Both the position numbers and the translations under genes were made by a program. From the NCBI RefSeq assembly GCF_003581425.1, contig NZ_QXTG01000002.1, forward strand, positions 1,054,001 to 1,118,000: a DNA stretch of 64,000 bases, given 5' to 3'. A model generated the notes under the pieces. It made no database searches. It worked only from the letters and a program-made list of their open reading frames with translations, and was not told the origin of the DNA. This DNA is from Amnibacterium setariae (lineage in GTDB: Bacteria; Actinomycetota; Actinomycetes; Actinomycetales; Microbacteriaceae). Below, in pieces: positions 1-64,000 of this stretch; the stretch's first letter is position 1; every line of letters begins with the position of its first letter.

Positions 1-379
1 GGGCGGGCGGCGCGTCCTCCCCCATGATCGCCGCGCCCGTGTGGGCGACGGAGGGCGACGAGACGAAGACGAAGCGCCGCGCACCCGCCCGCTTCGCGGC
101 GCGGACGAGCGCGCGGGTGCCCTCGATGTTCACGGCGACGAAGTCCGCCTCGTCACCGGCGAACGAGACCTTCGCCGCGAGGTGCACGACGCCCTCGACG
201 CCCTCGACGGCCCGCTCGACGCTCGACCGCTCCATGACGGACCCGAGCACGTCCTCCGCGCCGTCGACGCCGCTCGGCCGGCGCTGCAGCGTCCGGACCT
301 CGTACCCGGCGGCCACGAGGTCGCGCGCGACCGCGGCGCCGAGCCAGCCGCTCGCACCGGTGACGAGCACCCGGCTCAC
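1..379 (-). CDS. oleD: OleD-like NAD(P)-dependent 3-beta-hydroxysteroid dehydrogenase-type reductase (3' part beyond window)
   Basis: Only the N-terminal 126 codons are present; the gene runs off the left edge. It begins with a Rossmann dinucleotide motif (VTGASGWLG, residues 5-13) and continues with extended-SDR features such as VHLAAKVSF, NIEGTRALV and FVFVSSPSV. The GTG start overlaps the stop of oleBC as GTGA, so translation is probably coupled. In the Ole pathway OleD reduces the 2-alkyl-3-ketoacid made by OleA to the beta-hydroxy acid. The family alone could be any extended SDR; the assignment rests on position after oleA and oleBC. Confidence 0.85.
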   Translation of the reverse strand, partial: MSRVLVTGASGWLGAAVARDLVAAGYEVRTLQRRPSGVDGAEDVLGSVMERSSVERAVEGVEGVVHLAAKVSFAGDEADFVAVNIEGTRALVRAAKRAGARRFVFVSSPSVAHTGAAIMGEDAPPA

Positions 380-2940
380 GGCGTCGTCACCGGCCCGCCC
401 TCGAGCACGCCCGTCGCCCAGCGGGCCATCCGGGCGCGGTCGATCTTCGCGTTGTGGCGGATGTCGGTCGGCAGCTCCGGCACGGCGAGCACGGCGGCGA
501 CGGGCCGGTCGACCTCGAGTCGCACCGCCGCGGCGAGCGCGGGGTCGGCGAGCGGCCCCGCCTGCCCCTCCACGATGACGACGAGCTGCTGCGTGCCGCG
601 CGGGCCGACGCCGACCGCGGCGGCCCGGGAGGCGCCAGCGCGCTGCGCCGCGAGCTCCACGCCGACCGGCGTGACGACGCCGTCGGCGGTCGTGACGACG
701 TGCGGCAGCCGTCCCTCGACCCACAGGCGCCCCTGCGCGTCGAGGTGGCCGACGTCGCCGGTGCGGTGCCACTCCTCGTGCGGGGTGCCGGCCTTCGCCG
801 CGGCGTCCGTGCGCCACAGCCGGTCGTACCCGGCGAGCATGTGGGGCGCGTGCACCTGGATCTCGCCGGTGACGTCGGCGTCGGTGGTCGTGGCCGCCCC
901 GGGGCGGCCGTCGTCGTCGAGCGGGGCGATGCGCACCTGCGCCCGCGCGGTCGGCGGCCCGACGCAGACGCCGTCGCCCTCCCCCGCCTCGTGGATCGCC
1001 TCGCGCGTGACGTCCGCGACGAGCAGGGTCTCGGTCATGCCGTACGGGGTGCGGAGGGAGGCGTTCCGGAGCACCTCCTGCGCACGGTCGAGCAGGGGTG
1101 CCGCGACGGGCGCGCCGACGGTGAGCAGCAGCCGGACCCCGTCGAACTCGGCCGGGTCCGGGTCGGTCGCGAGCACGTTCGTCAGCGCGGCCGGCGACAG
1201 GAACACGGCGTCCGCGTCGATGGCCGCGACGGCACGGGCGAGCCCGGCCGCGGTGAGCGTCGCGGGTCGCGTCACGTCCATGTCGGGCACGGCGGTGCGG
1301 CAGCCGAGGGTCGGGCCGAGCAGGGCGAACGGCGCGAAGCCGGCGACGAGGCCGGTGCCGCGGTCGATGCCGTACTGGGCGACGAGCGCGTCGCGGACCC
1401 CGGCGAGCCGGGCATGGGTGTAGCGGACACCCTTCGCCGGCCCGGTCGAGCCGGAGGTGAACAGCACGGCGGCGAGCGTCTCGGGCGCGGGCTCCGGCGG
1501 CAGCGCGCGCCCGCTGCCGAGGCGCGCGAGCTCGGGCAGCGTGTGCTCCACGCCGAGCGCCGCGCGGGCGAGCCGGGAGAGACCGGTCGGTGCGATGCGG
1601 GTGCCGGGCCAGCCGAGCGACCGGGCGGCGGCCAGCGCGGTCGGGATGCCGATGATCCAGCTCGGGCGGGCGCCCTTCACGGCGCGGGTGAGGCCCTGCA
1701 CGCCGAGGCCGGCGTCAGCCACGACGACCACGGCGCCGATCCGGAGGCACGCGTAGAGCGCGGCGGTGAGGTCGGCGCCGGGCGGCACGAGCAGGGAGAC
1801 GCGGTCGCCCCGCTGCACCCCGATCGCGTGGAGGCCGGCCGCCAGCTCGTGCACCCGCCGGGCGAGCAGGCGCCAGGAGATCGTGCGGGTGTCGTCGCCG
1901 TGCAGCTCGACGAGCGCCGGTGCGTCGTCGTCGGCCCGGGCGTCGAGCTCGGCCCACATCGCCCGGGTCTCCACCGCCGGGACGACGGCGCCGGGCGCGG
2001 AGCGCGCGGGCGTCGGCGCGACGACCCAGTCGAGCACCGCGCCGGCGACGTCGGCGTCCTCGGGCAGCAGGTGGCCGGCGCCCTCGAAGCGGTGCACCGC
2101 GGCGTGCGGGAGGCGCCGCATCAGGTCGTGGAGGTACCGCTCCTGGAACACGGGGTCACGGGGTCCCCAGAGCAGCAGGGCGGGCGCGGCGAGCGCGGCG
2201 AGCCCTGCCGCGATCCGGTCGACCGCCTCCCGGCTCGGGTGCGCGTCGGTCGAGGGGATGTCCGCGACGAACTCGCGAATCCCCTGCCGCCGCGCCGCGC
2301 CGCGGTACGGCGAGCGGAAGGCGCGGCGCACCGCCGGGTCGAGGCGGGGATGCGCGATCGCGAGCGTGGTGTCGAGGAACGCGGTGGTGTGCTCGGTGCC
2401 GACGGAGGAGGCGGCGAGGGCCGCCTTGAGCGCGGCGGGCAGCGCCGCGTGGCCGTCGACGGCGGTGTTGGTCAGCACGAGGCCGGCGAGGAGGTCCGGG
2501 TGCTCGAGCGCCCAGCCGGACACGATCACGCCGCCCCAGTCGTGGCCGAGCGCGACGACGGGGCCCTCGAGGCCGAGCGCCTCGGTCAGCGCGCCGAGGT
2601 CGCGGACGCGGTCGGCGACGCGGCGCACCGCGTCGGTGCGCTCCGACCAGCCCATCTCGAGCTGGTCGACCGCGACGACCCGCCACGCCGGCGCGCCGGC
2701 TCGGGCGCGCTCGATCGACTCGTCCGCCAGAGCCCGCCAGAGGTAGCTCCAGGTCGGGTTGCCGTGCACCGCCAGGATCGTGCCGACCGGCTCCGCGCCG
2801 GCGGCGACGAGGGCGCCCTCCGTGTCGAGCACGTGGTGCACGACCTCGCGGCCGAGCACCGCGTCGTGGACCCGCACGAGGCGGGACCAGGCGGGGTCGA
2901 GACCGGGCAGCGCGGGCGGCAGCGTCGCTGCCGCGGTCAC
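376..2940 (-). CDS. oleBC: OleBC fusion: beta-lactone decarboxylase (OleB) plus beta-lactone synthetase (OleC)
   Basis: 854 residues in two domains. Residues about 15-310 are an alpha/beta hydrolase of the haloalkane-dehalogenase type: oxyanion HGNPTWSYLW (59-68), nucleophile D134 in GHDWGG, acid D262 in WGPRDPV, and base H290 in GAGH. Residues about 325-854 are an ANL adenylating enzyme: FTSGSTGPAKGV (494-505), PYGMTE (631-636), an RTGDVG motif and a C-terminal HNAKIDR with the adenylation lysine. In the known pathway OleC closes the beta-hydroxy acid to a beta-lactone using ATP, and OleB decarboxylates it to the cis-olefin. Fused OleBC proteins are known in actinobacteria. The GTG start overlaps the oleA stop as GTGA, and the stop overlaps oleD in the same way. 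Confidence 0.93.
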   Translation of the reverse strand: MTAAATLPPALPGLDPAWSRLVRVHDAVLGREVVHHVLDTEGALVAAGAEPVGTILAVHGNPTWSYLWRALADESIERARAGAPAWRVVAVDQLEMGWSERTDAVRRVADRVRDLGALTEALGLEGPVVALGHDWGGVIVSGWALEHPDLLAGLVLTNTAVDGHAALPAALKAALAASSVGTEHTTAFLDTTLAIAHPRLDPAVRRAFRSPYRGAARRQGIREFVADIPSTDAHPSREAVDRIAAGLAALAAPALLLWGPRDPVFQERYLHDLMRRLPHAAVHRFEGAGHLLPEDADVAGAVLDWVVAPTPARSAPGAVVPAVETRAMWAELDARADDDAPALVELHGDDTRTISWRLLARRVHELAAGLHAIGVQRGDRVSLLVPPGADLTAALYACLRIGAVVVVADAGLGVQGLTRAVKGARPSWIIGIPTALAAARSLGWPGTRIAPTGLSRLARAALGVEHTLPELARLGSGRALPPEPAPETLAAVLFTSGSTGPAKGVRYTHARLAGVRDALVAQYGIDRGTGLVAGFAPFALLGPTLGCRTAVPDMDVTRPATLTAAGLARAVAAIDADAVFLSPAALTNVLATDPDPAEFDGVRLLLTVGAPVAAPLLDRAQEVLRNASLRTPYGMTETLLVADVTREAIHEAGEGDGVCVGPPTARAQVRIAPLDDDGRPGAATTTDADVTGEIQVHAPHMLAGYDRLWRTDAAAKAGTPHEEWHRTGDVGHLDAQGRLWVEGRLPHVVTTADGVVTPVGVELAAQRAGASRAAAVGVGPRGTQQLVVIVEGQAGPLADPALAAAVRLEVDRPVAAVLAVPELPTDIRHNAKIDRARMARWATGVLEGGPVTTP

Positions 2941-3962
2941 CAGGCCAGTTCGAGCATCGAGGTGTTGATGCCGCTGCCGACGCCGCAGAGCAGCACCCGC
3001 TCGCCCTTCTGGAGCTTCTCCGACTCCTGGGCCAGCGTGATCGGGATGGAGGCCGACCCGACGTTGCCGAGGCTCGGGTAGGTCACCGGGACGCGGCCCG
3101 GGTCGATGTCCGCGGCCTTCACGAACGCGGCCGTGTGGGCGCTGGACACCTGATGCATGATGTAGCGGTCCATGTCGGACCAGTTCCAGTCGCGCTTCGC
3201 CTCGTTCCAGGCGGCGGTGACGAGCTCCATGCCGCGCTTCAGCAGCGACTTCGTGTCGGTCGTCATGCCGTCCATCGAGCCGATGCAGAGCTCGTTCCAC
3301 TCCGTGCCGGCGCGGGTCACGCCGCCGACGAGGCGGTGGCCCTCCGGGTGCTGGTCGGCGCGGCCGAGCACCGCCGCGGCGGCGCCGGAGCCGAGGGTCA
3401 GGCTCGCGAACTCGTTCATGAAGGCCTGGCGGTCGAGCGCCTCCGACTGGGCGAGGCGCTCGATGGTCGTGCGCTGCATCCGGTCGATGTCCTCGCCGTC
3501 GATGACCATCGCGTAGTCGACCTGGCCCGCGTCGATGAGGCCCGCGGCGAGGCTCATGCCGTTGACGAAGCCGAGGCAGGCGTTCGAGACGTCGAAGTTG
3601 ATGGCCGAGGTCGGCAGGCCGAGCCCGTGGTGGAGCCGCGTCGCGACGGAGGGCTCGAGGTGCTCCTTCGTGATCGACGTGTTGATGAGCAGACCGACGG
3701 AACCGGCCGGGACGCCCGCCTCGCGCAGCGCACGCTCGCCCGCCTGCACCGCGGCCTCGTGGGAGGAGAGGCCCGGACCCCAGTTGCGGCGCTCGATCAC
3801 CCCGGCGACGCGCTCCAGCAGCCCGACGGGGAGGCGGAGGCGCTTCAGGATCGGGTCGAGCTTGCGTTCGATCTCGACGGAGGTCGTCACGAGCGGGCCG
3901 AGCACGCTCGACACGGAGAGGAGGGCGACGTTGCGGTACGTCGAGGTGGCGTTGCCGTTCAC
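2937..3962 (-). CDS. oleA: OleA, acyl-CoA:acyl-CoA condensing thiolase-superfamily enzyme (3-oxoacyl-ACP synthase III-like)
   Basis: 341 residues. It performs head-to-head condensation of two fatty acyl-CoAs, the first step of long-chain olefin synthesis. The thiolase-fold triad is C129 (SNACLG), H270 (MHQVSS) and N300 (GNVGSAS). A glutamate at E103 (HLEP) lies 26 residues before the cysteine, the same spacing as the OleA catalytic Glu117/Cys143 pair in Xanthomonas, which separates OleA from FabH. The GTG start at 3962 was chosen because AGGAG lies 5 nt upstream and the N-terminus matches the family. It is the first gene of oleA-oleBC-oleD. A CAGAAT box about 50 nt upstream of the start may be the -10. 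Confidence 0.95.
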   Translation of the reverse strand: MNGNATSTYRNVALLSVSSVLGPLVTTSVEIERKLDPILKRLRLPVGLLERVAGVIERRNWGPGLSSHEAAVQAGERALREAGVPAGSVGLLINTSITKEHLEPSVATRLHHGLGLPTSAINFDVSNACLGFVNGMSLAAGLIDAGQVDYAMVIDGEDIDRMQRTTIERLAQSEALDRQAFMNEFASLTLGSGAAAAVLGRADQHPEGHRLVGGVTRAGTEWNELCIGSMDGMTTDTKSLLKRGMELVTAAWNEAKRDWNWSDMDRYIMHQVSSAHTAAFVKAADIDPGRVPVTYPSLGNVGSASIPITLAQESEKLQKGERVLLCGVGSGINTSMLELAW

Positions 3963-4085
3963 ACGGGCTCCTGGCTGCGAGATCCGGCGCGCCGAGACGG
4001 GCGCGTTGGTGCCCCCATTCTGCCTGCTCCTCCTGACCGCGGCGGTCGGCGGCGGCGACCCCTCGGGCTCTCGATGGCGGTCTGC

Positions 4086-4091
4086 CAGGAT
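4086..4091 (+). promoter_or_regulatory. -10 box (CAGGAT) for the glutamate-cysteine ligase family gene
   Basis: CAGGAT ends 7 nt before the ATG at 4099, the spacing expected if transcription begins at the start codon (leaderless mRNA). No convincing -35 is visible. Confidence 0.45.
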
Positions 4092-4098
4092 GACGCGC

Positions 4099-5238
4099 AT
4101 GGCGATCGACTTCGCGCGGTCCGACCGCTCGACGCTCGGGATCGAGTGGGAGCTGGCGCTGGTCGACCGGTCCACCGGTGATCTCGTGCCCGCCGCGCCC
4201 GAGGTGCTGGCGACGACCGAGGTGGTCTCGGAGGACGGCGCGGAGCGCCTCACGAGCGAGCTGCTCACCAACACGGTCGAGGTCGTGACCGGGGTGAACC
4301 GCACGGTCGCGGAGGGGATCGCGGACCTCGAGCGGACGATCGAGCAGGTCCGGCGCACCACCGATCCGATGGGGCTCGAGCTGATCTGCTCGGGCACCCA
4401 CCCGTTCGCCCGCTGGCAGGACCAGCAGGTGACCGACAAGGAGCGGTACGTCACGCTGCTCGACCGCACCGGCGTCTGGGGTCGCCAGCTGCTGATCTGG
4501 GGCGTGCACATGCACGTGGGTCTCGACGACCCCGCGAAGGCGCTGCCGGTGCTCGAGGCGATGCTCGTCTACTACCCGCACCTGCAGGCGCTGTCCGCCT
4601 CCTCCCCCTTCGTCTTCGGCGAGGCCGCCGGGTACGCGTCGAGCCGGGCGATGCTGTTCCAGCAGCTGCCGACCGCCGGGCTGCCGCCGCAGCTCGCCTC
4701 CTGGCGCCAGTACGAGTCGATCGTCGAGGACCTGACGAAGGTCGGCGTGATCGACCACTGGGACGAGATCCGGTGGGACGTCCGACCGTCGGCGAAGTGG
4801 GGCACGCTCGAGACGCGCGTCTGCGACGGGCTGCCGACGACGTTCGAGGTCGGCGCGACGACCGCCCTCGTCCAGTGCATCGTCGACGACTTCTCCGAGC
4901 GCCTCGACGCCGGGGAGGAGCTGCCGACGCTGCAGCCCTGGTTCGTGCGCGAGAACAAGTGGCGCGCGGCCCGGTACGGCCTCGAGGCGAGCATCATCGT
5001 CGACCGCGACGGCGAGCAGCGGCAGGTCGAGGACGAGATCCGCGCCCTCGTCGCCCGGCTCGAGCCCGCCGCCGAGCGCCTCGGCTGCGTCCAGGAGCTG
5101 CAGGACGTGCTCACGATCCTCGACGTCGGCGCCTCCTACCAGCGGCAGCAGCTCGCCTCCGCCCGCGCCGGCGGGGACCTGCGCGCCGTCGTCACCTCCC
5201 TGATCCGCGAGATGCGGGAGGGCGTGCCCCAGCGCTGA
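4099..5238 (+). CDS. Carboxylate-amine ligase, glutamate-cysteine ligase type 2 (YbdK family)
   Basis: 379 residues, normal for the GCS2/YbdK family. Family signatures are LGIEWELALVD near the N-terminus (the nucleotide/metal-binding GxExE region), ELLTNTVEVVTG, CSGTHPFARW, and GVHMHVGLDD. The family ligates cysteine to the gamma-carboxyl of glutamate, usually weakly. The physiological role in actinobacteria, which mostly use mycothiol, is uncertain. The ATG at 4099 was preferred over the in-frame ATG at 4090 because a CAGGAT -10 lies 7 nt upstream. It diverges from the ole operon and ends at a bidirectional hairpin. Confidence 0.9.
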   Translation: MAIDFARSDRSTLGIEWELALVDRSTGDLVPAAPEVLATTEVVSEDGAERLTSELLTNTVEVVTGVNRTVAEGIADLERTIEQVRRTTDPMGLELICSGTHPFARWQDQQVTDKERYVTLLDRTGVWGRQLLIWGVHMHVGLDDPAKALPVLEAMLVYYPHLQALSASSPFVFGEAAGYASSRAMLFQQLPTAGLPPQLASWRQYESIVEDLTKVGVIDHWDEIRWDVRPSAKWGTLETRVCDGLPTTFEVGATTALVQCIVDDFSERLDAGEELPTLQPWFVRENKWRAARYGLEASIIVDRDGEQRQVEDEIRALVARLEPAAERLGCVQELQDVLTILDVGASYQRQQLASARAGGDLRAVVTSLIREMREGVPQR

Positions 5239-5243
5239 GCGCT

Positions 5244-5284
5244 CCCTCCGTCTCGCAGGCACGGCGTACCTGCGAGACGGAGGG
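5244..5284. terminator. Bidirectional hairpin between convergent genes
   Basis: Perfect 16-bp stem (5244-5259 with 5269-5284, arm CCCTCCGTCTCGCAGG) and a 9-nt loop. It lies between the stops of the ligase (5238) and the oxidoreductase (5296). No U-tract, as is common in actinobacteria. Confidence 0.75.
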
Positions 5285-5295
5285 GGCCAGGCCGA

Positions 5296-6096
5296 TCAGC
5301 CGTTCTTCGCGTCGCGCCAGCGGACCCAGCGCTCGACCGGGGCCCAGTCGATCTCGGGCCCGCTCACGCCGATCGTGAACAGGCGCACGCCGGCGTCGAA
5401 CAGCGCCGCGGCCTTCGCGTCGTCCGCTCCGCGCAGCTCGTTGCCGATCTCGATGTCGGCGACGTCGCGACCGACCGTCTCCGCGTGGCGCTGGAGCACG
5501 TCGAGCTTGCGGCCGAGCTCGTCCGGCGCGACGAAGGAGTGCCAGATGTCGGCGTGCTCGGCGACGATGCGGAGGGTCTTCTGCTCCCCCGCGCCGCCGA
5601 TGAGGATCGGGATGCGGCGGACGGGCGCCGGGTTGAGCCGCGTCCAGCGGTCGCGGACGATCGGCAGGTCGTGCGCGAGGGCGTCGAGCCGGCTGCCGAC
5701 GGTACCGAACGGGTAGCCGTACTCGTCGTAGTCGCGCTGCGCCCAGCCGGAGCCGGTGCCGAACACGAAGCGGCCGCCCGAGATGTGGTCGACGGTGCGG
5801 GCCATGTCGGCCTGCAGGTTCGGGTTCCGGTATGAGTTGCAGTTCACGAGCGGGCCGAGCTCGACGCGCTCCGTGGCCTCCGCCCACTGCGCGAGCTGCG
5901 TCCACGCCTCGAAGTGGAGCCCGTCGGGATCGCCCGACAGCGGGTAGAAGTGGTCCCAGTTCATGACCATGTCGACGCCGAGGTCCTCGGCGTGCACGGC
6001 GGCGTCGCGGAGCTCCGCGATCGGGAGGTGCTGCGGGGCGATCTGGACCGAGATGCGGACGGGACGGTCGCCCGCGCGGAAGGCTTCGCTGCTCAT
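5296..6096 (-). CDS. LLM class F420-dependent (luciferase-like) oxidoreductase
   Basis: 266 residues with the luciferase-like monooxygenase TIM-barrel pattern: RISVQIAPQ at strand 1, MNWDHFYPLSGDPDGLHFEAWT, LGPLVNCNSYRNPN, and GGRFVFGTGSGWAQRDYDEYG. This pattern is typical of the F420-dependent TIGR-type LLM subfamily, which uses F420 rather than FMN. The substrate cannot be told. The pair with cofD at 42.5 kb supports F420 use in this organism. The ATG lies 6 nt after TAGCCT, consistent with a leaderless transcript. Confidence 0.85.
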   Translation of the reverse strand: MSSEAFRAGDRPVRISVQIAPQHLPIAELRDAAVHAEDLGVDMVMNWDHFYPLSGDPDGLHFEAWTQLAQWAEATERVELGPLVNCNSYRNPNLQADMARTVDHISGGRFVFGTGSGWAQRDYDEYGYPFGTVGSRLDALAHDLPIVRDRWTRLNPAPVRRIPILIGGAGEQKTLRIVAEHADIWHSFVAPDELGRKLDVLQRHAETVGRDVADIEIGNELRGADDAKAAALFDAGVRLFTIGVSGPEIDWAPVERWVRWRDAKNG

Positions 6097-6102
6097 GGGC
6101 TC

Positions 6103-6108
6103 AGGCTA
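6103..6108 (-). promoter_or_regulatory. -10 box (TAGCCT) for the LLM oxidoreductase
   Basis: TAGCCT on the minus strand ends 6 nt before the ATG at 6096; predicted leaderless promoter. Confidence 0.5.
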
Positions 6109-6321
6109 GGACGGGCCGCCCGGACACGCGGCGGACGAGCAGCTCGGGCGCATGCACGTACGGCGCCGTCGAAGCGGTCCTCGAGCACGCGGCGGTGGTC
6201 GCGCCGGCCTCGGACATCCTCCAGCCTCTGCGGAGCGGCCGCCCAGGCTCCGTCCCTCCGCGTCGCGTAGGCATGCAGGGCCCGCAGCTCGCGGTGCACG
6301 GCACGACGAAGGAGCCCACCC

Positions 6322-6744
6322 ATGACTGAAGCCGACGACCGCGCGAAGACCAACCTCGAGGCGCAGGGCCGGATGGGCGAGATCGTCGCCGCCGGCGAGT
6401 ACGACCGGCTCACCGAGGTGCTCGCCGACGGCCTCGTCGACCACGACCCGGCGCCGGACCAGGCACCCGGACCCCGCGGCATCGGCGAGTTCTGGACGAC
6501 GTTCAAGGAGGCGTTCCCGGACGTCGCGCTCGAGCCCGTCCAGGTGATCGCGACCGAGGACTTCGTGACCGCCGTCCTCGAGGTCAGCGGGACGCACCGC
6601 GGCGAGTTCCTCGGCCACGAGGCGACCGGGAAGTCCTTCCGGGTCCGCGGGATCCAGGTCGGCAAGTTCGAGGACGGGAAGATGACCGACCGCTGGGGCG
6701 CGACCGACACCCTCGGGATCCTCCAGCAGCTCGGCCTCGCCTGA
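6322..6744 (+). CDS. SnoaL-like ester cyclase / NTF2-fold protein
   Basis: 140 residues, full length for the SnoaL-like ester cyclase group (NTF2-like fold). Characteristic stretches are DGLVDHDPAPDQAPGP, FWTTFKEAFPDVALE, VSGTHRGEF.G.EATGKSF and a C-terminal DRWGATD. Members bind small hydrophobic molecules; most, like this one, have no assigned reaction. AAGGAG lies 8 nt before the ATG, so this gene is SD-led. It stands alone and ends at a 21-bp hairpin. The 225 bp upstream hold no other convincing gene. Confidence 0.8.
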   Translation: MTEADDRAKTNLEAQGRMGEIVAAGEYDRLTEVLADGLVDHDPAPDQAPGPRGIGEFWTTFKEAFPDVALEPVQVIATEDFVTAVLEVSGTHRGEFLGHEATGKSFRVRGIQVGKFEDGKMTDRWGATDTLGILQQLGLA

Positions 6745-6758
6745 CTCCTGCGATCTGC

Positions 6759-6803
6759 GTTCACGGATCAGGGAATCGCGAAGCGATTCCCTGATCCGTG
6801 AAC
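6759..6803. terminator. Perfect 21-bp hairpin between convergent genes
   Basis: Arms 6759-6779 and 6783-6803 are exact reverse complements, with a GAA loop. The arm starts GTTCACGGATCAGGG. It sits between the SnoaL-like gene and the PEBP gene, which converge here. Confidence 0.75.
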
Positions 6804-6817
6804 GGTTCAGCGCCGGG

Positions 6818-7345
6818 TCAGGCGCCGGCGCCGCCGAACTCGCCCGTGCCGACGAGGATCGCGCGGCCGAGCGTGTGGAAGTGCAGGTTGAAGCCGAGCA
6901 CCGCCGGCGTGATGTCGGGGTCGACGCCGAGCGACTCGACGTCGGCGGCGTGGACGACGACGAAGTAGCGGTGGACCCCGGTGCCCTGCGGCGGGGTCGC
7001 GCCCGTGAAGGCGGCCTGGCGCAGCTCGTTCTTCAGCAGCACGGCGCCCTCCGGCAGCGGGCCGCCGGCGGGGAGGGACGTGACGTCGGCGGGGATGTCG
7101 GCGACCGCCCAGTGCCAGAAGCCGGAACCGGTCGGGGCGTCGGGGTCGTAGACCGTGACCGCGAAGCTCTTCGTGCCGGCGGGCGGGTCGGACCAGGTGA
7201 GCTGCGGCGAGCGGTCCTCGCCGCCGGCGTCCGCGCCGTACAGCGCGGCGGGCAGCGGCTGGCCGTCCGTGATGTCCTCGCTCGTCAGCGGGAACGAGGG
7301 CACCGGGTCGAGGCGGGCGTAGGGGTCGTAGTCGCGATCGCTCAT
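6818..7345 (-). CDS. YbhB/YbcL (PEBP, Raf kinase inhibitor-like) family protein
   Basis: 175 residues, usual size for bacterial phosphatidylethanolamine-binding-like proteins. The anion-pocket signature VTVYDPDAPTGSGFWHW is followed by GTGVHRYFVVVHA. No signal peptide, so probably cytoplasmic. Ligand and role are unknown; bacterial members are often of unclear function. The start is 6 nt after a TACTTT box, suggesting a leaderless mRNA. Confidence 0.88.
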   Translation of the reverse strand: MSDRDYDPYARLDPVPSFPLTSEDITDGQPLPAALYGADAGGEDRSPQLTWSDPPAGTKSFAVTVYDPDAPTGSGFWHWAVADIPADVTSLPAGGPLPEGAVLLKNELRQAAFTGATPPQGTGVHRYFVVVHAADVESLGVDPDITPAVLGFNLHFHTLGRAILVGTGEFGGAGA

Positions 7346-7351
7346 GGGGCG

Positions 7352-7357
7352 AAAGTA
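7352..7357 (-). promoter_or_regulatory. -10 box (TACTTT) for the PEBP-family gene
   Basis: TACTTT (minus strand) ends 6 nt before the ATG at 7345. Confidence 0.45.
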
Positions 7358-7400
7358 GGACCGGCCGCCTGGGGACGCGCTCGGCCGGCTCCCGGCCGAG

Positions 7401-8357
7401 CTACGGCCGCCGCAGGATCGAGCGCAGGGTCTCGCCGAGGTCGGTGTGTTGGAACGTGAAGCCGGCCGCGAGCAGCCGCTCCGGCACGACCCACCGGCTC
7501 TTCAGCACGAGCTCCGTCTCCGTCCGGATCGCGAGGCTGCCGAGCTCGAGCATCCACCGCGAGGCCGGCAGCCCGACCGGGACGCCGAGCGCGCGCCGGA
7601 GCTCGGCCATCAGCTCCCGGTTCGTGCTCGCCTCCGGGGCCGCGAGGTTCAGGACGCCGTCGAGGTCCTCCCGCCGCCGGACGAAGTCGATCGCGCGGAC
7701 GGCGTCGTCGAGGTGCACCCACGAGAACCGCTGCCGGCCGCCCGACGAGGTCGGCCGGTAGCGGTGGTGCACGCCCGCGGCGATGCGCGCCGGGGTCCCG
7801 GGCCAGGGGCCGTCGAGCTGCGGACCGCCGAGCCCGACCCGCGTGAGCCGGGTCAGCGGCACCATGACGCTGCCGCGCCCGAGGACGATCGCGGTGCGCA
7901 GCGCCACCCGCCGCACGCCGGGCAGGTCGGGGGCGAGGAACGCGCGCTCCCACGCCTTCGCGACCTCGACCGAGAAGCCCTCGCCGAGCTCGCCTCCGCC
8001 CTCGGTCTGCGGACGGTCGTCCGCGTGGCGGTAGATCGTGGCGGTGCTCGAGTTGATCCAGAGCGGCGGCGGGCTCGCCGCGGCCGCCGCGGCCCGGCCG
8101 AGCTCCTCCGTGGTCTCCGTGCGGGACCGGAGGATCTCCGCCCGGTTCGACGCCGTGTAGCGGCAGTTCACGCTCCGCCCGGCGAGGTTCACGAGCAGGT
8201 CCGCGCCGTCGAGCAGCCGGGTGATCGCCGCCGTGTCGCCCCAGGCCGCGTCCGCGCCCAATCGGCCGATGGTGCGGACCTCCTCCCCCGCCCGTCGGCG
8301 CTCAGCGGCCAGGCGGCGGCCCATGAAGCCGGATGCGCCGGCGATCACGACGGTCAT
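7401..8357 (-). CDS. TIGR01777-family (SDR39U1-like) NAD-dependent epimerase
   Basis: 318 residues. Extended-SDR Rossmann motif GASGFMGRRL at residues 6-15, then LVNLAGRSVNCRY and the family-specific WINSSTATIYRH. The C-terminal RWVVPERLLAAGF..Q and DLGETLRSIL match the DUF1731 tail of this family. Enzyme activity is unknown. The ATG overlaps the stop of the DUF4166 gene upstream (ATGA), and the same two families occur side by side or fused elsewhere, so they probably work together. Confidence 0.87.
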   Translation of the reverse strand: MTVVIAGASGFMGRRLAAERRRAGEEVRTIGRLGADAAWGDTAAITRLLDGADLLVNLAGRSVNCRYTASNRAEILRSRTETTEELGRAAAAAASPPPLWINSSTATIYRHADDRPQTEGGGELGEGFSVEVAKAWERAFLAPDLPGVRRVALRTAIVLGRGSVMVPLTRLTRVGLGGPQLDGPWPGTPARIAAGVHHRYRPTSSGGRQRFSWVHLDDAVRAIDFVRRREDLDGVLNLAAPEASTNRELMAELRRALGVPVGLPASRWMLELGSLAIRTETELVLKSRWVVPERLLAAGFTFQHTDLGETLRSILRRP

Positions 8358-8965
8358 GCGTCCTCCCGCGGCCGGATCGCGTAGGTGAAGGCGCCGGCGT
8401 ACTCGTAGATCCTGCCGACGATCGGGGCGTCGACGGTGAGCGCGACGCGCTGGCGATCCGCGACGGGATCGAAGCGCTCGGTCAGCGTCACGCGGGGCGA
8501 GAGCGGACCGAGCGGCAGGCGAAGGGGGCCGAGTCGAAGGCGGACCGCGATCGAGTCGAGGCGGAGCCCGCCGTCGACCACGGCGGGACGGAACGCGGCC
8601 TCGATGCGGACGGGGTCGCCGATCCGGTCGACGACGACGCCGGGACCGGTCGCGACGGTCTCGTCGCGCATGATTAACCGGCGACCGTCGACCCGGATCC
8701 GCCGCACGGCCGCGACGCCGGCGCCCTCCGGCGTCGCACGGTTGCGGACGTCGAACGGCACGTCGGTCGCCCGCACCGGGAACAGCGACGGGCCGCCCAG
8801 CAGCCGCAGGACGGGTCGCAGCCAGCGACGGGGCGTGCCGACGACGTCGAAGACGCCCTCCCCGACCCCCTCCGCGTCGGGCGGGACGGCGGCGAAGTAG
8901 GCGCGCAGCTCGGGCCGCAGCCCCCTGATCGCGTCGCCGAGGGCGACCTCCCAGGGCGACGGCAC
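8354..8965 (-). CDS. DUF4166 domain protein
   Basis: 203 residues. It has the DUF4166 pattern: an N-terminal helical part (RPELRAYFAAVP), then a beta-rich body ending GRIYEYAGAFTYAIRP. Function is unknown. The GTG start at 8965 is 3 nt after the stop of the PPOX gene, and the stop overlaps the TIGR01777 gene. The minus-strand order PPOX, DUF4166, TIGR01777 therefore looks like one operon. Confidence 0.8.
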   Translation of the reverse strand: MPSPWEVALGDAIRGLRPELRAYFAAVPPDAEGVGEGVFDVVGTPRRWLRPVLRLLGGPSLFPVRATDVPFDVRNRATPEGAGVAAVRRIRVDGRRLIMRDETVATGPGVVVDRIGDPVRIEAAFRPAVVDGGLRLDSIAVRLRLGPLRLPLGPLSPRVTLTERFDPVADRQRVALTVDAPIVGRIYEYAGAFTYAIRPREDA

Positions 8966-8968
8966 GGA

Positions 8969-9361
8969 TCAGCCGCGCGGGCTCGAGACGCGGCGCGGGG
9001 CGATGCGGAGCAGCACGCGCTGCCCGCCGCCGCCGAACTGCGGGTACGGCTTGCCCAGGTACTTCTGCGACAGCTCGTCGATGTGCTCGCGGGCGCCGTC
9101 GGTCGTGACCTCGCGGACCTCGCCGCGGATCTGCACGTAGTCGGTCGGACGCGCCGGGTCGGACAGCGTGAGGGCCACGCGCGGGTCGCGCCGCACGTTG
9201 CGCAGCTTCTGGTGCCCCTCGACCGTGTTGATCAGGACGTCCTCGCCGTCGGTGTCGACCCACACCTGCGTCACCTGCGGCGACCCGTCGGGCATCGTCG
9301 TGGCGAGGTAGCAGATGCTCGCGGAGCGGAGGAGGTCGAGGACCGGCGCGGGGAGTTCCAT
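8969..9361 (-). CDS. PPOX-class F420/flavin-dependent oxidoreductase
   Basis: 130 residues with the split-barrel pattern of the PPOX (pyridoxamine 5'-phosphate oxidase-like) F420-binding group: YLATTMPDGSPQVTQVWVDTDGEDVLINT, then the K.RN.RRDPRVAL segment and the C-terminal YPQFGGGGQRVLLRI. Probably reduces or binds a small molecule with F420 or flavin. The ATG was chosen because TAGGGT lies 7 nt upstream. First gene of a three-gene minus-strand operon. Confidence 0.87.
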   Translation of the reverse strand: MELPAPVLDLLRSASICYLATTMPDGSPQVTQVWVDTDGEDVLINTVEGHQKLRNVRRDPRVALTLSDPARPTDYVQIRGEVREVTTDGAREHIDELSQKYLGKPYPQFGGGGQRVLLRIAPRRVSSPRG

Positions 9362-9368
9362 CGGCCCG

Positions 9369-9374
9369 ACCCTA
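9369..9374 (-). promoter_or_regulatory. -10 box (TAGGGT) for the PPOX operon
   Basis: TAGGGT (minus strand) ends 7 nt before the ATG at 9361; predicted leaderless promoter. Confidence 0.5.
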
Positions 9375-9392
9375 CGGAGCCCCTCCTGTGTG

Positions 9393-9453
9393 ACTTTGCT
9401 CACGCTTCTGGACGCCGAGTCGGCGACTCGGCGTCCAGAAGCGTGAGCAAAGT
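9393..9453. terminator. 30-nt-arm palindrome downstream of ffh
   Basis: Arms 9393-9422 and 9424-9453 are exact reverse complements around one G, giving a cruciform or hairpin of about 28 pairs. The core arm reads TTGCTCACGCTTCTGG. It lies just after the ffh stop and before the PPOX promoter, so it probably terminates ffh. Confidence 0.75.
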
Positions 9454-9468
9454 GAGGGTGAGAGCGGC

Positions 9469-11037
9469 TCAGCGGCCGAGGAGCTTCTGGAGCTTCTCCA
9501 GGTCCTCCGCGCTCGGCTGGCCGTCGCCGCCGGCCGCCGCGCCGCCACCGAGGCCGAACCCCGCTCCCCCGGCGCTCTGCGGCTTGAGCGAGCGCCCCTC
9601 GGCGAGCGCCGCGTTCTCCGCGGCGCGCTTCGCGGGGTTGCCCGACTTCGAGCCCTTCTTCTTCTGCTGCACCTGCTTGCGGCCGCCGCCGCCGTAGCCC
9701 ACGGGGCCCATGCCCGGGATCTGCGGGACGCCGCCGCGCGCGACGGTCTTCATCATCTTCGCGGCCTGGTCGAACCGCTGGACGAGCTGGTTCACGTCCG
9801 TCACGGTCATGCCCGAACCGCGGGCGATGCGGAGGCGGCGGGAGCCATTCAGCAGCTTCGGGTTCTGCCGCTCGGCGGGCGTCATCGACTGGATGATCGC
9901 CTCGGTCCGGACGATCTCGCGCTCGTCGAACTGGTCGAGCTGCTCCCGCATCTGCCGGGCGCCCGGCAGCATGCCGATCATCTTCATCAGGCCGCCGCGG
10001 TTGCGCAGCTGCTGCATCTGCTTGAGGAAGTCGTCGAGCGTGAACTGGGAGGTCGCGATCTTCTCCGCGAGCTCCATCGCCTCCTGCTCGTCGAACGTGG
10101 CCTGCGCCTGCTCGATGAGCGTGAGGATGTCGCCGAGGTCGAGGATGCGGCTCGCCATGCGATCGGGGTGGAACGGCTCGAAGTCCTCGAGCTTCTCGCC
10201 CGTCGACGCGAAGACGATCGGCCGGCCCGTGACGGAAGCGACCGACAGCGCCGCGCCGCCGCGGGCGTCGCCGTCGAGCTTCGTCAGGACGACGCCGGTG
10301 AAGTCGACGCCCTCCTGGAAGGCCTTCGCCGTCGCGACCGCGTCCTGACCGATCATCGCGTCGATGACGAACAGGACCTCGTCCGGGTCCGTCGCCTTCC
10401 GGATGTTCGCGGCCTGCTTCATCAGCTCCTGGTCGACGCCGAGGCGACCGGCCGTGTCGATGATGACGACGTCGTGCTGCTTGTCGCGGGCGAAGCGGAC
10501 GGCGTCCTTCGCGACGCGGACCGGGTCGCCGACGCCGTTGCCGGGCTCCGGCGCGAAGACGGTCGCGCCGGCCTGCTCGCCGACGACCTGCAGCTGCTGC
10601 ACCGCATTCGGGCGCTGGAGGTCGGCCGCGACGAGCAGCGGGGTGTGGCCGTCGTTCTCGAGCCACTTCGCGAGCTTGCCCGCGAGCGTCGTCTTGCCGG
10701 CGCCCTGGAGGCCCGCGAGCATGATCACGGTCGGGGGCTGCTTGGCGAACTCGAGCCGCCGCTGCTCCCCGCCGAGGATGCCGATGAGCTCGTCGTTGAC
10801 GATCTGCACGACCTGCTGGGCCGGGTTGAGGGCCTTGTTGATGTCGGCGCCGAGGGCGCGTTCGCGCACGTTCGCGGTGAACTGCTTCACCACGTCGAGG
10901 TTCACGTCGGCGTCGAGCAGCGCCCGGCGGATCTCGCGGACCGTGCCGTCGACGTCGCTCGCCGTGAGCACGCCCTTGCTGCGCAGGTTGGCGAGCGCGG
11001 CGGTGAGTCGATCCGACAGGGATCCGAAGGTGGCCAT
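9469..11037 (-). CDS. ffh: Signal recognition particle protein Ffh
   Basis: 522 residues. N domain 1-100; GTPase G domain with P-loop GLQGAGKTT (109-117), then DTAGR and TKLDGD; C-terminal methionine-rich M domain (KMQQLRNRGGLMKMIGMLPG and the RIARGSG signal-sequence/RNA-binding part). A low-complexity glycine/lysine tail of about 80 residues (GYGGGGRKQVQQKKKGSKSG and after) extends beyond the core. It pairs with FtsY to target nascent membrane proteins. TAGAAT lies 9 nt before the ATG. Confidence 0.98.
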   Translation of the reverse strand: MATFGSLSDRLTAALANLRSKGVLTASDVDGTVREIRRALLDADVNLDVVKQFTANVRERALGADINKALNPAQQVVQIVNDELIGILGGEQRRLEFAKQPPTVIMLAGLQGAGKTTLAGKLAKWLENDGHTPLLVAADLQRPNAVQQLQVVGEQAGATVFAPEPGNGVGDPVRVAKDAVRFARDKQHDVVIIDTAGRLGVDQELMKQAANIRKATDPDEVLFVIDAMIGQDAVATAKAFQEGVDFTGVVLTKLDGDARGGAALSVASVTGRPIVFASTGEKLEDFEPFHPDRMASRILDLGDILTLIEQAQATFDEQEAMELAEKIATSQFTLDDFLKQMQQLRNRGGLMKMIGMLPGARQMREQLDQFDEREIVRTEAIIQSMTPAERQNPKLLNGSRRLRIARGSGMTVTDVNQLVQRFDQAAKMMKTVARGGVPQIPGMGPVGYGGGGRKQVQQKKKGSKSGNPAKRAAENAALAEGRSLKPQSAGGAGFGLGGGAAAGGDGQPSAEDLEKLQKLLGR

Positions 11038-11087
11038 GGGTCCAGGATTCTACCGGCGGCGCCGCAGCCCGGGCGCGGCGGATGCGG

Positions 11088-11093
11088 GATCAT
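11088..11093 (+). promoter_or_regulatory. -10 box (GATCAT) for the Ser/Thr kinase
   Basis: GATCAT ends 6 nt before the GTG at 11100. A weaker match than others in the window, but it helps choose the start. Confidence 0.35.
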
Positions 11094-11099
11094 GAGCGC

Positions 11100-12221
11100 G
11101 TGACGGAGCTCTTCGCGGGGCGCTACGCCTTCGTCGACCTGCTGGGCTCCGGCGGCATGGGCACGGTGTGGCGCGTCTGGGACGCGAAGCGGCGGGAGTA
11201 CGCCGCCGCGAAGCTGCTGAGCCGCTCGGACAGCACCTCCCTCCTCCGGTTCATCCGCGAGTCCTCGTGGCGGGTCGAGCACGACCACGTGGTCACGCCC
11301 ACCGGGTGGGCCGCGGAGGACGACCGGGTGCTGTTCACGATGCCGCTGGTGCGCGGCGGCACGGTCGCGGACCTCGTCCGCGACTTCGGGGCGCTGCCGC
11401 TCGGGCTCGTGCTCGACCTCCTCGACCAGCTGCTCGCCGCCCTGACCGCGGTGCACGCGGCCGGCCTCGTGCACCGGGACGTCAAGCCGTCGAACCTCCT
11501 GCTGGAGCCGCCGGGGTCCGACCGGCCGCGGCTGCGGCTGTCCGACTTCGGCATCGCCGCCCACGTGGACGACCCCCGCTTGACGCGGATCGGCGAGGCG
11601 GTCGGCACGCGGGGCTACGCCGCGCCGGAGGTGCTGCGCGGCGCGGACCCCGACCCCGCTCAGGACGTCTACGCGGTCGGGGTGCTGGCGGCGGAGCTGG
11701 TGACGGGTCGCCGGCCCGGCGCCGGCGCGTCGGGACTCGGGGACCATCCGCTCGCCGCGCTCGTCGCCGCGATGACGGAGGACGACCCCGGACGGCGGCC
11801 CACGGCAGGAGGGGCGCGCCGCACCGTCGCCGGACTGACCGCCGCCCCCGGGCCCGAGCGGGGCGGGGACCCGGTCGAGGTGTTCGACCACGTGCCCGAG
11901 CTGCCGGACGGCTGGGCGCCGGACGGCCCCGTCCCCCTCGACGACGCGGGGACGCCGGTCCCGGTCCCGGCACCTGCATCCGAGGCCCGACCGGAGCCGG
12001 AGCCGGAGCCGGCGGCCGTGCAGGCCGCGACGCGCCCGGCGCCCACGAGGCCGGCCGCGACGCGCATCCTCCAGGAGCCGGGGCCGGACACCGAGCCGCT
12101 GCCGCCGGCGATGCGGCCGGTGCCGCGCCGCCGCGGCACCGGCTGGCTGCCGCTCGCCGTCGTGCTGCTGCTGGTCGGCGCCGTGAGCCTGATCGGCGGC
12201 GCGGTCCTCCTGCTGCGGTAG
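11100..12221 (+). CDS. Membrane-anchored Ser/Thr protein kinase (Hanks type)
   Basis: 373 residues from the GTG; an in-frame ATG at 11082 would add six. Kinase lobes 8 to about 260: Gly loop LLGSGGMGTVW (14-24), lysine K38 in AAK, catalytic HRDVKPSN (D127), DFG (D149), and GYAAPE. A proline/glutamate-rich linker follows (about 285-345). One C-terminal transmembrane helix (LPLAVVLLLVGAVSLIGGAV) leaves almost nothing outside. There are no PASTA repeats, so it is not PknB. It converges with a VWA membrane protein 6 bp away; the two may be functionally linked, but that is inference. Confidence 0.93.
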   Translation: MTELFAGRYAFVDLLGSGGMGTVWRVWDAKRREYAAAKLLSRSDSTSLLRFIRESSWRVEHDHVVTPTGWAAEDDRVLFTMPLVRGGTVADLVRDFGALPLGLVLDLLDQLLAALTAVHAAGLVHRDVKPSNLLLEPPGSDRPRLRLSDFGIAAHVDDPRLTRIGEAVGTRGYAAPEVLRGADPDPAQDVYAVGVLAAELVTGRRPGAGASGLGDHPLAALVAAMTEDDPGRRPTAGGARRTVAGLTAAPGPERGGDPVEVFDHVPELPDGWAPDGPVPLDDAGTPVPVPAPASEARPEPEPEPAAVQAATRPAPTRPAATRILQEPGPDTEPLPPAMRPVPRRRGTGWLPLAVVLLLVGAVSLIGGAVLLLR

Positions 12222-12227
12222 GTCGGC

Positions 12228-14171
12228 TCACCCGGCCCGACGGCGCAGCCGGAACAGGATCAGGGCGACGATCCCGCCCGCCAGCGCGAGGACGCCGAGC
12301 GCGATCGCCGCGACCCCGACGACACGTCGGACGGGCTCGAACGCGTCGGGAGCGGCGGCCCGGCTCCGCGAGCCGTCCGCGGCCGGCCCCGAGCGGGATG
12401 CCGACGGCGCGCTCGAGGGCGCCGAGGTCGCCGTCCCGACGGTGCCGTCCCGGGATGCGGCGACCGCGTACGCGGGCGATCCGGCGGCGGAACCGCGGAC
12501 CGCGGTGCTCATCGTGAAGGGCACCGCGTAGTCGCGGTCGTCCCCACCCGGCGTGAGGAGGGACACGAGCACCAGGTACCGTCCGGCCTCGCTGGCGGCG
12601 CGCGCCGTGCTCTCGATCTGGAAGCGGTTCCGGTAGGCGACCGCGTTCGTGTACTGGTAGACGCTCACGCCCTCCGATCCGGCGTACAGCGCCGTGTTGG
12701 AGCGGCGGGAGCCGGGGTCGCCGGCGTAGGCGACGTTCCCCTGCGCGTCCGCGCGGGACGGCGAGAGGATCGAGACGGCGAGCACCGGGGGCCGACCCGA
12801 GCCCAGGCGGCTGCCGAGCCCTGCGGAGATGGTCGGTCGCACCTGGGCGGCGAGCGACTGGCCCCAGTCCACGTCGACGGAGAACGCCTGCAGCTCGCCG
12901 GGCACGATCGTGCCGGAGATCGCACCGGGGTCGATCGGGGTCGCCGCGGCGAGGGAGGACCCGCCGACCACCTGCTTCGCCTGCTCCGACAGGTCGAGGG
13001 CCGTGAACGCGGGGGTGGAGGCGGTCTCCGGCAGCGACCCGACGTCGCGGACCGGTGCCTCCTCCCGCACCCGCAGCTCGAGCGGGACGTCGATCGCCGC
13101 GCCGAGCGAGGACTGGCCCTGCGCGCCGTGCGTCACCTGCACGACGTAGTCGCCGGCCTTGAGGCACCGCTGCTGGGACTGGTCCAGCGAGCTCGGGATG
13201 GCGAGCGACGCCGTGATGAGCGGGGTGAAGCCCGTCCCGACGTTGAGACCGGACCGCTGACCGCACGAGTAGCCCTCGGGACCGAGGACCACCAGGTCGA
13301 TCACGTCACCGCTCACCCGGGCGCGGGAGTCGACGGAGACGTGCAGCGTGGAGCCCTCCACGGTCCGGCGCACCCGGTAGTAGAGCGTCTTCCGGTCCCC
13401 CGTGCTGCTGCCGAGCGTGTCCAGCCAGTCGCCGTTGCCGAGCAGCGGCGATCCCTGCTGCGCGACGGTGCCGCGCACGGGCGTGCCCGTCTCGCGGAAG
13501 GGCTGGGCGGCGCGGGTCGCTGTCGTGTCGAGCGCGTTCGACAGGTCGTCGGCGCTGTCCGCGTCGTAGTACTCGCCCTGCCCCTTGTCCGCGATGCACT
13601 GCAGGGCGTCGCGCGCCTTGCCCGACACGTCGAGCCCCACGACGTCGATGCGGAGCGAGATCCCGTCCTTCGCGAGGGACGCGGCGACCGGGCACGGGTC
13701 GGGCGCGCAGGTCGGCTCCCCGTCGGAGACCAGCACGATGGTGCGCTGCCCGGTGGCGCCGAGGTCCTTCCCGGCCTGCTGGAGCGCGTAGCCGATCGGC
13801 GTCTCGCCGAAGGGCTTCACGCGGTCCACGGCCGCGTCGAGCGCCGGGCGGTTGCCGGTGCCGAGGTCGGCGATGCGCTGCGAGTCGGTGCAGGCGCGCC
13901 CCGACGCCTTCGACTGCGTCGCGCCGAAGGTGCGCATCCCGACCCGCTGCGCGTCGGGCAGGCCGTCGACGACGTCGTGCAGCGCCTCCTTCGCGGCGGC
14001 GATCTTCGTGCCGCCCTCGGGCAGGCGCTCCGCCATCGAGCCTGAGGCGTCGAGGACGAGCATCATGCTCCCCGGGTCCTCGGCGGGTGCCGCCGATGCC
14101 GGCCGCGCGACGGCGCCGCCGGCGAGCAGCAGCGCGACGCCGACCAGGGCGGGTGCAGTGAAGCGGTGCAT
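12228..14171 (-). CDS. Exported VWA-domain protein with C-terminal membrane anchor
   Basis: 647 residues from the ATG at 14171, which follows GGAGGAGGGG. Signal peptide 1-28 (LVGVALLLAGGAVARPASA). VWA domain about 35-215 with an intact MIDAS DASGS (41-45), the following TPIG and VSDGEPTCAPDPCP. A beta-rich extracytoplasmic region follows, then a Ser/Ala/Pro linker, a transmembrane helix (VAAIALGVLALAGGIVALILF) and an Arg-rich cytoplasmic tail. Topology suggests a surface metal-dependent adhesion or scaffold protein. Ligand unknown. Confidence 0.88.
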   Translation of the reverse strand: MHRFTAPALVGVALLLAGGAVARPASAAPAEDPGSMMLVLDASGSMAERLPEGGTKIAAAKEALHDVVDGLPDAQRVGMRTFGATQSKASGRACTDSQRIADLGTGNRPALDAAVDRVKPFGETPIGYALQQAGKDLGATGQRTIVLVSDGEPTCAPDPCPVAASLAKDGISLRIDVVGLDVSGKARDALQCIADKGQGEYYDADSADDLSNALDTTATRAAQPFRETGTPVRGTVAQQGSPLLGNGDWLDTLGSSTGDRKTLYYRVRRTVEGSTLHVSVDSRARVSGDVIDLVVLGPEGYSCGQRSGLNVGTGFTPLITASLAIPSSLDQSQQRCLKAGDYVVQVTHGAQGQSSLGAAIDVPLELRVREEAPVRDVGSLPETASTPAFTALDLSEQAKQVVGGSSLAAATPIDPGAISGTIVPGELQAFSVDVDWGQSLAAQVRPTISAGLGSRLGSGRPPVLAVSILSPSRADAQGNVAYAGDPGSRRSNTALYAGSEGVSVYQYTNAVAYRNRFQIESTARAASEAGRYLVLVSLLTPGGDDRDYAVPFTMSTAVRGSAAGSPAYAVAASRDGTVGTATSAPSSAPSASRSGPAADGSRSRAAAPDAFEPVRRVVGVAAIALGVLALAGGIVALILFRLRRRAG

Positions 14172-14192
14172 GTCCCCTCCTCCAGAAGTTTC

Positions 14193-14228
14193 CGATAGCA
14201 AATCACAGCGTGTTCACGATCGCAAACA
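14193..14228. promoter_or_regulatory. Candidate operator: paired CGATNGCAAA repeats in a divergent promoter
   Basis: CGATAGCAAA (14193-14202) and CGATCGCAAA (14217-14226) repeat 24 bp apart. The second lies in an imperfect 18-bp palindrome TGTT..CGATCG..AACA (14211-14228). The region is between the divergent VWA and HTH genes and is AT-richer than its surroundings. Possible binding site for the HTH protein. Confidence 0.4.
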
Positions 14229-14258
14229 TTCCTGGCAGACTCGGACCGGGAGGACGAG

Positions 14259-14774
14259 ATGACGGACGACGACGACATCGCGCGCAACCGTGAGGCCCAG
14301 GCGCGGCTCTACGGCCTGCCCGTCGGCGACCTGCTGCGGCGCTACAGCGACGCGCTCGGCGTGACGCAGGGCCGGCTCGCCGACCTGCTCGGCGTCTCCG
14401 CCCCGATGCTGTCACAGCTCGCGAACGGGCGGCGCGTCCGGTTCGGCAACCCGGTCTCGGTGCAGCGCCTGCAGGCGCTGCACGCCGCCGTGCTCGAGGT
14501 CGAGGCCGGGCGCCTCGCCCGCGAAGGCGCGATCGAGCGGGTCGAGGCGAACCGGGCCGCCGACGTCTTCACCGCCACCGCGCCGGCCGAGCCGGACCCC
14601 GTCGAGGCGGTGCAGCGGCTGTTCGCCCTCGCCGGCGCGCCCGAGGAGCACCGAGCGGCCGCCGCGCTGCTCGACCCCGCGCACCCCGGGATCGCCCGGC
14701 TGCTGCGCGCCGCCGGTGCCGGCGGGGCCGAAGACCTGCGCGCCCTCCTCGCCGCCGCTCGCGCGGCCGACTAG
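14259..14774 (+). CDS. Helix-turn-helix DNA-binding protein (XRE-like)
   Basis: 171 residues. An HTH at about 33-60 (VTQGRLADLLGVSAPMLSQLANGRR) is of the lambda-repressor/XRE class, followed by an alanine-rich helical C-terminus with no recognised domain. GGAGG precedes the ATG. It diverges from the VWA gene, with a candidate repeated operator between them, so it may regulate itself and that gene. Its stop overlaps the stop of the convergent epimerase by the palindrome CTAG. Confidence 0.82.
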   Translation: MTDDDDIARNREAQARLYGLPVGDLLRRYSDALGVTQGRLADLLGVSAPMLSQLANGRRVRFGNPVSVQRLQALHAAVLEVEAGRLAREGAIERVEANRAADVFTATAPAEPDPVEAVQRLFALAGAPEEHRAAAALLDPAHPGIARLLRAAGAGGAEDLRALLAAARAAD

Positions 14775-15760
14775 GCGGGTCGGCCCGCAAGGAGGCGGAG
14801 GAGGCCGCGCTCCTCGTCGTCGGTCAGCCCGGCGCCGTGCGGGTGCTCCGCCTGCGTCTCCTCCCACGCCAGCACGTCCCGCAGGGTCTCGTCGAGCGGG
14901 CGGTGGGTCAGGCCCGCCGCCCTCGCCTTCGCGCCGCTGCGCGCGGTGAAGCCCTGCCAGTCCGGGTCCGCGAGCCAGAGCGGGAGGCTGCGCGGGCCCG
15001 CCCACTCGGCGACACCCTGCTCGGCCAGCCACGCCTCCGGCGCCGCGGCGACCTCGGCCGTGGAGCGCGCCGCCCGGTGCGCGGCCGCGAGGTGCTCCGC
15101 GAGCGGCACCTCGGGGCCGACCGCGTCGAACACCCCGCCCGTCCCGTCCTCGGCGCAGCGCACGAGCCACGCGGCGAGGTCGCGCACGTCGATCAGCTCG
15201 GTCGACCGCTGCGGCGCGTCCGGCACCACCACCGCGTCACCGACGGGGTGGGCGAAGCGCCACGGCCAGTACCCGGAGCGGCCGGAACCGTCGCCCGGGC
15301 CGCCGATCAGCCCGGCGCGGGCGATCATCGCGCGGTCGCAGAAGCCGGCGAGCACCGCCGCTTCGCAGGCGACCTTCGCCGACCCGTAGTCCTCCATCGA
15401 CGCCATCCGGTCGGCCTCGAGCGGCGGCAGGAGCGGGAGGGACTCGTCGCCGTGGCGGGTGGTCGTGTCCGCGTACACGTTGCCGGTCGAGACGAACAGG
15501 TACCGCTCGGCGTCGAGCGCGGCGACCGCGCCGCGGACGTGGCCGGGGTGGCGGGCGACGTCGACCACCGCGTCCCACCGACCCTCGGCCGCGGCGTACG
15601 CGTCGGGCCGGTCGCGGTTCGCGCGGATCAGGCGCGCGCCCTCCGGGACGTCGCCGGACTCGCCGCGGGCGAGGCACGCCACCTCGTGGCCGCGTGCGAG
15701 CGCCTCCGCCGCGATCGTGCCGCCGAGCCAGGCCGTGCCGCCGAGGACGAGGATCCGCAT
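14771..15760 (-). CDS. NAD-dependent epimerase/dehydratase family protein (atypical SDR)
   Basis: 329 residues. Rossmann motif LVLGGTAWLGGTIAAEAL (4-21), FVSTGNVYA, then YGSAK with the SDR Tyr-X-X-X-Lys. C-terminal half resembles plant/actinobacterial reductases annotated simply as NAD-dependent epimerase. Substrate unknown. CAGGAT lies 6 nt before the ATG (15767-15772), pointing to a leaderless transcript. Ends convergently on the HTH gene with a 4-bp overlap. Confidence 0.83.
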   Translation of the reverse strand: MRILVLGGTAWLGGTIAAEALARGHEVACLARGESGDVPEGARLIRANRDRPDAYAAAEGRWDAVVDVARHPGHVRGAVAALDAERYLFVSTGNVYADTTTRHGDESLPLLPPLEADRMASMEDYGSAKVACEAAVLAGFCDRAMIARAGLIGGPGDGSGRSGYWPWRFAHPVGDAVVVPDAPQRSTELIDVRDLAAWLVRCAEDGTGGVFDAVGPEVPLAEHLAAAHRAARSTAEVAAAPEAWLAEQGVAEWAGPRSLPLWLADPDWQGFTARSGAKARAAGLTHRPLDETLRDVLAWEETQAEHPHGAGLTDDEERGLLRLLAGRPA

Positions 15761-15766
15761 GGCGCG

Positions 15767-15772
15767 ATCCTG
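15767..15772 (-). promoter_or_regulatory. -10 box (CAGGAT) for the epimerase gene
   Basis: CAGGAT (minus strand) ends 6 nt before the ATG at 15760. Confidence 0.45.
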
Positions 15773-15806
15773 CCGCGGCCGCACCGGCGACGCCTCCGGG
15801 ATCCGC

Positions 15807-16148
15807 TCAGGGCAGCGCCGGCGCGTCCGGTCCCGGCGGGTACAGGCGCTCCCACTGCAGCCACTTGGCGTCCATCGCCGCCTCGACGTCGACGCCGTGG
15901 CGCCGGGCGAGGAGGAGGACATGGCCGAGCACGTCCGCGACCTCCTCGGTCAGACGGCGCTCGACCTCCTCCGCGTCCCGTCCGCGGTCCTTGCCGCGGC
16001 CGGTGCGCGCGAGCTGCACCTGCGTCAGCTCTCCCAGCTCCTCGACGAGCTTGAGGACGAACCAGTCGTCGTCCCGCGTGAAGCCCTCCCGGACGGCGTA
16101 CCCCGCCGAGATCCGTTCGAGCCGGTCCGAGAGCGAGGCGAGGTCCAC
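15807..16148 (-). CDS. MazG-like nucleotide pyrophosphohydrolase
   Basis: 113 residues from the GTG at 16148. All-alpha NTP pyrophosphohydrolase pattern: KLVEELGEL with the E-x-x-E metal ligands, then the second half EEVADVLGHVLLLARRHGVD with E-x-x-D. It probably removes non-canonical or excess NTPs. A longer version starting at GTG 16229 would be read through a dispersed repeat element (16189-16225), encoding SRGSLRSHLDQRG. A weak TAGCGG lies 6 nt before that GTG, so the start is unsettled. Confidence 0.78.
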   Translation of the reverse strand: MDLASLSDRLERISAGYAVREGFTRDDDWFVLKLVEELGELTQVQLARTGRGKDRGRDAEEVERRLTEEVADVLGHVLLLARRHGVDVEAAMDAKWLQWERLYPPGPDAPALP

Positions 16149-16188
16149 GGGCGCAGTCGAACGGCGGCCACCGACGCCGCCGAGCCCC

Positions 16189-16225
16189 CGCTGGTCGAGG
16201 TGCGAGCGCAGCGAGCCTCGAGACC
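16189..16225 (+). repeat. Dispersed palindromic repeat A, single copy
   Basis: Matches the A consensus (CGCTGGTCGAGGTGCGAGCG continuing into CAGCGAGCCTCGAGACC) exactly. It lies between the divergent MazG and aldo/keto-reductase-like genes, unusual because other copies sit at gene ends. Confidence 0.8.
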
Positions 16226-16239
16226 GCACCCGCCCCCGC

Positions 16240-16245
16240 TACCGT
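16240..16245 (+). promoter_or_regulatory. -10 box (TACCGT) for the AKR-like gene
   Basis: TACCGT ends 7 nt before the ATG at 16253; predicted leaderless promoter. Confidence 0.5.
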
Positions 16246-16252
16246 CGCTCGG

Positions 16253-17161
16253 ATGCGCACCACTCCCGTCGCCGGGCTCGACCTGACCGCCCTCACCATG
16301 GGCTCCGCACCGCTGCCGACCCCGGTCGCGCGGGCGGTCGACCTGCTCGACGAGGGCTGGGAGGCGGGCATCCGCGCTCTCGACGCCGCCGACGGCACGG
16401 GGGGCGCGGAGTCGGCCGCCGGACGCTGGCTCGAGGAGCGGCAGCCGGAGGGCGTCGTCGTGCTCTCGGGCCTCGGCACCGTGGTCGGGCAGGGGCGCGG
16501 TGCGGACCTCTCCCCCGCGCGGATCGACGGGCACGTCGCCGCCGCCGTCCGCCGGCTCGGCCGCGTGGACCTCGGCTGGCTGCGCGGCGCGGACGCGGAG
16601 ACCCCGCTCGAGGACACCCTCCAGGCGCTCGCGGGCGCGATCGAGGGCGGGCGACTCCGCGCCTGGGGCGCGGGCGACGTCGATGCCTGGGCGCTCGAGG
16701 GGCTGCTGGCCGAGGCCGACCGCACCGCGCTCCCTCGGCCCGCCTTCGTCCGGGTGCGCCTCAACCTGCTCGAACGTGGCGCGCTCCAGGACCTCGCCCC
16801 GCTCGCCGCGGGCGAGGGCGTCGTCCTGCTCGCGGGCGCGCCGCTCGGCGGGGGCCGTCTGACGGGGCGGCACGTCGCCGCCGAGGAGAGCGCGGCGGAG
16901 GCGATCCGCTTCGGCGCTCCGCGCGACACCCCGATCGACCCCGCCCTCGACGCACTGGTGGCGCTGCGGGACCTGGCGCGCGACCTCGAGCTGTCGCTCG
17001 AGGGCCTGGCGCTCGCCTGGCTGCTCGCCACCGACCCGGTGGCCTCGACGATCGCGACGCCGCGGGCGAAGGCCGACTGGGATCCGGTGCACGAGGCGCT
17101 CGAGCGCCCGCTCGACGCGGAGACGGTCGAGCGGCTCGAGCACCTCCTCCCCCAGCCCTGA
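16253..17161 (+). CDS. Aldo/keto-reductase-fold protein lacking the catalytic tetrad
   Basis: 302 residues with AKR TIM-barrel landmarks, including GIRALDAADG, LEDTLQALAGAIEGGRLRAWGAG, ALAWLLATDPVASTIATPRAKA and a C-terminal PLDAETVERL. The usual catalytic Tyr after the D-x-A-D segment is absent (DGTGGAES), the strand-3 Thr-Lys is replaced (VVLSGLGT), and the Leu-His of strand 4 is LGWLRGAD. Probably not a normal reductase. The length is intact, so it is not an obvious pseudogene. Possibly a binding or regulatory protein. Confidence 0.75.
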   Translation: MRTTPVAGLDLTALTMGSAPLPTPVARAVDLLDEGWEAGIRALDAADGTGGAESAAGRWLEERQPEGVVVLSGLGTVVGQGRGADLSPARIDGHVAAAVRRLGRVDLGWLRGADAETPLEDTLQALAGAIEGGRLRAWGAGDVDAWALEGLLAEADRTALPRPAFVRVRLNLLERGALQDLAPLAAGEGVVLLAGAPLGGGRLTGRHVAAEESAAEAIRFGAPRDTPIDPALDALVALRDLARDLELSLEGLALAWLLATDPVASTIATPRAKADWDPVHEALERPLDAETVERLEHLLPQP

Positions 17162-17214
17162 TCCGTTTTGAAGGAGTTCTCGGGCTTTCGCGCCGACATC
17201 TCCTTCAGAACGGA
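17162..17214. terminator. Family C hairpin (degenerate copy)
   Basis: Arm TCCGTTTTGAAGGAG (17162-17176) pairs with 17200-17214 with one mismatch. It lies between the convergent AKR-like and HD-domain genes. Related copies are at 40925 and 44785. Confidence 0.75.
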
Positions 17215-17215
17215 A

Positions 17216-17818
17216 TCAGCGGAGGTGCTCGAGCGGGTTGCGGGCGAGCTTGTCGCGCAGCCCGCCGGCGAGCAGGCGCGCGGCGTGCGAGGTCGGCTTG
17301 CGCTCGGCCTGCTCGGCGACGCGGTCGCCGAAGTCGGCGGCGAGCGCGCCGCGCGGGTAGGCCTCCAACACCTCGAGCAGGTACTCGCGGGGCAGGGCGT
17401 CGGGCCGGGCGCCGGAGATGTCGAGCCCGGTCGCGATCTCGAGGAGGTGCCCCTCCACGTCGAGGTCCGGGTCGACCTCGGGCCAGTTGTGCCGCTCGAT
17501 CACCTCGACCAGGCGCTGCTGCTGATCCCGGGTCCAGTCCGCGCCCGCGCCGAGCACCGCGGCGACGTGGCCGCCCGCGATCTCGTACGGCGTCCGGACC
17601 GCGTCGAACTCCTCCGCGAGGCCCAGGTCGTGCAGGAGCGCGGCGACCGCGAGCAGCTCCCGGTCGGGCCGCAGCCCGAGCACCTCCGCGAAGCCCGCGG
17701 CCCAGTACCAGCTGCGGACGCCGTGCGCCGCGAGGGCCGGCGTCAGGTAGCGCGCGGCCAGGTCGAGCGCCGCACGGACGGTCGGGGTCTCGGGCGGGCG
17801 GAGGTCGTCGATGCGCAC
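17216..17818 (-). CDS. HD-domain phosphohydrolase-like protein
   Basis: 200 residues from GTG 17818. Metal-binding HD pattern: early H (GFAEVLGL region), LLHDLGL with the HD doublet, GGHVAAV and ERHNWPEVD. Similar to the cyanamide hydratase-like HD group; substrate unknown. An ATG nine bases upstream (17827) lies inside a CAGGAT -10 box whose 7-nt spacing points to the GTG, so the GTG is preferred. Divergent from lipB with only about 50 bp between starts. Confidence 0.8.
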   Translation of the reverse strand: MRIDDLRPPETPTVRAALDLAARYLTPALAAHGVRSWYWAAGFAEVLGLRPDRELLAVAALLHDLGLAEEFDAVRTPYEIAGGHVAAVLGAGADWTRDQQQRLVEVIERHNWPEVDPDLDVEGHLLEIATGLDISGARPDALPREYLLEVLEAYPRGALAADFGDRVAEQAERKPTSHAARLLAGGLRDKLARNPLEHLR

Positions 17819-17825
17819 CTCCGTC

Positions 17826-17860
17826 ATCCTGCCGGAGGCGTCCGCGACCCGACGTAGGGT
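17826..17860. promoter_or_regulatory. Divergent leaderless promoters for the HD gene and lipB
   Basis: Minus-strand CAGGAT (17831-17826) lies 7 nt before GTG 17818. Plus-strand TAGGGT (17855-17860) lies 7 nt before lipB GTG 17868. The two -10 boxes are only 23 bp apart, so each -35 region must overlap the other promoter. Confidence 0.5.
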
Positions 17861-17867
17861 TGCGACC

Positions 17868-18533
17868 GTGATCGACGTCGCGTTCACGCGCCTCGCGCCG
17901 GACCTGCTCGACTACCACGAGGGCTGGGCGCTGCAGCGTTCGGTCCACGCGGAGGTCGTCGCCGGCACGCGGCCCGACTCCCTGATCCTGTGCGAGCACG
18001 AGGCGGTCTACACGGCCGGCAAACGGACGGCGCCCGACGAACGCCCCGTCGACAGCACCCCGGTGGTCGACGTCGACCGCGGCGGCAAGATCACCTGGCA
18101 CGGACCGGGCCAGCTGACCGGCTACCCGATCCTCCGCCTGCCCGACCGGCACGAGGTCGTCGCGTTCGTCCGCGACCTCGAGGCGATGATGATCGACGTC
18201 GCGGCCCGCTTCGGCGTGACCGGCGAGCGGGTCGAGGGCCGCAGCGGCGTCTGGGTCCGGAACGGCGGCGGCTGGGACAAGATCGGCGCCATCGGCCTCC
18301 GGGTCGAGCAGGGCGTCACCATGCACGGCTTCGCCCTGAACTGCAGCAACGAGCTGACGGCGTACGACCGGATCGTCGCCTGCGGCATCCGCGACGCGGG
18401 CGTCACGACCCTCTCGGCCCTGACCGGCCGCACGATCACGCCCGCCGACGCGGCGCCGATCGTCCTCCAGCACTTCCGCGACGGCGTCCTCGGCCTCGCG
18501 CACCGCACCGACAGCACGAAGGTGGCCGCATGA
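17868..18533 (+). CDS. lipB: Lipoyl(octanoyl) transferase LipB
   Basis: 221 residues. Transfers octanoate from octanoyl-ACP to lipoyl-domain lysines, the first step of lipoate synthesis. Family motifs are [17 protein letters not shown] (71-87), catalytic K138 in DKIGAIG and catalytic C172 in IVACGI. The GTG start is 7 nt after a TAGGGT box. The stop overlaps lipA (ATGA). Confidence 0.97.
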
Positions 18534-19582
18534 CCGACCTCGCGACGCCCAAGGTCGTCCGACTCCCCTCCACCGGCCTCAGCCCCGAGCAGGAGGCCGC
18601 GCAGGCCGGCCACCGCCGCATGCTGCGCCTCGAGGCCCGCAACGCGGAGACCCCGATCGAGCGCAAGCCCGAATGGATCCGCACCACTCTGAAGCAGGGC
18701 CCGGAGTTCCAGGCGCTGCGGAACCTCGTCAAGGACGAGGGCCTGCACACCGTGTGCCAGGAGGCCGGCTGCCCGAACATCTCCGAGTGCTGGGAGGACC
18801 GCGAGGCCACCTTCCTCATCGGCGGCTCGCAGTGCACGCGGCGCTGCGACTTCTGCCAGATCGACACCGGCAAGCCCGCGGACTACGACCGCGACGAACC
18901 GCGCCGCGTCGCCGAGTCGGTCGCGCAGATGCGCCTCCGCTACGCCACCGTGACCGGCGTCGCGCGCGACGACCTGCCCGACGAGGGCGCCTGGCTGCAC
19001 GCCGAGACCGTGCGGGAGATCCACCGGCAGAACCCGGGCACGGGCGTCGAGATCCTCGCGACCGACTTCTCCGGCAACCCGGACCTGCTGGCCGACGTGT
19101 TCTCCTCCCGCCCCGAGGTGTTCGCGCACAACGTCGAGACCGTGCCGCGCATCTTCAAGCGCATCCGCCCGGCGTTCCGGTACGAGCGCTCGCTCGGCGT
19201 GCTGACGCAGGCGCGCGACGCGGGCCTCGTCACGAAGTCGAACCTGATCCTCGGCATGGGCGAGACGGCCGACGAGGTGCTGCAGGCGCTGGAGGATCTC
19301 CACTCGGCCGGCACCGACATCATCACGCTGACGCAGTACCTGCGCCCGACGCCCCGGCACCTGCCGGTCGCACGCTGGGTCACCCCCGCGGAGTTCGAGG
19401 ACTTCAAGGTCGCGGCGGAGGAGATCGGGTTCCTCGGCGTGCTCGCCGGGCCGCTGGTGCGTTCGTCGTACCGCGCCGGCCGGCTCTACGCGCAGTCGAT
19501 GGCCGCCAAGGGCCGCGCGCTGCCCGAGGGTCTGCAGCACCTCGCCGACCCGACGCTCGGCTTCGCGCAGGCGGTCGGCTGA
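18530..19582 (+). CDS. lipA: Lipoyl synthase LipA (radical SAM)
   Basis: 350 residues. Inserts two sulfurs into the octanoyl group on E2/H protein lipoyl domains. Auxiliary cluster cysteines are C76, C81 and C87 ([12 protein letters not shown]); radical SAM cluster cysteines are C102, C106 and C109 (CTRRCDFC). The C-terminal RSSYRAG motif carries the serine ligand. Translationally coupled to lipB. Actinobacterial variant [16 protein letters not shown] is present. Confidence 0.98.
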
Positions 19583-19622
19583 CCCGTCCCCCGTCACCCG
19601 GCCGCTGCGGCGGTCGGCGGGG

Positions 19623-19628
19623 CATGCT
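19623..19628 (+). promoter_or_regulatory. -10 box (CATGCT) for the gamma-carbonic anhydrase gene
   Basis: CATGCT ends 6 nt before the ATG at 19635. Confidence 0.4.
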
Positions 19629-19634
19629 GGCCGG

Positions 19635-20147
19635 ATGGCGACGATCCTGCCCTTCGAGGGCGTGCTGCCCCGTGTCCACCCCTCCGCGTACCTCGCCCCG
19701 ACCGCGACGCTGATCGGCGACGTGGTCGTGGAGGCGGACGCCGTCGTCATGTTCGGCGCCGTGCTCCGCGCCGACCGGGACCGGATCGTCCTCGGCCGCG
19801 GCAGCAACCTGCAGGACAACGTCGTCGTGCACGGCGACCCGGGCTCGCCCGCGCTGCTCGGCGCCGGGATGAGCGTCGGCCACGGCGCGGTCGTGCACGG
19901 CTGCACGATCGGCGACGACTGCCTCATCGGGATGAACGCGACCGTGCTGAACGGCGCCGAGATCGGCGCGGGCTCCCTCGTCGCCGGCGGCGCGGTCGTG
20001 CTCGAGGGCACGCGGCTGCCGGCCCGGACGCTCGCCGCGGGCGTGCCGGCGAAGCCGCGGCGGGAGACCACGGACGAGGAGGTCGACCGGATCCGGCGGA
20101 ACGCGCGGACCTACCGGGACCTCGCCGCCGCCTACCGGCGCGGGTGA
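19635..20147 (+). CDS. Gamma-class carbonic anhydrase family protein
   Basis: 170 residues of left-handed beta-helix hexapeptide repeats (GDVVVEADAVVMFGAVLR and following). The three zinc histidines are in place: H66 (VVHGD), H83 (GHGA) and H88 (VHGC). Expected to be a trimer with metal at subunit interfaces. Most bacterial members of this group are of unproven activity. Leaderless-type start; ends before a complex palindrome shared with ftsY. Confidence 0.9.
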   Translation: MATILPFEGVLPRVHPSAYLAPTATLIGDVVVEADAVVMFGAVLRADRDRIVLGRGSNLQDNVVVHGDPGSPALLGAGMSVGHGAVVHGCTIGDDCLIGMNATVLNGAEIGAGSLVAGGAVVLEGTRLPARTLAAGVPAKPRRETTDEEVDRIRRNARTYRDLAAAYRRG

Positions 20148-20150
20148 CGG

Positions 20151-20254
20151 TTCGCGGATCCGCAGAATTCGGGCGACACGCCGGTCGCGAGTGCTCGGTC
20201 GGCGGCGTGTCGGGCAGGAACTGCGGATCCGCGGAGGAAGTGCGGATCCGCGAA
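20151..20254. terminator. Nested palindrome with a third alternative arm
   Basis: Left arm 20151-20183 pairs with 20203-20235; GCGGATCCGCAG and CGACACGCCG are the exact parts. A third segment, 20241-20254, is an exact reverse complement of 20151-20164. Two mutually exclusive hairpins are possible between the convergent carbonic anhydrase and ftsY genes. Confidence 0.7.
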
Positions 20255-21118
20255 TCAGCCGACGAGGCCCTGCGCGAAGACGTTCGGGGTGAAGCCGGTC
20301 AGGTCCTGGATGCGCTCGCCCTGGCCGATCAGCTTGATCGGGATGCCGGTCTCGTCCTGCACGCGGAGCACGAAGCCGCCCTTCGCGGAGCCGTCGAGCT
20401 TCGTGATCACGAGGCCGGTCACGCCCGCCGACTCGATGAAGGCCTGCGCCTGCATCACGCCGTTCTGACCCGTCGTCGCGTCGAGCACGAGCAGCACCTC
20501 GGCGATCGGCGCGAGCTTCTCGACGACGCGCTTCACCTTGCCGAGCTCGTCCATCAGGCCGCCCTTGGTGTGGAGGCGGCCGGCGGTGTCGATCAGCACG
20601 ATCTCGGTGCCGGTCCGCTGAGCGTACTCGACGGTCTGGTACGCGACGGAGGCGGGGTCCTGGCCCGGGTGCTGCGGCCGCACGACCGCGGCGCCGGCGC
20701 GCTCGGCCCACGTCGCGACCTGCTCGACCGCGGCGGCGCGGAAGGTGTCGGCCGCCCCGACGACGACCGAGCGGCCGTAGTTGCCGACGAACTTCGCGAA
20801 CTTGCCGATCGTCGTCGTCTTGCCGACCCCGTTCACGCCGACGATGAGCACCACGGCGGGCCGGTCGGTCAGCTTCAGCGTCGGGTCGAAGCCGGCGAGC
20901 CGCTCCTCCACGTCCTCCCGCAGCATCCGCTGCAGGTCGCGCGAGTCCGTCGTGCTGTACCGGTCGACCTTCTCGCGGAGGTCGGCGAGCATCGACTCGG
21001 TGATGTCGGGGCCGAAGTCGGCGCCGATCATCGCCGCCTCGAGGTCGTCCCAGGTGTCCTCGTCGATCGTCCGCACGGTCCCGAAGAGGTTCCGCAGCCG
21101 CGCACCGAATCCCGCCAC
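20255..21118 (-). CDS. ftsY: Signal recognition particle receptor FtsY
   Basis: 287 residues from GTG 21118, essentially the NG domain only: ARLRNLFG...IDEDTWDDLEAAMIGADFG, P-loop GVNGVGKTT, DTFRAAAVEQ, DTAGRLH, TKLDGSAKGG. The acidic A domain of the E. coli protein is absent. TAGCCT lies 8 nt before this GTG. A GTG at 21157 is an in-frame alternative. Part of the usual smc-ftsY-ffh neighbourhood, but here separated from both. Confidence 0.95.
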   Translation of the reverse strand: MAGFGARLRNLFGTVRTIDEDTWDDLEAAMIGADFGPDITESMLADLREKVDRYSTTDSRDLQRMLREDVEERLAGFDPTLKLTDRPAVVLIVGVNGVGKTTTIGKFAKFVGNYGRSVVVGAADTFRAAAVEQVATWAERAGAAVVRPQHPGQDPASVAYQTVEYAQRTGTEIVLIDTAGRLHTKGGLMDELGKVKRVVEKLAPIAEVLLVLDATTGQNGVMQAQAFIESAGVTGLVITKLDGSAKGGFVLRVQDETGIPIKLIGQGERIQDLTGFTPNVFAQGLVG

Positions 21119-21207
21119 GGGAGCCAAGGCTATGGGCTGCCCGCTCCCTGCCCGCACCCATCCGGCCGGGGCTACCGTCGCCCCGCTCGTTCGAGGAGAG
21201 GACCGCC

Positions 21208-22089
21208 ATGCCGTACACCCCGAAGACCGCCCTGCTCGGCACCGGGACCATGGGCGTCGGGATGGCCCACTCGCTCCTCCGCGCCGGGCTGCCCGTCACG
21301 GTGTGGAACCGCCACCCGGAGAAGGCGGCCTCGCTCGCCGACGACGGCGCGACGGTCGCGGAGAGCCTCGAGGAGGCGCTCCGCGGCGCCGAGGTCGTGG
21401 TGACGATGCTCTTCGACGCGGACTCGGTCGCCGAGGTGATGGAGCAGGCGCTGCCCGCCTTCGAGCCGGGCACGGTCTGGGTGCAGACCACGACGGTCGG
21501 CCGCGACGGGATCGCGCGCCTCGCCGAGCTCGCCAAGACCCACGGCGTGCCCTTCTACGACGCCCCGGTCGTCGGTACCAAGCAGCCGGCGGAGGACGGG
21601 AAGCTGACCGTGCTCGCCGCGGGCCCCGAGGCGACGCGCGACGCGGTGCAGCCGGTGCTCGACGCGATCGGCGCGAAGACCGTGTGGCTCGGCGAGGAGG
21701 CGGGACCCGCGAGCGCTCTCAAGCTCGTCGCGAACTCGTGGGTCGCCACGATCACCGCCGGCACCGCCTTCGGCATCGCGCAGACGCGGGCGTTCGGGCT
21801 CGACCCGGCGCGCTTCCTCGAGACGATCTCGGGCGGCGCCGCGGACAGCCCCTACCTGCAGACGAAGGGCCGCGCGATCGTCGAGGACCGCACCGACGAC
21901 CCGCAGTTCGCCCTCGACGGCCTCCGCAAGGACCTCGGCCTGATCCGGGACGCGGACGAGGCGGCGGGCGTGCCGACGGTGCTCGTCGACGCGCTGCTCG
22001 CCGCCTACGGCACGGCCGCGGACCGGGGCCGCGGCGGCTCCGACGTCGCCGCGGTGGTCGCGGCCTTCGAGGCCGACCGCGATGCTTGA
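21208..22089 (+). CDS. NAD(P)-dependent beta-hydroxyacid dehydrogenase (3-hydroxyisobutyrate dehydrogenase-like)
   Basis: 293 residues. N-terminal Rossmann GTGTMGVGMAHSLLRAG (11-27), then VVTMLFDADSV, the substrate motif YDAPVVGTKQPAEDGKL (usual form DAPVSGG), and an all-alpha C-terminal domain with the catalytic lysine in SALKLVANSW. Precise substrate unknown. GGAGAGGAC precedes the ATG. Forms a pair with the shikimate-dehydrogenase-like gene 3 nt downstream. Confidence 0.88.
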   Translation: MPYTPKTALLGTGTMGVGMAHSLLRAGLPVTVWNRHPEKAASLADDGATVAESLEEALRGAEVVVTMLFDADSVAEVMEQALPAFEPGTVWVQTTTVGRDGIARLAELAKTHGVPFYDAPVVGTKQPAEDGKLTVLAAGPEATRDAVQPVLDAIGAKTVWLGEEAGPASALKLVANSWVATITAGTAFGIAQTRAFGLDPARFLETISGGAADSPYLQTKGRAIVEDRTDDPQFALDGLRKDLGLIRDADEAAGVPTVLVDALLAAYGTAADRGRGGSDVAAVVAAFEADRDA

Positions 22090-22092
22090 GCG

Positions 22093-22896
22093 GTGCTGAA
22101 CAAGGACACCTCCGTCTGCATCTCGCTCGCCGGGCGGCCGAGCAACCTCGGCACCCGCTTCCACAACCGGCTCTACGGGGAGCTCGGGCTCGACTTCGTC
22201 TACAAGGCGTTCACGACGAGCGACCTGGAGGGCGCGATCCGCGGCGTGCGGGCGCTCGGCATCCGCGGCTGCTCCGTGTCGATGCCGTTCAAGACCGCGG
22301 TCGTCCCGCTGCTCGACCGCCTCGAGGCGTCTGCGGCGGACATCGACGCGGTGAACACGATCGTCAACGACGCGGGCGTGCTCACCGGCTCGAACACCGA
22401 CGTGGAGGCGGTCGCCGCGCTGCTCGCGGAGCGGGACCTCGACCGGGCGAGCCGCGTCGTGGTCCGCGGCAGCGGGTCGATGGCCTCGGCGGTGTCGGCG
22501 GCGTTCGCCCGCGCGGGATTCGGCCACGTGACCCTCTGGGCGCGGAACGCGGCGGCCGGCGCCGCCATCGCGGAGCGCGACGGCCACCGCTTCACCGACG
22601 CCGACCCGGACGACGCGGACGTGCTCGTCAACGTCACCCCGCTCGGCATGGCGGGCGGGGAGGAGGGCGTGCTCGCGTTCGACCCGGACCTGATCCGCGG
22701 CGCCCGCGCGGTGTTCGACGTCGTCGCGCTGCCCGTCGAGACGCCGTTGATCCGTGCGGCTCGAGCGGCCGGTCTGCCCGTGATCTCGGGGGCGGAGGTG
22801 CACGCCCTGCAGGCCGCGCTGCAGTTCGAGCGGTACACCGGCGTGCGCCTCTCCCGCGACCAGGTCGAGCGCGCGCACGCCTTCGCCCGCGCCTGA
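22093..22896 (+). CDS. Shikimate/quinate 5-dehydrogenase-like protein
   Basis: 267 residues from GTG. AroE/YdiB pattern: N-terminal substrate domain with lysine in SVSMPFKTAV, GSNTDVEAV with the catalytic aspartate, Rossmann GSGSMASAVSAAF (about 125-137), and VNVTPLGMAGG. It lacks the standard AroE N-terminal SxSPxxHN motif (SLAGRPSNLGTRFHN instead), so the substrate probably differs from shikimate. It follows the dehydrogenase gene by 3 nt, suggesting coupled translation. Confidence 0.82.
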   Translation: MLNKDTSVCISLAGRPSNLGTRFHNRLYGELGLDFVYKAFTTSDLEGAIRGVRALGIRGCSVSMPFKTAVVPLLDRLEASAADIDAVNTIVNDAGVLTGSNTDVEAVAALLAERDLDRASRVVVRGSGSMASAVSAAFARAGFGHVTLWARNAAAGAAIAERDGHRFTDADPDDADVLVNVTPLGMAGGEEGVLAFDPDLIRGARAVFDVVALPVETPLIRAARAAGLPVISGAEVHALQAALQFERYTGVRLSRDQVERAHAFARA

Positions 22897-22905
22897 CCGC
22901 TCCTC

Positions 22906-22947
22906 CATTTCGAAGGCGATTCGGCCGGCCGAATCACTCTCGAAATG
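22906..22947. terminator. Inverted repeat between convergent genes
   Basis: Two 21-nt arms with three mismatches and no spacer (22906-22926, 22927-22947); core GATTCGGCC/GGCCGAATC. The next 190 bp, up to the smc stop, contain no gene I can support. Confidence 0.65.
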
Positions 22948-23138
22948 CACCACAAGAGGGGATATGGCGTTATCGGGAATCGGAATAGATTTCCTGTACA
23001 GCCGCTACCCGAGTGGGAGCGACCGCCAGGTCAGTTCCCGCAACAGCTCGAACGACTGCTCGCCGCGGCCGCCGTCGCAGCGCTGGGCCACCCCGCAACG
23101 GCCCCGCGCGACGGCGGGCGCGGTGGGAACCGCCGCCC

Positions 23139-26100
23139 TCAGGACCGCGCCGCGAGCCGCTGGCCGATGACGTTCGAGACGCCGTCCTGCCGCATCGAGA
23201 CGCCGTAGAGCGCGTCCGCGATCTCCATCGTCCGCTTCTGGTGGGTGATGAGGATCAGCTGCGACGCATCGCGGAGGGACGAGATCACCTCGAGCAGCCG
23301 GCCGAGGTTCGCGTCGTCGAGCGCCGCCTCGACCTCGTCGAGGATGTAGAACGGGCTCGGCCGCGCGGTGAAGATCGCGAGCAGGAACGCGACCGCTGCG
23401 AGCGACCGCTCGCCGCCGGAGAGCAGCGACAGGCGCTCGATCTTCTTCCCGGCGGGTCGGACGGCCACGTCGATGCCCGGCTCCTCCCCGCCCTCCGTGA
23501 GGCTCAGCCGACCGCTGCCGCCCGGGAAGAGCACCGGGAAGATGCGCTCGAAGGCCGCCTCGGTGTCGGCGTAGGCGGCGCTGAAGATGTCGTGCATCCG
23601 GCGGTCGAGGTCCTCGACGATCTTCAGCAGGTCGGCCCGCGTGCGGTGCAGGTCGGCGAGCTGCTCGCCGAGGTGCGCGTGCCGCTGCTCGAGCGCCGCG
23701 AACTCCTCGAGCGCGAGCGGGTTGACGCGGCCGAGGCGGGCGAGACGCCGCTCGGCGGTCGCGAGGCGCCGCTCCTCCTCCTGCCGGTCGAGCCCGTCGA
23801 TCGCGGCCGCCGCGAGGGCGTCGGCGTCGAGCCCGAGGTCGGCCATCCCCTTGTCGCGCACGGACTGGAGGGAGACCTGCTGCTCGTAGAGCCGCATGTC
23901 GAGGTCGCGGGCCCGACGGTCGAGCTCGCCGACGTCGGTGCGCGCGGCGGCGAGCCGGGCACGGGCCTCCCGCAGCTCGGCGCTCATCGCCGCCCGCTCC
24001 CGCTCGGCGAGCGCCAGCCGGCTGCGCGCGTCGACGAGGGAGGCGTCGACGGAGGCCTGCCAGGCGGGCACCTCGGTCAGCACGGCCTCAGCGGCCTCCC
24101 GCTGCAGCGCGCGCTCGGCCGCACGGCGCGCGGCGCGCTCGGCGGCGGCTTCGGCGGCGCGGGCCCGCTCGTCGAGGGAGCGCACCCGCGCCCGCTCCGC
24201 GTTCAGCCGCTCCTGCAGCGTCCTGCCCTCGAGGCGTGCCGCGACGGCGGCCTCCCGGGCCGCGTCGACCGCGGCGGCGAGCGGGACGCGCGCTCCGCCG
24301 TCGACGACCGGTCGCTCGGCGGCGCGGGCGGTCTCGAGCGCTGCCGACGCCGCGTCGCGCGCGGCGAGGGCGTCCTGCCGCCGCGCCGCCGCCTCCGCGG
24401 CCTGGGCGGTCGCTCGGGTCACCTCGGCGGTCGCCGCATCGGCTGCCGCGACGAGGGCGGCGCGGCGGCGCTCCTCGGACCGGGCGGCGTCGGTGCGCTC
24501 CCGCTCGCGCCGCTGCGCGGCCTCCGAGGCGGCGCGAGCGGTCTGCTGTGCGCTGCGCGCGGTCCGGAGCCGGTCCCGTGCGTCGGCGACGCGGCCGGCG
24601 AGGTCCTCCGCAGCGGCGGCCGCGGCGTCGCGATCGGCGGTGAGCTCGAGCCCCGACGCGCCGGCGCCGGCGGTGCGGAGGCGGGCGGCCGTCACGAGCT
24701 CCCCCGCCGCGGTGGCGGCGACCAGCTCGGTGCCCTCGACCGCGGCCCGCGCGGCAGGGAGGTCGAGGACGAGGACGACGCCGCGGAGGAGGGCGAGCAC
24801 GCCGCTCGGGGCGCGGACGACGTCGATCGCGGGGGTCCCGGCGGTCGGCCGCTGCTCCGGCGCGACGGCGGCTGCGGCGACGAGGTCGACGGCCCCGAGC
24901 GGCGCGACGGCCGGTGCGGAGGCGGCGGGGTCATCGACCACGGCGGCGTCGAGCAGCGGCCCGAGCACCGCGCCGACCGCGGTGCGCCAGGCGGGGTCGA
25001 TGTCGACCAGGTCCTGGAGGCGCCGGGCGCCGGGCAGCGCGCCGAGCACCTGGGCGACGGAGGGCGGCGCCGCGGTCGCCGCGGTGAGCGCCGCGAGCCG
25101 GGCGTCGACCGCGCTCTGCTCGCGCTCGAGCGCGTGCAGCGCTGAGCGGGCGGCGTCGACCTCCGCGGACGCCGCCACGAGCGCCTCGTGCACCGCGGCG
25201 TCGTCGCCGGTCGGCCCCTCCGCGGTCGGCTCGGGCAGCTCGGCGAGCGCGGCGGCAGCGGCCTCCGCTCGCGTGCGCGCGGCCGCGAGGGCGCCGGCCC
25301 GCCGCTCCCCCTCCGCGTCCGCAGCGGCGGCGCGCGAGCCCGCGGCGGCCGCGTCCCGCTCGAGCGCGGCGACGGCGCGGTCGTGCTCGGCGACCCGGGC
25401 CGCGTCGGCAGCGATGCGCCGGTCGACCTCGTCGAGCGCCGCCTGCGCGGCGGCGAGGTCGACCTGCGCCGCCTCCGCGGCGGACTGCACGGCGCCGACC
25501 CGGGCCTCGAGCGACGCGACGAGGGCGACCGCATCCGCCCGCTCCACGCTCGACGGACCCGCCGCGGCTGCTGGCGCCTCCTCCGGCGCGAGCAGCGCGA
25601 CCCGCGTCGCTGCGGACTGCGCGAGCACGCGGAAGCGCTGCTGCACGCCCTCCAGGTCGATCGCGGTGCGGCGCAGGCCGTCGAGGCCGTCGTCGGCGGC
25701 CTCCCGCTCGAGCACGGCGGCGCGGGCCTCGAGCCGCTGCTCGCCGTCGGCGGCCACGTCCCGCGCGGTCGCGAGCTCCTCCTGCTCGGCGGTGAGCGCG
25801 GCGACGGAGGCGGCGAGCCGGGCGGCGTCGTGGGCGAGGAGGCGGGTCCGCGCGTCGCGGACCGCGGCCTGGATGTCGCCCGCCTCGCGCGCGATCTCCG
25901 CCTGCGCCCCGAGCGGCTTGAGCTGGCGCTGCAGCTCGTCCTTCAGGTCCGTCAGGCGGGTCAGGTTCGCCTGCATCGAGTCGAGCTTGCGCAGCGTGCG
26001 CTCGCGGCGGCGGCGGTGCTTCAGGATCCCGGCGGCCTCCTCGATGAAGCCGCGGCGCTCCTCCGGTGTCGCGCGGAGCACCGCGTCGAGCTGCCCCTGA

Positions 26101-26525
26101 CCGACGATGACGTGCATCTCGCGGCCGAGCCCGGAGTCGGAGAGCAGCTCCTGCACGTCGAGCAGGCGGACGGAGTCGCCGTTGATCGCGTACTCGCTAC
26201 GGCCGTCGCGGAACAGCGTGCGGCTGATCGCGACCTCGCTGTACTCGATCGGCAGCGCGCCGTCCGCGTTGTCGATCGTCAGCACGACCTCCGCGCGGCC
26301 GAGCGGCCCGCGGGTGGCCGTGCCAGCGAAGATCACGTCGGCCATCGAGCCGCCGCGGAGGTTCTTCGCGCCCTGCTCCCCCATCACCCACGCGAGCGCG
26401 TCGACGACGTTCGACTTGCCGGAGCCGTTCGGGCCGACGATGCAGGTGACGCCCGGCTCGAAGACGAAGGTCGTGGGCTGGGCGAAGGACTTGAAGCCCT
26501 TGAGCGTCAGGCTCTTCAGGTGCAC
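23139..26525 (-). CDS. smc: Chromosome segregation protein SMC
   Basis: 1128 residues from GTG 26525, preceded by GGAGGGA 9 nt upstream. N-terminal ATPase half: HLKSLTLKGFKSFA and Walker A GPNGSGKSN (31-39). Long Ala/Arg-rich coiled coils flank a hinge (about 490-640). The C-terminal half has signature LSGGERSLAAVAFL and Walker B FYILDEVEAALDDAN. It organises and segregates the chromosome with ScpA/ScpB, which are not in this window. Confidence 0.98.
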   Translation of the reverse strand: MHLKSLTLKGFKSFAQPTTFVFEPGVTCIVGPNGSGKSNVVDALAWVMGEQGAKNLRGGSMADVIFAGTATRGPLGRAEVVLTIDNADGALPIEYSEVAISRTLFRDGRSEYAINGDSVRLLDVQELLSDSGLGREMHVIVGQGQLDAVLRATPEERRGFIEEAAGILKHRRRRERTLRKLDSMQANLTRLTDLKDELQRQLKPLGAQAEIAREAGDIQAAVRDARTRLLAHDAARLAASVAALTAEQEELATARDVAADGEQRLEARAAVLEREAADDGLDGLRRTAIDLEGVQQRFRVLAQSAATRVALLAPEEAPAAAAGPSSVERADAVALVASLEARVGAVQSAAEAAQVDLAAAQAALDEVDRRIAADAARVAEHDRAVAALERDAAAAGSRAAAADAEGERRAGALAAARTRAEAAAAALAELPEPTAEGPTGDDAAVHEALVAASAEVDAARSALHALEREQSAVDARLAALTAATAAPPSVAQVLGALPGARRLQDLVDIDPAWRTAVGAVLGPLLDAAVVDDPAASAPAVAPLGAVDLVAAAAVAPEQRPTAGTPAIDVVRAPSGVLALLRGVVLVLDLPAARAAVEGTELVAATAAGELVTAARLRTAGAGASGLELTADRDAAAAAAEDLAGRVADARDRLRTARSAQQTARAASEAAQRRERERTDAARSEERRRAALVAAADAATAEVTRATAQAAEAAARRQDALAARDAASAALETARAAERPVVDGGARVPLAAAVDAAREAAVAARLEGRTLQERLNAERARVRSLDERARAAEAAAERAARRAAERALQREAAEAVLTEVPAWQASVDASLVDARSRLALAERERAAMSAELREARARLAAARTDVGELDRRARDLDMRLYEQQVSLQSVRDKGMADLGLDADALAAAAIDGLDRQEEERRLATAERRLARLGRVNPLALEEFAALEQRHAHLGEQLADLHRTRADLLKIVEDLDRRMHDIFSAAYADTEAAFERIFPVLFPGGSGRLSLTEGGEEPGIDVAVRPAGKKIERLSLLSGGERSLAAVAFLLAIFTARPSPFYILDEVEAALDDANLGRLLEVISSLRDASQLILITHQKRTMEIADALYGVSMRQDGVSNVIGQRLAARS

Positions 26526-26612
26526 GCTCGCGCTCCCTCCGCCCGCCGGGCCCGCGCCCGGCTCGAGGGTAGCGAGTCGGTCGGACACGCCGGGAGGCGG
26601 GTCCGGCGGCGG

Positions 26613-27569
26613 TCAGGCGCCGAGCCGCTCCTGCAGCGCGGCGCGGATGGCGGGGCGCATGCCGAACCCGAGCAGGAAGTGCGCCTCGCGGAGGAGGCGG
26701 TCGGCGCGCGAGCCGCGGATGACGCTGCGTCCGCCATCGTGCACGGCCAGCGCCGCTGCCGCGCGGACCGCGAGCGCCGAGCAGGCCGCGCGCGCGGCGG
26801 GCAGCCCGGCGACGTCGGCCGCGAGCAGGGCGTCCCGCGTCCCGGCGACCTCCGCGAGCAGCGGCTCCGACTCCGCCCAGGTCGCGGCGCGGGCGGCGAC
26901 GCCGAGCGCGAGGGCGCCGTTCCCGGCGAGCCCGGCGGCGTCCGCGACCGCCCACTCCTCGGGCGTCACGCGGCCGAGCAGGCGGTCCTCCGGCACCGGC
27001 ACCCCGTCGAAGGCGAGCGTCACGGTCGCGGAGGCGTTCGCCGCGACGAGCGGCGCCAGGTCCGCGCGCATGCCCGGGCCGACGTCGACGAGCGCCGTCG
27101 CGATCGCGCCCTCGTCGTCGACCGCGGCGACGCGGAGCACCTGCGCGACGCCCCACCCCGTGACCCAGAGCGCGCTGCCGTCGAGGCGCCGCGCTCCCGG
27201 CCGACCGCTGAGCCGCAGGGGCTGCGGGCCGCGGACGGCGGTGATCACGACGCCCGCGCGGAGCCGCCCGGTGGCGAGGTCGGGCGCGAACGCGGCGACC
27301 GGGCCGGAGGCGGTCGCGACGGGGCCGAGCGCGCCCTGGTGCTGCAGCCACACGAACGCCGTCGCGAGGCAGCCGCCCGCGAGCGCCGCGGCGACGTCGA
27401 CGCGGTCGTCCAGGCTCGGCCCAACCGCGGCGAGCCCCGTGAGCCCGGCCTCGTCGAGCGCGCGCAGGTGCGCCTCCGGCACCCGGTCCGCCGCGTCGAC
27501 CGCCTCCGCGTCCGGCAGCAGCACCTCCTCCGCGACCCGACGGGCGGTCTCGACGACGCTCTGCACCAC
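26613..27569 (-). CDS. Acyl-CoA dehydrogenase-like protein
   Basis: About 318 residues from a GTG, shorter than typical 380-residue acyl-CoA dehydrogenases. N-terminal helical part, then ALAGGCLATAFVWLQHQGALG, the FAD/substrate-domain strand WVTGWGVAQVLRVAAVD, and LAFDGVPVPEDRLLG as in the ACAD beta domain. No clear catalytic glutamate can be placed in the shortened C-terminal helical domain. It may be a divergent flavoprotein. AAGCAT lies 6 nt before the GTG. Confidence 0.7.
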   Translation of the reverse strand: MVQSVVETARRVAEEVLLPDAEAVDAADRVPEAHLRALDEAGLTGLAAVGPSLDDRVDVAAALAGGCLATAFVWLQHQGALGPVATASGPVAAFAPDLATGRLRAGVVITAVRGPQPLRLSGRPGARRLDGSALWVTGWGVAQVLRVAAVDDEGAIATALVDVGPGMRADLAPLVAANASATVTLAFDGVPVPEDRLLGRVTPEEWAVADAAGLAGNGALALGVAARAATWAESEPLLAEVAGTRDALLAADVAGLPAARAACSALAVRAAAALAVHDGGRSVIRGSRADRLLREAHFLLGFGMRPAIRAALQERLGA

Positions 27570-27601
27570 GGCGCCATGCTTCCACCCGCCGCTGCGGGGG
27601 C

Positions 27602-27770
27602 GGTCTCGAGGCTCGCTGCGCTCGCACCTCGACCAGCGGGGTCGGCTCGCTTCGCTCGCACCTCGACCAGCGGGCAGGGGCGGCCACACGATGGTTGAGC
27701 CGGGCGCTCCGCGCCCGGGCCGAAACCACCCCGGAGCCGCAAGATCGGCGGTCGAGGTACGAGCGGAGCG
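27602..27770. repeat. Cluster of repeats A, A-partial, B and degenerate A
   Basis: Reverse-orientation A at 27602-27639, a second shortened A at 27641-27673, B at 27692-27728 (core GCCGGGCGCTCCGCGCCCG), and a degenerate A at 27749-27770 abutting the stop of the secreted-protein gene. Confidence 0.8.
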
Positions 27771-27776
27771 GGAGGG

Positions 27777-28334
27777 CTAGGAGCCCTGCTTCGCCTCGCA
27801 CTTCGCCTGGAAGCGCGCCTGCACGGTCTTCACGTTCTGCTGGATCGTCGGGCCGTAGTCGCCGGCGAGCGCCTTCTGCTCGATCTTCTCCGCCTCGGCC
27901 TTCCGCTCGTCGGTCTTCGCCTTCAGGCCGTGCAGCGTCTTCAGGTCGGCGCGGAGGGACGCGGGCAGCGCGGCGGCGAGGGCCCGCTCAGCGGCCTTCC
28001 CGCCGCCCACGACGCGGGCGATCTCGCCGGCGCGTGCGCCGTAGCCGCCGGCGAGCGCCCTCTGCCGGATCGCCTTCCGCTCGGCCGCGCGGTCAGCGCC
28101 CTTCGGCTCGCTGCGGAGCTTCTTCAGGTCGGTCTTCAGCTGCCCGGGCATCGCGCCGCGCAGCTCCGCGCGCAGGTGCACGCCGCAGGCGGCGGGGGTG
28201 GTGGAGGCGCTCGGCGTGCCGTCGCCGGTCGCGGCGAGCGCCGCGGTCGTGCCGCCGCCGACGGCGAGCAGCACGGCGGCGCCGGAGGCGACCAGCACGG
28301 CCGTGCGGCGGGTGGAGCGGAGGGGTTTGATCAT
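27777..28334 (-). CDS. Predicted secreted or membrane-anchored protein with an internal duplication
   Basis: 185 residues. GAGGA lies 5 nt before the ATG. N-terminal signal/anchor TAVLVASGAAVLLAVGGGTTAALAA. The mature part is rich in Lys/Ala/Arg and contains two similar units: QRALAGGYGARAGEIARVV and QKALAGDYGPTIQQNVKTV, each preceded by a K.L.....KAD.R.AE.K segment. Two cysteines, one near each end of the mature part. No family recognised. Divergent from a two-component system 160 bp away, which may control it. Confidence 0.7.
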   Translation of the reverse strand: MIKPLRSTRRTAVLVASGAAVLLAVGGGTTAALAATGDGTPSASTTPAACGVHLRAELRGAMPGQLKTDLKKLRSEPKGADRAAERKAIRQRALAGGYGARAGEIARVVGGGKAAERALAAALPASLRADLKTLHGLKAKTDERKAEAEKIEQKALAGDYGPTIQQNVKTVQARFQAKCEAKQGS

Positions 28335-28480
28335 GTCGTCCTCGTCGGTCGGGGTTCGGGCCGTCGCGCGGGGCAGCGGTGGGAGCAGTGTGCGAGCCCC
28401 GGGCTCGGCGCGCGTTCGGGGAATGTTCGAGGCGTGTAAAGCGGGCCGAGGCCGAGCGGTTCGACCCCGCCGGGAGCCGC

Positions 28481-28486
28481 TTGAAT
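28481..28486 (+). promoter_or_regulatory. -10 box (TTGAAT) for the two-component operon
   Basis: TTGAAT ends 7 nt before the GTG at 28494. Confidence 0.4.
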
Positions 28487-28493
28487 TGCGCTC

Positions 28494-29171
28494 GTGGACG
28501 CCAGAGGGCTCGTGCTGATCGCGGAGGACGAGCCCGCGATCGCCGACCTCGAGCGCCTCTACCTGGCGGACGCGGGGTTCGGCGTGCACGTCGAGCGGAC
28601 CGGCGACGCGGCCCTGGCCGCCGTCGACCGGCTGCGGCCCGTCGCGATCGTGCTCGACGTGGGGCTGCCCGGGCGGGACGGCCTCGACGTCTGCCGGACG
28701 CTCCGGGCCCGCGGCGACTGGACGCCGGTCGTGTTCGTCACGGCCCGCGACGACGAGGTCGACCGGCTGCTCGGCCTCGAGCTCGGCGGGGACGACTACC
28801 TGACGAAACCGTTCTCGCCGCGGGAGCTCGTCGCGCGCGTGCGGGGTCTGCTGCGCCGCGCCGCCCTCCCGGCGACCGCCGCACCGGTCGTCGTGGGCGG
28901 CGTGGAGCTCGATGCCGAGCGGCGGACCGTGACGGCCGCGGGGCGCCGCGTGGACCTGACCGCGACCGAGTTCGACCTGCTCGCGAAGCTGATGAGCGCG
29001 CCGGGCCGGGTGTTCACCCGCGAGCAGCTGCTCTCGAGCGTCTGGGGCCAGGCCGACTACGGCGGCGGCCGCACGGTCGACGTGCATGTGGCGCAGCTGC
29101 GGGCGAAGCTCGGGGACGCCTCCCCCATCCGCACGTCGCGCGGCGTCGGCTACGCCGCGGACGTCGGCTGA
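28494..29171 (+). CDS. OmpR/PhoB-family response regulator
   Basis: 225 residues. Receiver domain with acidic pair E11-D12, phosphoacceptor D55 (VLDVGLPG), T in FVTARD and K in LTKPFSPREL. Winged-helix output domain about 130-222 with VDLTATEFDLLAKLMSAPGRVFTREQLL and TVDVHVAQLRAKL. The stop overlaps the histidine kinase start by one base (TGATG). The secreted protein divergently encoded upstream is a plausible target. Confidence 0.95.
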   Translation: MDARGLVLIAEDEPAIADLERLYLADAGFGVHVERTGDAALAAVDRLRPVAIVLDVGLPGRDGLDVCRTLRARGDWTPVVFVTARDDEVDRLLGLELGGDDYLTKPFSPRELVARVRGLLRRAALPATAAPVVVGGVELDAERRTVTAAGRRVDLTATEFDLLAKLMSAPGRVFTREQLLSSVWGQADYGGGRTVDVHVAQLRAKLGDASPIRTSRGVGYAADVG

Positions 29172-30550
29172 TGCGCGGGCTGTCGCTCCGCATCCTCGCC
29201 CTGTCCGTCGGCCTGGTGCTCGCGACCACGCTCGCCGCCGGGCTCGCGACCGTCCAGCTCGCCCGGGGGGCCGCGGCGAGCGAGCAGCGCAGCGAGCTCG
29301 TCGCGCAGGCGTCCCTGATCACGATCCAGTCCGCCCGGCTGGCCACGCCCCGCTTCCTCCGCCGGATCGGCACCGGGCTGGACGGCTCGGTGCTCGTCGT
29401 CGTCGACGCGGACGGCGCCGTCTCCACCTCGACCGCGCCGGGCAGGAAGCAGCTGATCGCCGCCGTGACGGGGGCGGGGCGGGAGGCGGCGACGTCACGC
29501 GGCCGGGTGTCCACGACCGTCGACCTGCGCGGGCGGACGCAGCTCGTCGAGGCGCGGCCGATCCAGGACGGCGGCGCGATCGTGCTGTCGCGGCCGCAGA
29601 GCGCGCTCAGCCGGACCACGCGCGACCTCGTCGGCCGCATCCTCCTGGTGCTGCTCGTCGCGCTCGCGGTCGCCGCGGTCGCCGCCGTGTGGCTGTCGCG
29701 GCGGCTGGCCCGCCCGCTGCGGGCGACCGCCCGGGCCGCGCAGCGGCTGGCGCACGGCGAGCGCGGCGTCGCGGTGCCGGAGGACGGGCCGGGCGAGGTC
29801 GGCGACGTCGCGCAGGCGCTCCGCGCCCTCGACACCGCGCTCGCGCAGAGCGAGGGCCGTCAGCGGGAGTTCCTCCTGTCCGTCTCCCACGAGCTGCGCA
29901 CCCCGCTGACCGCGCTGCGCGGCTACGGGGAGGCCCTCGCGGACGGGCTCGTGCCGCCCGGCAGCACGCAGGAGGTCGGCCGGACGCTCGTGCGCGAGAC
30001 CGAGCGCGTCGAGCGGTTCACCGCCGACCTCCTCGAGCTGGCGCGGCTCGAGGCCGACGACTTCTCGATCGAGCCCGCCGCCGTCGACCTCGGCGGCGTC
30101 GCGGAGGAGGCGCTCGTCGCGTGGCGGGCGCGGGCCGACGCGGAGGGGGTCGAGCTGCGCACCGAGGGGTTCGAGCGGCCGGTGCTCGCCCGGGCGGACC
30201 CGAGGCGGACCCGGCAGGTGCTCGACGGGCTCGTCGAGAACGCCCTGCGCGCGACGCCGGCCGGCGGCGAGGTCGTGCTCGTCGCCGTGCGCGGGCAGGA
30301 CGCCTCCGGCATCGCGGTGGAGGACTCGGGGCCGGGGCTCTCGGACGAGGACCTCGCCGACGCCTTCACCCGCGGCCTGCTGCGCGAGCGTTACCGGGAG
30401 ACGCGCGCGGTGGGCACGGGGCTCGGGCTCTCGATCGCGACGCGCCTCGCGGCGCGCATGGGCGGCCGGGTGCGCGCCGAGCACGCGCGCGAGCGCTCGG
30501 GCGCCCGCTTCGTGCTCGAGCTTCCGGAGGCGGTCGCGGACCCGCGATAG
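29171..30550 (+). CDS. Sensor histidine kinase
   Basis: 459 residues. Two transmembrane helices (about 8-30 and 155-178) bracket a short extracytoplasmic sensor of about 125 residues. Then HAMP (SRRLARPLRATARAAQRLAHGE), HisKA with the phosphorylated His in SVSHELRTPL, and HATPase with ENALRATP, EDSGPGL and GTGLGLSIA. Forms a coupled pair with the upstream response regulator. The stimulus is not evident. Confidence 0.95.
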   Translation: MRGLSLRILALSVGLVLATTLAAGLATVQLARGAAASEQRSELVAQASLITIQSARLATPRFLRRIGTGLDGSVLVVVDADGAVSTSTAPGRKQLIAAVTGAGREAATSRGRVSTTVDLRGRTQLVEARPIQDGGAIVLSRPQSALSRTTRDLVGRILLVLLVALAVAAVAAVWLSRRLARPLRATARAAQRLAHGERGVAVPEDGPGEVGDVAQALRALDTALAQSEGRQREFLLSVSHELRTPLTALRGYGEALADGLVPPGSTQEVGRTLVRETERVERFTADLLELARLEADDFSIEPAAVDLGGVAEEALVAWRARADAEGVELRTEGFERPVLARADPRRTRQVLDGLVENALRATPAGGEVVLVAVRGQDASGIAVEDSGPGLSDEDLADAFTRGLLRERYRETRAVGTGLGLSIATRLAARMGGRVRAEHARERSGARFVLELPEAVADPR

Positions 30551-30560
30551 CGCGGTGCGC

Positions 30561-30760
30561 GGTCTCGAGGCTCGCTCCGCTCGCACCTCGACCAGCGGGG
30601 AGGAGAGGTGACCCCCGGTGGTTGAGCCGGGCGCTCCGCGCGGGAGGGGCGGCGACACGATGGTTGAGCCGGGCGCTCCGCGCCCGTGCCGAAACCATCT
30701 CGAAGCGCGATAGCGCGGTGCATGGTCTCGAGGCTCGCTGCGCTCGCACCTCGACCAGCG
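30561..30760. repeat. Repeat cluster A-B(truncated)-B-A after the histidine kinase
   Basis: Reverse A at 30561-30599, truncated B at 30618-30642, B at 30661-30698, and A at 30724-30760. The leader GCGATAGCGCGGTGC occurs before both A copies (about 30545 and 30708), so one A plus its flank was duplicated. This fills the gap between the kinase and the convergent DUF1345-like gene. Confidence 0.8.
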
Positions 30761-30814
30761 GAGAGGGCGAGCGGAGCGTACGGCGGCGGATGTGGCGGGT
30801 CGGCAGCGAGCGGG

Positions 30815-31501
30815 TCAGCTCAGGAGGGAGACCCCGCGGGCGATCACGAGGGCCAGGATCACGAAGGCGACGAACGCCTCGAGGCCCATCGCGATCTTCG
30901 CGCGAGTGGTCAGCGGCATCACGTCGGTCGGCGAGAACGCCATCGAGTTCGTCAGCGAGAAGTAGAGGTAGTCGATGAAGGCGGCGACCCAGCCGCTCTT
31001 CTCCGACGAGCCCGAAGCGACCTCGCGCACGGCGTCCGCGTCCTCGTCCTGCGGGAACCGGAAGTCCGCGTGGGGCAGCCGATTCCGGGGCTGGACGGTC
31101 CGGGCGACCGGGCCGCCGCGGTCGATCTCCCAGTACGCGAGCCCGTAGGCGATCACGTTCGTGACCCACACCTGCAGCGTCGCGAGCAGGATGACCGGCC
31201 CGTCCGACGGCTTCGCGGTCAGCAGGGCGTGGATGACGAACGCGAGCGCCGCGTGGTTCGCGACGAGCAGCAGCAGTACCTGGGCGGTCGACAGCCCGCG
31301 CGACCACCGGGTCTCCCGGTCCACCCGCCTCGGGTTCAGCAGGACCACCGGCACGATCAGGACCACGCCGAGGACCACGACGACCGCCCGCAGGACGACG
31401 GGCACGTCGCTCGGCAGCGTCGCGTACAGCGCGAGCGCGACGACGATCGCTAGGACCGGCGGCCACCGGTACTCGGCGGCCGAGCGACGCTGCTGCGCCA
31501 T
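30815..31501 (-). CDS. DUF1345-like integral membrane protein
   Basis: 228 residues with about six hydrophobic segments. The C-terminal region DYLYFSLTNSMAFSPTDVMPLTTRAKIAMGLE fits the DUF1345 pattern, which resembles a two-helix ion-channel pore, but no transport activity is established. It starts 6 nt after the stop of the ThDP enzyme gene on the same strand, so the two are probably co-transcribed. Confidence 0.75.
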   Translation of the reverse strand: MAQQRRSAAEYRWPPVLAIVVALALYATLPSDVPVVLRAVVVVLGVVLIVPVVLLNPRRVDRETRWSRGLSTAQVLLLLVANHAALAFVIHALLTAKPSDGPVILLATLQVWVTNVIAYGLAYWEIDRGGPVARTVQPRNRLPHADFRFPQDEDADAVREVASGSSEKSGWVAAFIDYLYFSLTNSMAFSPTDVMPLTTRAKIAMGLEAFVAFVILALVIARGVSLLS

Positions 31502-31507
31502 CGGCGG

Positions 31508-33334
31508 CTAGCCCTCCTTCGAGCCGAGGTGGAGGGCGCCCTTCACGCGCTCGATCCCCTCCGACACGATGCCCTCGGCGGAGTCGACGAGCACCTGCGG
31601 CGCGAGCGGGTCGCCCTTCGCGAACGCCTTGACCGTGTTGTTCCGGTACTCGCTCGTGATCTTCGGCGGCAGGGGCGGCGCGTTGCGGGTGACGACGTCG
31701 TCGATGACGGTGACGCCCCGGTGCGCGAGGGCGGCCTCGACCGCGGCGGCGGCGTCCTCGTCCTTCGTGACCGTGATCCCGTTGAACCCGAGCAGCCGCG
31801 CCCAGCCGGCGTAGTCGACGCTCTCCACGTCCTGCGAGGTGCGCCAGACCGGGTTGCCGTCCTCGGTCCGCATCTCCCACGAGACCTGCGCGAGGTCGTC
31901 GTTGTGCATGACGATCACGACGAACGTCGGGTCGTCCCAGGCGGCGAGGTGCTTCTTGATCGTGATCAGCTCGTTCATGCCGAGCATCTGGAAGGCGCCG
32001 TCACCGATCGTGCAGATCACGGTGCGGTCGGAGTGGGCGAACTTCGCGGCGATCGCGTAGGGCATCGCCCCGTTCATGCTCGCGAGGCGTCCCGACAGGT
32101 CGCCCTGCATCCCGCGGCGGAGGCGGATGTGGTGGCCGTACCAGTCGGCCGTCGTGCCGGCGTCGCAGGTGACGATCGCGCCCTCCGGCAGGCGGCGGTT
32201 CAGCTCGTGGAAGATGCGCCGCGGGTTGCCGCCGTCGGGGAAGGTCAGCATCGCCTGCCGCTCCATCTCCTGCTCCCAGTCGTGGAACTCGGCGGCGATC
32301 TTCTCCTGCCAGGAGCGGTCCTCCTTCTGCTCGAGCAGCGGGAGGAGGGCGTCGAGCGTCGACCTCACGTCGCCCCACAGGTTGACCTCGGTCGGGTACC
32401 GCACGCCGAGCTGCTCGGGCTTCAGGTCGACCTGCACGCCCCGCGCCTGCCCGCTCTTCGGCAGGAACTCGCCGTACGGGTAGTTCGTGCCGAGCAGCAC
32501 GATCGTGTCGCAGTCCTGGATCTGGTGGAGGCTCGGCAGGGAGCCGAGCAGCCCGACCTGCTGCGAGTGGTACGGCACGTCGGCGGGGATCACGTCCTTG
32601 CCGCGCAGCGCCGTGATGATGCCCGCGCCGGTACGGTCGGCTGCGGCGAGCACCTCGTCGGTGGCGCCGCGGGCGCCCGCGCCGACGAGGAAGGTGACCC
32701 GCTCCCCCGCGTTGATCACCTCGGCCGCGCGGCGCAGCTCGTCCTGCGGCGGCGTGATGCGCGTGGAGGCGGCGACGGCGCTCGAGCGGGACACCCAGTG
32801 CTCGGCGCCGAGCTCGCCCACGTCCATCCCCTGCACGTCGTGCGGGAACACGATGACCGCCGGCTGGAGGCGCGCGATCGCCGTGCGGAAGGCGGTGTCG
32901 ACGACCGCGAGCGCCTGGTCGGGCGTCGTGATCGTCTGCACGTAGCAGGCGACGTCGGCGAAGACCCGCTCGAGGTTGTCCTCCTGCTGCGTGAACGTGC
33001 CGATGGAGGCGAGGCCCTGCTGCCCGACGATGGCGACCACGGGCACGTTGTCGCTCTTCGCGTCGTACAGCCCCGTGATCATGTGGAAGGCGCCGGGGCT
33101 GGAGGTCGCGATGCAGACGCCGACCTCGCCGGTGAACTTCGCGTGCGCCGTCGCCATGAAGGCGGACATCTCCTCGTGGGTCGGGCGGATGTACTCGAAG
33201 CCCTCGCCCTTCCGCTCCGCCTTCCCGAGCGCGCCGTCGAACTCGCCGATGCCGTCGCCGGGGTACCCGTAGACGCGGTGGACGCCCCACTCGTGCATCC
33301 GCCGGATCACCGCTTCGCTGACCGTCTGACCCAT
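31508..33334 (-). CDS. Thiamine diphosphate-dependent enzyme (pyruvate oxidase/acetolactate synthase-like)
   Basis: 608 residues in the three-domain POX/ALS layout. N-terminal pyrimidine-binding domain with YGYPGDGIGEF and catalytic Glu in THEE (52-55); central domain (VTFLVGAGARGATDEVL); C-terminal diphosphate domain with GDGAFQMLGMNELITI and HNDD. Probably decarboxylates pyruvate or a related 2-oxo acid; closest in style to pyruvate dehydrogenase (quinone)/pyruvate oxidase. GGGAGCGGAC precedes the ATG, and a TACGGT box lies about 45 nt upstream. Confidence 0.88.
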   Translation of the reverse strand: MGQTVSEAVIRRMHEWGVHRVYGYPGDGIGEFDGALGKAERKGEGFEYIRPTHEEMSAFMATAHAKFTGEVGVCIATSSPGAFHMITGLYDAKSDNVPVVAIVGQQGLASIGTFTQQEDNLERVFADVACYVQTITTPDQALAVVDTAFRTAIARLQPAVIVFPHDVQGMDVGELGAEHWVSRSSAVAASTRITPPQDELRRAAEVINAGERVTFLVGAGARGATDEVLAAADRTGAGIITALRGKDVIPADVPYHSQQVGLLGSLPSLHQIQDCDTIVLLGTNYPYGEFLPKSGQARGVQVDLKPEQLGVRYPTEVNLWGDVRSTLDALLPLLEQKEDRSWQEKIAAEFHDWEQEMERQAMLTFPDGGNPRRIFHELNRRLPEGAIVTCDAGTTADWYGHHIRLRRGMQGDLSGRLASMNGAMPYAIAAKFAHSDRTVICTIGDGAFQMLGMNELITIKKHLAAWDDPTFVVIVMHNDDLAQVSWEMRTEDGNPVWRTSQDVESVDYAGWARLLGFNGITVTKDEDAAAAVEAALAHRGVTVIDDVVTRNAPPLPPKITSEYRNNTVKAFAKGDPLAPQVLVDSAEGIVSEGIERVKGALHLGSKEG

Positions 33335-33419
33335 GTCCGCTCCCGTCCGCGCCTCGTGGAGGCGACCCCGGGAACCGTATGACCGCTGATCGGGAGGCGG
33401 CAGAGCGCGGGCTGAGCGG

Positions 33420-34250
33420 CTAGGCGGTGCGGGCGATCCGGGCCCGGATCAGGGCGTACAGCCCGGCGAGGATCCAGCCGACCCCGACCGCGATGAGCAG
33501 CACCTGGCCGAACGGGCTGCCCGAGAAGCCCGCGAGCGCGGCGTCGAGGCCGCCGACCCGCTCGGCGTCGACGGTCCACGCGGCGAACAGGAGGGTGCCG
33601 CCGACGAGCAGGATCGTCACGCCCTGGGCCACGTACGCGACGGAGCCGAGCGCGAGGACGGACCAGCGCTGCCCCTCCTCCTCCGGCAGCCGGATCGTCT
33701 TCACGAACCGCTGGGAGATCCCGAGCCAGATCATGCTCGCGCCGATCACGACCACGACGACCCCGCCGAGCGCGAGCACGAGCTGCCCGCCCGGCACGTC
33801 GAAGAGCGTGCGGCTCGCGGCGGCCCGGTCCGCGTCGTCGAGCGCGTGGGCGCCGAACGCGAAGCGCGCGGCTGTGAGGCCGATGACGGCGTAGACGGAG
33901 CCCCGGCCCCAGAAGACGAGCCGCTGCCGCCACCGCTCGAGCGGCTTCGGGTCCTGGTACAGCGCGCCTTGGACGACGAGCCAGAGGAACAGGGCGGCGT
34001 TGCCCGCGGCGACGAGGCCGAGCAGCACGACGCCGCCGGGCACCGCGCGGATCGCGCCGAACGCGCCCTGCGCACCGGGGTGCGCACCGTCGACGTGCGC
34101 GGCGAGCAGCAGGGCGAGGACGCCGATCATGCCCCGCAGCAGGGCGGAGGCGGCGTAGCCGGACCGGGCGACGGCGCGGACCCACGGGGTCCCGCTCGCG
34201 GTGCGGGCGAAGCGCTCGGCGTCGTCGAGCCGCTCCTCGAACCCGGTCAC
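33420..34250 (-). CDS. DUF1206 integral membrane protein
   Basis: 276 residues from GTG 34250; a GTG at 34259 would add three. Three repeated two-helix units, each opening with an aromatic/Arg-Gly signature: RSGYAASALLRGMIG, WGRGSVYAVIGLTAARFAF and GSVAYVAQGVTILLVGG, matching the triple DUF1206 architecture. Function unknown. No SD, but a 17-codon leader ORF ends with TGA overlapping this GTG (GTGA). Divergent from the APC permease. Confidence 0.83.
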   Translation of the reverse strand: MTGFEERLDDAERFARTASGTPWVRAVARSGYAASALLRGMIGVLALLLAAHVDGAHPGAQGAFGAIRAVPGGVVLLGLVAAGNAALFLWLVVQGALYQDPKPLERWRQRLVFWGRGSVYAVIGLTAARFAFGAHALDDADRAAASRTLFDVPGGQLVLALGGVVVVVIGASMIWLGISQRFVKTIRLPEEEGQRWSVLALGSVAYVAQGVTILLVGGTLLFAAWTVDAERVGGLDAALAGFSGSPFGQVLLIAVGVGWILAGLYALIRARIARTA

Positions 34251-34300
34251 GGGGTCCACGGGCGCTCGACGCCGCCCGCCGCCGCCCGCCCGCTCCGCAC
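34247..34300 (-). CDS. Leaderless 17-codon upstream ORF coupled to the DUF1206 gene
   Basis: GTG 34300 lies 6 nt after a TAGCCT box. The peptide [17 protein letters not shown] ends at TGA 34249-34247, overlapping the DUF1206 GTG as GTGA. It probably delivers ribosomes to the downstream start. Could be a chance reading frame, but the same arrangement occurs at 34394 and 54024. Confidence 0.45.
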   Translation of the reverse strand: MRSGRAAAGGVERPWTP

Positions 34301-34306
34301 CCGTCG

Positions 34307-34312
34307 AGGCTA
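34307..34312 (-). promoter_or_regulatory. -10 box (TAGCCT) for the DUF1206 transcript
   Basis: TAGCCT (minus strand) is spaced 6 nt from GTG 34300 of the leader ORF. Confidence 0.45.
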
Positions 34313-34380
34313 GGCGACCCGCGCTCCGGTACCGCGGAACGCCTGGGGATTCCACCCGCGCGGAGGATCCGCCTTCCCCG

Positions 34381-34386
34381 TACCGT
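34381..34386 (+). promoter_or_regulatory. -10 box (TACCGT) for the APC permease transcript
   Basis: TACCGT ends 7 nt before GTG 34394, which opens a leader ORF rather than the permease frame. Confidence 0.45.
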
Positions 34387-34393
34387 GCGGCGG

Positions 34394-34429
34394 GTGTGCC
34401 GCCCGCTGCCCTCCCGGACCCGCCTGTGA
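34394..34429 (+). CDS. Leaderless 11-codon upstream ORF coupled to the APC permease
   Basis: Starts 7 nt after TACCGT and encodes [11 protein letters not shown]. Its TGA (34427-34429) overlaps the permease GTG (34426) as GTGA. An alternative is direct permease initiation at in-frame GTG 34396, 9 nt after the -10, which would add ten residues. Confidence 0.45.
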   Translation: MCRPLPSRTRL

Positions 34430-35742
34430 CCGCCGTCGAGCCCGACCAGCGCACCGACTCCAAGCTGAAGCAGGTCGTCACCGGTCCCCTGCTCTTCCTC
34501 TTCATCCTCGGCGACGTGCTCGGTGCGGGCATCTACGCGCTGATGGGCGTGCTGGCAACGGAGGTCGGCGGCGTCCTGTGGCTGCCGCTCGTCGTCGCCC
34601 TGCTGCTCGCGCTGCTCACCGCGGGCTCCTACGCGGAGCTCGTGACGAAGTACCCGCGGGCCGGCGGCGCCGCCGTCTTCGCGGAGCGCGCCTTCGGCAA
34701 GCCGCTGCTGTCGTTCCTCGTCGGCTTCTGCATGCTCGCCGCGGGCGTCGTCAGCGCCGCGGGCCTCGCGCTCGCGTTCGCCGGCGACTACCTCGCGACG
34801 TTCCTCCCGGTGCCGCCGATCCCCGCGGCGATCGTCTTCCTCGCCCTCGTCGCGCTCGTGAACGCGCGGGGCATCCAGGAGTCGACGCGCGGCAACGTCG
34901 TCATGACGGTGATCGAGGTCAGCGGCCTCGTCATCGTGATCGTCTGCGTCGCGGTGATGCTCGGCGGCGGAGGCGGCGACCCGTCCCGCGTCACCGCGTT
35001 CCCGGACGGCGCGAACCCCGCGCTCGCCACGCTCGGCGCCGCGATCATCGCCTACTACTCGTTCGTCGGCTTCGAGACCTCCGCGAACATCGCGGAGGAG
35101 GTCCGGGAGCCCTCCCGCGTCTACCCGAAGGCGCTGTTCGGCGCGCTGATCACCGCCGGCGTCGTCTACGTGCTGGTCGGGCTCGCGAGCTCGATCGCGC
35201 TGCCGCCGGAGCAGCTGAGCAAGAGCTCCGGCCCGCTGCTCACCGTCGTCTCCGCCTCCGGCGTCCCGGTGCCCGAGTTCGTGTTCAGCCTGATCGCCCT
35301 CGTCGCCGTCGCGAACGGCGCGCTGCTGACGATGATCATGGCGAGCCGGGTGACCTTCGGCATGGCGGAGCAGCACCTGCTGCCGAGCGTGCTCGGCCGC
35401 ACCCTGGCGAAGCGCCGCACGCCGTGGGTCGCGATCGTCGTGACCACGGTGGTCGCGATGGCGCTCACCCTGGTCGGCGACCTGTCGCTGCTCGCCTCGA
35501 CCGTGGTGCTCCTGCTGCTGTTCGTGTTCATCGCGGTGAACGTGTCGGTGCTGGTGCTGCGGCGGCAGCGGGTCGACCACGCGCACTTCCGCGTGTGGAC
35601 GGCCGTGCCGGTGCTCGGCGTCGCGTCGTGCGTGCTGCTGCTCACGCAGCAGGAGGGCCGGGTCTGGCTGGTGGGCGCGATCGCCCTCGTCGTCGGCGCG
35701 GTGCTCTACTTCGCGGCCAAGCTGGTGCCCTCGCGGGGCTGA
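34426..35742 (+). CDS. APC-superfamily amino acid permease
   Basis: 438 residues with about 12 hydrophobic helices. APC landmarks are [22 protein letters not shown] in helix 1, [21 protein letters not shown], and [22 protein letters not shown] in helix 6. Probably a proton-coupled amino acid or amine transporter; substrate unknown. GTG 34426 was chosen on family N-terminus length and on coupling to a leader ORF. Its last 37 bp overlap the antisense 3' end of mutM. Confidence 0.88.
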
Positions 35743-36656
35743 CGCGCGGCGCGCGGGCGGCGCTGGCAGCTCGGGCAGAGGTGGCTCGACCGGTTCATGA
35801 AGGCCTCGCGCACGATCGGCCGGCCGCACCGCGCGCACGGCCTGCCCTGCTGCCCGTAGGCGTTGAGGCGCTGCGAGAAGTAGCCGGAGGCGCCGTTCAC
35901 GTTCACGTACTGGGCGTCGAAGCTCGTGCCGCCGTCCGCGAGGGCGCGCTCGAGCACGAGGCGCACCTCGGCGAGCAGGCGGCGGACCGCGGGGCGCTTC
36001 AGCGACGCCGTCGGCGCCTCGTAGTGGAGGCGGGCGGCCCAGAGCGCCTCGTCCGCGTAGATGTTGCCGATCCCGGACACGAGGGTCTGGTCGAGCAGCG
36101 CGCGCTTCAGCCCGGTGCGGCGCGCGAGGAGGCGCTCGACGAAGCGGTCGTCGTCGAACGCGGGGTCGAGCGGGTCGCGGGCGATGTGGGCGACGTGCTC
36201 TGGCACGAGCGGCTCGGTGCTGCCGAGGCCGCCGGGCGCGCCGTCCGCGGTCGGCACGAGGGGGTCGAGCGCGAGCGACCCGAAGATGCGCTGATCGGCG
36301 AAGGCGACGACGAGATCGCCGTGCTCGGGGTGCTCGAGCGAGATCCGGACGCGCAGCTGCCGGTCGGCCGCCGCGTCGGGCGTGCGGAGGAGCAGCTGCC
36401 CGCTCATGCCGAGGTGGCCGAGCACCGCGACGGGCGCCTCCTCCCCCTCCGGCTCGACCGGCAGCCAGAGGAACTTGCCGCGCCGGACCGCGCCCGCGAG
36501 GCGGCGGCCGACGAGGCGGCGCTCGAAGTCGGCGACGCCGCCGAGGTGACGGCGGAGGGAGCGCGGCTCGACGACCTCCACGCCCGTGACGAGCGCGCCG
36601 GCGACGGCCGGCTCGAGCCCCGCGCGGACGACCTCGACCTCGGGCAGCTCAGGCAT
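35706..36656 (-). CDS. mutM: Formamidopyrimidine-DNA glycosylase MutM (Fpg)
   Basis: 316 residues. Excises 8-oxoguanine and related lesions. Catalytic PELPE at the mature N-terminus (P2, E3), K61 in RRGKFLW, and the C-terminal zinc finger [10 protein letters not shown]...HLCPSC. The stretch [18 protein letters not shown] is the helix-two-turn-helix DNA-binding part. A basic tail follows the zinc finger. The ATG overlaps the rnc 3' end by 8 bp. The 3' end overlaps the convergent permease by 37 bp. Confidence 0.97.
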
Positions 36657-37338
36657 GGAGCGACCGGTAGGCCTCCCAGGCCGCGGCGACCTCGGCCTGC
36701 TTCTTGCTGGTCCCCGTGCCCGTCGCCGTCACCAGGTCGCCGACCGTCACGGTCGCGGTGAAGACCCGGGCGTGCTCGGGGCCCTCACCGTCGACCGAGT
36801 AGACGGGCGGGGTCGCGCCGCGTGCGGCGGCGGCCTCCTGCAGCGCGGTCTTCGGGTCGGTGACCGCGCCCGTGGAGGCGGGGTCGTCGGCGAGCGGCTG
36901 GACGAGCCGGAGCACGAGCGCCTCCGCGTCCTCGCTGCCGGCGGACAGGAACGTCGCGCCGATCAGGGCCTCGACGGCGTCGGCGAGGATCGACGGCTTC
37001 TCGGCGCCGCGGGTCAGCACCTCGCCGCGGCCGAGCAGCAGGTGCTCGCCGAGGCGGAGGGTGCGCGCGATCGACGCGAGCGCGACGGTCGAGACGAGGC
37101 CCGCGCGACGCTTCGCGAGGGCGCCCTCGTCGTCGTCCGGGTACCGCTCGAACAGCATCATCGTGACGGCGCGCTGGAGCACGCTGTCGCCGAGGAACTC
37201 GAACCGCTCGTTGTCGGCGGTGCCGTGCTCGTAGGCGTACGAGCGGTGCGTCAGCGCCGTCTCGAGGAGAGCGGGCTCGATCTCGACGCCGAGCGCCGAG
37301 ACGAGGGATGCGCGGTCGGGCGCTGCGGCGCCCGCCCG
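36649..37338 (-). CDS. rnc: Ribonuclease III, start codon unresolved
   Basis: About 229 residues if translation begins just after rpmF. Catalytic domain signature [13 protein letters not shown] (the family ERLEFLGD), [18 protein letters not shown] with the second metal ligands, and a C-terminal double-stranded RNA-binding domain ([36 protein letters not shown]). It processes rRNA and mRNA. No ATG, GTG or TTG exists in this frame between rpmF and the first GTG at 37182, which already lies past the catalytic ERFEFLGD motif. The coordinates given are therefore the largest plausible extent. Confidence 0.85.
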
Positions 37339-37339
37339 A

Positions 37340-37543
37340 TCAGGCGTCGGCGACCCGGCGACCCTTGTACTCGAGGTACAGGGGCACGCCGTCCGAGCCC
37401 TCGACCACCTTGGCGCGGTGGGGCAGGGAGTACACGACCTTGCCGTTCTCGATGGTCTTGACCAGGGTCGGCACCTCGGCCTTCCACTGCGACCGGCGCG
37501 ACCGGGTGTTGGAACGCGACTGCTTCCGCTTGGGAACCGCCAT
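37340..37543 (-). CDS. rpmF: 50S ribosomal protein L32
   Basis: 67 residues, basic. It opens with the L32 N-terminus [21 protein letters not shown] split as usual into a Lys/Arg/Ser stretch and an aromatic turn, then [18 protein letters not shown]. The cysteine zinc ribbon of some L32 proteins is absent (Cys-minus form). Two bases separate it from the upstream yceD stop; the rnc frame begins immediately after it. Confidence 0.95.
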
Positions 37544-37545
37544 GG

Positions 37546-38076
37546 CTATCTCTCTTCCGTCTTGTCCTGGTCCTGCACGAGGCCCTGCAGCGCGGCCCAG
37601 CGGCCGTCCACGGGCTTCTCGCGCTCGGCATCGGCCGTGATCAGGCTGATGCCGGGACCGAGATCGAGGTCCTCGCAACCGTCGACGCACTCGGGCTGGA
37701 AGGGCAGTGACAGCACCACCGCGTCCCGCACCACCGGCTCGAGATCGAGCAGGTCGCCATCGAGCTGGTGGTCGAACGGTTCGTCAGCAGGGTACCCGAA
37801 GAGCTCGGCGAACTCGACCTGCACGGGCAGGGACACCGGAGCGAGGCACCGGGCGCACTCGCCGTCGGCCGTCCCGGTCACGCTTCCGGAGGCGAGGACG
37901 CCCTCGTGGAGCGACTCGAGCTTCAGGTCGATGTCGAGGTGCGACCCCTCCTGCACCGCGACGAGGCCCTCGCCGAGGTGCTCGGGCACCGCGATGTCGA
38001 GGTGCCGTTCGCGCATCTCACCGGGGTGACGGACGAGGTCGCGCACGTTCTGGATGTAGGGGCTGCGCGCGTTCAC
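37546..38076 (-). CDS. YceD-family (DUF177) protein
   Basis: 176 residues from GTG. YceD/DUF177 pattern: [19 protein letters not shown], then [26 protein letters not shown] and a C-terminal ECVDGC (four cysteines that may bind zinc). The family accompanies rpmF across bacteria and has been linked to 23S rRNA accumulation. TACGCT lies 8 nt before the GTG, so the yceD-rpmF-rnc-mutM operon may start with a leaderless mRNA here. Confidence 0.9.
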
Positions 38077-38140
38077 GACCGAGAAGCGTACGCGCGCCCC
38101 TCCGCTCCCCCGCGCGGGTTCGCCGCCGGCGCACGCCGCG

Positions 38141-39457
38141 TCAGGGCAGGACGGCGTCGTAGATCGCGATCGCGCGGGCGACCTGCTCGTCGGTGACGAT
38201 GCAGGGCGGCACGACGTGGATGCGGTTGTCCTGCACGAACGGGAGCAGGCCTGCGGCGACGAGCTGCGCCTTGAGCCGCGCCGTCTCGGCGGCGGGCAGG
38301 GGCGCGCGGGTCGCCGGGTCCTCCACGAGGTCGAGCGCCCAGAAGACGCCGAGGCCGCGGACCTCGCCGATCACCGGGTGCCGCTCGGCGAGCGTGCGCA
38401 GGGCGGGGCCGAGCACGTCGGCGCCGATGCGGCGGGCGTTCTCGACGATCCCCTCCTCCCGCATCGCGTCGATCGTCGCGACGATCGACGCCATCGCGAG
38501 CGGGTGCCCGGAGTAGGTGAGGCCGCCCGGGAAGACGCGGGTGTCGAACTCGGCCGCCAGCGCCGGCGGGATGATCACGCCGCCCGCGGGCACGTACCCG
38601 GAGTTCACGCCCTTCGCGAAGGTGATCACGTCGGGCACGATCCCGTCGGGGTTCAGCGTCGGGTTCTGGAACGCGAACCAGTCGCCGGTCCGGCCGAAGC
38701 CGGCCATGACCTCGTCGAAGATCAGCACGATCCCCCACCGGTCGCAGATCGCGCGGAGGCCCGCGAGCCAGCCGGGCGGCGGCACGATGACGCCCGCGGT
38801 GCCGGGCACGGTCTCGACGAGCAGCGCCGCGATCGACCCGGGCCCCTCCGCCTCGATGATCCGCTCGAGGGCGCGCAGGGCGCGCTCGGCCTCCTGCTCC
38901 GGCGTCGCGGACCAGAACTCGCTGCGGTACGGGAACGGGCCCCAGAAGTGCACGTGCCCGCGGCTGTACTCGTTCGGCACCCGCCGCCAGTCGCCGGTCG
39001 CGACGATGGCCGCGCCGGTGTTGCCGTGGTACGAGCGGTAGGCGGACAGCACCTTGTCGCGGCCGGTCGCGAGCCGCGCGAGGCGGATCGCGTTCTCGTT
39101 CGCGTCGGCGCCGCCGTTCGTGAAGAACACCTTCGAGAAGGGCTCCCCCGCGACCGCGAGGATCCGCTCGGCGGCGAGCCCGCGCGTGCGGTTCGCGTGC
39201 GCGGGCGCGACGGTCGGCAGGATCGCCGCCTGCTCCTGGATCGCCGCGACGACCTTCGGGTGCGTGTGCCCGATGTTCGTGTTGACGAGCTGGCTGGAGA
39301 AGTCGAGGAGGCGCGTGCCCTCCTCGTCCCACACCTCGGCGCCCGAGCCGCCCGCGATGACGAGCGGCTTCAGCGCGCCCTGCGCGCTCCAGGAGTGGAA
39401 GACGTGCCGGTCGAGCTCGAGGGTGGTCGCCTCGGCGACGTCCTGCTGCAGCGTCAT
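38141..39457 (-). CDS. Class III pyridoxal-phosphate aminotransferase
   Basis: 438 residues, omega-aminotransferase fold. FFTNGGADANENAIRLAR binds the cofactor phosphate, followed by SYHGNT, IFDEVMAGFGRTG (pyridine-ring Asp) and Schiff-base lysine in ITFAKGVNSGY. Probably uses pyruvate or a similar acceptor with a beta-alanine, taurine or GABA-like donor; the exact pair cannot be read off. AGGAGGACGCG precedes the ATG. It follows a small ORF by 13 nt. Confidence 0.9.
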   Translation of the reverse strand: MTLQQDVAEATTLELDRHVFHSWSAQGALKPLVIAGGSGAEVWDEEGTRLLDFSSQLVNTNIGHTHPKVVAAIQEQAAILPTVAPAHANRTRGLAAERILAVAGEPFSKVFFTNGGADANENAIRLARLATGRDKVLSAYRSYHGNTGAAIVATGDWRRVPNEYSRGHVHFWGPFPYRSEFWSATPEQEAERALRALERIIEAEGPGSIAALLVETVPGTAGVIVPPPGWLAGLRAICDRWGIVLIFDEVMAGFGRTGDWFAFQNPTLNPDGIVPDVITFAKGVNSGYVPAGGVIIPPALAAEFDTRVFPGGLTYSGHPLAMASIVATIDAMREEGIVENARRIGADVLGPALRTLAERHPVIGEVRGLGVFWALDLVEDPATRAPLPAAETARLKAQLVAAGLLPFVQDNRIHVVPPCIVTDEQVARAIAIYDAVLP

Positions 39458-39470
39458 CGCGTCCTCCTGC

Positions 39471-39632
39471 TCAACGCCCGTCGCCGCCGGGGCGCACCGC
39501 GGCGTCGTCGCGCACGGTCACCTTCCGCACGCCGGGCTCGCTCGTGTCGACGTCCACGCGCGGCGCGGCGTCCTCCTCCGTCGCCGCCGGAGCGGTCGTG
39601 AGCTGGTCGCGGCGAGCGTCCTGGTCGGTCAC
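39471..39632 (-). CDS. Small acidic protein upstream of the aminotransferase (hypothetical)
   Basis: 53 residues, Asp/Glu/Arg/Ala-rich (VTDQDARRDQLTTAPAATEE at the start, VRKVTVRDD near the end). No domain recognised. The GTG is 7 nt after a TAGAGT box (39640-39645), a good leaderless promoter by this window's pattern, and the ORF leads directly into the aminotransferase SD. Either a genuine small protein or a long leader ORF. Confidence 0.5.
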   Translation of the reverse strand: MTDQDARRDQLTTAPAATEEDAAPRVDVDTSEPGVRKVTVRDDAAVRPGGDGR

Positions 39633-39639
39633 GTCCCCG

Positions 39640-39645
39640 ACTCTA
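39640..39645 (-). promoter_or_regulatory. -10 box (TAGAGT) for the small ORF and aminotransferase
   Basis: TAGAGT (minus strand) ends 7 nt before GTG 39632. Confidence 0.45.
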
Positions 39646-39731
39646 GGGGCGGCCCGGGCGCGCCGGCCCGGGGATACTCGAACGGCGAGCGCCGCGCGGA
39701 GCGGCCGGGACGGGGCGGGAGGAGCCGGCGG

Positions 39732-40910
39732 ATGTCGCTGCTGCTGCCCGAGGGCGCTCGCCTGCTCCACATCGGCCCGGCGAAGACCGGGACGACGAGC
39801 CTGCAGAACGCCTTCCACGTCAACCGCGACGCGCTGGCGGCGCACGGCGTGCACTACGCGGGCCGGGGCAAGCAGCCGCGGTCCGCCGCGGCCGCCGCGG
39901 TGCTGGGGCGCCGGCTCGCCGGGCACACGCCGGGGCTCGAGGCGTGGCCGCAGCTCGTCGCGGAGGTCGCCGCCTCGACCGCGAAGCGCGTCGTGATCTC
40001 GAGCGAGACCTTCGCCCGCGCGGAGGACGACGGCGCCGCCCGGGTGATCGAGGCGTTCGGGGCCGAGCGCACCCACGTCGTGATCACGATGCGGCCGCTC
40101 GCGGACATGCTCCCCTCCTCCTGGCAGCAGTACGTGCAGACCGGGTCGCGGCGGTCGTGGGCGGAGTGGCTCGACGAGATGCTGCGGTCCGGCGACACGC
40201 TGCACGGCGAGCAGCCGGAGTTCTGGCGGAAGACCCGCATCGACGCGCTCGCCCGCCGCTGGGGGGCGCTCGTCGGGCCGGAGCGGGTCACCGTCGTCTC
40301 CCTCGCCGCGGCGCCGCGCGACTTCGTGCTCCGCACCTTCGAGCAGCTGACCGGGCTGCCGACCGGCGTGCTCGTGCCGCACGCCGCGGCCGACAACGGC
40401 TCGCTCCCGCACGCGGTCGTGGAGGTGCTGCGGCGCTTCAACACGGCCTACGGCGACCTGCCCGGCGCGACAGCCGACGTGCAGGCGGGGCTGATCGAGT
40501 TCGGGGCCGTGAAGCGCCTCCGGCGCCACCCCGAGCTGCTCGAGGCCGACGACCGCATCGAGGTCCCGCGATGGGCGGCCGACCGTGCGGCCGAGATCGT
40601 CGACGAGATGCTCGCCGGGGTCCGGGCCGCGGGCGTGCGGACGGTGGGCGATCTCGACGCCCTCCGGATCCCGTCGCGGCCGCCGGTCGAGGCCGTCACC
40701 GAGCCGAGCGCGGTGAGCACCGCGGCGGCCGCGGAGCTGCTCGTCGGGATGATGCTCGCGGCCGGGCACGGCGTGCCGACGTTCGACCACATCCAGGGCC
40801 GGGTGCCGGTGCCGAAGGCCGACCTCGACGGCGTCGCGACCCGGCGCCTCGTCGGCTACGCCGCGCGCCGCGTGCTGCGCAGCACCCGCCGCCGCCTGCG
40901 CCGCGGCTAG
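39732..40910 (+). CDS. Sulfotransferase-like protein
   Basis: 392 residues. N-terminal P-loop-like 5'-phosphosulfate-binding motif LLHIGPAKTGTTSLQNAF (11-28), followed by VVISSETFAR and VVITMRPLADMLPSSWQQYVQTG, corresponding to the 3'-phosphate-binding Arg/Ser region. C-terminus basic (RRVLRSTRRRLRRG). Probably uses PAPS to sulfate a carbohydrate or other surface molecule; the neighbouring GT2 gene fits cell-surface glycan work. GGGAGGAG precedes the ATG, and GATACT lies about 50 nt upstream. Confidence 0.82.
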   Translation: MSLLLPEGARLLHIGPAKTGTTSLQNAFHVNRDALAAHGVHYAGRGKQPRSAAAAAVLGRRLAGHTPGLEAWPQLVAEVAASTAKRVVISSETFARAEDDGAARVIEAFGAERTHVVITMRPLADMLPSSWQQYVQTGSRRSWAEWLDEMLRSGDTLHGEQPEFWRKTRIDALARRWGALVGPERVTVVSLAAAPRDFVLRTFEQLTGLPTGVLVPHAAADNGSLPHAVVEVLRRFNTAYGDLPGATADVQAGLIEFGAVKRLRRHPELLEADDRIEVPRWAADRAAEIVDEMLAGVRAAGVRTVGDLDALRIPSRPPVEAVTEPSAVSTAAAAELLVGMMLAAGHGVPTFDHIQGRVPVPKADLDGVATRRLVGYAARRVLRSTRRRLRRG

Positions 40911-40924
40911 CCCCCTCCCGCCAC

Positions 40925-40979
40925 TTCCGTTTTGAAGGAGTTCTCGCGCGATCCGCCCGAGAACTCCTTCAAAAGGGAA
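40925..40979. terminator. Family C hairpin
   Basis: 22-nt arms 40925-40946 and 40958-40979, one mismatch, arm start TTCCGTTTTGAAGGAGTTCT. Between the convergent sulfotransferase and glycosyltransferase genes. Confidence 0.8.
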
Positions 40980-42455
40980 CTAGCGGCGGAGGCGGCGGAG
41001 GGCGCGGCCCGCGAGGCGGCGGGCGGCCGGGATCGCACCGCGGCGCTCGGCGCGGAGCAGGAGGCGGCCCTTCGCATCGACCGCGAGCGCCACGCGCAGG
41101 GGGCCGATCGACACGGGAGGCGCGGCGACCGGTGCGCGCACGAGCGGCGCGGCCGGCGAGCGGCCGGTGAGCGCGGTCCGCAGCCGCCACGCACCCCCGT
41201 CGAGGGCGCCGGAGGCGAGGTCGACGGCGGCGGTGCCGGTGAGCACGCCGTCGGCGGCCTCGGTCGTCGTCGTGGCGCGCACGAGCACGCCGTCGCCGCG
41301 GCGCAGGTCGGCCTCGAGCGCCGCGTCGGCCGGGAGGTCGCCCAGGTGCTCCAGCTCGGCGAGCGCGGGGAAGTCGGGCGGCAGCGCCTGCAGCGCGTCC
41401 GGCAGCGGCGCGCTCCACCCGGGCTCCGCGCGGAGCGACACCCGCAGCCGGTCGCCCGCGATCTCGGCGTCGGTGACGGCGACGACCGGCGTGAGCGCCG
41501 CCTCCCACTCGGCGAAGGCGACGACGTCCGCCTCCCGCCCCTCGAGCAGCAGCCGGCCGACGAGCCGGTCGGGCGCGGGCAGCCGGTCGATCTCCGCCGT
41601 CGGGTAGCGCGCCCGCACGAACGCGCCCGCCGCGGCGAGCAGCCCGTCGCGGTCGCCCGTCCCGAGCAGGCGCCGGCCGCGGAGCCGGCTGAGCGCCTCC
41701 GTCCGCAGCCACCGCGAGCGCATGACCACGCGCCGCTCCTCGTCCGGCACCTCCGCGTCGACGACCGCGACGCTCTCCGCCGCGTTCGCGTAGTAGCCCG
41801 CCCACTCGATCGGACGGCGGGAGGCGTTGCCGCCGTCGTCGCGCAGCACGAACCAGTAGACGATCGAGTCCGCGTAGACGCTCACCCGCCGGGCTCGCAC
41901 GTACGCGGTCGTGACGAAGACGTGGTCCTCGAGCCGCCTCGGGCCCTCCGGGAACCGGATCCCGTGCTCGTTCAGGAACGCCCGCCGGTACAGCTTCTGC
42001 GGCGTCAACGAGGTCATCAGCAGGCCCGGGTCCTCCTGCGCGTCGACGAGGGTGCGGGCGAAGATCCGGGTCGGCGCCGGCCGGTCCACGCCGACGATCC
42101 GCCCGATGACGACGTCGGAGCCGCGCTCGTCCGCGAAGTCGACCAGCCGCTCGAGGGCGTCGGGCGCGAGCCGGTCGTCGTGGTCCGCGAGGAACACGTA
42201 GTCGCCCCGCGCGGCGTCGATCCCGAGGTTCCGCGGGCGCCCCGGCCAGCCGGAGGCGGGCGTGCGGATCACGCGGAAGTGCGGCGACTCGGCCGCGGCC
42301 GCGTCGAGCAGGTCGGGTGTGCCGTCGGTCGAGCCGTCGTCGACGAAGACGACCTCGAAATCGGCCGGGTCGAGCGTCTGCGCGCGCAGCGAGTCGAGGA
42401 GATCCGTGATCCACCGCCCGGGGTCGTGCACCGGCACGACGACGCTGACCCGCAC
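40980..42455 (-). CDS. Family 2 glycosyltransferase
   Basis: 491 residues from GTG. GT-A domain about 1-230: VSVVVPVHDPG, VFVDDGSTDGT, RNLGIDAARGDYVFLADHDDRL (DxD-type metal site) and RRLEDHVFVTTAYVRA. The C-terminal 250 residues are a beta-rich region of unknown role, ending in a basic tail RRLAGRALRRLRR. Probably makes a cell-wall or extracellular polysaccharide. AAGAAT lies 6 nt before the GTG. Adjacent to a sulfotransferase and convergent with it. Confidence 0.87.
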   Translation of the reverse strand: MRVSVVVPVHDPGRWITDLLDSLRAQTLDPADFEVVFVDDGSTDGTPDLLDAAAAESPHFRVIRTPASGWPGRPRNLGIDAARGDYVFLADHDDRLAPDALERLVDFADERGSDVVIGRIVGVDRPAPTRIFARTLVDAQEDPGLLMTSLTPQKLYRRAFLNEHGIRFPEGPRRLEDHVFVTTAYVRARRVSVYADSIVYWFVLRDDGGNASRRPIEWAGYYANAAESVAVVDAEVPDEERRVVMRSRWLRTEALSRLRGRRLLGTGDRDGLLAAAGAFVRARYPTAEIDRLPAPDRLVGRLLLEGREADVVAFAEWEAALTPVVAVTDAEIAGDRLRVSLRAEPGWSAPLPDALQALPPDFPALAELEHLGDLPADAALEADLRRGDGVLVRATTTTEAADGVLTGTAAVDLASGALDGGAWRLRTALTGRSPAAPLVRAPVAAPPVSIGPLRVALAVDAKGRLLLRAERRGAIPAARRLAGRALRRLRR

Positions 42456-42505
42456 GGCGCGATTCTTCCGCACGAGCGGGTTCGAGCGGAGGTCGGACCG
42501 CTCAC

Positions 42506-42511
42506 TAGGTT
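42506..42511 (+). promoter_or_regulatory. -10 box (TAGGTT) for cofD
   Basis: TAGGTT ends 7 nt before the ATG at 42519; leaderless-type promoter. Confidence 0.5.
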
Positions 42512-42518
42512 TGAGGCG

Positions 42519-43487
42519 ATGGCCACCGACCGCATCGTCGTCCTGGCGGGAGGGGTCGGCGGCGCGAAGTTCGTCCGCGGCCTCCGCGCCCTCGTGCGAC
42601 GCGACCTCCCCTCCGCCTCGATCACCGTCGTCGCGAACACCGGCGACGACCTGTGGCTCGCGGGCCTGCGGGTCACGCCGGACCTCGACAGCCTCATGTA
42701 CGCGCTCGCCGGGGTGAACGACGAGCAGCGCGGCTGGGGCCGCGCGGGCGAGACCGAGCGGGTCAGCGCCGAGCTCACCGCCTACGGCGTCGGCTGGCCG
42801 TGGTTCACGCTCGGCGACCTCGACCTCGGCACCCACATCGCCCGGTCGTCGATGCTGCGCGACGGGCTGCCGCTCTCCGCGGTCGTCGAGCGGCTCAGTG
42901 CACGGTGGCCGCTCGGCGTCCGCCTGCTGCCGGCGACGGACCAGGAGGTGGAGACCCACGTCGTGACCGACGAGGGCGAGCTGCACTTCGAGGAGTGGTG
43001 GGTCCGCACCCGCGCCGCCCTGCCCGCGCGCGGCTTCGTGCAGCACGGCGTCGAGCACGCGACCGCGGCGCCGGGCGTCGCGGAGGCGATCCGCGACGCG
43101 GACGTCGTGCTGCTCGCGCCCTCCAACCCCGTCGTGTCGATCGGCACGGTGCTCGGCATCCCCGGCATCCGGGAGGCGGTCCGCGCGACCGCGGCGCCGG
43201 TGATCGGGCTCTCCCCCGTCATCGGCGGCTCGGTCGTGCGCGGGATGGCGGACGCCTGCCTGGCCGCGATCGGCGTCGCGACGGATGCGGCGGCGATCGC
43301 GCGGCATTACGGCGCGCGCTCCACGGAGGGCGTGCTGGACGGCTGGCTCGTCGACGAGGCCGACGCGGGCGCCGTCGAGGCGCTGGAGGCGGACGGGATC
43401 CGCGCTGAGGCCGTGCCGCTCTGGATGACCGACGACGACGCGACCGGGGCGATGGCCGCCGCCGCGCTGCGGCTGGCCGGGCGGTGA
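42519..43487 (+). CDS. cofD: 2-phospho-L-lactate (phosphoenolpyruvate) transferase CofD/FbiA
   Basis: 322 residues. Motifs are VLAGGVGGAKFVRGLR (8-23), ANTGDDLWLAGLRVTPDLDS, FTLGDLDLGTHI and LLAPSNPVVSIGTVL. It joins the phospho-lactyl or phosphoenolpyruvyl moiety to FO in coenzyme F420 synthesis. Its presence agrees with the LLM and PPOX oxidoreductases in this window. FbiB/CofE and FbiC are not nearby. The stop overlaps the BenE GTG (GTGA). Confidence 0.94.
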   Translation: MATDRIVVLAGGVGGAKFVRGLRALVRRDLPSASITVVANTGDDLWLAGLRVTPDLDSLMYALAGVNDEQRGWGRAGETERVSAELTAYGVGWPWFTLGDLDLGTHIARSSMLRDGLPLSAVVERLSARWPLGVRLLPATDQEVETHVVTDEGELHFEEWWVRTRAALPARGFVQHGVEHATAAPGVAEAIRDADVVLLAPSNPVVSIGTVLGIPGIREAVRATAAPVIGLSPVIGGSVVRGMADACLAAIGVATDAAAIARHYGARSTEGVLDGWLVDEADAGAVEALEADGIRAEAVPLWMTDDDATGAMAAAALRLAGR

Positions 43488-44632
43488 ACCGCGGGTCGGT
43501 GGTGCAGCCGGCGCTTGCGGGCGTCGTCGGCACGGTCACCGGCTTCTTCGGGTCCGTCGCCGTGCTGCTCGCCGGCCTCACCGCGGCGGGCGCCTCCGCA
43601 GCGCAGGCGGCGTCGGGGCTCGCCGCGCTCTGCGTCGTCATCGGGTTGCTGTCGATCGCGGCGTCCCTCCGCCTTCGGATCCCGATGTGCTTCGCGTGGT
43701 CGACGCCCGGCGCCGCGCTGCTCGTCGCCGCGCACCCCGGCTCGTTCGGCACCGCGGTCGGCGCCTTCGTGCTCGCGGCCGCGCTCGGGATCGTCACCGG
43801 GGCCGTGCCCGCCCTCTCGCGCGCGATCGACCGCATCCCGGCCGCGCTGACCGGCGGGCTGCTCGCGGGCGTGCTGCTGCCGTTCTGCCTCGCGCCGGTC
43901 CGGGAGGCGGTCGCGACCCCGTGGACGGTCCTGCCGATCGTCGTCGTGTGGTTCGTGCTCTCGCGGTTCGTGCCGCGCGCGGCCGGACCCGTCGTGATCC
44001 TCGCGGCGCTCGTGATCACGGTGCTGCAGGGGTCGGCGGGTCGGGTGCTGCCGCCCGCGCCGGTCTTCACGGCGCCGTCGACCGATCTCGTCGGCATCGT
44101 CGCGGTCGGCGTCCCGCTCTACCTCGTGACGATGGCGGGGCAGCAGCTGCCCGGGCTCGCGGTGCTGCGGGCGAACGACTACCCGCCGCCGACCCGGTTC
44201 GCGCTGGTCGCCTCCGGGCTCGGCAGCGCGGTCGCGGCGCCGTTCGGCGGCGTGCAGCTGAACCTCGCCGCGATCACGGGCGCGATAATGATCGGCCCGG
44301 ACGCGGGCGAGGACCGGTCTCGGCGCTTCGTCTCCGGCGTCGCCTCCGGGTGCACCTACCTCGTGCTCGCGGGTATTGCCGGTGTCGTCGCGGGCCTCGT
44401 CGGCGAGCGCCCGCCCGCGCTCGTGGAGGCGGCCGCCGGGCTCGCCCTGATCGGCGCGTTCGTGAACGCGATCTCCTCCGCGCTCCAGCGCCCGGACACC
44501 CGGGTGCCCGCCGCGATCACCTTCCTCGTGGTCGGCTCCGGCATCGCGGTCGCGGGCGTCGGCAGCGCCTTCTGGGGCCTGGCCGCGGGCGGCCTCGCTC
44601 TCGCGATCCTGACCCCCCGCCGACCGGCCTGA
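43484..44632 (+). CDS. BenE-family benzoate/H+ symporter-like transporter
   Basis: 382 residues, about 11-12 hydrophobic helices. BenE traits: RIPMCFAWSTPGAALL, GQQLPGLAVLRANDY, and PFGGVQLNLAAITGAI. Family members import benzoate; here no benzoate catabolic genes are near, so the substrate is open. Coupled to cofD by a GTGA overlap, though no functional link to F420 is obvious. Confidence 0.9.
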   Translation: MNRGSVVQPALAGVVGTVTGFFGSVAVLLAGLTAAGASAAQAASGLAALCVVIGLLSIAASLRLRIPMCFAWSTPGAALLVAAHPGSFGTAVGAFVLAAALGIVTGAVPALSRAIDRIPAALTGGLLAGVLLPFCLAPVREAVATPWTVLPIVVVWFVLSRFVPRAAGPVVILAALVITVLQGSAGRVLPPAPVFTAPSTDLVGIVAVGVPLYLVTMAGQQLPGLAVLRANDYPPPTRFALVASGLGSAVAAPFGGVQLNLAAITGAIMIGPDAGEDRSRRFVSGVASGCTYLVLAGIAGVVAGLVGERPPALVEAAAGLALIGAFVNAISSALQRPDTRVPAAITFLVVGSGIAVAGVGSAFWGLAAGGLALAILTPRRPA

Positions 44633-44642
44633 CCGCCCCTCC

Positions 44643-44777
44643 GCCGGTCGAGGTGCGAGCGCAGCGAGCCTCCCAACCATCCCGGGGTCGCCGTGGTTTC
44701 GACACGGGCGCGGAGCGCCCGGCTCGACCATCGAGATCCGCGCCGGTCGAGGCGCGAGCGCAGCGAGCCTCGAGACC
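44643..44777. repeat. Repeat cluster A-B-A after the BenE gene
   Basis: Forward A at 44643-44672 (3' end diverged), B at 44693-44731 (GGTTTCGACACGGGCGCGG then AGCGCCCGGCTCGACCA), and A at 44741-44777. Followed at once by a family C hairpin. Confidence 0.8.
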
Positions 44778-44784
44778 ACCCCGA

Positions 44785-44841
44785 ATTCCGTTTTGAAGGA
44801 GTTCTCGCGCCTCGCGCGCGGGAACTCCTTCAAAACGGAAT
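44785..44841. terminator. Family C hairpin
   Basis: Near-perfect inverted repeat; outer arms ATTCCGTTTTGAAGGAGTTC pair with the segment ending at 44841. It lies between two same-direction genes, after the BenE repeat cluster. Confidence 0.75.
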
Positions 44842-44923
44842 CCGTAGCGCGGACGTAACACGACGATCGATACGCTCGCTCGAGCCCGTCTGCACCGACG
44901 GGATCCGCAGCCCGGAGGCCCGC

Positions 44924-46336
44924 ATGCCGCAGACCGTGTTCGACCGGCCGGTCGACTCCCGACTCGTCGACGCGGCCCTCGCGGACACCCGCCCGGGCAG
45001 CTTCTGGCTCGACCGCACGCCCGGCGAGCGCCATCCGGCGCTGACCGCGGACCTCGACTGCGACCTGCTCGTGGTCGGCGGCGGCTACACCGGTCTCTGG
45101 ACCGCGCTGCAGGCGAAGCGCCGCTCCCCCGCCTCCCGCGTCGTCGTGCTGGAGGCGCGCACGAACGGCTGGGCCGCCTCCGGCCGCAACGGCGGCTTCG
45201 CGGAGGCGAGCCTCACCCATGGGGAGTCGAACGGCCGCACCCGCTTCGCCTCCGACTACGACGCGCTCGACGCGGACGGCCTCGCGAACCTCGACGCGAT
45301 GGAGGCCGACGTGCTCGGCTTCGCCCGCAACGCGAACTGGGAGCGCACCGGCGTCTACGGCGTCGCCACCGAGCCGCACCAGGTCCCGTGGATGGAGGAG
45401 GACGCGGACGGCGACCGCGGCTTCTACCTCGACGGCCCCGCGATGCGCGCTGCGGTCGCCTCCCCCACCTACCTCGCCGGCGTCGAACGCCCCCGCGACG
45501 CCGCCCTCGTCGACCCGGCCCGCCTCGTCGACGCGCTCGCGAACGCCTGCGCGACCGCCGGTGTCGAGCTGTTCGAGCACTCCCCCGTGCTCGGCATCGA
45601 GCGCGCCGACCGCGGCGTCGTCGCCCGCACCGCCGCCGCCCGGGTCCGCGCCGACCGGGTCGCGCTCGCGACGAACGCGTTCCCGACCCTGCTGAAGCGC
45701 CTCCGCCTCTTCACCGTGCCGGTCTACGACTACGTGCTGATGACGGAGCCGCTCTCCGCCGCCGACCGCGCCGCGATCGGGTGGGAGGGTCGGCAGGGCG
45801 TCGCGGACAGCGCGAACCAGTTCCACTACTACCGGCTGACCGACGACGACCGGATCCTCTGGGGCGGCTACGACGCGATCTACCACTACGGCGGCCGCAT
45901 CCGCCCCGAGTACGAGGAGCGCCCAGAGACGTTCCGCAAGCTCGCCGGGCACTTCCAGACGACGTTCCCGCAGCTCGAGCACGTGCGCTTCACCCATCGG
46001 TGGGCGGGCGCGATCGACACCTGCAGCCGGTTCTGCGCCTTCTTCGGCACCGCCTGGGGCGGGCGGGTCACCTACGCGCTCGGCTTCACCGGTCTCGGCG
46101 TCGCGGCGACGCACTACGCGGCCGACGTGATGCTCGACCTGCTGGAGGGAAAGGAGACGCGGGCGACGACCAACGAGATGGTCCGCTCGACGCCGCTGCC
46201 CTTCCCGCCCGAGCCGGCGACGTGGCCGGCCGTGCAGGCGACCCGCTTCGCGCTGGATCGCGCGGACCACCGGGAGGGGCGTCGCGGCGCGTTCCTCCGG
46301 ACGCTCGACGCCGTGGGACTGGGGTTCGACTCGTGA
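44924..46336 (+). CDS. FAD-dependent amine/amino acid oxidoreductase (DAO family)
   Basis: 470 residues. FAD Rossmann motif LLVVGGGYTGLWTALQAK (48-65), ATNAFPTLLKRL, and a C-terminal FAD contact GRVTYALGFTGLGVAATHY. Resembles gamma-glutamylputrescine oxidoreductase-like proteins of the DAO family, but the substrate is unproven. GGAGG precedes the ATG; a GATACG-type box lies about 55 nt upstream. The stop overlaps the amidohydrolase GTG (GTGA), so the two enzymes probably act in one catabolic route. Confidence 0.88.
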   Translation: MPQTVFDRPVDSRLVDAALADTRPGSFWLDRTPGERHPALTADLDCDLLVVGGGYTGLWTALQAKRRSPASRVVVLEARTNGWAASGRNGGFAEASLTHGESNGRTRFASDYDALDADGLANLDAMEADVLGFARNANWERTGVYGVATEPHQVPWMEEDADGDRGFYLDGPAMRAAVASPTYLAGVERPRDAALVDPARLVDALANACATAGVELFEHSPVLGIERADRGVVARTAAARVRADRVALATNAFPTLLKRLRLFTVPVYDYVLMTEPLSAADRAAIGWEGRQGVADSANQFHYYRLTDDDRILWGGYDAIYHYGGRIRPEYEERPETFRKLAGHFQTTFPQLEHVRFTHRWAGAIDTCSRFCAFFGTAWGGRVTYALGFTGLGVAATHYAADVMLDLLEGKETRATTNEMVRSTPLPFPPEPATWPAVQATRFALDRADHREGRRGAFLRTLDAVGLGFDS

Positions 46337-47961
46337 CCGGAGACCTGCTCGTGGCCGACGGCCGCCTCTTCACCCCGACCGGCCTCGTGGAGGCGCCGCT
46401 GCTCGTGCAGGGCGGCGTCATCACCGCGATCGGCACGGACGCCCGGGAGCGCGCGACGCCGGGCACCCCGGAGCTCGACGCCCGCGGCGGCCTCGTCGTG
46501 CCGGGCTTCCAGGACAGCCACGTGCACCCGTACCACGCGGGCATCGACCTCCTCCGGCTCGACCTGTCGGAGGCGCGGGACGCGGAGGACGCGCTCGCCC
46601 GCATCGCGACGTACAGCGCGGCGAACCCGGACCTCGAGTGGGTCCGCGGCGGCGGCTGGTCGATGGAGTGGTTCCCGGGCGGCGTCCCGACCGCGGCCGC
46701 GCTCGACGCCGTGACCGGCGGCCGCCCCGCCTACCTCTCGAACCGCGACGGGCACGGCGCGTGGGTGAGCACCGCGGCGCTCGAGCGCGCCGGGGTCACC
46801 GCGACGACGCCCGACCCGACCGACGGCCGCATCGAGCGCGACGCCGCCGGGAACCCGGTCGGGATGCTGCAGGAGGGGGCGATGGACCTCGTCTCCGACC
46901 TCCTGCCGCCGACCACCGAGGACGAGATCGACGAGGCGTTCCGCATCGCGCAGCGCCGCCTGCTCGCGTGGGGCGTGACCGGCTGGCAGGACGCGATGAT
47001 CGGCGTCGTCCACGGCCTGCCGGACCTGCTCGCCTCCTCCCTCCGCCTCGCCGACCGCGGCGAGATCGTCGCCCACGTCGTCGGCGCGCTGTGGTGGGAG
47101 CGGGACCGGGGCCTCGAGCAGGTCCCGGAGCTGATCGAGCGCCGCGCCCTCGCCGCCGGCCGCGAGCGCTTCCGGGCGACGAGCGTGAAGATCATGCAGG
47201 ACGGCGTCGCCGAGAACTTCACCGCGGCGATGCTGCGGAACTACCTCGACCACGACGGCCACGACTCCGGCAACGCCGGCAAGAGCTTCGTCGACCCCGA
47301 GCTGCTCACGCGAGCCGTGACGGCGCTCGACGCGGAGGGGTTCCAGGTCCACCTCCACACGCTCGGCGACCGAGCGGTGCGGGAGGCGCTCGACGCGATC
47401 GAGACCGCCCGCACCCTGAACGGACCGCGCGACGCCCGGCACCACCTCGCGCACCTGCAGGTGGTGCACCCGGACGACGTGCCGCGGTTCGCGGCGCTCG
47501 GTGCGGTCGCGAACGCCCAGCCGCTGTGGGCTGCGCACGAGCCGCAGATGGACGAGCTGACGATCCCGTTCCTCGGCCCGGAGGCGGCCCGCTGGCAGTA
47601 CCCGTTCGGCTCGCTCGCCCGCGCGGGCGCTCGGATCGCGTTCGGCAGCGACTGGTCGGTGACGACGGCGAACCCGCTCGAGATCCTCCACGTCGCGGTG
47701 AACCGGGCGGCCTACGGCGCGGAGCGGCAGGACCCGCTGTACGGCGAGCAGGGGCTCTCCCTCGGCGACGCCCTGACCGCGGCGACGGCGGGCAGCGCGT
47801 ACGTGAACCACGACGAGCAGCGCGCCGGCCGCCTCGTGCCGGGCCTCGCGGGCGACCTCGCGATCCTCGACCGCGACATCACCGCGGCCCCGGTGAACGA
47901 GATCGGCGCGGCCCGCGTCGTCGCGACAGCGGTGGGAGGCGAGGTGGTGGCGGAGGGCTGA
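46333..47961 (+). CDS. Amidohydrolase family protein (YtcJ/NfdA-like)
   Basis: 542 residues. Amidohydrolase-3 layout: beta-sandwich start, metal HxH in FQDSHVHPYH, central KIMQDGVAENFTAAML, VHLHTLGDRAVREALDAI, HHLAHLQVVHPDD, and IAFGSDWSVTTANPLE with the metal Asp. It hydrolyses an amide or imide bond; substrate unknown. Co-translated with the FAD oxidoreductase; together they may process an amide-containing amine. Followed by 611 bp of repeats and non-coding sequence. Confidence 0.9.
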   Translation: MTGDLLVADGRLFTPTGLVEAPLLVQGGVITAIGTDARERATPGTPELDARGGLVVPGFQDSHVHPYHAGIDLLRLDLSEARDAEDALARIATYSAANPDLEWVRGGGWSMEWFPGGVPTAAALDAVTGGRPAYLSNRDGHGAWVSTAALERAGVTATTPDPTDGRIERDAAGNPVGMLQEGAMDLVSDLLPPTTEDEIDEAFRIAQRRLLAWGVTGWQDAMIGVVHGLPDLLASSLRLADRGEIVAHVVGALWWERDRGLEQVPELIERRALAAGRERFRATSVKIMQDGVAENFTAAMLRNYLDHDGHDSGNAGKSFVDPELLTRAVTALDAEGFQVHLHTLGDRAVREALDAIETARTLNGPRDARHHLAHLQVVHPDDVPRFAALGAVANAQPLWAAHEPQMDELTIPFLGPEAARWQYPFGSLARAGARIAFGSDWSVTTANPLEILHVAVNRAAYGAERQDPLYGEQGLSLGDALTAATAGSAYVNHDEQRAGRLVPGLAGDLAILDRDITAAPVNEIGAARVVATAVGGEVVAEG

Positions 47962-48009
47962 CCCTCCCCGCCCCGCGCCCGGCCGCCCCCGCCCCGCTCC
48001 GCGCGACCC

Positions 48010-48498
48010 CCGCTGGTCGAGGTGCGAGCGAAGCGAGCCTCGAGACCACCCCGCCCTCTTCCGCGCTGCGCACCCCGCCACGTCCGCCCCCGCTGGTCGA
48101 GGTGCGAGCGAAGCGAGCCTCGAGACCACGCACGTGCACCGCGCGCAGGGCCGCATCGCGGCCGTAGGACGCGTCGGCCCTTCCGCACCTACACCCGCTC
48201 CTCGGTCCTACGCCCGCACACCGCACCCGACGTCCGACGCCGCTCCCCCGCCAGCGTCCGCGCCTCGGCTCCCGCTCGCCTCCGCTGGTCGAGGTGCGGG
48301 CGCAGCGAGCCTCGAGCGATGTCCTGAGGCTCTCGAAGGGACCACCCCCGCACGATTCGCAGGCCGTTGTCGCGGACGCAGGCCGGATTCGCCCGATCCG
48401 TCCTGCACATCCAGCGAAGTCCTGCACACGCCGCGCCGCGAGACCACCCCGCCCCCGAGATGCTTTCGGCACGGGCGCGGAGCGCCCGGCTCGACCAC
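48010..48498. repeat. 611-bp intergenic region rich in repeats A and B
   Basis: Forward A copies at 48010-48047, 48090-48127 (identical in the core) and 48282-48316, the last followed by a mosaic piece (TCCTGAGGCTCTCGAAGGGACC). A B copy is at 48462-48498. Non-repeat parts between (48128-48281, 48345-48460) contain no gene I can support. Confidence 0.75.
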
Positions 48499-48560
48499 CG
48501 TGTCCCGCGGGTCGCGCCCGCGCGCACGCCCTCGGAATTGGTGCGCACCCCTCCCTTCCC

Positions 48561-48566
48561 GATACT
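48561..48566 (+). promoter_or_regulatory. -10 box (GATACT) for the DUF805 gene
   Basis: GATACT ends 6 nt before the ATG at 48573. Confidence 0.45.
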
Positions 48567-48572
48567 GGGCGC

Positions 48573-49157
48573 ATGTCCGACGCGCGCAGCACGCCGCCCC
48601 TGTGGGCCCCCGACTACTCCGCCGACTTCACGGGCTCCATCGCCCGGTTCTGGAAGAAGTACGTGCAGTTCAGCGGCCGCGCGAGCCGCCGCGAGTACTG
48701 GTGGACCTACCTCTTCGTCGGATTGGTCTACGTCCTCTCCCTGACGCTGCTGTACGGGGGCCTGGGCCTCTGGTACGCGACGTCGGACGGCGAGGGCGTG
48801 CCGCCCGTGATCTTCCCGATCGGGGTCGCGCTCACCGTCGGCTGGTTCTTCGCGACGGCGATCCCGTGGCTCGCGCTGGAGGCCCGCCGCCTCCACGACG
48901 CGAACATGTCCGGCTTCCTGCTCTTCATCCACCTCGCGTCCGGGCCGGGCGCGCTGGTCGTCTTCATCCTCTGCCAGCTGAGCCCGAACCCGCTCGGCCG
49001 CCGCTTCGACGCCCCTCCCGGGGAGGCGCCCCGGTACGCCCGCGTCGGTGATTGGCCGGCCGCGCCGGGCGAGCCGGACACCCCGTACGCCGTCGGCTAC
49101 TACGGCGCGCCGGGCACCCAGGCGCCGCAGGCGCCCGCGCCGCGCATCGAGGAGTAG
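48573..49157 (+). CDS. DUF805 membrane protein
   Basis: 194 residues. DUF805 hallmarks are FSGRASRREYWWTYLF near the first helix, WLALEARRLHDANMSGFLLF with the RRLHD motif, and a short final LSPNPLGRRF. About four transmembrane helices plus a Pro/Ala-rich cytoplasmic tail. Function unknown. Confidence 0.88.
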   Translation: MSDARSTPPLWAPDYSADFTGSIARFWKKYVQFSGRASRREYWWTYLFVGLVYVLSLTLLYGGLGLWYATSDGEGVPPVIFPIGVALTVGWFFATAIPWLALEARRLHDANMSGFLLFIHLASGPGALVVFILCQLSPNPLGRRFDAPPGEAPRYARVGDWPAAPGEPDTPYAVGYYGAPGTQAPQAPAPRIEE

Positions 49158-49166
49158 GCGCCCGCG

Positions 49167-49172
49167 CATACT
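49167..49172 (+). promoter_or_regulatory. -10 box (CATACT) for the I78-like gene
   Basis: CATACT ends 6 nt before the ATG at 49179. Confidence 0.45.
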
Positions 49173-49178
49173 CGGACC

Positions 49179-49400
49179 ATGGAGTGCCCGCCGACCCGCG
49201 CCGAGGCCTGGCTCGAGGAGCACGAGGGCGACCTGGCCGGGCTGCCGACCGCGGACGCGATCGCGCTGATCGAGTCGGCGGGGCTGCGGGTGCGGGTCCT
49301 CGACCGCGGCGCCCGGCTGCTGTCGCCGGAGACGTGGGACGACCGCGTGAACCTCCGCGTGACGGACGACGCGGTGGTCGGCGCCGTCTCCGCCGGCTGA
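49179..49400 (+). CDS. Small protein resembling I78-type peptidase inhibitors
   Basis: 73 residues. LPTADAIALIESAGLRVRVLDRG followed by DDRVNLRVTDDAVVGAVSAG fits the inhibitor I78 / potato-inhibitor-like pattern (hydrophobic strand, D-R-x-N-x-x-V, then V at the C-terminus). It has no signal peptide, and the C-terminal Cys-Gly usual in I78 is Ala-Gly, so inhibition is uncertain. Confidence 0.65.
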   Translation: MECPPTRAEAWLEEHEGDLAGLPTADAIALIESAGLRVRVLDRGARLLSPETWDDRVNLRVTDDAVVGAVSAG

Positions 49401-49446
49401 CCCCGGCAGTCGGGGGTCCCGGGTCCGATCGGTGCCGAGCGGCAAC

Positions 49447-49452
49447 TAGCCT
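49447..49452 (+). promoter_or_regulatory. -10 box (TAGCCT) for the MoxR-DUF58 operon
   Basis: TAGCCT ends 6 nt before the GTG at 49459. Confidence 0.45.
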
Positions 49453-49458
49453 CGGCGG

Positions 49459-50184
49459 GTGCGCCGACGCGACGGGGAGGACGGAGCGCCTCCGGCCCGC
49501 CGCCGCGCCACCGGCCGCTGGGTGCTCCCGGTCGTGCTCGCGGGCGCCGCGGTCGTCGTCCTGAGCACGGCCCTCGAGGGCCCCGCCCGCGTCGTTCCGT
49601 TCTTCGGTCCCGGCGGCGGGAAGCGGTTCGACGTGCCGCCGCCCGTTCCGCCGAAGAACCGGGTGCCGCCGCTGCAGCCCGGGAACTTCGAGCTGAACGC
49701 CGTGATCGGCACGATCCTGCTGGTGCTCGCGGCGCTCATCGGGCTCGCGATCGCGGTCGTGCTGATCCGGCTCATCCTCTCCGCGCTCCGCGGTCGCAAG
49801 CGGCGGCTCGGCCTGCGCGGCACGGCGGCGCTCGACGCCGAGCCGCAGCTGGCCGACGCCCCGACCGTGCTCCGCGGGATCGCCGCCGCGATCGACGCCC
49901 TGCAGGAGGACCGGGAGCCGGGCGACGCGGTCGTCCGCGCCTGGCTGGGTCTGCAGCAGGCGGCGGAGGACGCCGGGTTCGCCCGCTCCCCCGCCGAGAC
50001 CCCGACCGAGTTCACCGGCCGCGTGCTGAGCCGCACCGGCGCCGACCGCGCCGCGCTGCGCACCCTCCTCGGCCTCTACCTCCGGGCGCGCTTCGGCGAC
50101 GACGTGATCAGCGCCGCCGACGCGGCCGCCGCCCGGCAGGCGCTGCGGGCGCTCGAGACGTCGTGGGAGCGGGTGGAGGCGTGA
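49459..50184 (+). CDS. DUF4129 domain membrane protein
   Basis: 241 residues from GTG. Two transmembrane helices (about 21-40 and 78-105), a proline-rich loop between them, and a cytoplasmic DUF4129 domain with VVRAWLGLQQAAEDAGFARSPAET.TEF. First gene of a five-gene operon with 4-11 bp overlaps throughout. DUF4129 proteins commonly travel with MoxR and DUF58 proteins in actinobacteria. Confidence 0.85.
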   Translation: MRRRDGEDGAPPARRRATGRWVLPVVLAGAAVVVLSTALEGPARVVPFFGPGGGKRFDVPPPVPPKNRVPPLQPGNFELNAVIGTILLVLAALIGLAIAVVLIRLILSALRGRKRRLGLRGTAALDAEPQLADAPTVLRGIAAAIDALQEDREPGDAVVRAWLGLQQAAEDAGFARSPAETPTEFTGRVLSRTGADRAALRTLLGLYLRARFGDDVISAADAAAARQALRALETSWERVEA

Positions 50185-50714
50185 GCGTCGGGGTCGTCGT
50201 CCGCGTCGCGGTCATCGCGCTGTTCGTCGCGGGGCTGGTCGGCGGCGCCGCACGGGTGCTCGGGCTCGACGGCCCGCACGCGCTCACCGTCGGCTGCGGC
50301 GTCTTCGCGCTCGTGCTGATCCTCCTGACGCAGCGCAGCGTCGTGCCGCCCGCGGACCTCGAACCGCAGCAGGCCGACGCGTCGACCGGCGGCCGCCGCG
50401 ACCTCGAGCAGCTCGCCTGGTCGATGGTCGAGCACCGCACCCACATCCGGGGCATCGTCATCAGCCGCGTCCGGGCGATCGCCGCGCACCGGCTCGCCGA
50501 GCACGGCCTCGACCTCCGGCGCCCGGAGGACGACGCCACGATCAGCGCCCTCCTCGGCGCCGACGCGTTCGCGGTCCTCCGCCCGGACCGCGAGAAGCCC
50601 GTCTCGCCCCGCGCCTTCGACGCGGCACTTCGTGCCGTCGAACGCCTCCCGCCGCCCGAACCGCTCGGCCCCGCCCGCGCGATCCCCGAAGACAGGACGA
50701 CCCGTGCCGACTGA
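50181..50714 (+). CDS. Membrane protein of the MoxR-DUF58 operon (hypothetical)
   Basis: 177 residues from GTG (GTGA overlap with the DUF4129 gene). Two N-terminal transmembrane helices (about 3-21 and 30-48), then a soluble domain containing LEQLAWSMVEHRTHIRGIV and GADAFAVLRPDREKPVSPRAF. No named domain recognised. Conserved position in this operon type suggests a complex partner. Confidence 0.75.
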   Translation: MSVGVVVRVAVIALFVAGLVGGAARVLGLDGPHALTVGCGVFALVLILLTQRSVVPPADLEPQQADASTGGRRDLEQLAWSMVEHRTHIRGIVISRVRAIAAHRLAEHGLDLRRPEDDATISALLGADAFAVLRPDREKPVSPRAFDAALRAVERLPPPEPLGPARAIPEDRTTRAD

Positions 50715-51690
50715 CCCGCAGCTCTCCATCCCCGACGTCGCCGCGATCGGCCGGGAGGTGCTCGACCGCGTCGGCACCGTCGTCGTCGGGATGCGCGACG
50801 GCCTCGAGCTCGCCCTCGGCACCGTGCTCGCGGGCGGGCACGTGCTGTTCGAGGACGCGCCGGGCCTCGGCAAGACCCTCGCGGCGCGCAGCCTCGCGAC
50901 CGCGCTCGGGCTCGACTTCCGCCGCCTCCAGTGCACCCCGGACCTGCTGCCCTCCGACATCACTGGCTCGTTCGTCTACGCGCCCGCGACCCGCGAGTTC
51001 GAGTTCCGCCCCGGCCCGGTCTTCACGGGCCTGTTCCTCGCGGACGAGATCAACCGCACCTCGCCGAAGACGCAGTCCGCGCTGCTCGAGGCGATGGCGG
51101 AGGGGCAGGTCACGATCGAGGGCCGCAGCCTGCCGCTCCCCCGCCCCTTCCACGTCGTCGCGACCTCGAACCCCATCGAGTACGAGGGCACGTACGCGCT
51201 GCCGGAGGCGCAGCTCGACCGGTTCCTCGTGCGGCTGTCCGTCGGCTACCCGGACCGCGGCGGGGAGGCGCAGGTGCTGCGGAACCGCGTGCAGCGGCGG
51301 CACGAGGCGGCGCCGATCTCGCCCGTCATCGACGCCCGCACGCTGCTCGCGATGCAGGCCGCGGTCGAGGCGGTGTTCGTCGACGACGACGTGATCACCT
51401 ACTGCGTCGACCTCGCCGCGGCGACGCGGAACGTCGCGCAGGTGCAGGTCGGCGCCTCACCGCGCGGCTCGCAGGGGCTGCTGCTGCTCGGGCGGGCGCT
51501 CGCGGTGCTCGACGGCCGCGACTTCGTGACGCCGGAGGACGTGAAGCGCTGCGCCGTCCCCGTGCTCGCGCACCGGCTGACGCTCACCGCGCAGGCGTGG
51601 GCGTCGGGCGTCGACCCCGCCGCGGTCGTGCAGCACGCGGTCGCGGAGGTGCCCGGTCCCCCGGTCGTCGGCCGCGCCGGGGTCCGGTGA
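50704..51690 (+). CDS. MoxR-family AAA+ ATPase
   Basis: 328 residues from GTG, overlapping the preceding stop by 11 bp; AGGA lies upstream. Walker A EDAPGLGKTLAARSLA, RLQCTPDLLPSDITGSF, Walker B GLFLADEINRTSPKTQSALLEAM, sensor 1 TSNPIEYEG, and a C-terminal lid. MoxR ATPases act as chaperones that assemble or activate partner proteins, often VWA/DUF58 proteins encoded next to them, as here. Confidence 0.95.
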   Translation: MPTDPQLSIPDVAAIGREVLDRVGTVVVGMRDGLELALGTVLAGGHVLFEDAPGLGKTLAARSLATALGLDFRRLQCTPDLLPSDITGSFVYAPATREFEFRPGPVFTGLFLADEINRTSPKTQSALLEAMAEGQVTIEGRSLPLPRPFHVVATSNPIEYEGTYALPEAQLDRFLVRLSVGYPDRGGEAQVLRNRVQRRHEAAPISPVIDARTLLAMQAAVEAVFVDDDVITYCVDLAAATRNVAQVQVGASPRGSQGLLLLGRALAVLDGRDFVTPEDVKRCAVPVLAHRLTLTAQAWASGVDPAAVVQHAVAEVPGPPVVGRAGVR

Positions 51691-52949
51691 GCGCACCGAC
51701 GCAGCAGCGCTGGCACCGCCGCGGCGGCGGGGCCGCGCTCGGGATGCTCGCGATCGTGATCCTCGGCGTCGGGCTGGGCTTCGGCCGCGCGGACGTCGCC
51801 CTGCTCGGGCTGCCGCTCGCCGCCACCGCGGCCGTCACCCTCCGCCGACCCGTCGGCGCCGCCTCCGCCGCGATCGCGGTGTCGGTCGAGGACGACGAGG
51901 TCGTCGCCCGCGTGCAGGTGGAGGGCGCCGCGGGCGTCGACTTCGTCGTGCTCTCGGCCGGCGCCTACGAGGAGCCGCCGACCACGGTCGTCGTGAGCCC
52001 GAGGCGCGCCGAGGACCTGGAGGCGCGCCTCCCCGTCCTGCACAGCGGCCCGCAGGAGGTGCTCCGCGTGAGCGGCCAGGTGTTCGCGGCCGGCGCCGAC
52101 CAGGTGCAGCACCTCGACCCGAAGGTCGCCCGCGCGACGATCGCGCCGAAGCGGAAGCGGGTGACCTCCCTGCTTCTGCCGCACCGCCTGACGAACCGCC
52201 CCGGCGGCCACGCCGCGCGCCGGCTCGGCGACGGCCTCGACTTCCGCGACCTCGCCCCCTTCACACCGGGCGACCGGCTGCGTCGCATCGACTGGCGCGC
52301 GACCGCCCGTTCGCCGCGCCCGGAGTCGGACCTGATCGTGCGGCGGATGGACGCGACCGCGGAGGCGGCCGCGGTGATCGTGCTCGACAGCCGCGACGAC
52401 GTCGGCCCGGCGGTCGTCGAGTGGGGCAGCAACCGCCCGGCCCGCAAGGGCACGGCGTCGCTCGACCTCGCCCGCCCGGCGGTCGCGGCGATCGCCGCGA
52501 GCTACCTGGAGGCGGGCGACCGCGTCGCCTTCCACGACCTCGTCCGCACCGGCGCGAGCGCGCGCAGCGGCGGCGGGAGGCGCAAGCTGGAGCAGGTCCG
52601 CGCGGTCGTGACGCAGACCGTCCCGCGCCCGGGCGGCTCGTTGAAGGCGCCGGTGCTGCCGACCGCCGCGGTCGTCTACCTGGTGTCGACGTTCCTCGAC
52701 GAGGACGTCGCGGGCCTCGCAGTGCTGTGGCGCAACGCGGGCCACCGCGTCGTCGCGATCGACGTGCTGCCCGCGCCGAGCCTGGAAGGCGCCGACGAGG
52801 AGCACCGCCTCGCGCACCGCATCCTGCAGCTGGAACGCACCGACCGCCTCGACCGCCTCCGCCGCCTCGACGTCACCGTCGTGCCGTGGCAGGACGCCGA
52901 CCGCGACGTCCTCCTCCGTCAGGCCGAGCGCTACCGGGGGCCGCGATGA
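51687..52949 (+). CDS. DUF58 domain protein
   Basis: 420 residues from GTG. Two N-terminal hydrophobic helices, a beta domain, then the DUF58 motif GDGLDFRDLAPFTPGDRLRRIDWRATARS, followed by a degenerate VWA-like region beginning AVIVLDSRDD (a partial DxSxx). Likely substrate or partner of the MoxR ATPase. Overlaps both neighbours by 4 bp. Confidence 0.9.
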   Translation: MSAPTQQRWHRRGGGAALGMLAIVILGVGLGFGRADVALLGLPLAATAAVTLRRPVGAASAAIAVSVEDDEVVARVQVEGAAGVDFVVLSAGAYEEPPTTVVVSPRRAEDLEARLPVLHSGPQEVLRVSGQVFAAGADQVQHLDPKVARATIAPKRKRVTSLLLPHRLTNRPGGHAARRLGDGLDFRDLAPFTPGDRLRRIDWRATARSPRPESDLIVRRMDATAEAAAVIVLDSRDDVGPAVVEWGSNRPARKGTASLDLARPAVAAIAASYLEAGDRVAFHDLVRTGASARSGGGRRKLEQVRAVVTQTVPRPGGSLKAPVLPTAAVVYLVSTFLDEDVAGLAVLWRNAGHRVVAIDVLPAPSLEGADEEHRLAHRILQLERTDRLDRLRRLDVTVVPWQDADRDVLLRQAERYRGPR

Positions 52950-53479
52950 GCGCCTCCACGCGCCCCAAGGTGCGCGCGGTCTTCCCGATCGGCCCGTGGG
53001 TGCCGGGCGTCGCGCTGCCGATCGCGGTCGCGCTGGTCGGGATCCTCGCCTCGCTGCTCGTGCTGCAGGAGCTGCTGCTCGTCGTCGGGGTCGTGCTGTC
53101 GGTCGTCGCCGCGTTCCGCGTCCGGACCCCGGCGCCGTGGCTGCTCGTCGCGCTGCTCGTCGTCGGACAGCTGCTGCGTGACCCGGCCGGCCTCGACGCG
53201 TCGCTCGCTGGCATCGTCCTCGCGCTGCACCTGCTCGTGGTTCTCGTGCTGCTGGCGCGGGCGGTACCGGTGCGGTCACGATTGCAGCTGGCCGCACTCG
53301 GTCCCGCCGCGCTGATGACCGGGCTGATCCAGGTCGTAGCGCAGGTGCTCGTCGCCATGCTTCTCGCGGCGCAGGACGTACTCAACGTGCTGCCGACGGC
53401 CTCGACCATAGGCGGGGCGCTCCTTACTGCAATCGCCGGTCTGCTGGTCCTGACGCGGACCGTCGAGCGCGACGCGTGA
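52946..53479 (+). CDS. Integral membrane protein at the end of the MoxR-DUF58 operon
   Basis: 177 residues, four or five hydrophobic segments (GVALPIAVALVGILASLLVL, LLVVGVVLSVVAAF, LAGIVLALHLLVVLVLLARA, LIQVVAQVLVAMLLAAQ). No family recognised. ATGA overlap with the DUF58 gene. GC content falls near its end, close to the islet boundary. Confidence 0.75.
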   Translation: MSASTRPKVRAVFPIGPWVPGVALPIAVALVGILASLLVLQELLLVVGVVLSVVAAFRVRTPAPWLLVALLVVGQLLRDPAGLDASLAGIVLALHLLVVLVLLARAVPVRSRLQLAALGPAALMTGLIQVVAQVLVAMLLAAQDVLNVLPTASTIGGALLTAIAGLLVLTRTVERDA

Positions 53480-54011
53480 GCGCCTTCGCAGACCGCTCGG
53501 AATCGCCGCAACGGCGCGGTGAGTGCGGCGAACGAGGCGACGGCGGGATCGAGGAACACCATGCGATTGGGTTGGGAACGGTGGGTGGAAGGTCCCGCTA
53601 CGCCGGGCACACCGCGGTGACGCGATCGTCGGACTCGGCACGACCTCGCCCGATCAGACATACATAGCGCGGACATGTGCTGGGCTCAGTACGTGGCGCG
53701 TTTTACGATCGCGTCACGCTCGTTCCCTCCGAGGCGTGTTCGCCAAGTCGGTGATCATGCCGCGACCGAGACAGCCCGGTTCGGAGAAGCGCAGTGCGGC
53801 ACTCCTGCCGACCTGATCGCGTGCCAGGCGCAAGTACCGCGTGCGGGCCAGAGGGCGTCCGCACTGCCGCAGATCAGTCCGATTCCACTGCCAGACGGGG
53901 GCCGATCGCAGCTCGCCCGCGGCCGCTCCCTTCGTGTCGTTCAGCTCCGGCGGACCTCGAACCGTCACCGACTACCACCAGTGTCGCGCGCTGGATGACC
54001 GACCCCGCTTG
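53480..54011. other. Non-coding left flank of the AT-richer islet
   Basis: About 530 bp with no gene I can support. A GTG at 53476 overlaps the preceding stop as GTGA and opens a 63-codon frame (VSAFADRSESPQRRG...) without recognised similarity; it may be the truncated start of a former operon member. No tRNA, integrase or clear attachment repeat is seen. Base composition shifts from very GC-rich to more balanced from about 53.6 kb. Confidence 0.5.
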
Positions 54012-54017
54012 TAGCGT
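54012..54017 (+). promoter_or_regulatory. -10 box (TAGCGT) for the islet operon
   Basis: TAGCGT ends 6 nt before ATG 54024 of a leader ORF, giving a leaderless transcript for the four-gene operon. Confidence 0.5.
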
Positions 54018-54023
54018 GTGCAC

Positions 54024-54053
54024 ATGAAGCCCACCGCCCCCCGTGTCCTATGA
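54024..54053 (+). CDS. Leaderless 9-codon upstream ORF coupled to the methyltransferase gene
   Basis: ATG 54024 encodes MKPTAPRVL and stops at TGA 54051-54053, overlapping the methyltransferase ATG 54050 as ATGA. No SD precedes the methyltransferase, so it is probably translated by coupling. Confidence 0.5.
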   Translation: MKPTAPRVL

Positions 54054-55243
54054 CGGCAGCTTCTGAATCGGTCATCAACACCCTCGCACAGGAGAGCCGC
54101 GGGTTCACGGCGGCCGAGTGGAACCAGTTGAACGCTCTGACTGATTCGAACTTCACCTCATCCGTCCTACGCCAACAGTTCTCACTCGAGGGATTACGAC
54201 GGTCCGGAACGTTCTTCACCGGCGCCGCCTGGAGCGACAGGTTGTGGACGCTTGTCCGGCCGACGCTGGGCTCGCACGCTGTTGTCGTCGACCCAGCTTG
54301 TGGCGCGGGCGACCTCCTAACGCCGGGCATTGCACTCCTCCAGAGGGATCATGTGGAAGCGACATTTCACGTCAACGACCTGCAAAGGGAGTGGGCCAGC
54401 ATCGCGTCTTCGCGTTTGAGGATCGCGAGCGGCGGTGCGATTACCGTTCGCGAATCCAACGGGGACTTCCTTTCAGATAGCGACAGCGTCGCACACGCGA
54501 CACACGTGCTTTTGAATCCACCATACGTACCCGTCCTGGCACAAACTTCGTGGGCGCAAGGACGCGTGAACGCTGCAGCACTTTTCGTGCACCGCGCTCT
54601 CGGGGCCATGCCTGAGGCTTCACACCTCTTCGCGATCTTGCCGGACGTCCTCCGATCGGGTTCCCGCTATGCCAAGTGGCGTCGCGAAGTCGAGCTGCTC
54701 GGCGGCACACAGGCCGTCATCCCTTTAGGTCAATTCGATGCCGACACCGACGTGCACGTCTTTTTACTTCACGTCGTAGTCGGAGCGCCCTCGAGCGTCG
54801 CTTGGACTCCCGCTTTCGAGATGCAATCGCAACGCCGGACAGTCGGCGAGATGTGCGACGTGCGCGTCGGCCCTGTGGTTCCACACCGAACACCTGAGAC
54901 GGGTCCAGAGGTGCCATACGTGACCGCCCGATCCCTTACATCAGGTACATCACTTGTTCGGCGATTCGACGGCAGAACACACCTCGGACCCCTAGTCCTA
55001 CTCAATCGAACATCCAGGCCCGGACAGCGTCCCCGTTTACGAGCGCGCTTGTATACCTCCTCAACACCACTGGCCGTAGAGAATCACCTGATCGTCCTCA
55101 CACCACGAGATCAAACTCTCTCAGCCTGCGAGGAATTACTGGAGATTCTCGACTCGCGTACCTCCTGCGAATACATCGACAGTCAAATCGCCTGCCGACA
55201 CCTCACGGTCGGTTCGGTCAAAGGAATCCCTTGGACGACGTAG
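54050..55243 (+). CDS. N6-adenine DNA methyltransferase-like protein
   Basis: 397 residues. AdoMet motif I DPACGAGDLL (81-90), preceded by GTFFTGAAWSDRLW (motif X region, 53-66); catalytic NPPY (156-159) in LLNPPYVP. The C-terminal half (PEVPYVTARSLTSGTS, LVLLNRTSRPGQRPRLRA, ENHLIVLTP) resembles the C-terminal recognition part of type I/IIG-like N6 methylases. It should methylate adenine in a specific DNA site, or bind DNA. No restriction nuclease follows. Codon use is clearly less GC-biased than in the flanks. Overlaps the next gene by 13 bp. Confidence 0.85.
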   Translation: MTAASESVINTLAQESRGFTAAEWNQLNALTDSNFTSSVLRQQFSLEGLRRSGTFFTGAAWSDRLWTLVRPTLGSHAVVVDPACGAGDLLTPGIALLQRDHVEATFHVNDLQREWASIASSRLRIASGGAITVRESNGDFLSDSDSVAHATHVLLNPPYVPVLAQTSWAQGRVNAAALFVHRALGAMPEASHLFAILPDVLRSGSRYAKWRREVELLGGTQAVIPLGQFDADTDVHVFLLHVVVGAPSSVAWTPAFEMQSQRRTVGEMCDVRVGPVVPHRTPETGPEVPYVTARSLTSGTSLVRRFDGRTHLGPLVLLNRTSRPGQRPRLRARLYTSSTPLAVENHLIVLTPRDQTLSACEELLEILDSRTSCEYIDSQIACRHLTVGSVKGIPWTT

Positions 55244-57330
55244 AGGACAGCACACCCCGCATTCGGTTCGCGCCTAGCATTCTTAAGAGGCTTGGCGAGG
55301 AACTGAATCCCAATATTGATCAGGGATTGCTGGAGCTTGTAAAGAATGCGTACGACGCAGACGCTCTCCACTGCACCATTGAACTAAACCCTGACGGCAC
55401 CGATTGCATCATCATCCAGGATGACGGTCGAGGCATGAGCGCCGACGAGATCATCAATGGATGGCTTATACTCGGTGCGTCAGCTAAGCGCTCCTCCGAA
55501 CGCACTCATCTAGGCCGCGTGCCGGCGGGAAACAAGGGATTGGGCCGACTAGCCGCCCTCCGCATTGGCCATCGAGCCGTCATGACATCGGCAACGGCCA
55601 CCGGCCCCGCTTTCACCGTGAATCTCGACTGGGATCTATTCGACAAAGCTTCAACCGTCGATGAGGTGTCCGTCGACGTTCAGCAGTCCCGCGCGACAGG
55701 AACTCCCGGGACGCGCATAGAAATACACAACTTGCGACATCCGATCGGACGGATCGAGGCCCGACGATTGGCGAGAGCCCTCGTTCTTCTCGCGGACCCG
55801 TTTTCTGATACGCCGAACTCCTTCCAGCCAACGCTCCTGAGCGCCGAATATGCCGACCTCGCCGAGCAAGTCGCGCATCGATACTTCGATCAAGCAGACT
55901 TCCACCTATCTGCAGAAGTCAAAGATGGTCGCGCCCGCGCAACAATCTCCGACTGGCGAGGCAACGTTCTTTGGACTGCCGAACACGAGGAAATCCTCCG
56001 AGCGAGACCTCGATCGGAGACAGAACCAGCTCAAGCGACGACGTACCAGATACCAAATACCTTCTTCGACTTCTGGGTTTTCATCCTCTCCCAGGAGACC
56101 TTCTCCAGCAGGCCCGTGCAGTTATCTGCGGTGCGCGAATGGCTGCAGTCCTTTGGCGGCGTGCACGTCTATGTGAACGATCTGCGTGTTGCCCCATATG
56201 GAAACGCGGGAAACGACTGGCTGGACCTAAACCTCTCGCGCGCGCGTAGCCCGGAGGACCGGCCGAGCACAAACACCGCAATAGGTCGACTAAGGGTCGA
56301 GGACGACAAAGACGCACTGCCTCAGAAGACAGACCGGACCGGATTCATAGAAACCGGCGCGTTCGACGACCTACGACGCTTTGCGACGGATGCTCTCGAC
56401 TGGCTGGCACGTAAACGCAGAGAACTTTCAGAAGCGAGGCGCCAGCAAAAGCGCGAGGACGCCGCACGAAACGCCAGAGCCAGCAGCGAAGCCGTCCGGA
56501 ACCAGATCAGGAATATAGCGGACGAGGGTAAGCGTCTCGAGGTCGAAAAAGCGTTTGATTCCTATGAACGATCGCGAGATCAAGAGAATGAAACGCTACG
56601 CCGTGAGATTCAACTATATCGCACTTTGTCGACCGCAGGCATAACGGCAGCAACGTTCGCTCACGAATCAACGGGCAACTCTCTCAAGCGCATCAGCATA
56701 CTGAGCAACGCAATGAAGGGCATGTTGGAGCGCGACGTGCCTGAGTTGTACCAGAGCAAGTACGCCTCCGTTATCAGCCGCGTTGGGTCAGCCGTTGAGT
56801 CGCTCAACGTCCTCACCTCTGCCACGACTTCGCTTATAAATCAGGACAAGCGGCGCATCGGCCGAGTTATACCCGACCAGATTGTGCTGAACATCATTGA
56901 CGTGTTCGAGCCGTTCTTGCGCGGACGTGATGTACTTGTTGCCTCCGAGATACCAACCACAAGAAGGCCGTTCCTGCGGGGGTCCGAAGCCGCTTTGGAA
57001 TCGATAGTCACGAATCTCTTGAATAACAGTCTTAGTTCGTTCGAGCGCACCTCTGGTGTGGAACGAAAGATCCAACTGCGGACAGCCTCAGAGAACGGCA
57101 ACTGGATCTTGCATGTCGACGACAGCGGTCCAGGAATCACCGACATTGATCCGGAGGAAATTTGGCAGGCGGGAGTAACCCAGCGCCCTGGAGGAACTGG
57201 ACTCGGTCTGACCATCGTTCGAGACACAGTGCTCGACCTGAACGGCACCGTCGAGGTGCAGCCGCACGGCGAACTAGGCGGCGCACAGTTCACAGTATCC
57301 CTTCCAGCACTAGGAGTAGTCAATGATTGA
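55231..57330 (+). CDS. Large protein with two GHKL ATPase domains (MutL/Hsp90-like plus histidine-kinase-like)
   Basis: 699 residues. N-terminal GHKL domain with LLELVKNAYDADA (33-45), DDGRGM (64-69) and GNKGLGRLAAL (100-110), as in MutL/Hsp90/MORC-type ATPases, then a transducer-like region to about 350. A charged coiled coil follows (about 385-465), then an H-box-like helix with H478 (TFAHESTGNSLKRIS). A second, histidine-kinase-type HATPase has N-box NLLNNSLSSF (595-604), DSGPGI (631-636) and GGTGLGL (654-660). No membrane segment. Probably a cytoplasmic sensor that switches state with ATP and may phosphorylate the adjacent receiver protein. Confidence 0.85.
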   Translation: MDDVEDSTPRIRFAPSILKRLGEELNPNIDQGLLELVKNAYDADALHCTIELNPDGTDCIIIQDDGRGMSADEIINGWLILGASAKRSSERTHLGRVPAGNKGLGRLAALRIGHRAVMTSATATGPAFTVNLDWDLFDKASTVDEVSVDVQQSRATGTPGTRIEIHNLRHPIGRIEARRLARALVLLADPFSDTPNSFQPTLLSAEYADLAEQVAHRYFDQADFHLSAEVKDGRARATISDWRGNVLWTAEHEEILRARPRSETEPAQATTYQIPNTFFDFWVFILSQETFSSRPVQLSAVREWLQSFGGVHVYVNDLRVAPYGNAGNDWLDLNLSRARSPEDRPSTNTAIGRLRVEDDKDALPQKTDRTGFIETGAFDDLRRFATDALDWLARKRRELSEARRQQKREDAARNARASSEAVRNQIRNIADEGKRLEVEKAFDSYERSRDQENETLRREIQLYRTLSTAGITAATFAHESTGNSLKRISILSNAMKGMLERDVPELYQSKYASVISRVGSAVESLNVLTSATTSLINQDKRRIGRVIPDQIVLNIIDVFEPFLRGRDVLVASEIPTTRRPFLRGSEAALESIVTNLLNNSLSSFERTSGVERKIQLRTASENGNWILHVDDSGPGITDIDPEEIWQAGVTQRPGGTGLGLTIVRDTVLDLNGTVEVQPHGELGGAQFTVSLPALGVVND

Positions 57331-57976
57331 CGTGTTGCCTCCGATTTCACGAATCAAGGTCATCGACGACAATCCAGATGTGCGTCAGGACATTGCACTG
57401 CAAGTCGAGTTGCTGAATAGATCTGTCGTCGAGGAAACTGGTCCCCTAGGAAGTCTCGACGACTATCTCTCCAGACCTCAGAACGCTGACGCGGCGATAA
57501 GCGACCATCAACTTAAGCCTTCCGGGTACGCGTCATTCGATGGTGCCGACCTTGTCGCTTCATGGTATCGCGTAGGCTTCCCCGCAATTCTGTGCACCAG
57601 TTACGAACGAGCCTCGGTCGATCGCTTGCGCAGCCTAAGACGATGGCTACCGGTTGTGTTGGGCCCCAACGACCTAGATCCCGACGGGCTCCTTGAGGGC
57701 ATTCGGCTTGTGCAGCGCGAGATTCACGGTCGCTTCACGCCGCAGCGCAAGCCACGCCGAGCGTTAATTCGGTTCACCGAATATCTCCCAGACACAAACG
57801 TCATTCTCGCCAAGGTGCCAGGATGGTCGGCTGAAGCAGTCGACATTAGGGTGATTGAGTTGCCCGAGCAGTGGCGAACAGATCCGCGCCGCCTCGAAGG
57901 TAGACGCGTCTTCGCCACTGCAAACTTGGAAGCGCAGCGGTTTGAAGATCTGTATGTGACGGGTTGGAATTCATGA
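57323..57976 (+). CDS. Atypical receiver-domain protein
   Basis: 217 residues; AGGAG lies 6 nt before the ATG and the start overlaps the GHKL gene by 8 bp. Residues about 10-135 have a receiver layout: acid pair D15-D16 (KVIDDNPD), likely phosphoacceptor D61 (AAISDHQL) and a Thr/Ser at LCTSY (92-93). The invariant receiver lysine before the last helix is missing (PVVLGPND). The C-terminal 80 residues (IRFTEYLPDTNVILAKVPGWSAEAVDIRVIELP) form a small unrecognised domain, not a DNA-binding one. Probably an effector or adaptor. Confidence 0.75.
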   Translation: MIDVLPPISRIKVIDDNPDVRQDIALQVELLNRSVVEETGPLGSLDDYLSRPQNADAAISDHQLKPSGYASFDGADLVASWYRVGFPAILCTSYERASVDRLRSLRRWLPVVLGPNDLDPDGLLEGIRLVQREIHGRFTPQRKPRRALIRFTEYLPDTNVILAKVPGWSAEAVDIRVIELPEQWRTDPRRLEGRRVFATANLEAQRFEDLYVTGWNS

Positions 57977-59052
57977 CAACGGCGACTAGCGGCTTGGGCG
58001 ATCTGCTCAACGTCGACATTCTTGATGTCGGTCATGGGAGTTGTGTGGTTGTACGAGCTGCGGACTCGGTTGTTTTGATTGACACGGGTCCGAACGGTGC
58101 AATTCTGGAGTACTTAGATCGTGAGGGCATAACCGAGGTTGACTGCGTAGTAATCTCGCATGCCGACGCCGACCATGTTCGTGGACTTTCGGCGATGCTT
58201 TCTGACGGGCGTGTTGTCCGACGCATTTACTGGAACGGCGATTCTGGGAAGGACTCGGACCTTTGGGAAGACATCGTGTGGCAACTCGACGATCTCGACG
58301 CTCAAGGGATTTTGCAGGCGCAGGACGAGGCCGGCAGAGGCGGAGTGATCTCAACTGGGGTGCCCACCGTTGAAGTCGCATTACTCGCGCCAGGCCTTGG
58401 CTTCCGTCGAAGGGGCGCGGGATCCACGGATCGCGCTGGTCGACAAATCACGTCCAACTCGATCAGCGTTGTAGCGCAAGTCAGAGTTGACGGAAGAGGT
58501 CTGCTTCTCATCCCAGGCGACCTCGACACGGTCGGGTTTGAGAACCTCGACGTTGCCCCGACGCAGTTGAAGTCGCAGTACCTCGTCCTGCCCCATCATG
58601 GCGGCCTGGGAGGAACGGGCCGCGCCACATACGAACTAGTCCGCTCCTTGGTCACCGCCGTCGAGCCCGAGCTCGTATTTGTCTCCAACGGAAGGCTGGT
58701 GAAAGCAAATCCGCGCGCAGAGGTCGTGGCAGCGGTCGCATCTGCGGTTCCAACCACATCGATTGCCTGCACGCAATTATCAAGCCGCTGCCATCCAACT
58801 GCCGTAGCCAGAGCAGGCGACAGCCGGCCCTATTCGGGCGGTTGGGGCAGAGGACGCTCGTGCGCCGGAACCATCCGACTCACGAGAACGAACGGAATTG
58901 ACGCTCCTTTAGATCGCAGTGCACACCTCGCGTTCATTTCGACTGAGGTCGCCACCCCCCAGTGCGGCGTTCTCGGCACGGTAGCAAGGAGCACCGCGCC
59001 AGAGGCCGAGGTCGAGGTCGAACCGACGTCTGGTGCTCAGGTCACGGTGTAA
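57973..59052 (+). CDS. ComEC/Rec2-like metallo-beta-lactamase-fold hydrolase
   Basis: 359 residues from ATG 57973, overlapping the receiver stop (ATGA). MBL motifs are DVGHGSCVVV, VVLIDTG, ISHADADHVRGL (the H-x-D-x-D-H variant of HxHxDH, 62-72), LLLIPGDLD and YLVLPHHGG. It is soluble, unlike full ComEC. The last 90 residues contain spaced cysteines (SIACTQLSSRCHP, GRSCAGTIRL, TPQCGV) that could bind zinc. It may cleave a nucleic acid or a phosphodiester signal, and is the only hydrolase in the islet operon, hence the likeliest effector. Confidence 0.82.
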   Translation: MTTATSGLGDLLNVDILDVGHGSCVVVRAADSVVLIDTGPNGAILEYLDREGITEVDCVVISHADADHVRGLSAMLSDGRVVRRIYWNGDSGKDSDLWEDIVWQLDDLDAQGILQAQDEAGRGGVISTGVPTVEVALLAPGLGFRRRGAGSTDRAGRQITSNSISVVAQVRVDGRGLLLIPGDLDTVGFENLDVAPTQLKSQYLVLPHHGGLGGTGRATYELVRSLVTAVEPELVFVSNGRLVKANPRAEVVAAVASAVPTTSIACTQLSSRCHPTAVARAGDSRPYSGGWGRGRSCAGTIRLTRTNGIDAPLDRSAHLAFISTEVATPQCGVLGTVARSTAPEAEVEVEPTSGAQVTV

Positions 59053-59273
59053 GAGGGAGCCAGGAAACCGACACCCCTCAAGCGCGACAGCGAGAGCAGC
59101 ACTCGGAGGTCGCCCAAGTTGTGCTGTTGAATTGGTGTCCGAGACTGCGTGACGGTCTCGAATTAAACTTTGTTGCCTGTGAAGGCTGACATGTAACTCC
59201 GAAGCACGCGGCCCGACGACGCGGCGCATTCGAGGGGTGCTGTCAGCCCCTCCCTCGCCTCAGCCGCGGGTCC
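59053..59273. other. Right flank of the islet, non-coding
   Basis: About 220 bp. It begins AT-rich (for example TTGAATTGG and AATTAAACTTTG) and becomes GC-rich by about 59.2 kb, marking the islet boundary. A small hairpin (GAGGGG 59232-59237 with CCCCTC 59247-59252) sits upstream of the next promoter. No gene or attachment repeat found. Confidence 0.5.
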
Positions 59274-59279
59274 TAGCGT
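59274..59279 (+). promoter_or_regulatory. -10 box (TAGCGT) for the MmyB-like regulator
   Basis: TAGCGT ends 7 nt before the ATG at 59287. Confidence 0.45.
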
Positions 59280-59286
59280 CGAGGAC

Positions 59287-60156
59287 ATGGACACCCGAGT
59301 CGAGATCCGCGAATTCCTCACCTCGCGGCGTGCTCGCCTGACGCCGCAGGCGGCCGGGCTGCCCGCGTTCGGCGGCAACCGCCGGGTGCAGGGGCTGCGG
59401 CGTGAGGAGGTCGCGATGCTCGCCGGGGTCAGCGTCGACTACTACACGCAGCTCGAGCGCGGGCGGCTCACCGGCGTCTCCGACACCGTGATCGAGGCGC
59501 TCGTGCGGGCGCTGCGGCTCGACGAGGCGGAGCGGGAGCACCTGTTCGACCTCGCCCGCGCCGCGAACGACTCCCCCGTTGCACCGCACGCCCGCCGGAC
59601 GGCGGAGGCGGTGCGGCCCACGATCCAGCGGATGCTCGACGCGATCACCGAGGCGCCCGCGTGGGTGCGGAACGAGCGCTTCGACCTGCTCGCCGGGAAC
59701 GCGCTAGGGCGGGCGCTCTACTCCCCCGTCTTCACGATGCCCGGCCGGGTCAACACCGCCCGCTTCGCGTTCCTCGACCCCGCCGCGAAGACGTTCTTCC
59801 GCGACTGGGAGCACACCGCCGACGACACCGTCGCCACCCTTCACGGCGTCGCCGGCCGCAACCCCTACGACAAGCGCCTCACCGACCTGATCGGCGAGCT
59901 CTCCACCCGCAGCGAGGCGTTCCGGCGCCGCTGGGCCGCCCATGACGTGCGGTTCCACCGGACCGGCCTCAAGCGCCTGCACCACCCCGTCGTCGGCGAC
60001 CTCGACCTCACCTTCGAGGCGCTCGAGCTGCCCGCCGACCCCGGCCTGCTCATGCTCGTCTACGGCGCCGAGCCGGGCACCCCGTCCAGCGACGGGCTCC
60101 GGCTGCTCGCCACGCTGCAGGCGACCGAGCGGGCCGCGGCCACCGCCGACGACTGA
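59287..60156 (+). CDS. XRE-family regulator with MmyB-like ligand-binding domain
   Basis: 289 residues. N-terminal HTH (QGLRREEVAMLAGVSVDYYTQLERGR, about 35-60) with the RR-x-Q-GLRREEVA hallmark, then an MmyB-like PAS-type domain: NERFDLLAGNALGRAL, DWEHTADDTVATLHGVAG, LKRLHHPVVGDLDLTFEALELPADPGL. Such regulators typically control an adjacent oxidoreductase gene, here the aldo/keto reductase 72 bp downstream. Confidence 0.92.
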   Translation: MDTRVEIREFLTSRRARLTPQAAGLPAFGGNRRVQGLRREEVAMLAGVSVDYYTQLERGRLTGVSDTVIEALVRALRLDEAEREHLFDLARAANDSPVAPHARRTAEAVRPTIQRMLDAITEAPAWVRNERFDLLAGNALGRALYSPVFTMPGRVNTARFAFLDPAAKTFFRDWEHTADDTVATLHGVAGRNPYDKRLTDLIGELSTRSEAFRRRWAAHDVRFHRTGLKRLHHPVVGDLDLTFEALELPADPGLLMLVYGAEPGTPSSDGLRLLATLQATERAAATADD

Positions 60157-60228
60157 CCCGCCTCCGCAGGCGACCAGCACGTCCGTCCGAACCCGGACGG
60201 TTCCCCGAAACACGGAAGGAGCATCCGC

Positions 60229-61107
60229 ATGCTCACGCTCAACAACGGCGTTCAACTGCCGGAGATCGGCTTCGGCGTCTTCCAGAGCGCCCCCGACGAG
60301 ACGACGGAGGCGGTCCGCCTCGCCCTCGAGACCGGCTACCGCCACATCGACACCGCCGCGGTCTACGGCAACGAGCGGGAGGTCGGTGAAGGCATCCGCG
60401 CCTCCGGCCTCGACCGCGACGAGGTCGTCGTCGAGACGAAGGTCTGGGTCTCCGACTACGGGTACGACCAGACGTTGCACGCGTTCGAGAAGGCGATCGG
60501 CAAGCTCGGCTTCGACACGATCGACGTGCTGATCCTCCACCAGCCCGCGCCGGACCGCTTCGAGAAGACCCTCGACGCCTACCGGGCCCTCGAGCGCCTC
60601 CTCGCCGACGGCCGGGTGCGGGCGATCGGCGTCAGCAACTTCATGCCGCACCACCTCGAGCGGCTGCTCGCCGAGACCGAGGTCGTGCCGGCGCTGAACC
60701 AGATCGAGCTGCACCCGTACTTCCAGCAGCGGGACGTGCAGGAGGCGGACCGCGCCGCCGGGATCCTCGACCAGGCGTGGTCGCCGATCGGCGGGATCAC
60801 CTTCTACCCCGGCTTCCGCGAGGGCCGCCGCAGTGTGCTGGAGGACCCGACGATCGTGGCGATCGCCGAGGAGCACGGGAGGACGCCGGCGCAGGTCATG
60901 CTCCGCTGGCACGTGCAGCAGGGGCGCAACGCGATCCCGAAGTCGACGAACCCGGGCCGGATCCGCGAGAACTTCGCCGTGTTCGACTTCGCGCTGACCG
61001 ACGCGCAGATGGCGGCGCTCGACGCGCTCGACACCGGCTTCCGCAACGGCCCCGACCCCGACGGCGCGGACACGAGTCGCTTCGAACGGGTGATCCCGGA
61101 GGCCTAG
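60229..61107 (+). CDS. Aldo/keto reductase
   Basis: 292 residues, AKR TIM barrel with all four catalytic residues: D41 and Y46 (HIDTAAVYGNE), K71 (ETKVW) and H104 (LILHQP). The C-terminal IPKSTNPGRIRENF binds the NADPH 2'-phosphate. Closest in style to 2,5-diketo-D-gluconate reductase-like (AKR5) enzymes. GGAAGGAG precedes the ATG. Likely regulated by the MmyB-like protein upstream. Confidence 0.94.
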   Translation: MLTLNNGVQLPEIGFGVFQSAPDETTEAVRLALETGYRHIDTAAVYGNEREVGEGIRASGLDRDEVVVETKVWVSDYGYDQTLHAFEKAIGKLGFDTIDVLILHQPAPDRFEKTLDAYRALERLLADGRVRAIGVSNFMPHHLERLLAETEVVPALNQIELHPYFQQRDVQEADRAAGILDQAWSPIGGITFYPGFREGRRSVLEDPTIVAIAEEHGRTPAQVMLRWHVQQGRNAIPKSTNPGRIRENFAVFDFALTDAQMAALDALDTGFRNGPDPDGADTSRFERVIPEA

Positions 61108-61140
61108 AGCCCCTGTCGGATCGAGCAGCACCTCGTCGGT

Positions 61141-61175
61141 TCCGGCAGCCGCTTCGGGCTCCGGAGGCTGCCGGA
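61141..61175. terminator. Hairpin between convergent genes
   Basis: Arms TCCGGCAGCC (61141-61150) and 61166-61175, exact. A further GCTGCCGGAG at about 61186 gives an alternative pairing, as seen at 20151-20254. Confidence 0.65.
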
Positions 61176-61212
61176 ATCGACGGATGCTGCCGGAGCCGAC
61201 GCGGGGGCAGGC

Positions 61213-62277
61213 TCAGTGCGACGGCGCTTCCGCCTCGGCCTGCTCGACCGCCCGTTGCCCGCGCCGGGGGCCGGCGAGCGCGACGATGCGACCGCCGGAC
61301 ACGATCCGGCTGAACCCGCGCCGGTCCTTGGTCGCGATGGCGGCGATGAGCGTGACGACGACGAAGACGCCCTGCAGCACGCCGATCAGGCCGAGCAGGC
61401 AGTAGCCGACCACGCCGAACAGCGCCTGGCGCCAGCGGCCGCCCGCGGGGGCTCCCGGGGTGATGAGCACGAGCGCCTCCCCCGCCGATCGACCCGTCCG
61501 CAGGACCAGGACCAGCTCGAGCACCGCGGGGACGCCCCACGTCACCAGCTGCTGCACGACCGGCAGATCGGCGGCGTCCGGTCCGCCGCCGAACGCGGTC
61601 CACACGCCCCACAGCGCGGACAGCACGAACTGGACGAAGCCGATCACGACGGCGTCCGCGAACAGCCCGAGCAGCCGGCGGCCGAGGCGCACCGGCACGG
61701 GGTGGAGGGCGACCGGCTGCGCCCGCCGTGGCCGCGCGAGCCGGGCGACGGCGAGGCAGCCGACCACCGCGCCCGTCGTGTTCGCGATGAGGTCGTCGAC
61801 GTCGAACAGGCGGTACGCGCACGAGTAGATGCCGTAGATGCCGGTCAGCTGCGTGACCTCGATGAGGAGGGAGCCGAGGAACCCGAGCACGAGCGCGACG
61901 AGCACGCCGCGATGCAGGAGCAGGCGCACGCCGAGCCCGAGCGGCACGAACAGCGCGATGTTGAGCACCACCTGCAGCAGCGCGGGGTTGTGCAGCAGCG
62001 CGCTCGGCGATCCGACGCCGAAGTGGAGGACGTCGCCCACGAAGGCGAAGGGGTGCAGCTGCGGCGCCGCGCAGCGGGTCAGCTCGCGCGCGGGAGGCGT
62101 CGGCAGCAGCGTGTAGGCCCACAGCGCGCAGAAGTAGACCGCGCCGGCGAGGAGCTGCGTGACCGCGAGCGGTGCGAGACGCCCCTCCCGGCGGTAGAGC
62201 ACCGCGGCGACCGGCACGAGCAGGAGGACCGAGAGCGGGACGCCGAGGATCAGGGCGATGACGGCGTTCCGGAGCAC
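61213..62277 (-). CDS. VanZ-like / RDD two-domain membrane protein
   Basis: 354 residues from GTG. N-terminal VanZ-like domain: NIALFVPLGLGVRLL, SLLIEVTQLTG and RLFDVDDLIANTTGAVVG. C-terminal RDD-type domain beginning RRLLGLFADAVVIGFVQF. About nine transmembrane helices. VanZ relatives can affect glycopeptide or lipopeptide susceptibility, but no van cluster is present. AAGGAT lies 8 nt before the start. Confidence 0.87.
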   Translation of the reverse strand: MLRNAVIALILGVPLSVLLLVPVAAVLYRREGRLAPLAVTQLLAGAVYFCALWAYTLLPTPPARELTRCAAPQLHPFAFVGDVLHFGVGSPSALLHNPALLQVVLNIALFVPLGLGVRLLLHRGVLVALVLGFLGSLLIEVTQLTGIYGIYSCAYRLFDVDDLIANTTGAVVGCLAVARLARPRRAQPVALHPVPVRLGRRLLGLFADAVVIGFVQFVLSALWGVWTAFGGGPDAADLPVVQQLVTWGVPAVLELVLVLRTGRSAGEALVLITPGAPAGGRWRQALFGVVGYCLLGLIGVLQGVFVVVTLIAAIATKDRRGFSRIVSGGRIVALAGPRRGQRAVEQAEAEAPSH

Positions 62278-62407
62278 GGGGCCCGATCCTTCCAGCCCCT
62301 GGTCGTCGGCGTTCTTCGCGGGGAACGAATCGCACTGCGCGACGCGACCTCACATCACGCCCGCGCATCTCGTCATTCGAGTGACAGGACGAGGAGCGAG
62401 GTGCCGG

Positions 62408-63730
62408 ATGCAGGAGATCCTGATCGTCGGTGGCGGGTACGCCGGGTTCTACGCCGCGTGGCGGCTCGAGAAGCGGCTGCGCCCCGGTGAGGCGCACGTC
62501 ACCCTGGTCGATCCCCGCCCGTACATGACCTACCAGCCGTTCCTCCCCGAGGTGACCGCGGGGTCGGTCGAGGCACGGCACGCCGCCGTGTCGCACCGGC
62601 GCCACCTGCGGCGCACCCGGCTGGTCTCGGGCTCGGTCACGCGGATCGATCACGCGCGCCGACGGGTCACCGTCGAACCGCTGGACGGCGCCGCCTTCAC
62701 GCTGCCGTACGACACCGTCGTCGTCACTGCGGGCGCGGTGACGCGGAAGTTCCCGGTGCCCGGTCTGGACGAGCAGGCGATCGGCATGAAGCACGTCGAG
62801 GAGGCGGTCGCGATCCGCGACGCGATCCTCACCGGCTTCGACCGTGCGTCGGTCCTGCCGCGCGGGCCGGAGCGGCAGAAGCTGCTCACGGTCACCTTCG
62901 TCGGCGGCGGCTTTTCCGGCATCGAGGGCTTCGGGGAGACGCTGTCGCTCGCCACCGCCCTGCTCCGCCGCTACCCGGAGATCGCGGCGGACGAGCTGTC
63001 GTTCCACCTCGTCGAGACGCGCGGGCGCGTGCTGCCGGAGGTGAGCGAGGGGCCGGGCCGGTGGGTCGTGCGCCATCTCGAGCGGCGCGGCGGCCGGATC
63101 CACCTGGACACGCAGCTGCTGTCCGCCGTCGACGGTCACCTCGTGCTCTCCACCGGGGAGGAGTTCGACACCGGCCTGCTCGTCTGGGTCGCGGGCAACG
63201 CGGCGAACCCGGTCGTGACCTCGCGCACGGACCTGCCGCTGACGGCGATCGGGCTCGTCCGGGTGCGGGCCACCCTGCAGGTGGAGGGCGAGGACGGCGT
63301 GGTCCCGGGAGCATGGGCCGCCGGTGACGACGCCGCGGTGCCGGACCTCACGTCACCCCGCCCGGGAGCGACGACGGTGCCGAACGCGCAGCACGCGGTG
63401 CGGCAGGGCAAGCGCCTCGCCGCGAACCTCATCGCCACCCTCCGCGGCCGCGCGCCCCGCCCCTATGTCCACCACGGGCTCGGCGTCGTCGCGACGCTCG
63501 GGCTCGGCCACGGCATCTTCCAGTACAAGCGGCTGGTCGTGACCGGGCCGGTCGCCTGGCTCATGCACCGCGGCTACCACGTGCTCGCGGTCCCGACGTG
63601 GGAGCGCAAGCTCCGGGTGCTGCTGATCTGGGTGAGCGCGGTGTTCGGCGGGCGCGACATCGTGTCGCTGGCCGCTCTCGCGGAGCCCCGCCGCGCGTTC
63701 GTCAGCGGCGAGGCGCCGACAAGGGCGTGA
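62408..63730 (+). CDS. NDH-2-like NAD(P)/FAD-dependent dehydrogenase
   Basis: 440 residues. FAD Rossmann ILIVGGGYAGFYAAWRLEK (4-22), quinone/FAD strand VTLVDPRPYMTYQPFLPEV, NAD Rossmann VTFVGGGFSGIEGFGETL, and AWAAGDDAAVPD for FAD ribityl contact. C-terminal WLMHRGYHVLAVPTWERKLRV resembles the membrane-attachment part of type II NADH dehydrogenases. Probably moves electrons from NADH to quinone without proton pumping. SD-led start. Confidence 0.9.
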   Translation: MQEILIVGGGYAGFYAAWRLEKRLRPGEAHVTLVDPRPYMTYQPFLPEVTAGSVEARHAAVSHRRHLRRTRLVSGSVTRIDHARRRVTVEPLDGAAFTLPYDTVVVTAGAVTRKFPVPGLDEQAIGMKHVEEAVAIRDAILTGFDRASVLPRGPERQKLLTVTFVGGGFSGIEGFGETLSLATALLRRYPEIAADELSFHLVETRGRVLPEVSEGPGRWVVRHLERRGGRIHLDTQLLSAVDGHLVLSTGEEFDTGLLVWVAGNAANPVVTSRTDLPLTAIGLVRVRATLQVEGEDGVVPGAWAAGDDAAVPDLTSPRPGATTVPNAQHAVRQGKRLAANLIATLRGRAPRPYVHHGLGVVATLGLGHGIFQYKRLVVTGPVAWLMHRGYHVLAVPTWERKLRVLLIWVSAVFGGRDIVSLAALAEPRRAFVSGEAPTRA

Positions 63731-63759
63731 GCAGGCCAGGGTGGAGGCACGGAGGGCCG

Positions 63760-64000
63760 ATGGACCAGGAGCCGCTTGACGCGACCGTCGACGAGCTGAT
63801 GCGGGAACGCCGTCGGCTCCTCGCCCTCGGCTACCGGATGCTCGGCACCCTCGCGGAGGCGGAGGACGCCGTGCAGGACACCTACGCACGGTGGTACCGG
63901 ATGACGGACGCCGAGCGCGCAGCGGTCCGGAACCCGCAGGGCTGGCTCACCCGGACGATGAGCCGGATCTGCCTCGACGTGCTCGGCTCCGCGCGGCGCC
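63760..64000 (+). CDS. ECF sigma factor, SigJ-like (5' part only)
   Basis: Starts at ATG 63760 after GGAGGG and runs off the right edge after about 80 codons. Sigma region 2 is visible: RRRLLALGYRMLGTLAEAEDAVQDTYARWYR, with the -10-binding part in GWLTRTMSRICLDVLGSAR. This form is typical of SigJ/SnoaL-fused ECF factors; the predicted C-terminal SnoaL domain lies outside the window. Confidence 0.85.
   Translation, partial: MDQEPLDATVDELMRERRRLLALGYRMLGTLAEAEDAVQDTYARWYRMTDAERAAVRNPQGWLTRTMSRICLDVLGSARR

Follow-up and report, generated by a model that had tools for sequence, protein, structure and literature searches.

Results

The window (the whole stretch of DNA that was analysed, 64,000 nucleotides of Amnibacterium setariae, a soil actinobacterium) carries four genes on its minus strand in the order YceD-like gene, rpmF, rnc and mutM. 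The first of these (37546..38076), a YceD/DUF177-like gene, starts at GTG and lies upstream of rpmF, the gene of ribosomal protein L32 (37340..37543), whose end reads GTC GCC GAC GCC TGA. The rnc gene, which encodes RNase III, an enzyme cutting double-stranded RNA, occupies 36649..37347 and would comprise 232 codons and a stop if it began at the ACG at 37347-37345. Its stop codon is overlapped over 8 nt by the ATG of mutM (35706..36656; ATGCCTGA, 36656-36649). Read from stop to stop, the open reading frame of rnc covers 298 codons (37545..36649), and the earliest ATG, GTG or TTG in it is a GTG at 37180..37182, directly after the catalytic motif. An earlier reading made from the sequence alone had described rnc as a gene without any of the three standard start codons, and this is borne out by the GTG at 37182 as the first one in a frame open from 37545. 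It had also placed the entry of this frame, shifted by +1 relative to rpmF, exactly at the rpmF UGA; the shift is as described, but the frame does not begin at the UGA and extends back across almost the whole of rpmF, as far as a stop at 37546-37548.

Judged from its sequence, rnc is an intact, ordinary RNase III gene. Its product gives a full-length match to the TIGR02191 model above the curated cut-off (213.2 bits, cut-off 166.25, profile positions 11-218 of 219), and its best solved relative is 2a11 (E 5.7e-59). The translation carries NERFEFLGD and a downstream acidic site, and we take NER-EFLGD to be the catalytic motif of RNase III and ADxVEALIGA its downstream acidic site. Since the GTG at 37182 follows the catalytic motif, it comes too late for a working enzyme. 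The gene is under purifying selection, including the 41 codons before this GTG (pN/pS 0.34 against G001 and 0.25 against G002), and for those 41 codons pN/pS ranges from 0 to 0.54 across eight genome pairs. A second copy of RNase III was not found in the genome (3.48 Mb, 5 contigs) at E <= 0.001. When the open reading frames of at least 240 nt in the window were compared, with coding judged by a crude composition score, rnc was alone among 52 predicted coding stretches in that its first standard start came later than 16 codons into the coding sequence, at 41 codons.

Seven genomes of the genus Amnibacterium were compared, G000 (this genome, 5 contigs) to G006 (2 contigs), with G003 being a draft of about 350 contigs. 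The alignment with relatives that the sequence-only reading had proposed as a check gave a divided answer: four of the seven carry a standard start at the corresponding site, and three, G000, G003 and G006, have none near it. The rnc gene of G002 starts with ATG and that of G001 with GTG, each 4 nt 3' of the rpmF stop, while in G004 and G005 a GTG stands 1 nt 3' of it. Aligned by eye with the ATG of G002 and the GTG of G001, the codon in this genome is GCG (37333..37335), at position -28 before the conserved THRS motif; its homologue is TCG in G003 and GCG in G006, and both of these genomes differ from G000 in the sequence around the site. In-frame ATG codons far upstream (at -125 and beyond in G003 and at -122 in G006) were dropped as candidates, having no counterpart in G000. 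The junction of Amnibacterium sp. CER49 (L012) reads like that of G006, and the junction of Amnibacterium sp. RYN_56 (L011) like that of G004; such named matches to rnc assign the seven genomes to Amnibacterium. A record titled as an Acidobacteria MAG (L009, JABBOB010000017.1) has an rpmF-rnc junction of the Amnibacterium type with codons as in G002, and it is probably mislabelled.

The tree of the RNase III and MutM proteins was (G006,((G004,G005),(G003,(G000,(G001,G002))))), with values of 88/91 at one inner fork and 94/92 at another, and the three genomes lacking a standard start sit on three separate branches of it. The state must therefore be old or repeated. The pattern can be accounted for by a standard start having been gained twice or lost three times, and on either account translation must long have relied on some other start.

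To what extent does this recur in the family? The rnc gene was surveyed in 150 genomes of Microbacteriaceae, the seven of the genus and 143 others, which is what remained of 152 genomes after G040, with the gene split over contigs, and the overlooked G047 were set aside. The start zone was defined by an ATG, GTG or TTG 20 to 50 codons before the THRS motif. In 140 of the 150 genomes (138 by script, and L222 and L224, read by eye as ATG starts) such a codon was present, and in ten it was absent: G000, G003 and G006, G014 and G089 of genus g9, G025 (g20), G107 (g38), G038 (g33), and G120 and G059 (g54). If the zone is widened to -18, which takes in a GTG at -19 in G025 and a TTG at -18 in G120, eight of the 150 remain. 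Further species were sought in the genera of these genomes, yielding four in g38 and seven in g54 and none in g9 and g33, and two of the eleven added species (G152 and G158) have no standard rnc start between -50 and -20. The first of them, which belongs to g38, offers nothing upstream of the conserved domain but a TTG at -18, and its peptide directly after the rpmF stop is similar to that of G154, which has a TTG in its place. The start column of nine g54 genomes contains GTG four times, ATG, TTG, CTG twice and CGC, a mixture which indicates that weak starts recur at rnc. One g38 genome also carries a second RNase III-like gene with 52% identity to the query (L239, G153:C14:1267-1953).

The neighbouring genes served as controls. 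An ATG or GTG start was found in all 32 loci in which mutM was located (33 examined), and rpmF starts with ATG in 130 of the 131 cases located by script among 147 loci. In 25 of 31 loci the YceD-like gene has a standard start ahead of a conserved motif; five others could not be scored, and in L101, without a start, the script was apparently in the wrong frame. Within Amnibacterium the position of its GTG is identical in 5/7 genomes, those in which the script located it. At the rnc/mutM junction, six of the seven congeners show an 8-nt overlap with a standard start, RTGCCTGA (offset -8), and this is the same geometry as that of the ACG over the rpmF stop.

The start zone of rnc in this genome holds no ATG, GTG or TTG, as expected of the class of near-cognate starts, and between the end of rpmF and codon -15 the single codon within one base of AUG in each of G000, G003 and G006 is ACG. 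In this genome it lies at 37345..37347 and overlaps the rpmF stop by 8 nt (ACGCCTGA, 37347-37340), arising from the GAC GCC TGA of rpmF. The same ACG is the only near-cognate codon common in position to both g9 genomes (G014 and G089), while G038, whose frame is the other open one, has a CTG and then an ACG over the rpmF stop. Later tests covered 147 of the 150 genomes, leaving out L204 and L229, missed by a stricter pattern, and L143, with no rpmF match. All ten genomes without a standard start have an rnc frame that stays open across the rpmF stop, against 88 of the 137 with one (Fisher p 0.015, relatedness ignored). In nine of the ten rnc is both open there and in the ACG frame, as it is in 61 of the 137 (p 0.006, again without regard to relatedness), an excess that rests on about six genera.

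The ACG is present over the rpmF stop in all seven congeners, though the codon bias of rpmF holds it there. The GAC codon from which it derives is kept in 145 of 147 loci, where about 32 GAT would be expected from the other Asp codons, and at other sites rpmF has 1060 C-ending against 30 T-ending codons. We rejected the conservation of GAC as a sign of an ACG start, because rpmF avoids codons ending in T, so that the ACG is present regardless and its conservation proves nothing. The Shine-Dalgarno match upstream of the ACG is poor (-5.8 kcal/mol in G000).

Tests for coding in the spacer that separates the rpmF stop from the standard starts gave weak results. In g38 there is a third-position excess (4, 2 and 8 by codon position, 27 codons), and such an excess upstream of standard starts is also seen in a few other pairs; in g9 pN exceeds pS in the spacer (0.38 and 0.33), contrary to coding. 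The G+C content by codon position was a powerless test for the spacer, as the N-terminal coding part itself gives little signal. In pairs of unequal spacing within genera the frame was kept in 41 and changed in 39, where one third would be expected to keep it if the spacer were free, but indels inside the gene keep it as well. A hairpin is predicted 3' of the rpmF stop in all seven congeners, and its folding z-scores are no better there than in the other 140 genomes (means -0.9 and -1.0). Separately, G025 (L150) has a terminator-like hairpin of 13 bp between rpmF and rnc, with an ACG at -34 within it. The pattern of the initiator-tRNA anticodon arm matched three times in G000, one match being tRNA-Met (CAT), and none of the three carries an anticodon reading ACG.

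Discussion

Where, then, does RNase III begin in this genome? We favour, with moderate confidence, weak near-cognate initiation of rnc, most likely at the ACG at 37347-37345 and coupled to the translation of rpmF. The sequence-only reading had offered a rare start codon, a base error or a frameshift, and the first of these is the best supported. Because the coding and Shine-Dalgarno signals are weak and codon bias would keep the ACG in place anyway, we reach this codon by elimination. We infer from the sequences both the ACG as the start and re-initiation as its mode: ribosomes finishing the heavily translated rpmF would stop beside the ACG, a small share of them might re-start on it with initiator tRNA, and one mRNA would thereby yield much L32 and little RNase III. 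Perhaps a low dosage of RNase III beside abundant L32 is the purpose of such an arrangement, and it would be a sensible one, although here we can only conjecture. In favour of this reading are the recurrence of the start-less state on separate branches and the like overlap at mutM. Against it count the four congeners with ATG or GTG at the right place, the draft state of the G003 assembly, and the very weak initiation at ACG reportedly seen in E. coli (Hecht 2017).

It is unlikely, though worth weighing, that initiation is non-standard at some other codon, such as the GCG at -28 or one nearer the fold, for instance CTC at -18. The GGC GC after codon -28 is kept across the genus, across the family the last standard rnc start lies most often at -28 (26 of 138), and the 2a11 chain has its Met opposite our residue 8. 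However, GCG, TCG and CTC are each at least two bases from AUG, the three start-less congeners offer the ACG as their one near-cognate codon down to -15, and a CTG at -14 (G003) and an ATC at -10 (in all) fall inside the conserved domain.

Could an ordinary start be masked by a base error in this assembly? The homologous codon, GCG at -28, is one base off a standard start, and the rpmF-rnc junction is GC-rich. In two of 39 named loci (L025 and L032, both Microbacterium records) the rnc start reads as runs of C, apparently faulty sequence, so that errors do occur at this junction. One error here cannot explain, however, why G003 and G006 also lack a start; these are separate assemblies on separate branches, and three independent errors at one place would be improbable. 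We regard this option, put forward by the sequence-only reading, as having a slim chance. Smaller still is the chance that a programmed +1 frameshift at the rpmF stop produces an L32-RNase III fusion, a mechanism to which that reading had already given the lowest rank. The rnc gene is indeed +1 to rpmF in all seven congeners and in nine of the ten start-less genomes, with the frame open through the stop, but the stop is preceded by GCC, GCG or GTC instead of a slippery run, the start-less genomes use TGA, TAG and TAA as the rpmF stop, the congeners with ATG or GTG require no frameshift, and the ACG accounts for the same frame. It is hardly credible that the enzyme is made from the GTG at 37182, the first standard start in the frame, or that the gene is dying, as such a start would delete NERFEFLGD and everything before it, the 41 codons upstream are under purifying selection and the genome search at E <= 0.001 gave no other RNase III.

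A start at the ACG in this genome might also be one case of something wider. Is it possible that rnc begins at the ACG of the rpmF end, or at a CTG over the stop as in G038, across much of Microbacteriaceae, so that the protein would be extended at its N-terminus even in genomes with an ATG or GTG further on? We consider this doubtful; in 46 of 77 genera, counting the first member of each, rnc lies in the frame of the ACG, and this may be taken as a hint and only that, like the third-position excess upstream of standard starts in a few pairs. If it were true family-wide, the output of RNase III would depend both on the translation of L32 and on the amount of IF3, by way of the discrimination against near-cognate codons.

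It is very rare for a native bacterial gene to begin with none of AUG, GUG and UUG. A survey of 61,358 ancestral AUG starts gives two switches to CUG and one to AUU (PMC5622118). Non-canonical initiation in E. coli is treated in PMC11497404 and PMC13245402, and the latter presents peptide evidence for starts at near-cognate codons and at a few non-cognate ones. Among the literature matches listed, we found no report of an rnc gene lacking a standard start. Here a core enzyme is in this state in three of seven genomes of a genus, and apparently repeatedly in one family, which makes rnc a natural test of how weak a start codon may be and still work where it overlaps the stop of a strongly translated gene. 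Annotation would be affected as well, since a gene caller limited to standard starts would presumably begin RNase III at the GTG at 37182 and lose the catalytic motif. Chloroplast non-AUG starts are reportedly the subject of PMC9845219.

How does rnc compare with known systems? In prfB a programmed +1 frameshift occurs at a slippery CUU before UGA. The downstream frame of rnc is likewise +1 and passes a UGA, but GCC (GCG in G001) stands before it in place of CUU, and the UGA is not fixed, being TAG in G014 and G089 and TAA in G107. The poly(A) polymerase gene pcnB, which starts with AUU in E. coli, also encodes an enzyme of RNA metabolism with a weak start, but its codon is AUU instead of ACG and we know of no overlap with the stop codon of a ribosomal protein gene. 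The infC gene, encoding IF3, is known elsewhere for its near-cognate, AUU-type start and is autoregulated by IF3. In all seven congeners (L253-L259) it has a conserved ATC at the apparent start with a GGAG motif upstream; no ATG, GTG or TTG is common to the seven, and in three of them a TTG stands four codons upstream of the ATC. By its sequence, infC would seem to be a positive control for a near-cognate start in the same genomes. It resembles rnc as an otherwise ordinary gene with a near-cognate start codon and differs in having GGAG upstream and one fixed codon, whereas rnc is without a strong Shine-Dalgarno sequence and has ATG or GTG in four of the seven congeners. Lastly, translational coupling by overlapping start and stop codons has the 8-nt geometry that recurs at the next gene, mutM, with the difference that the start codon of rnc would be ACG.
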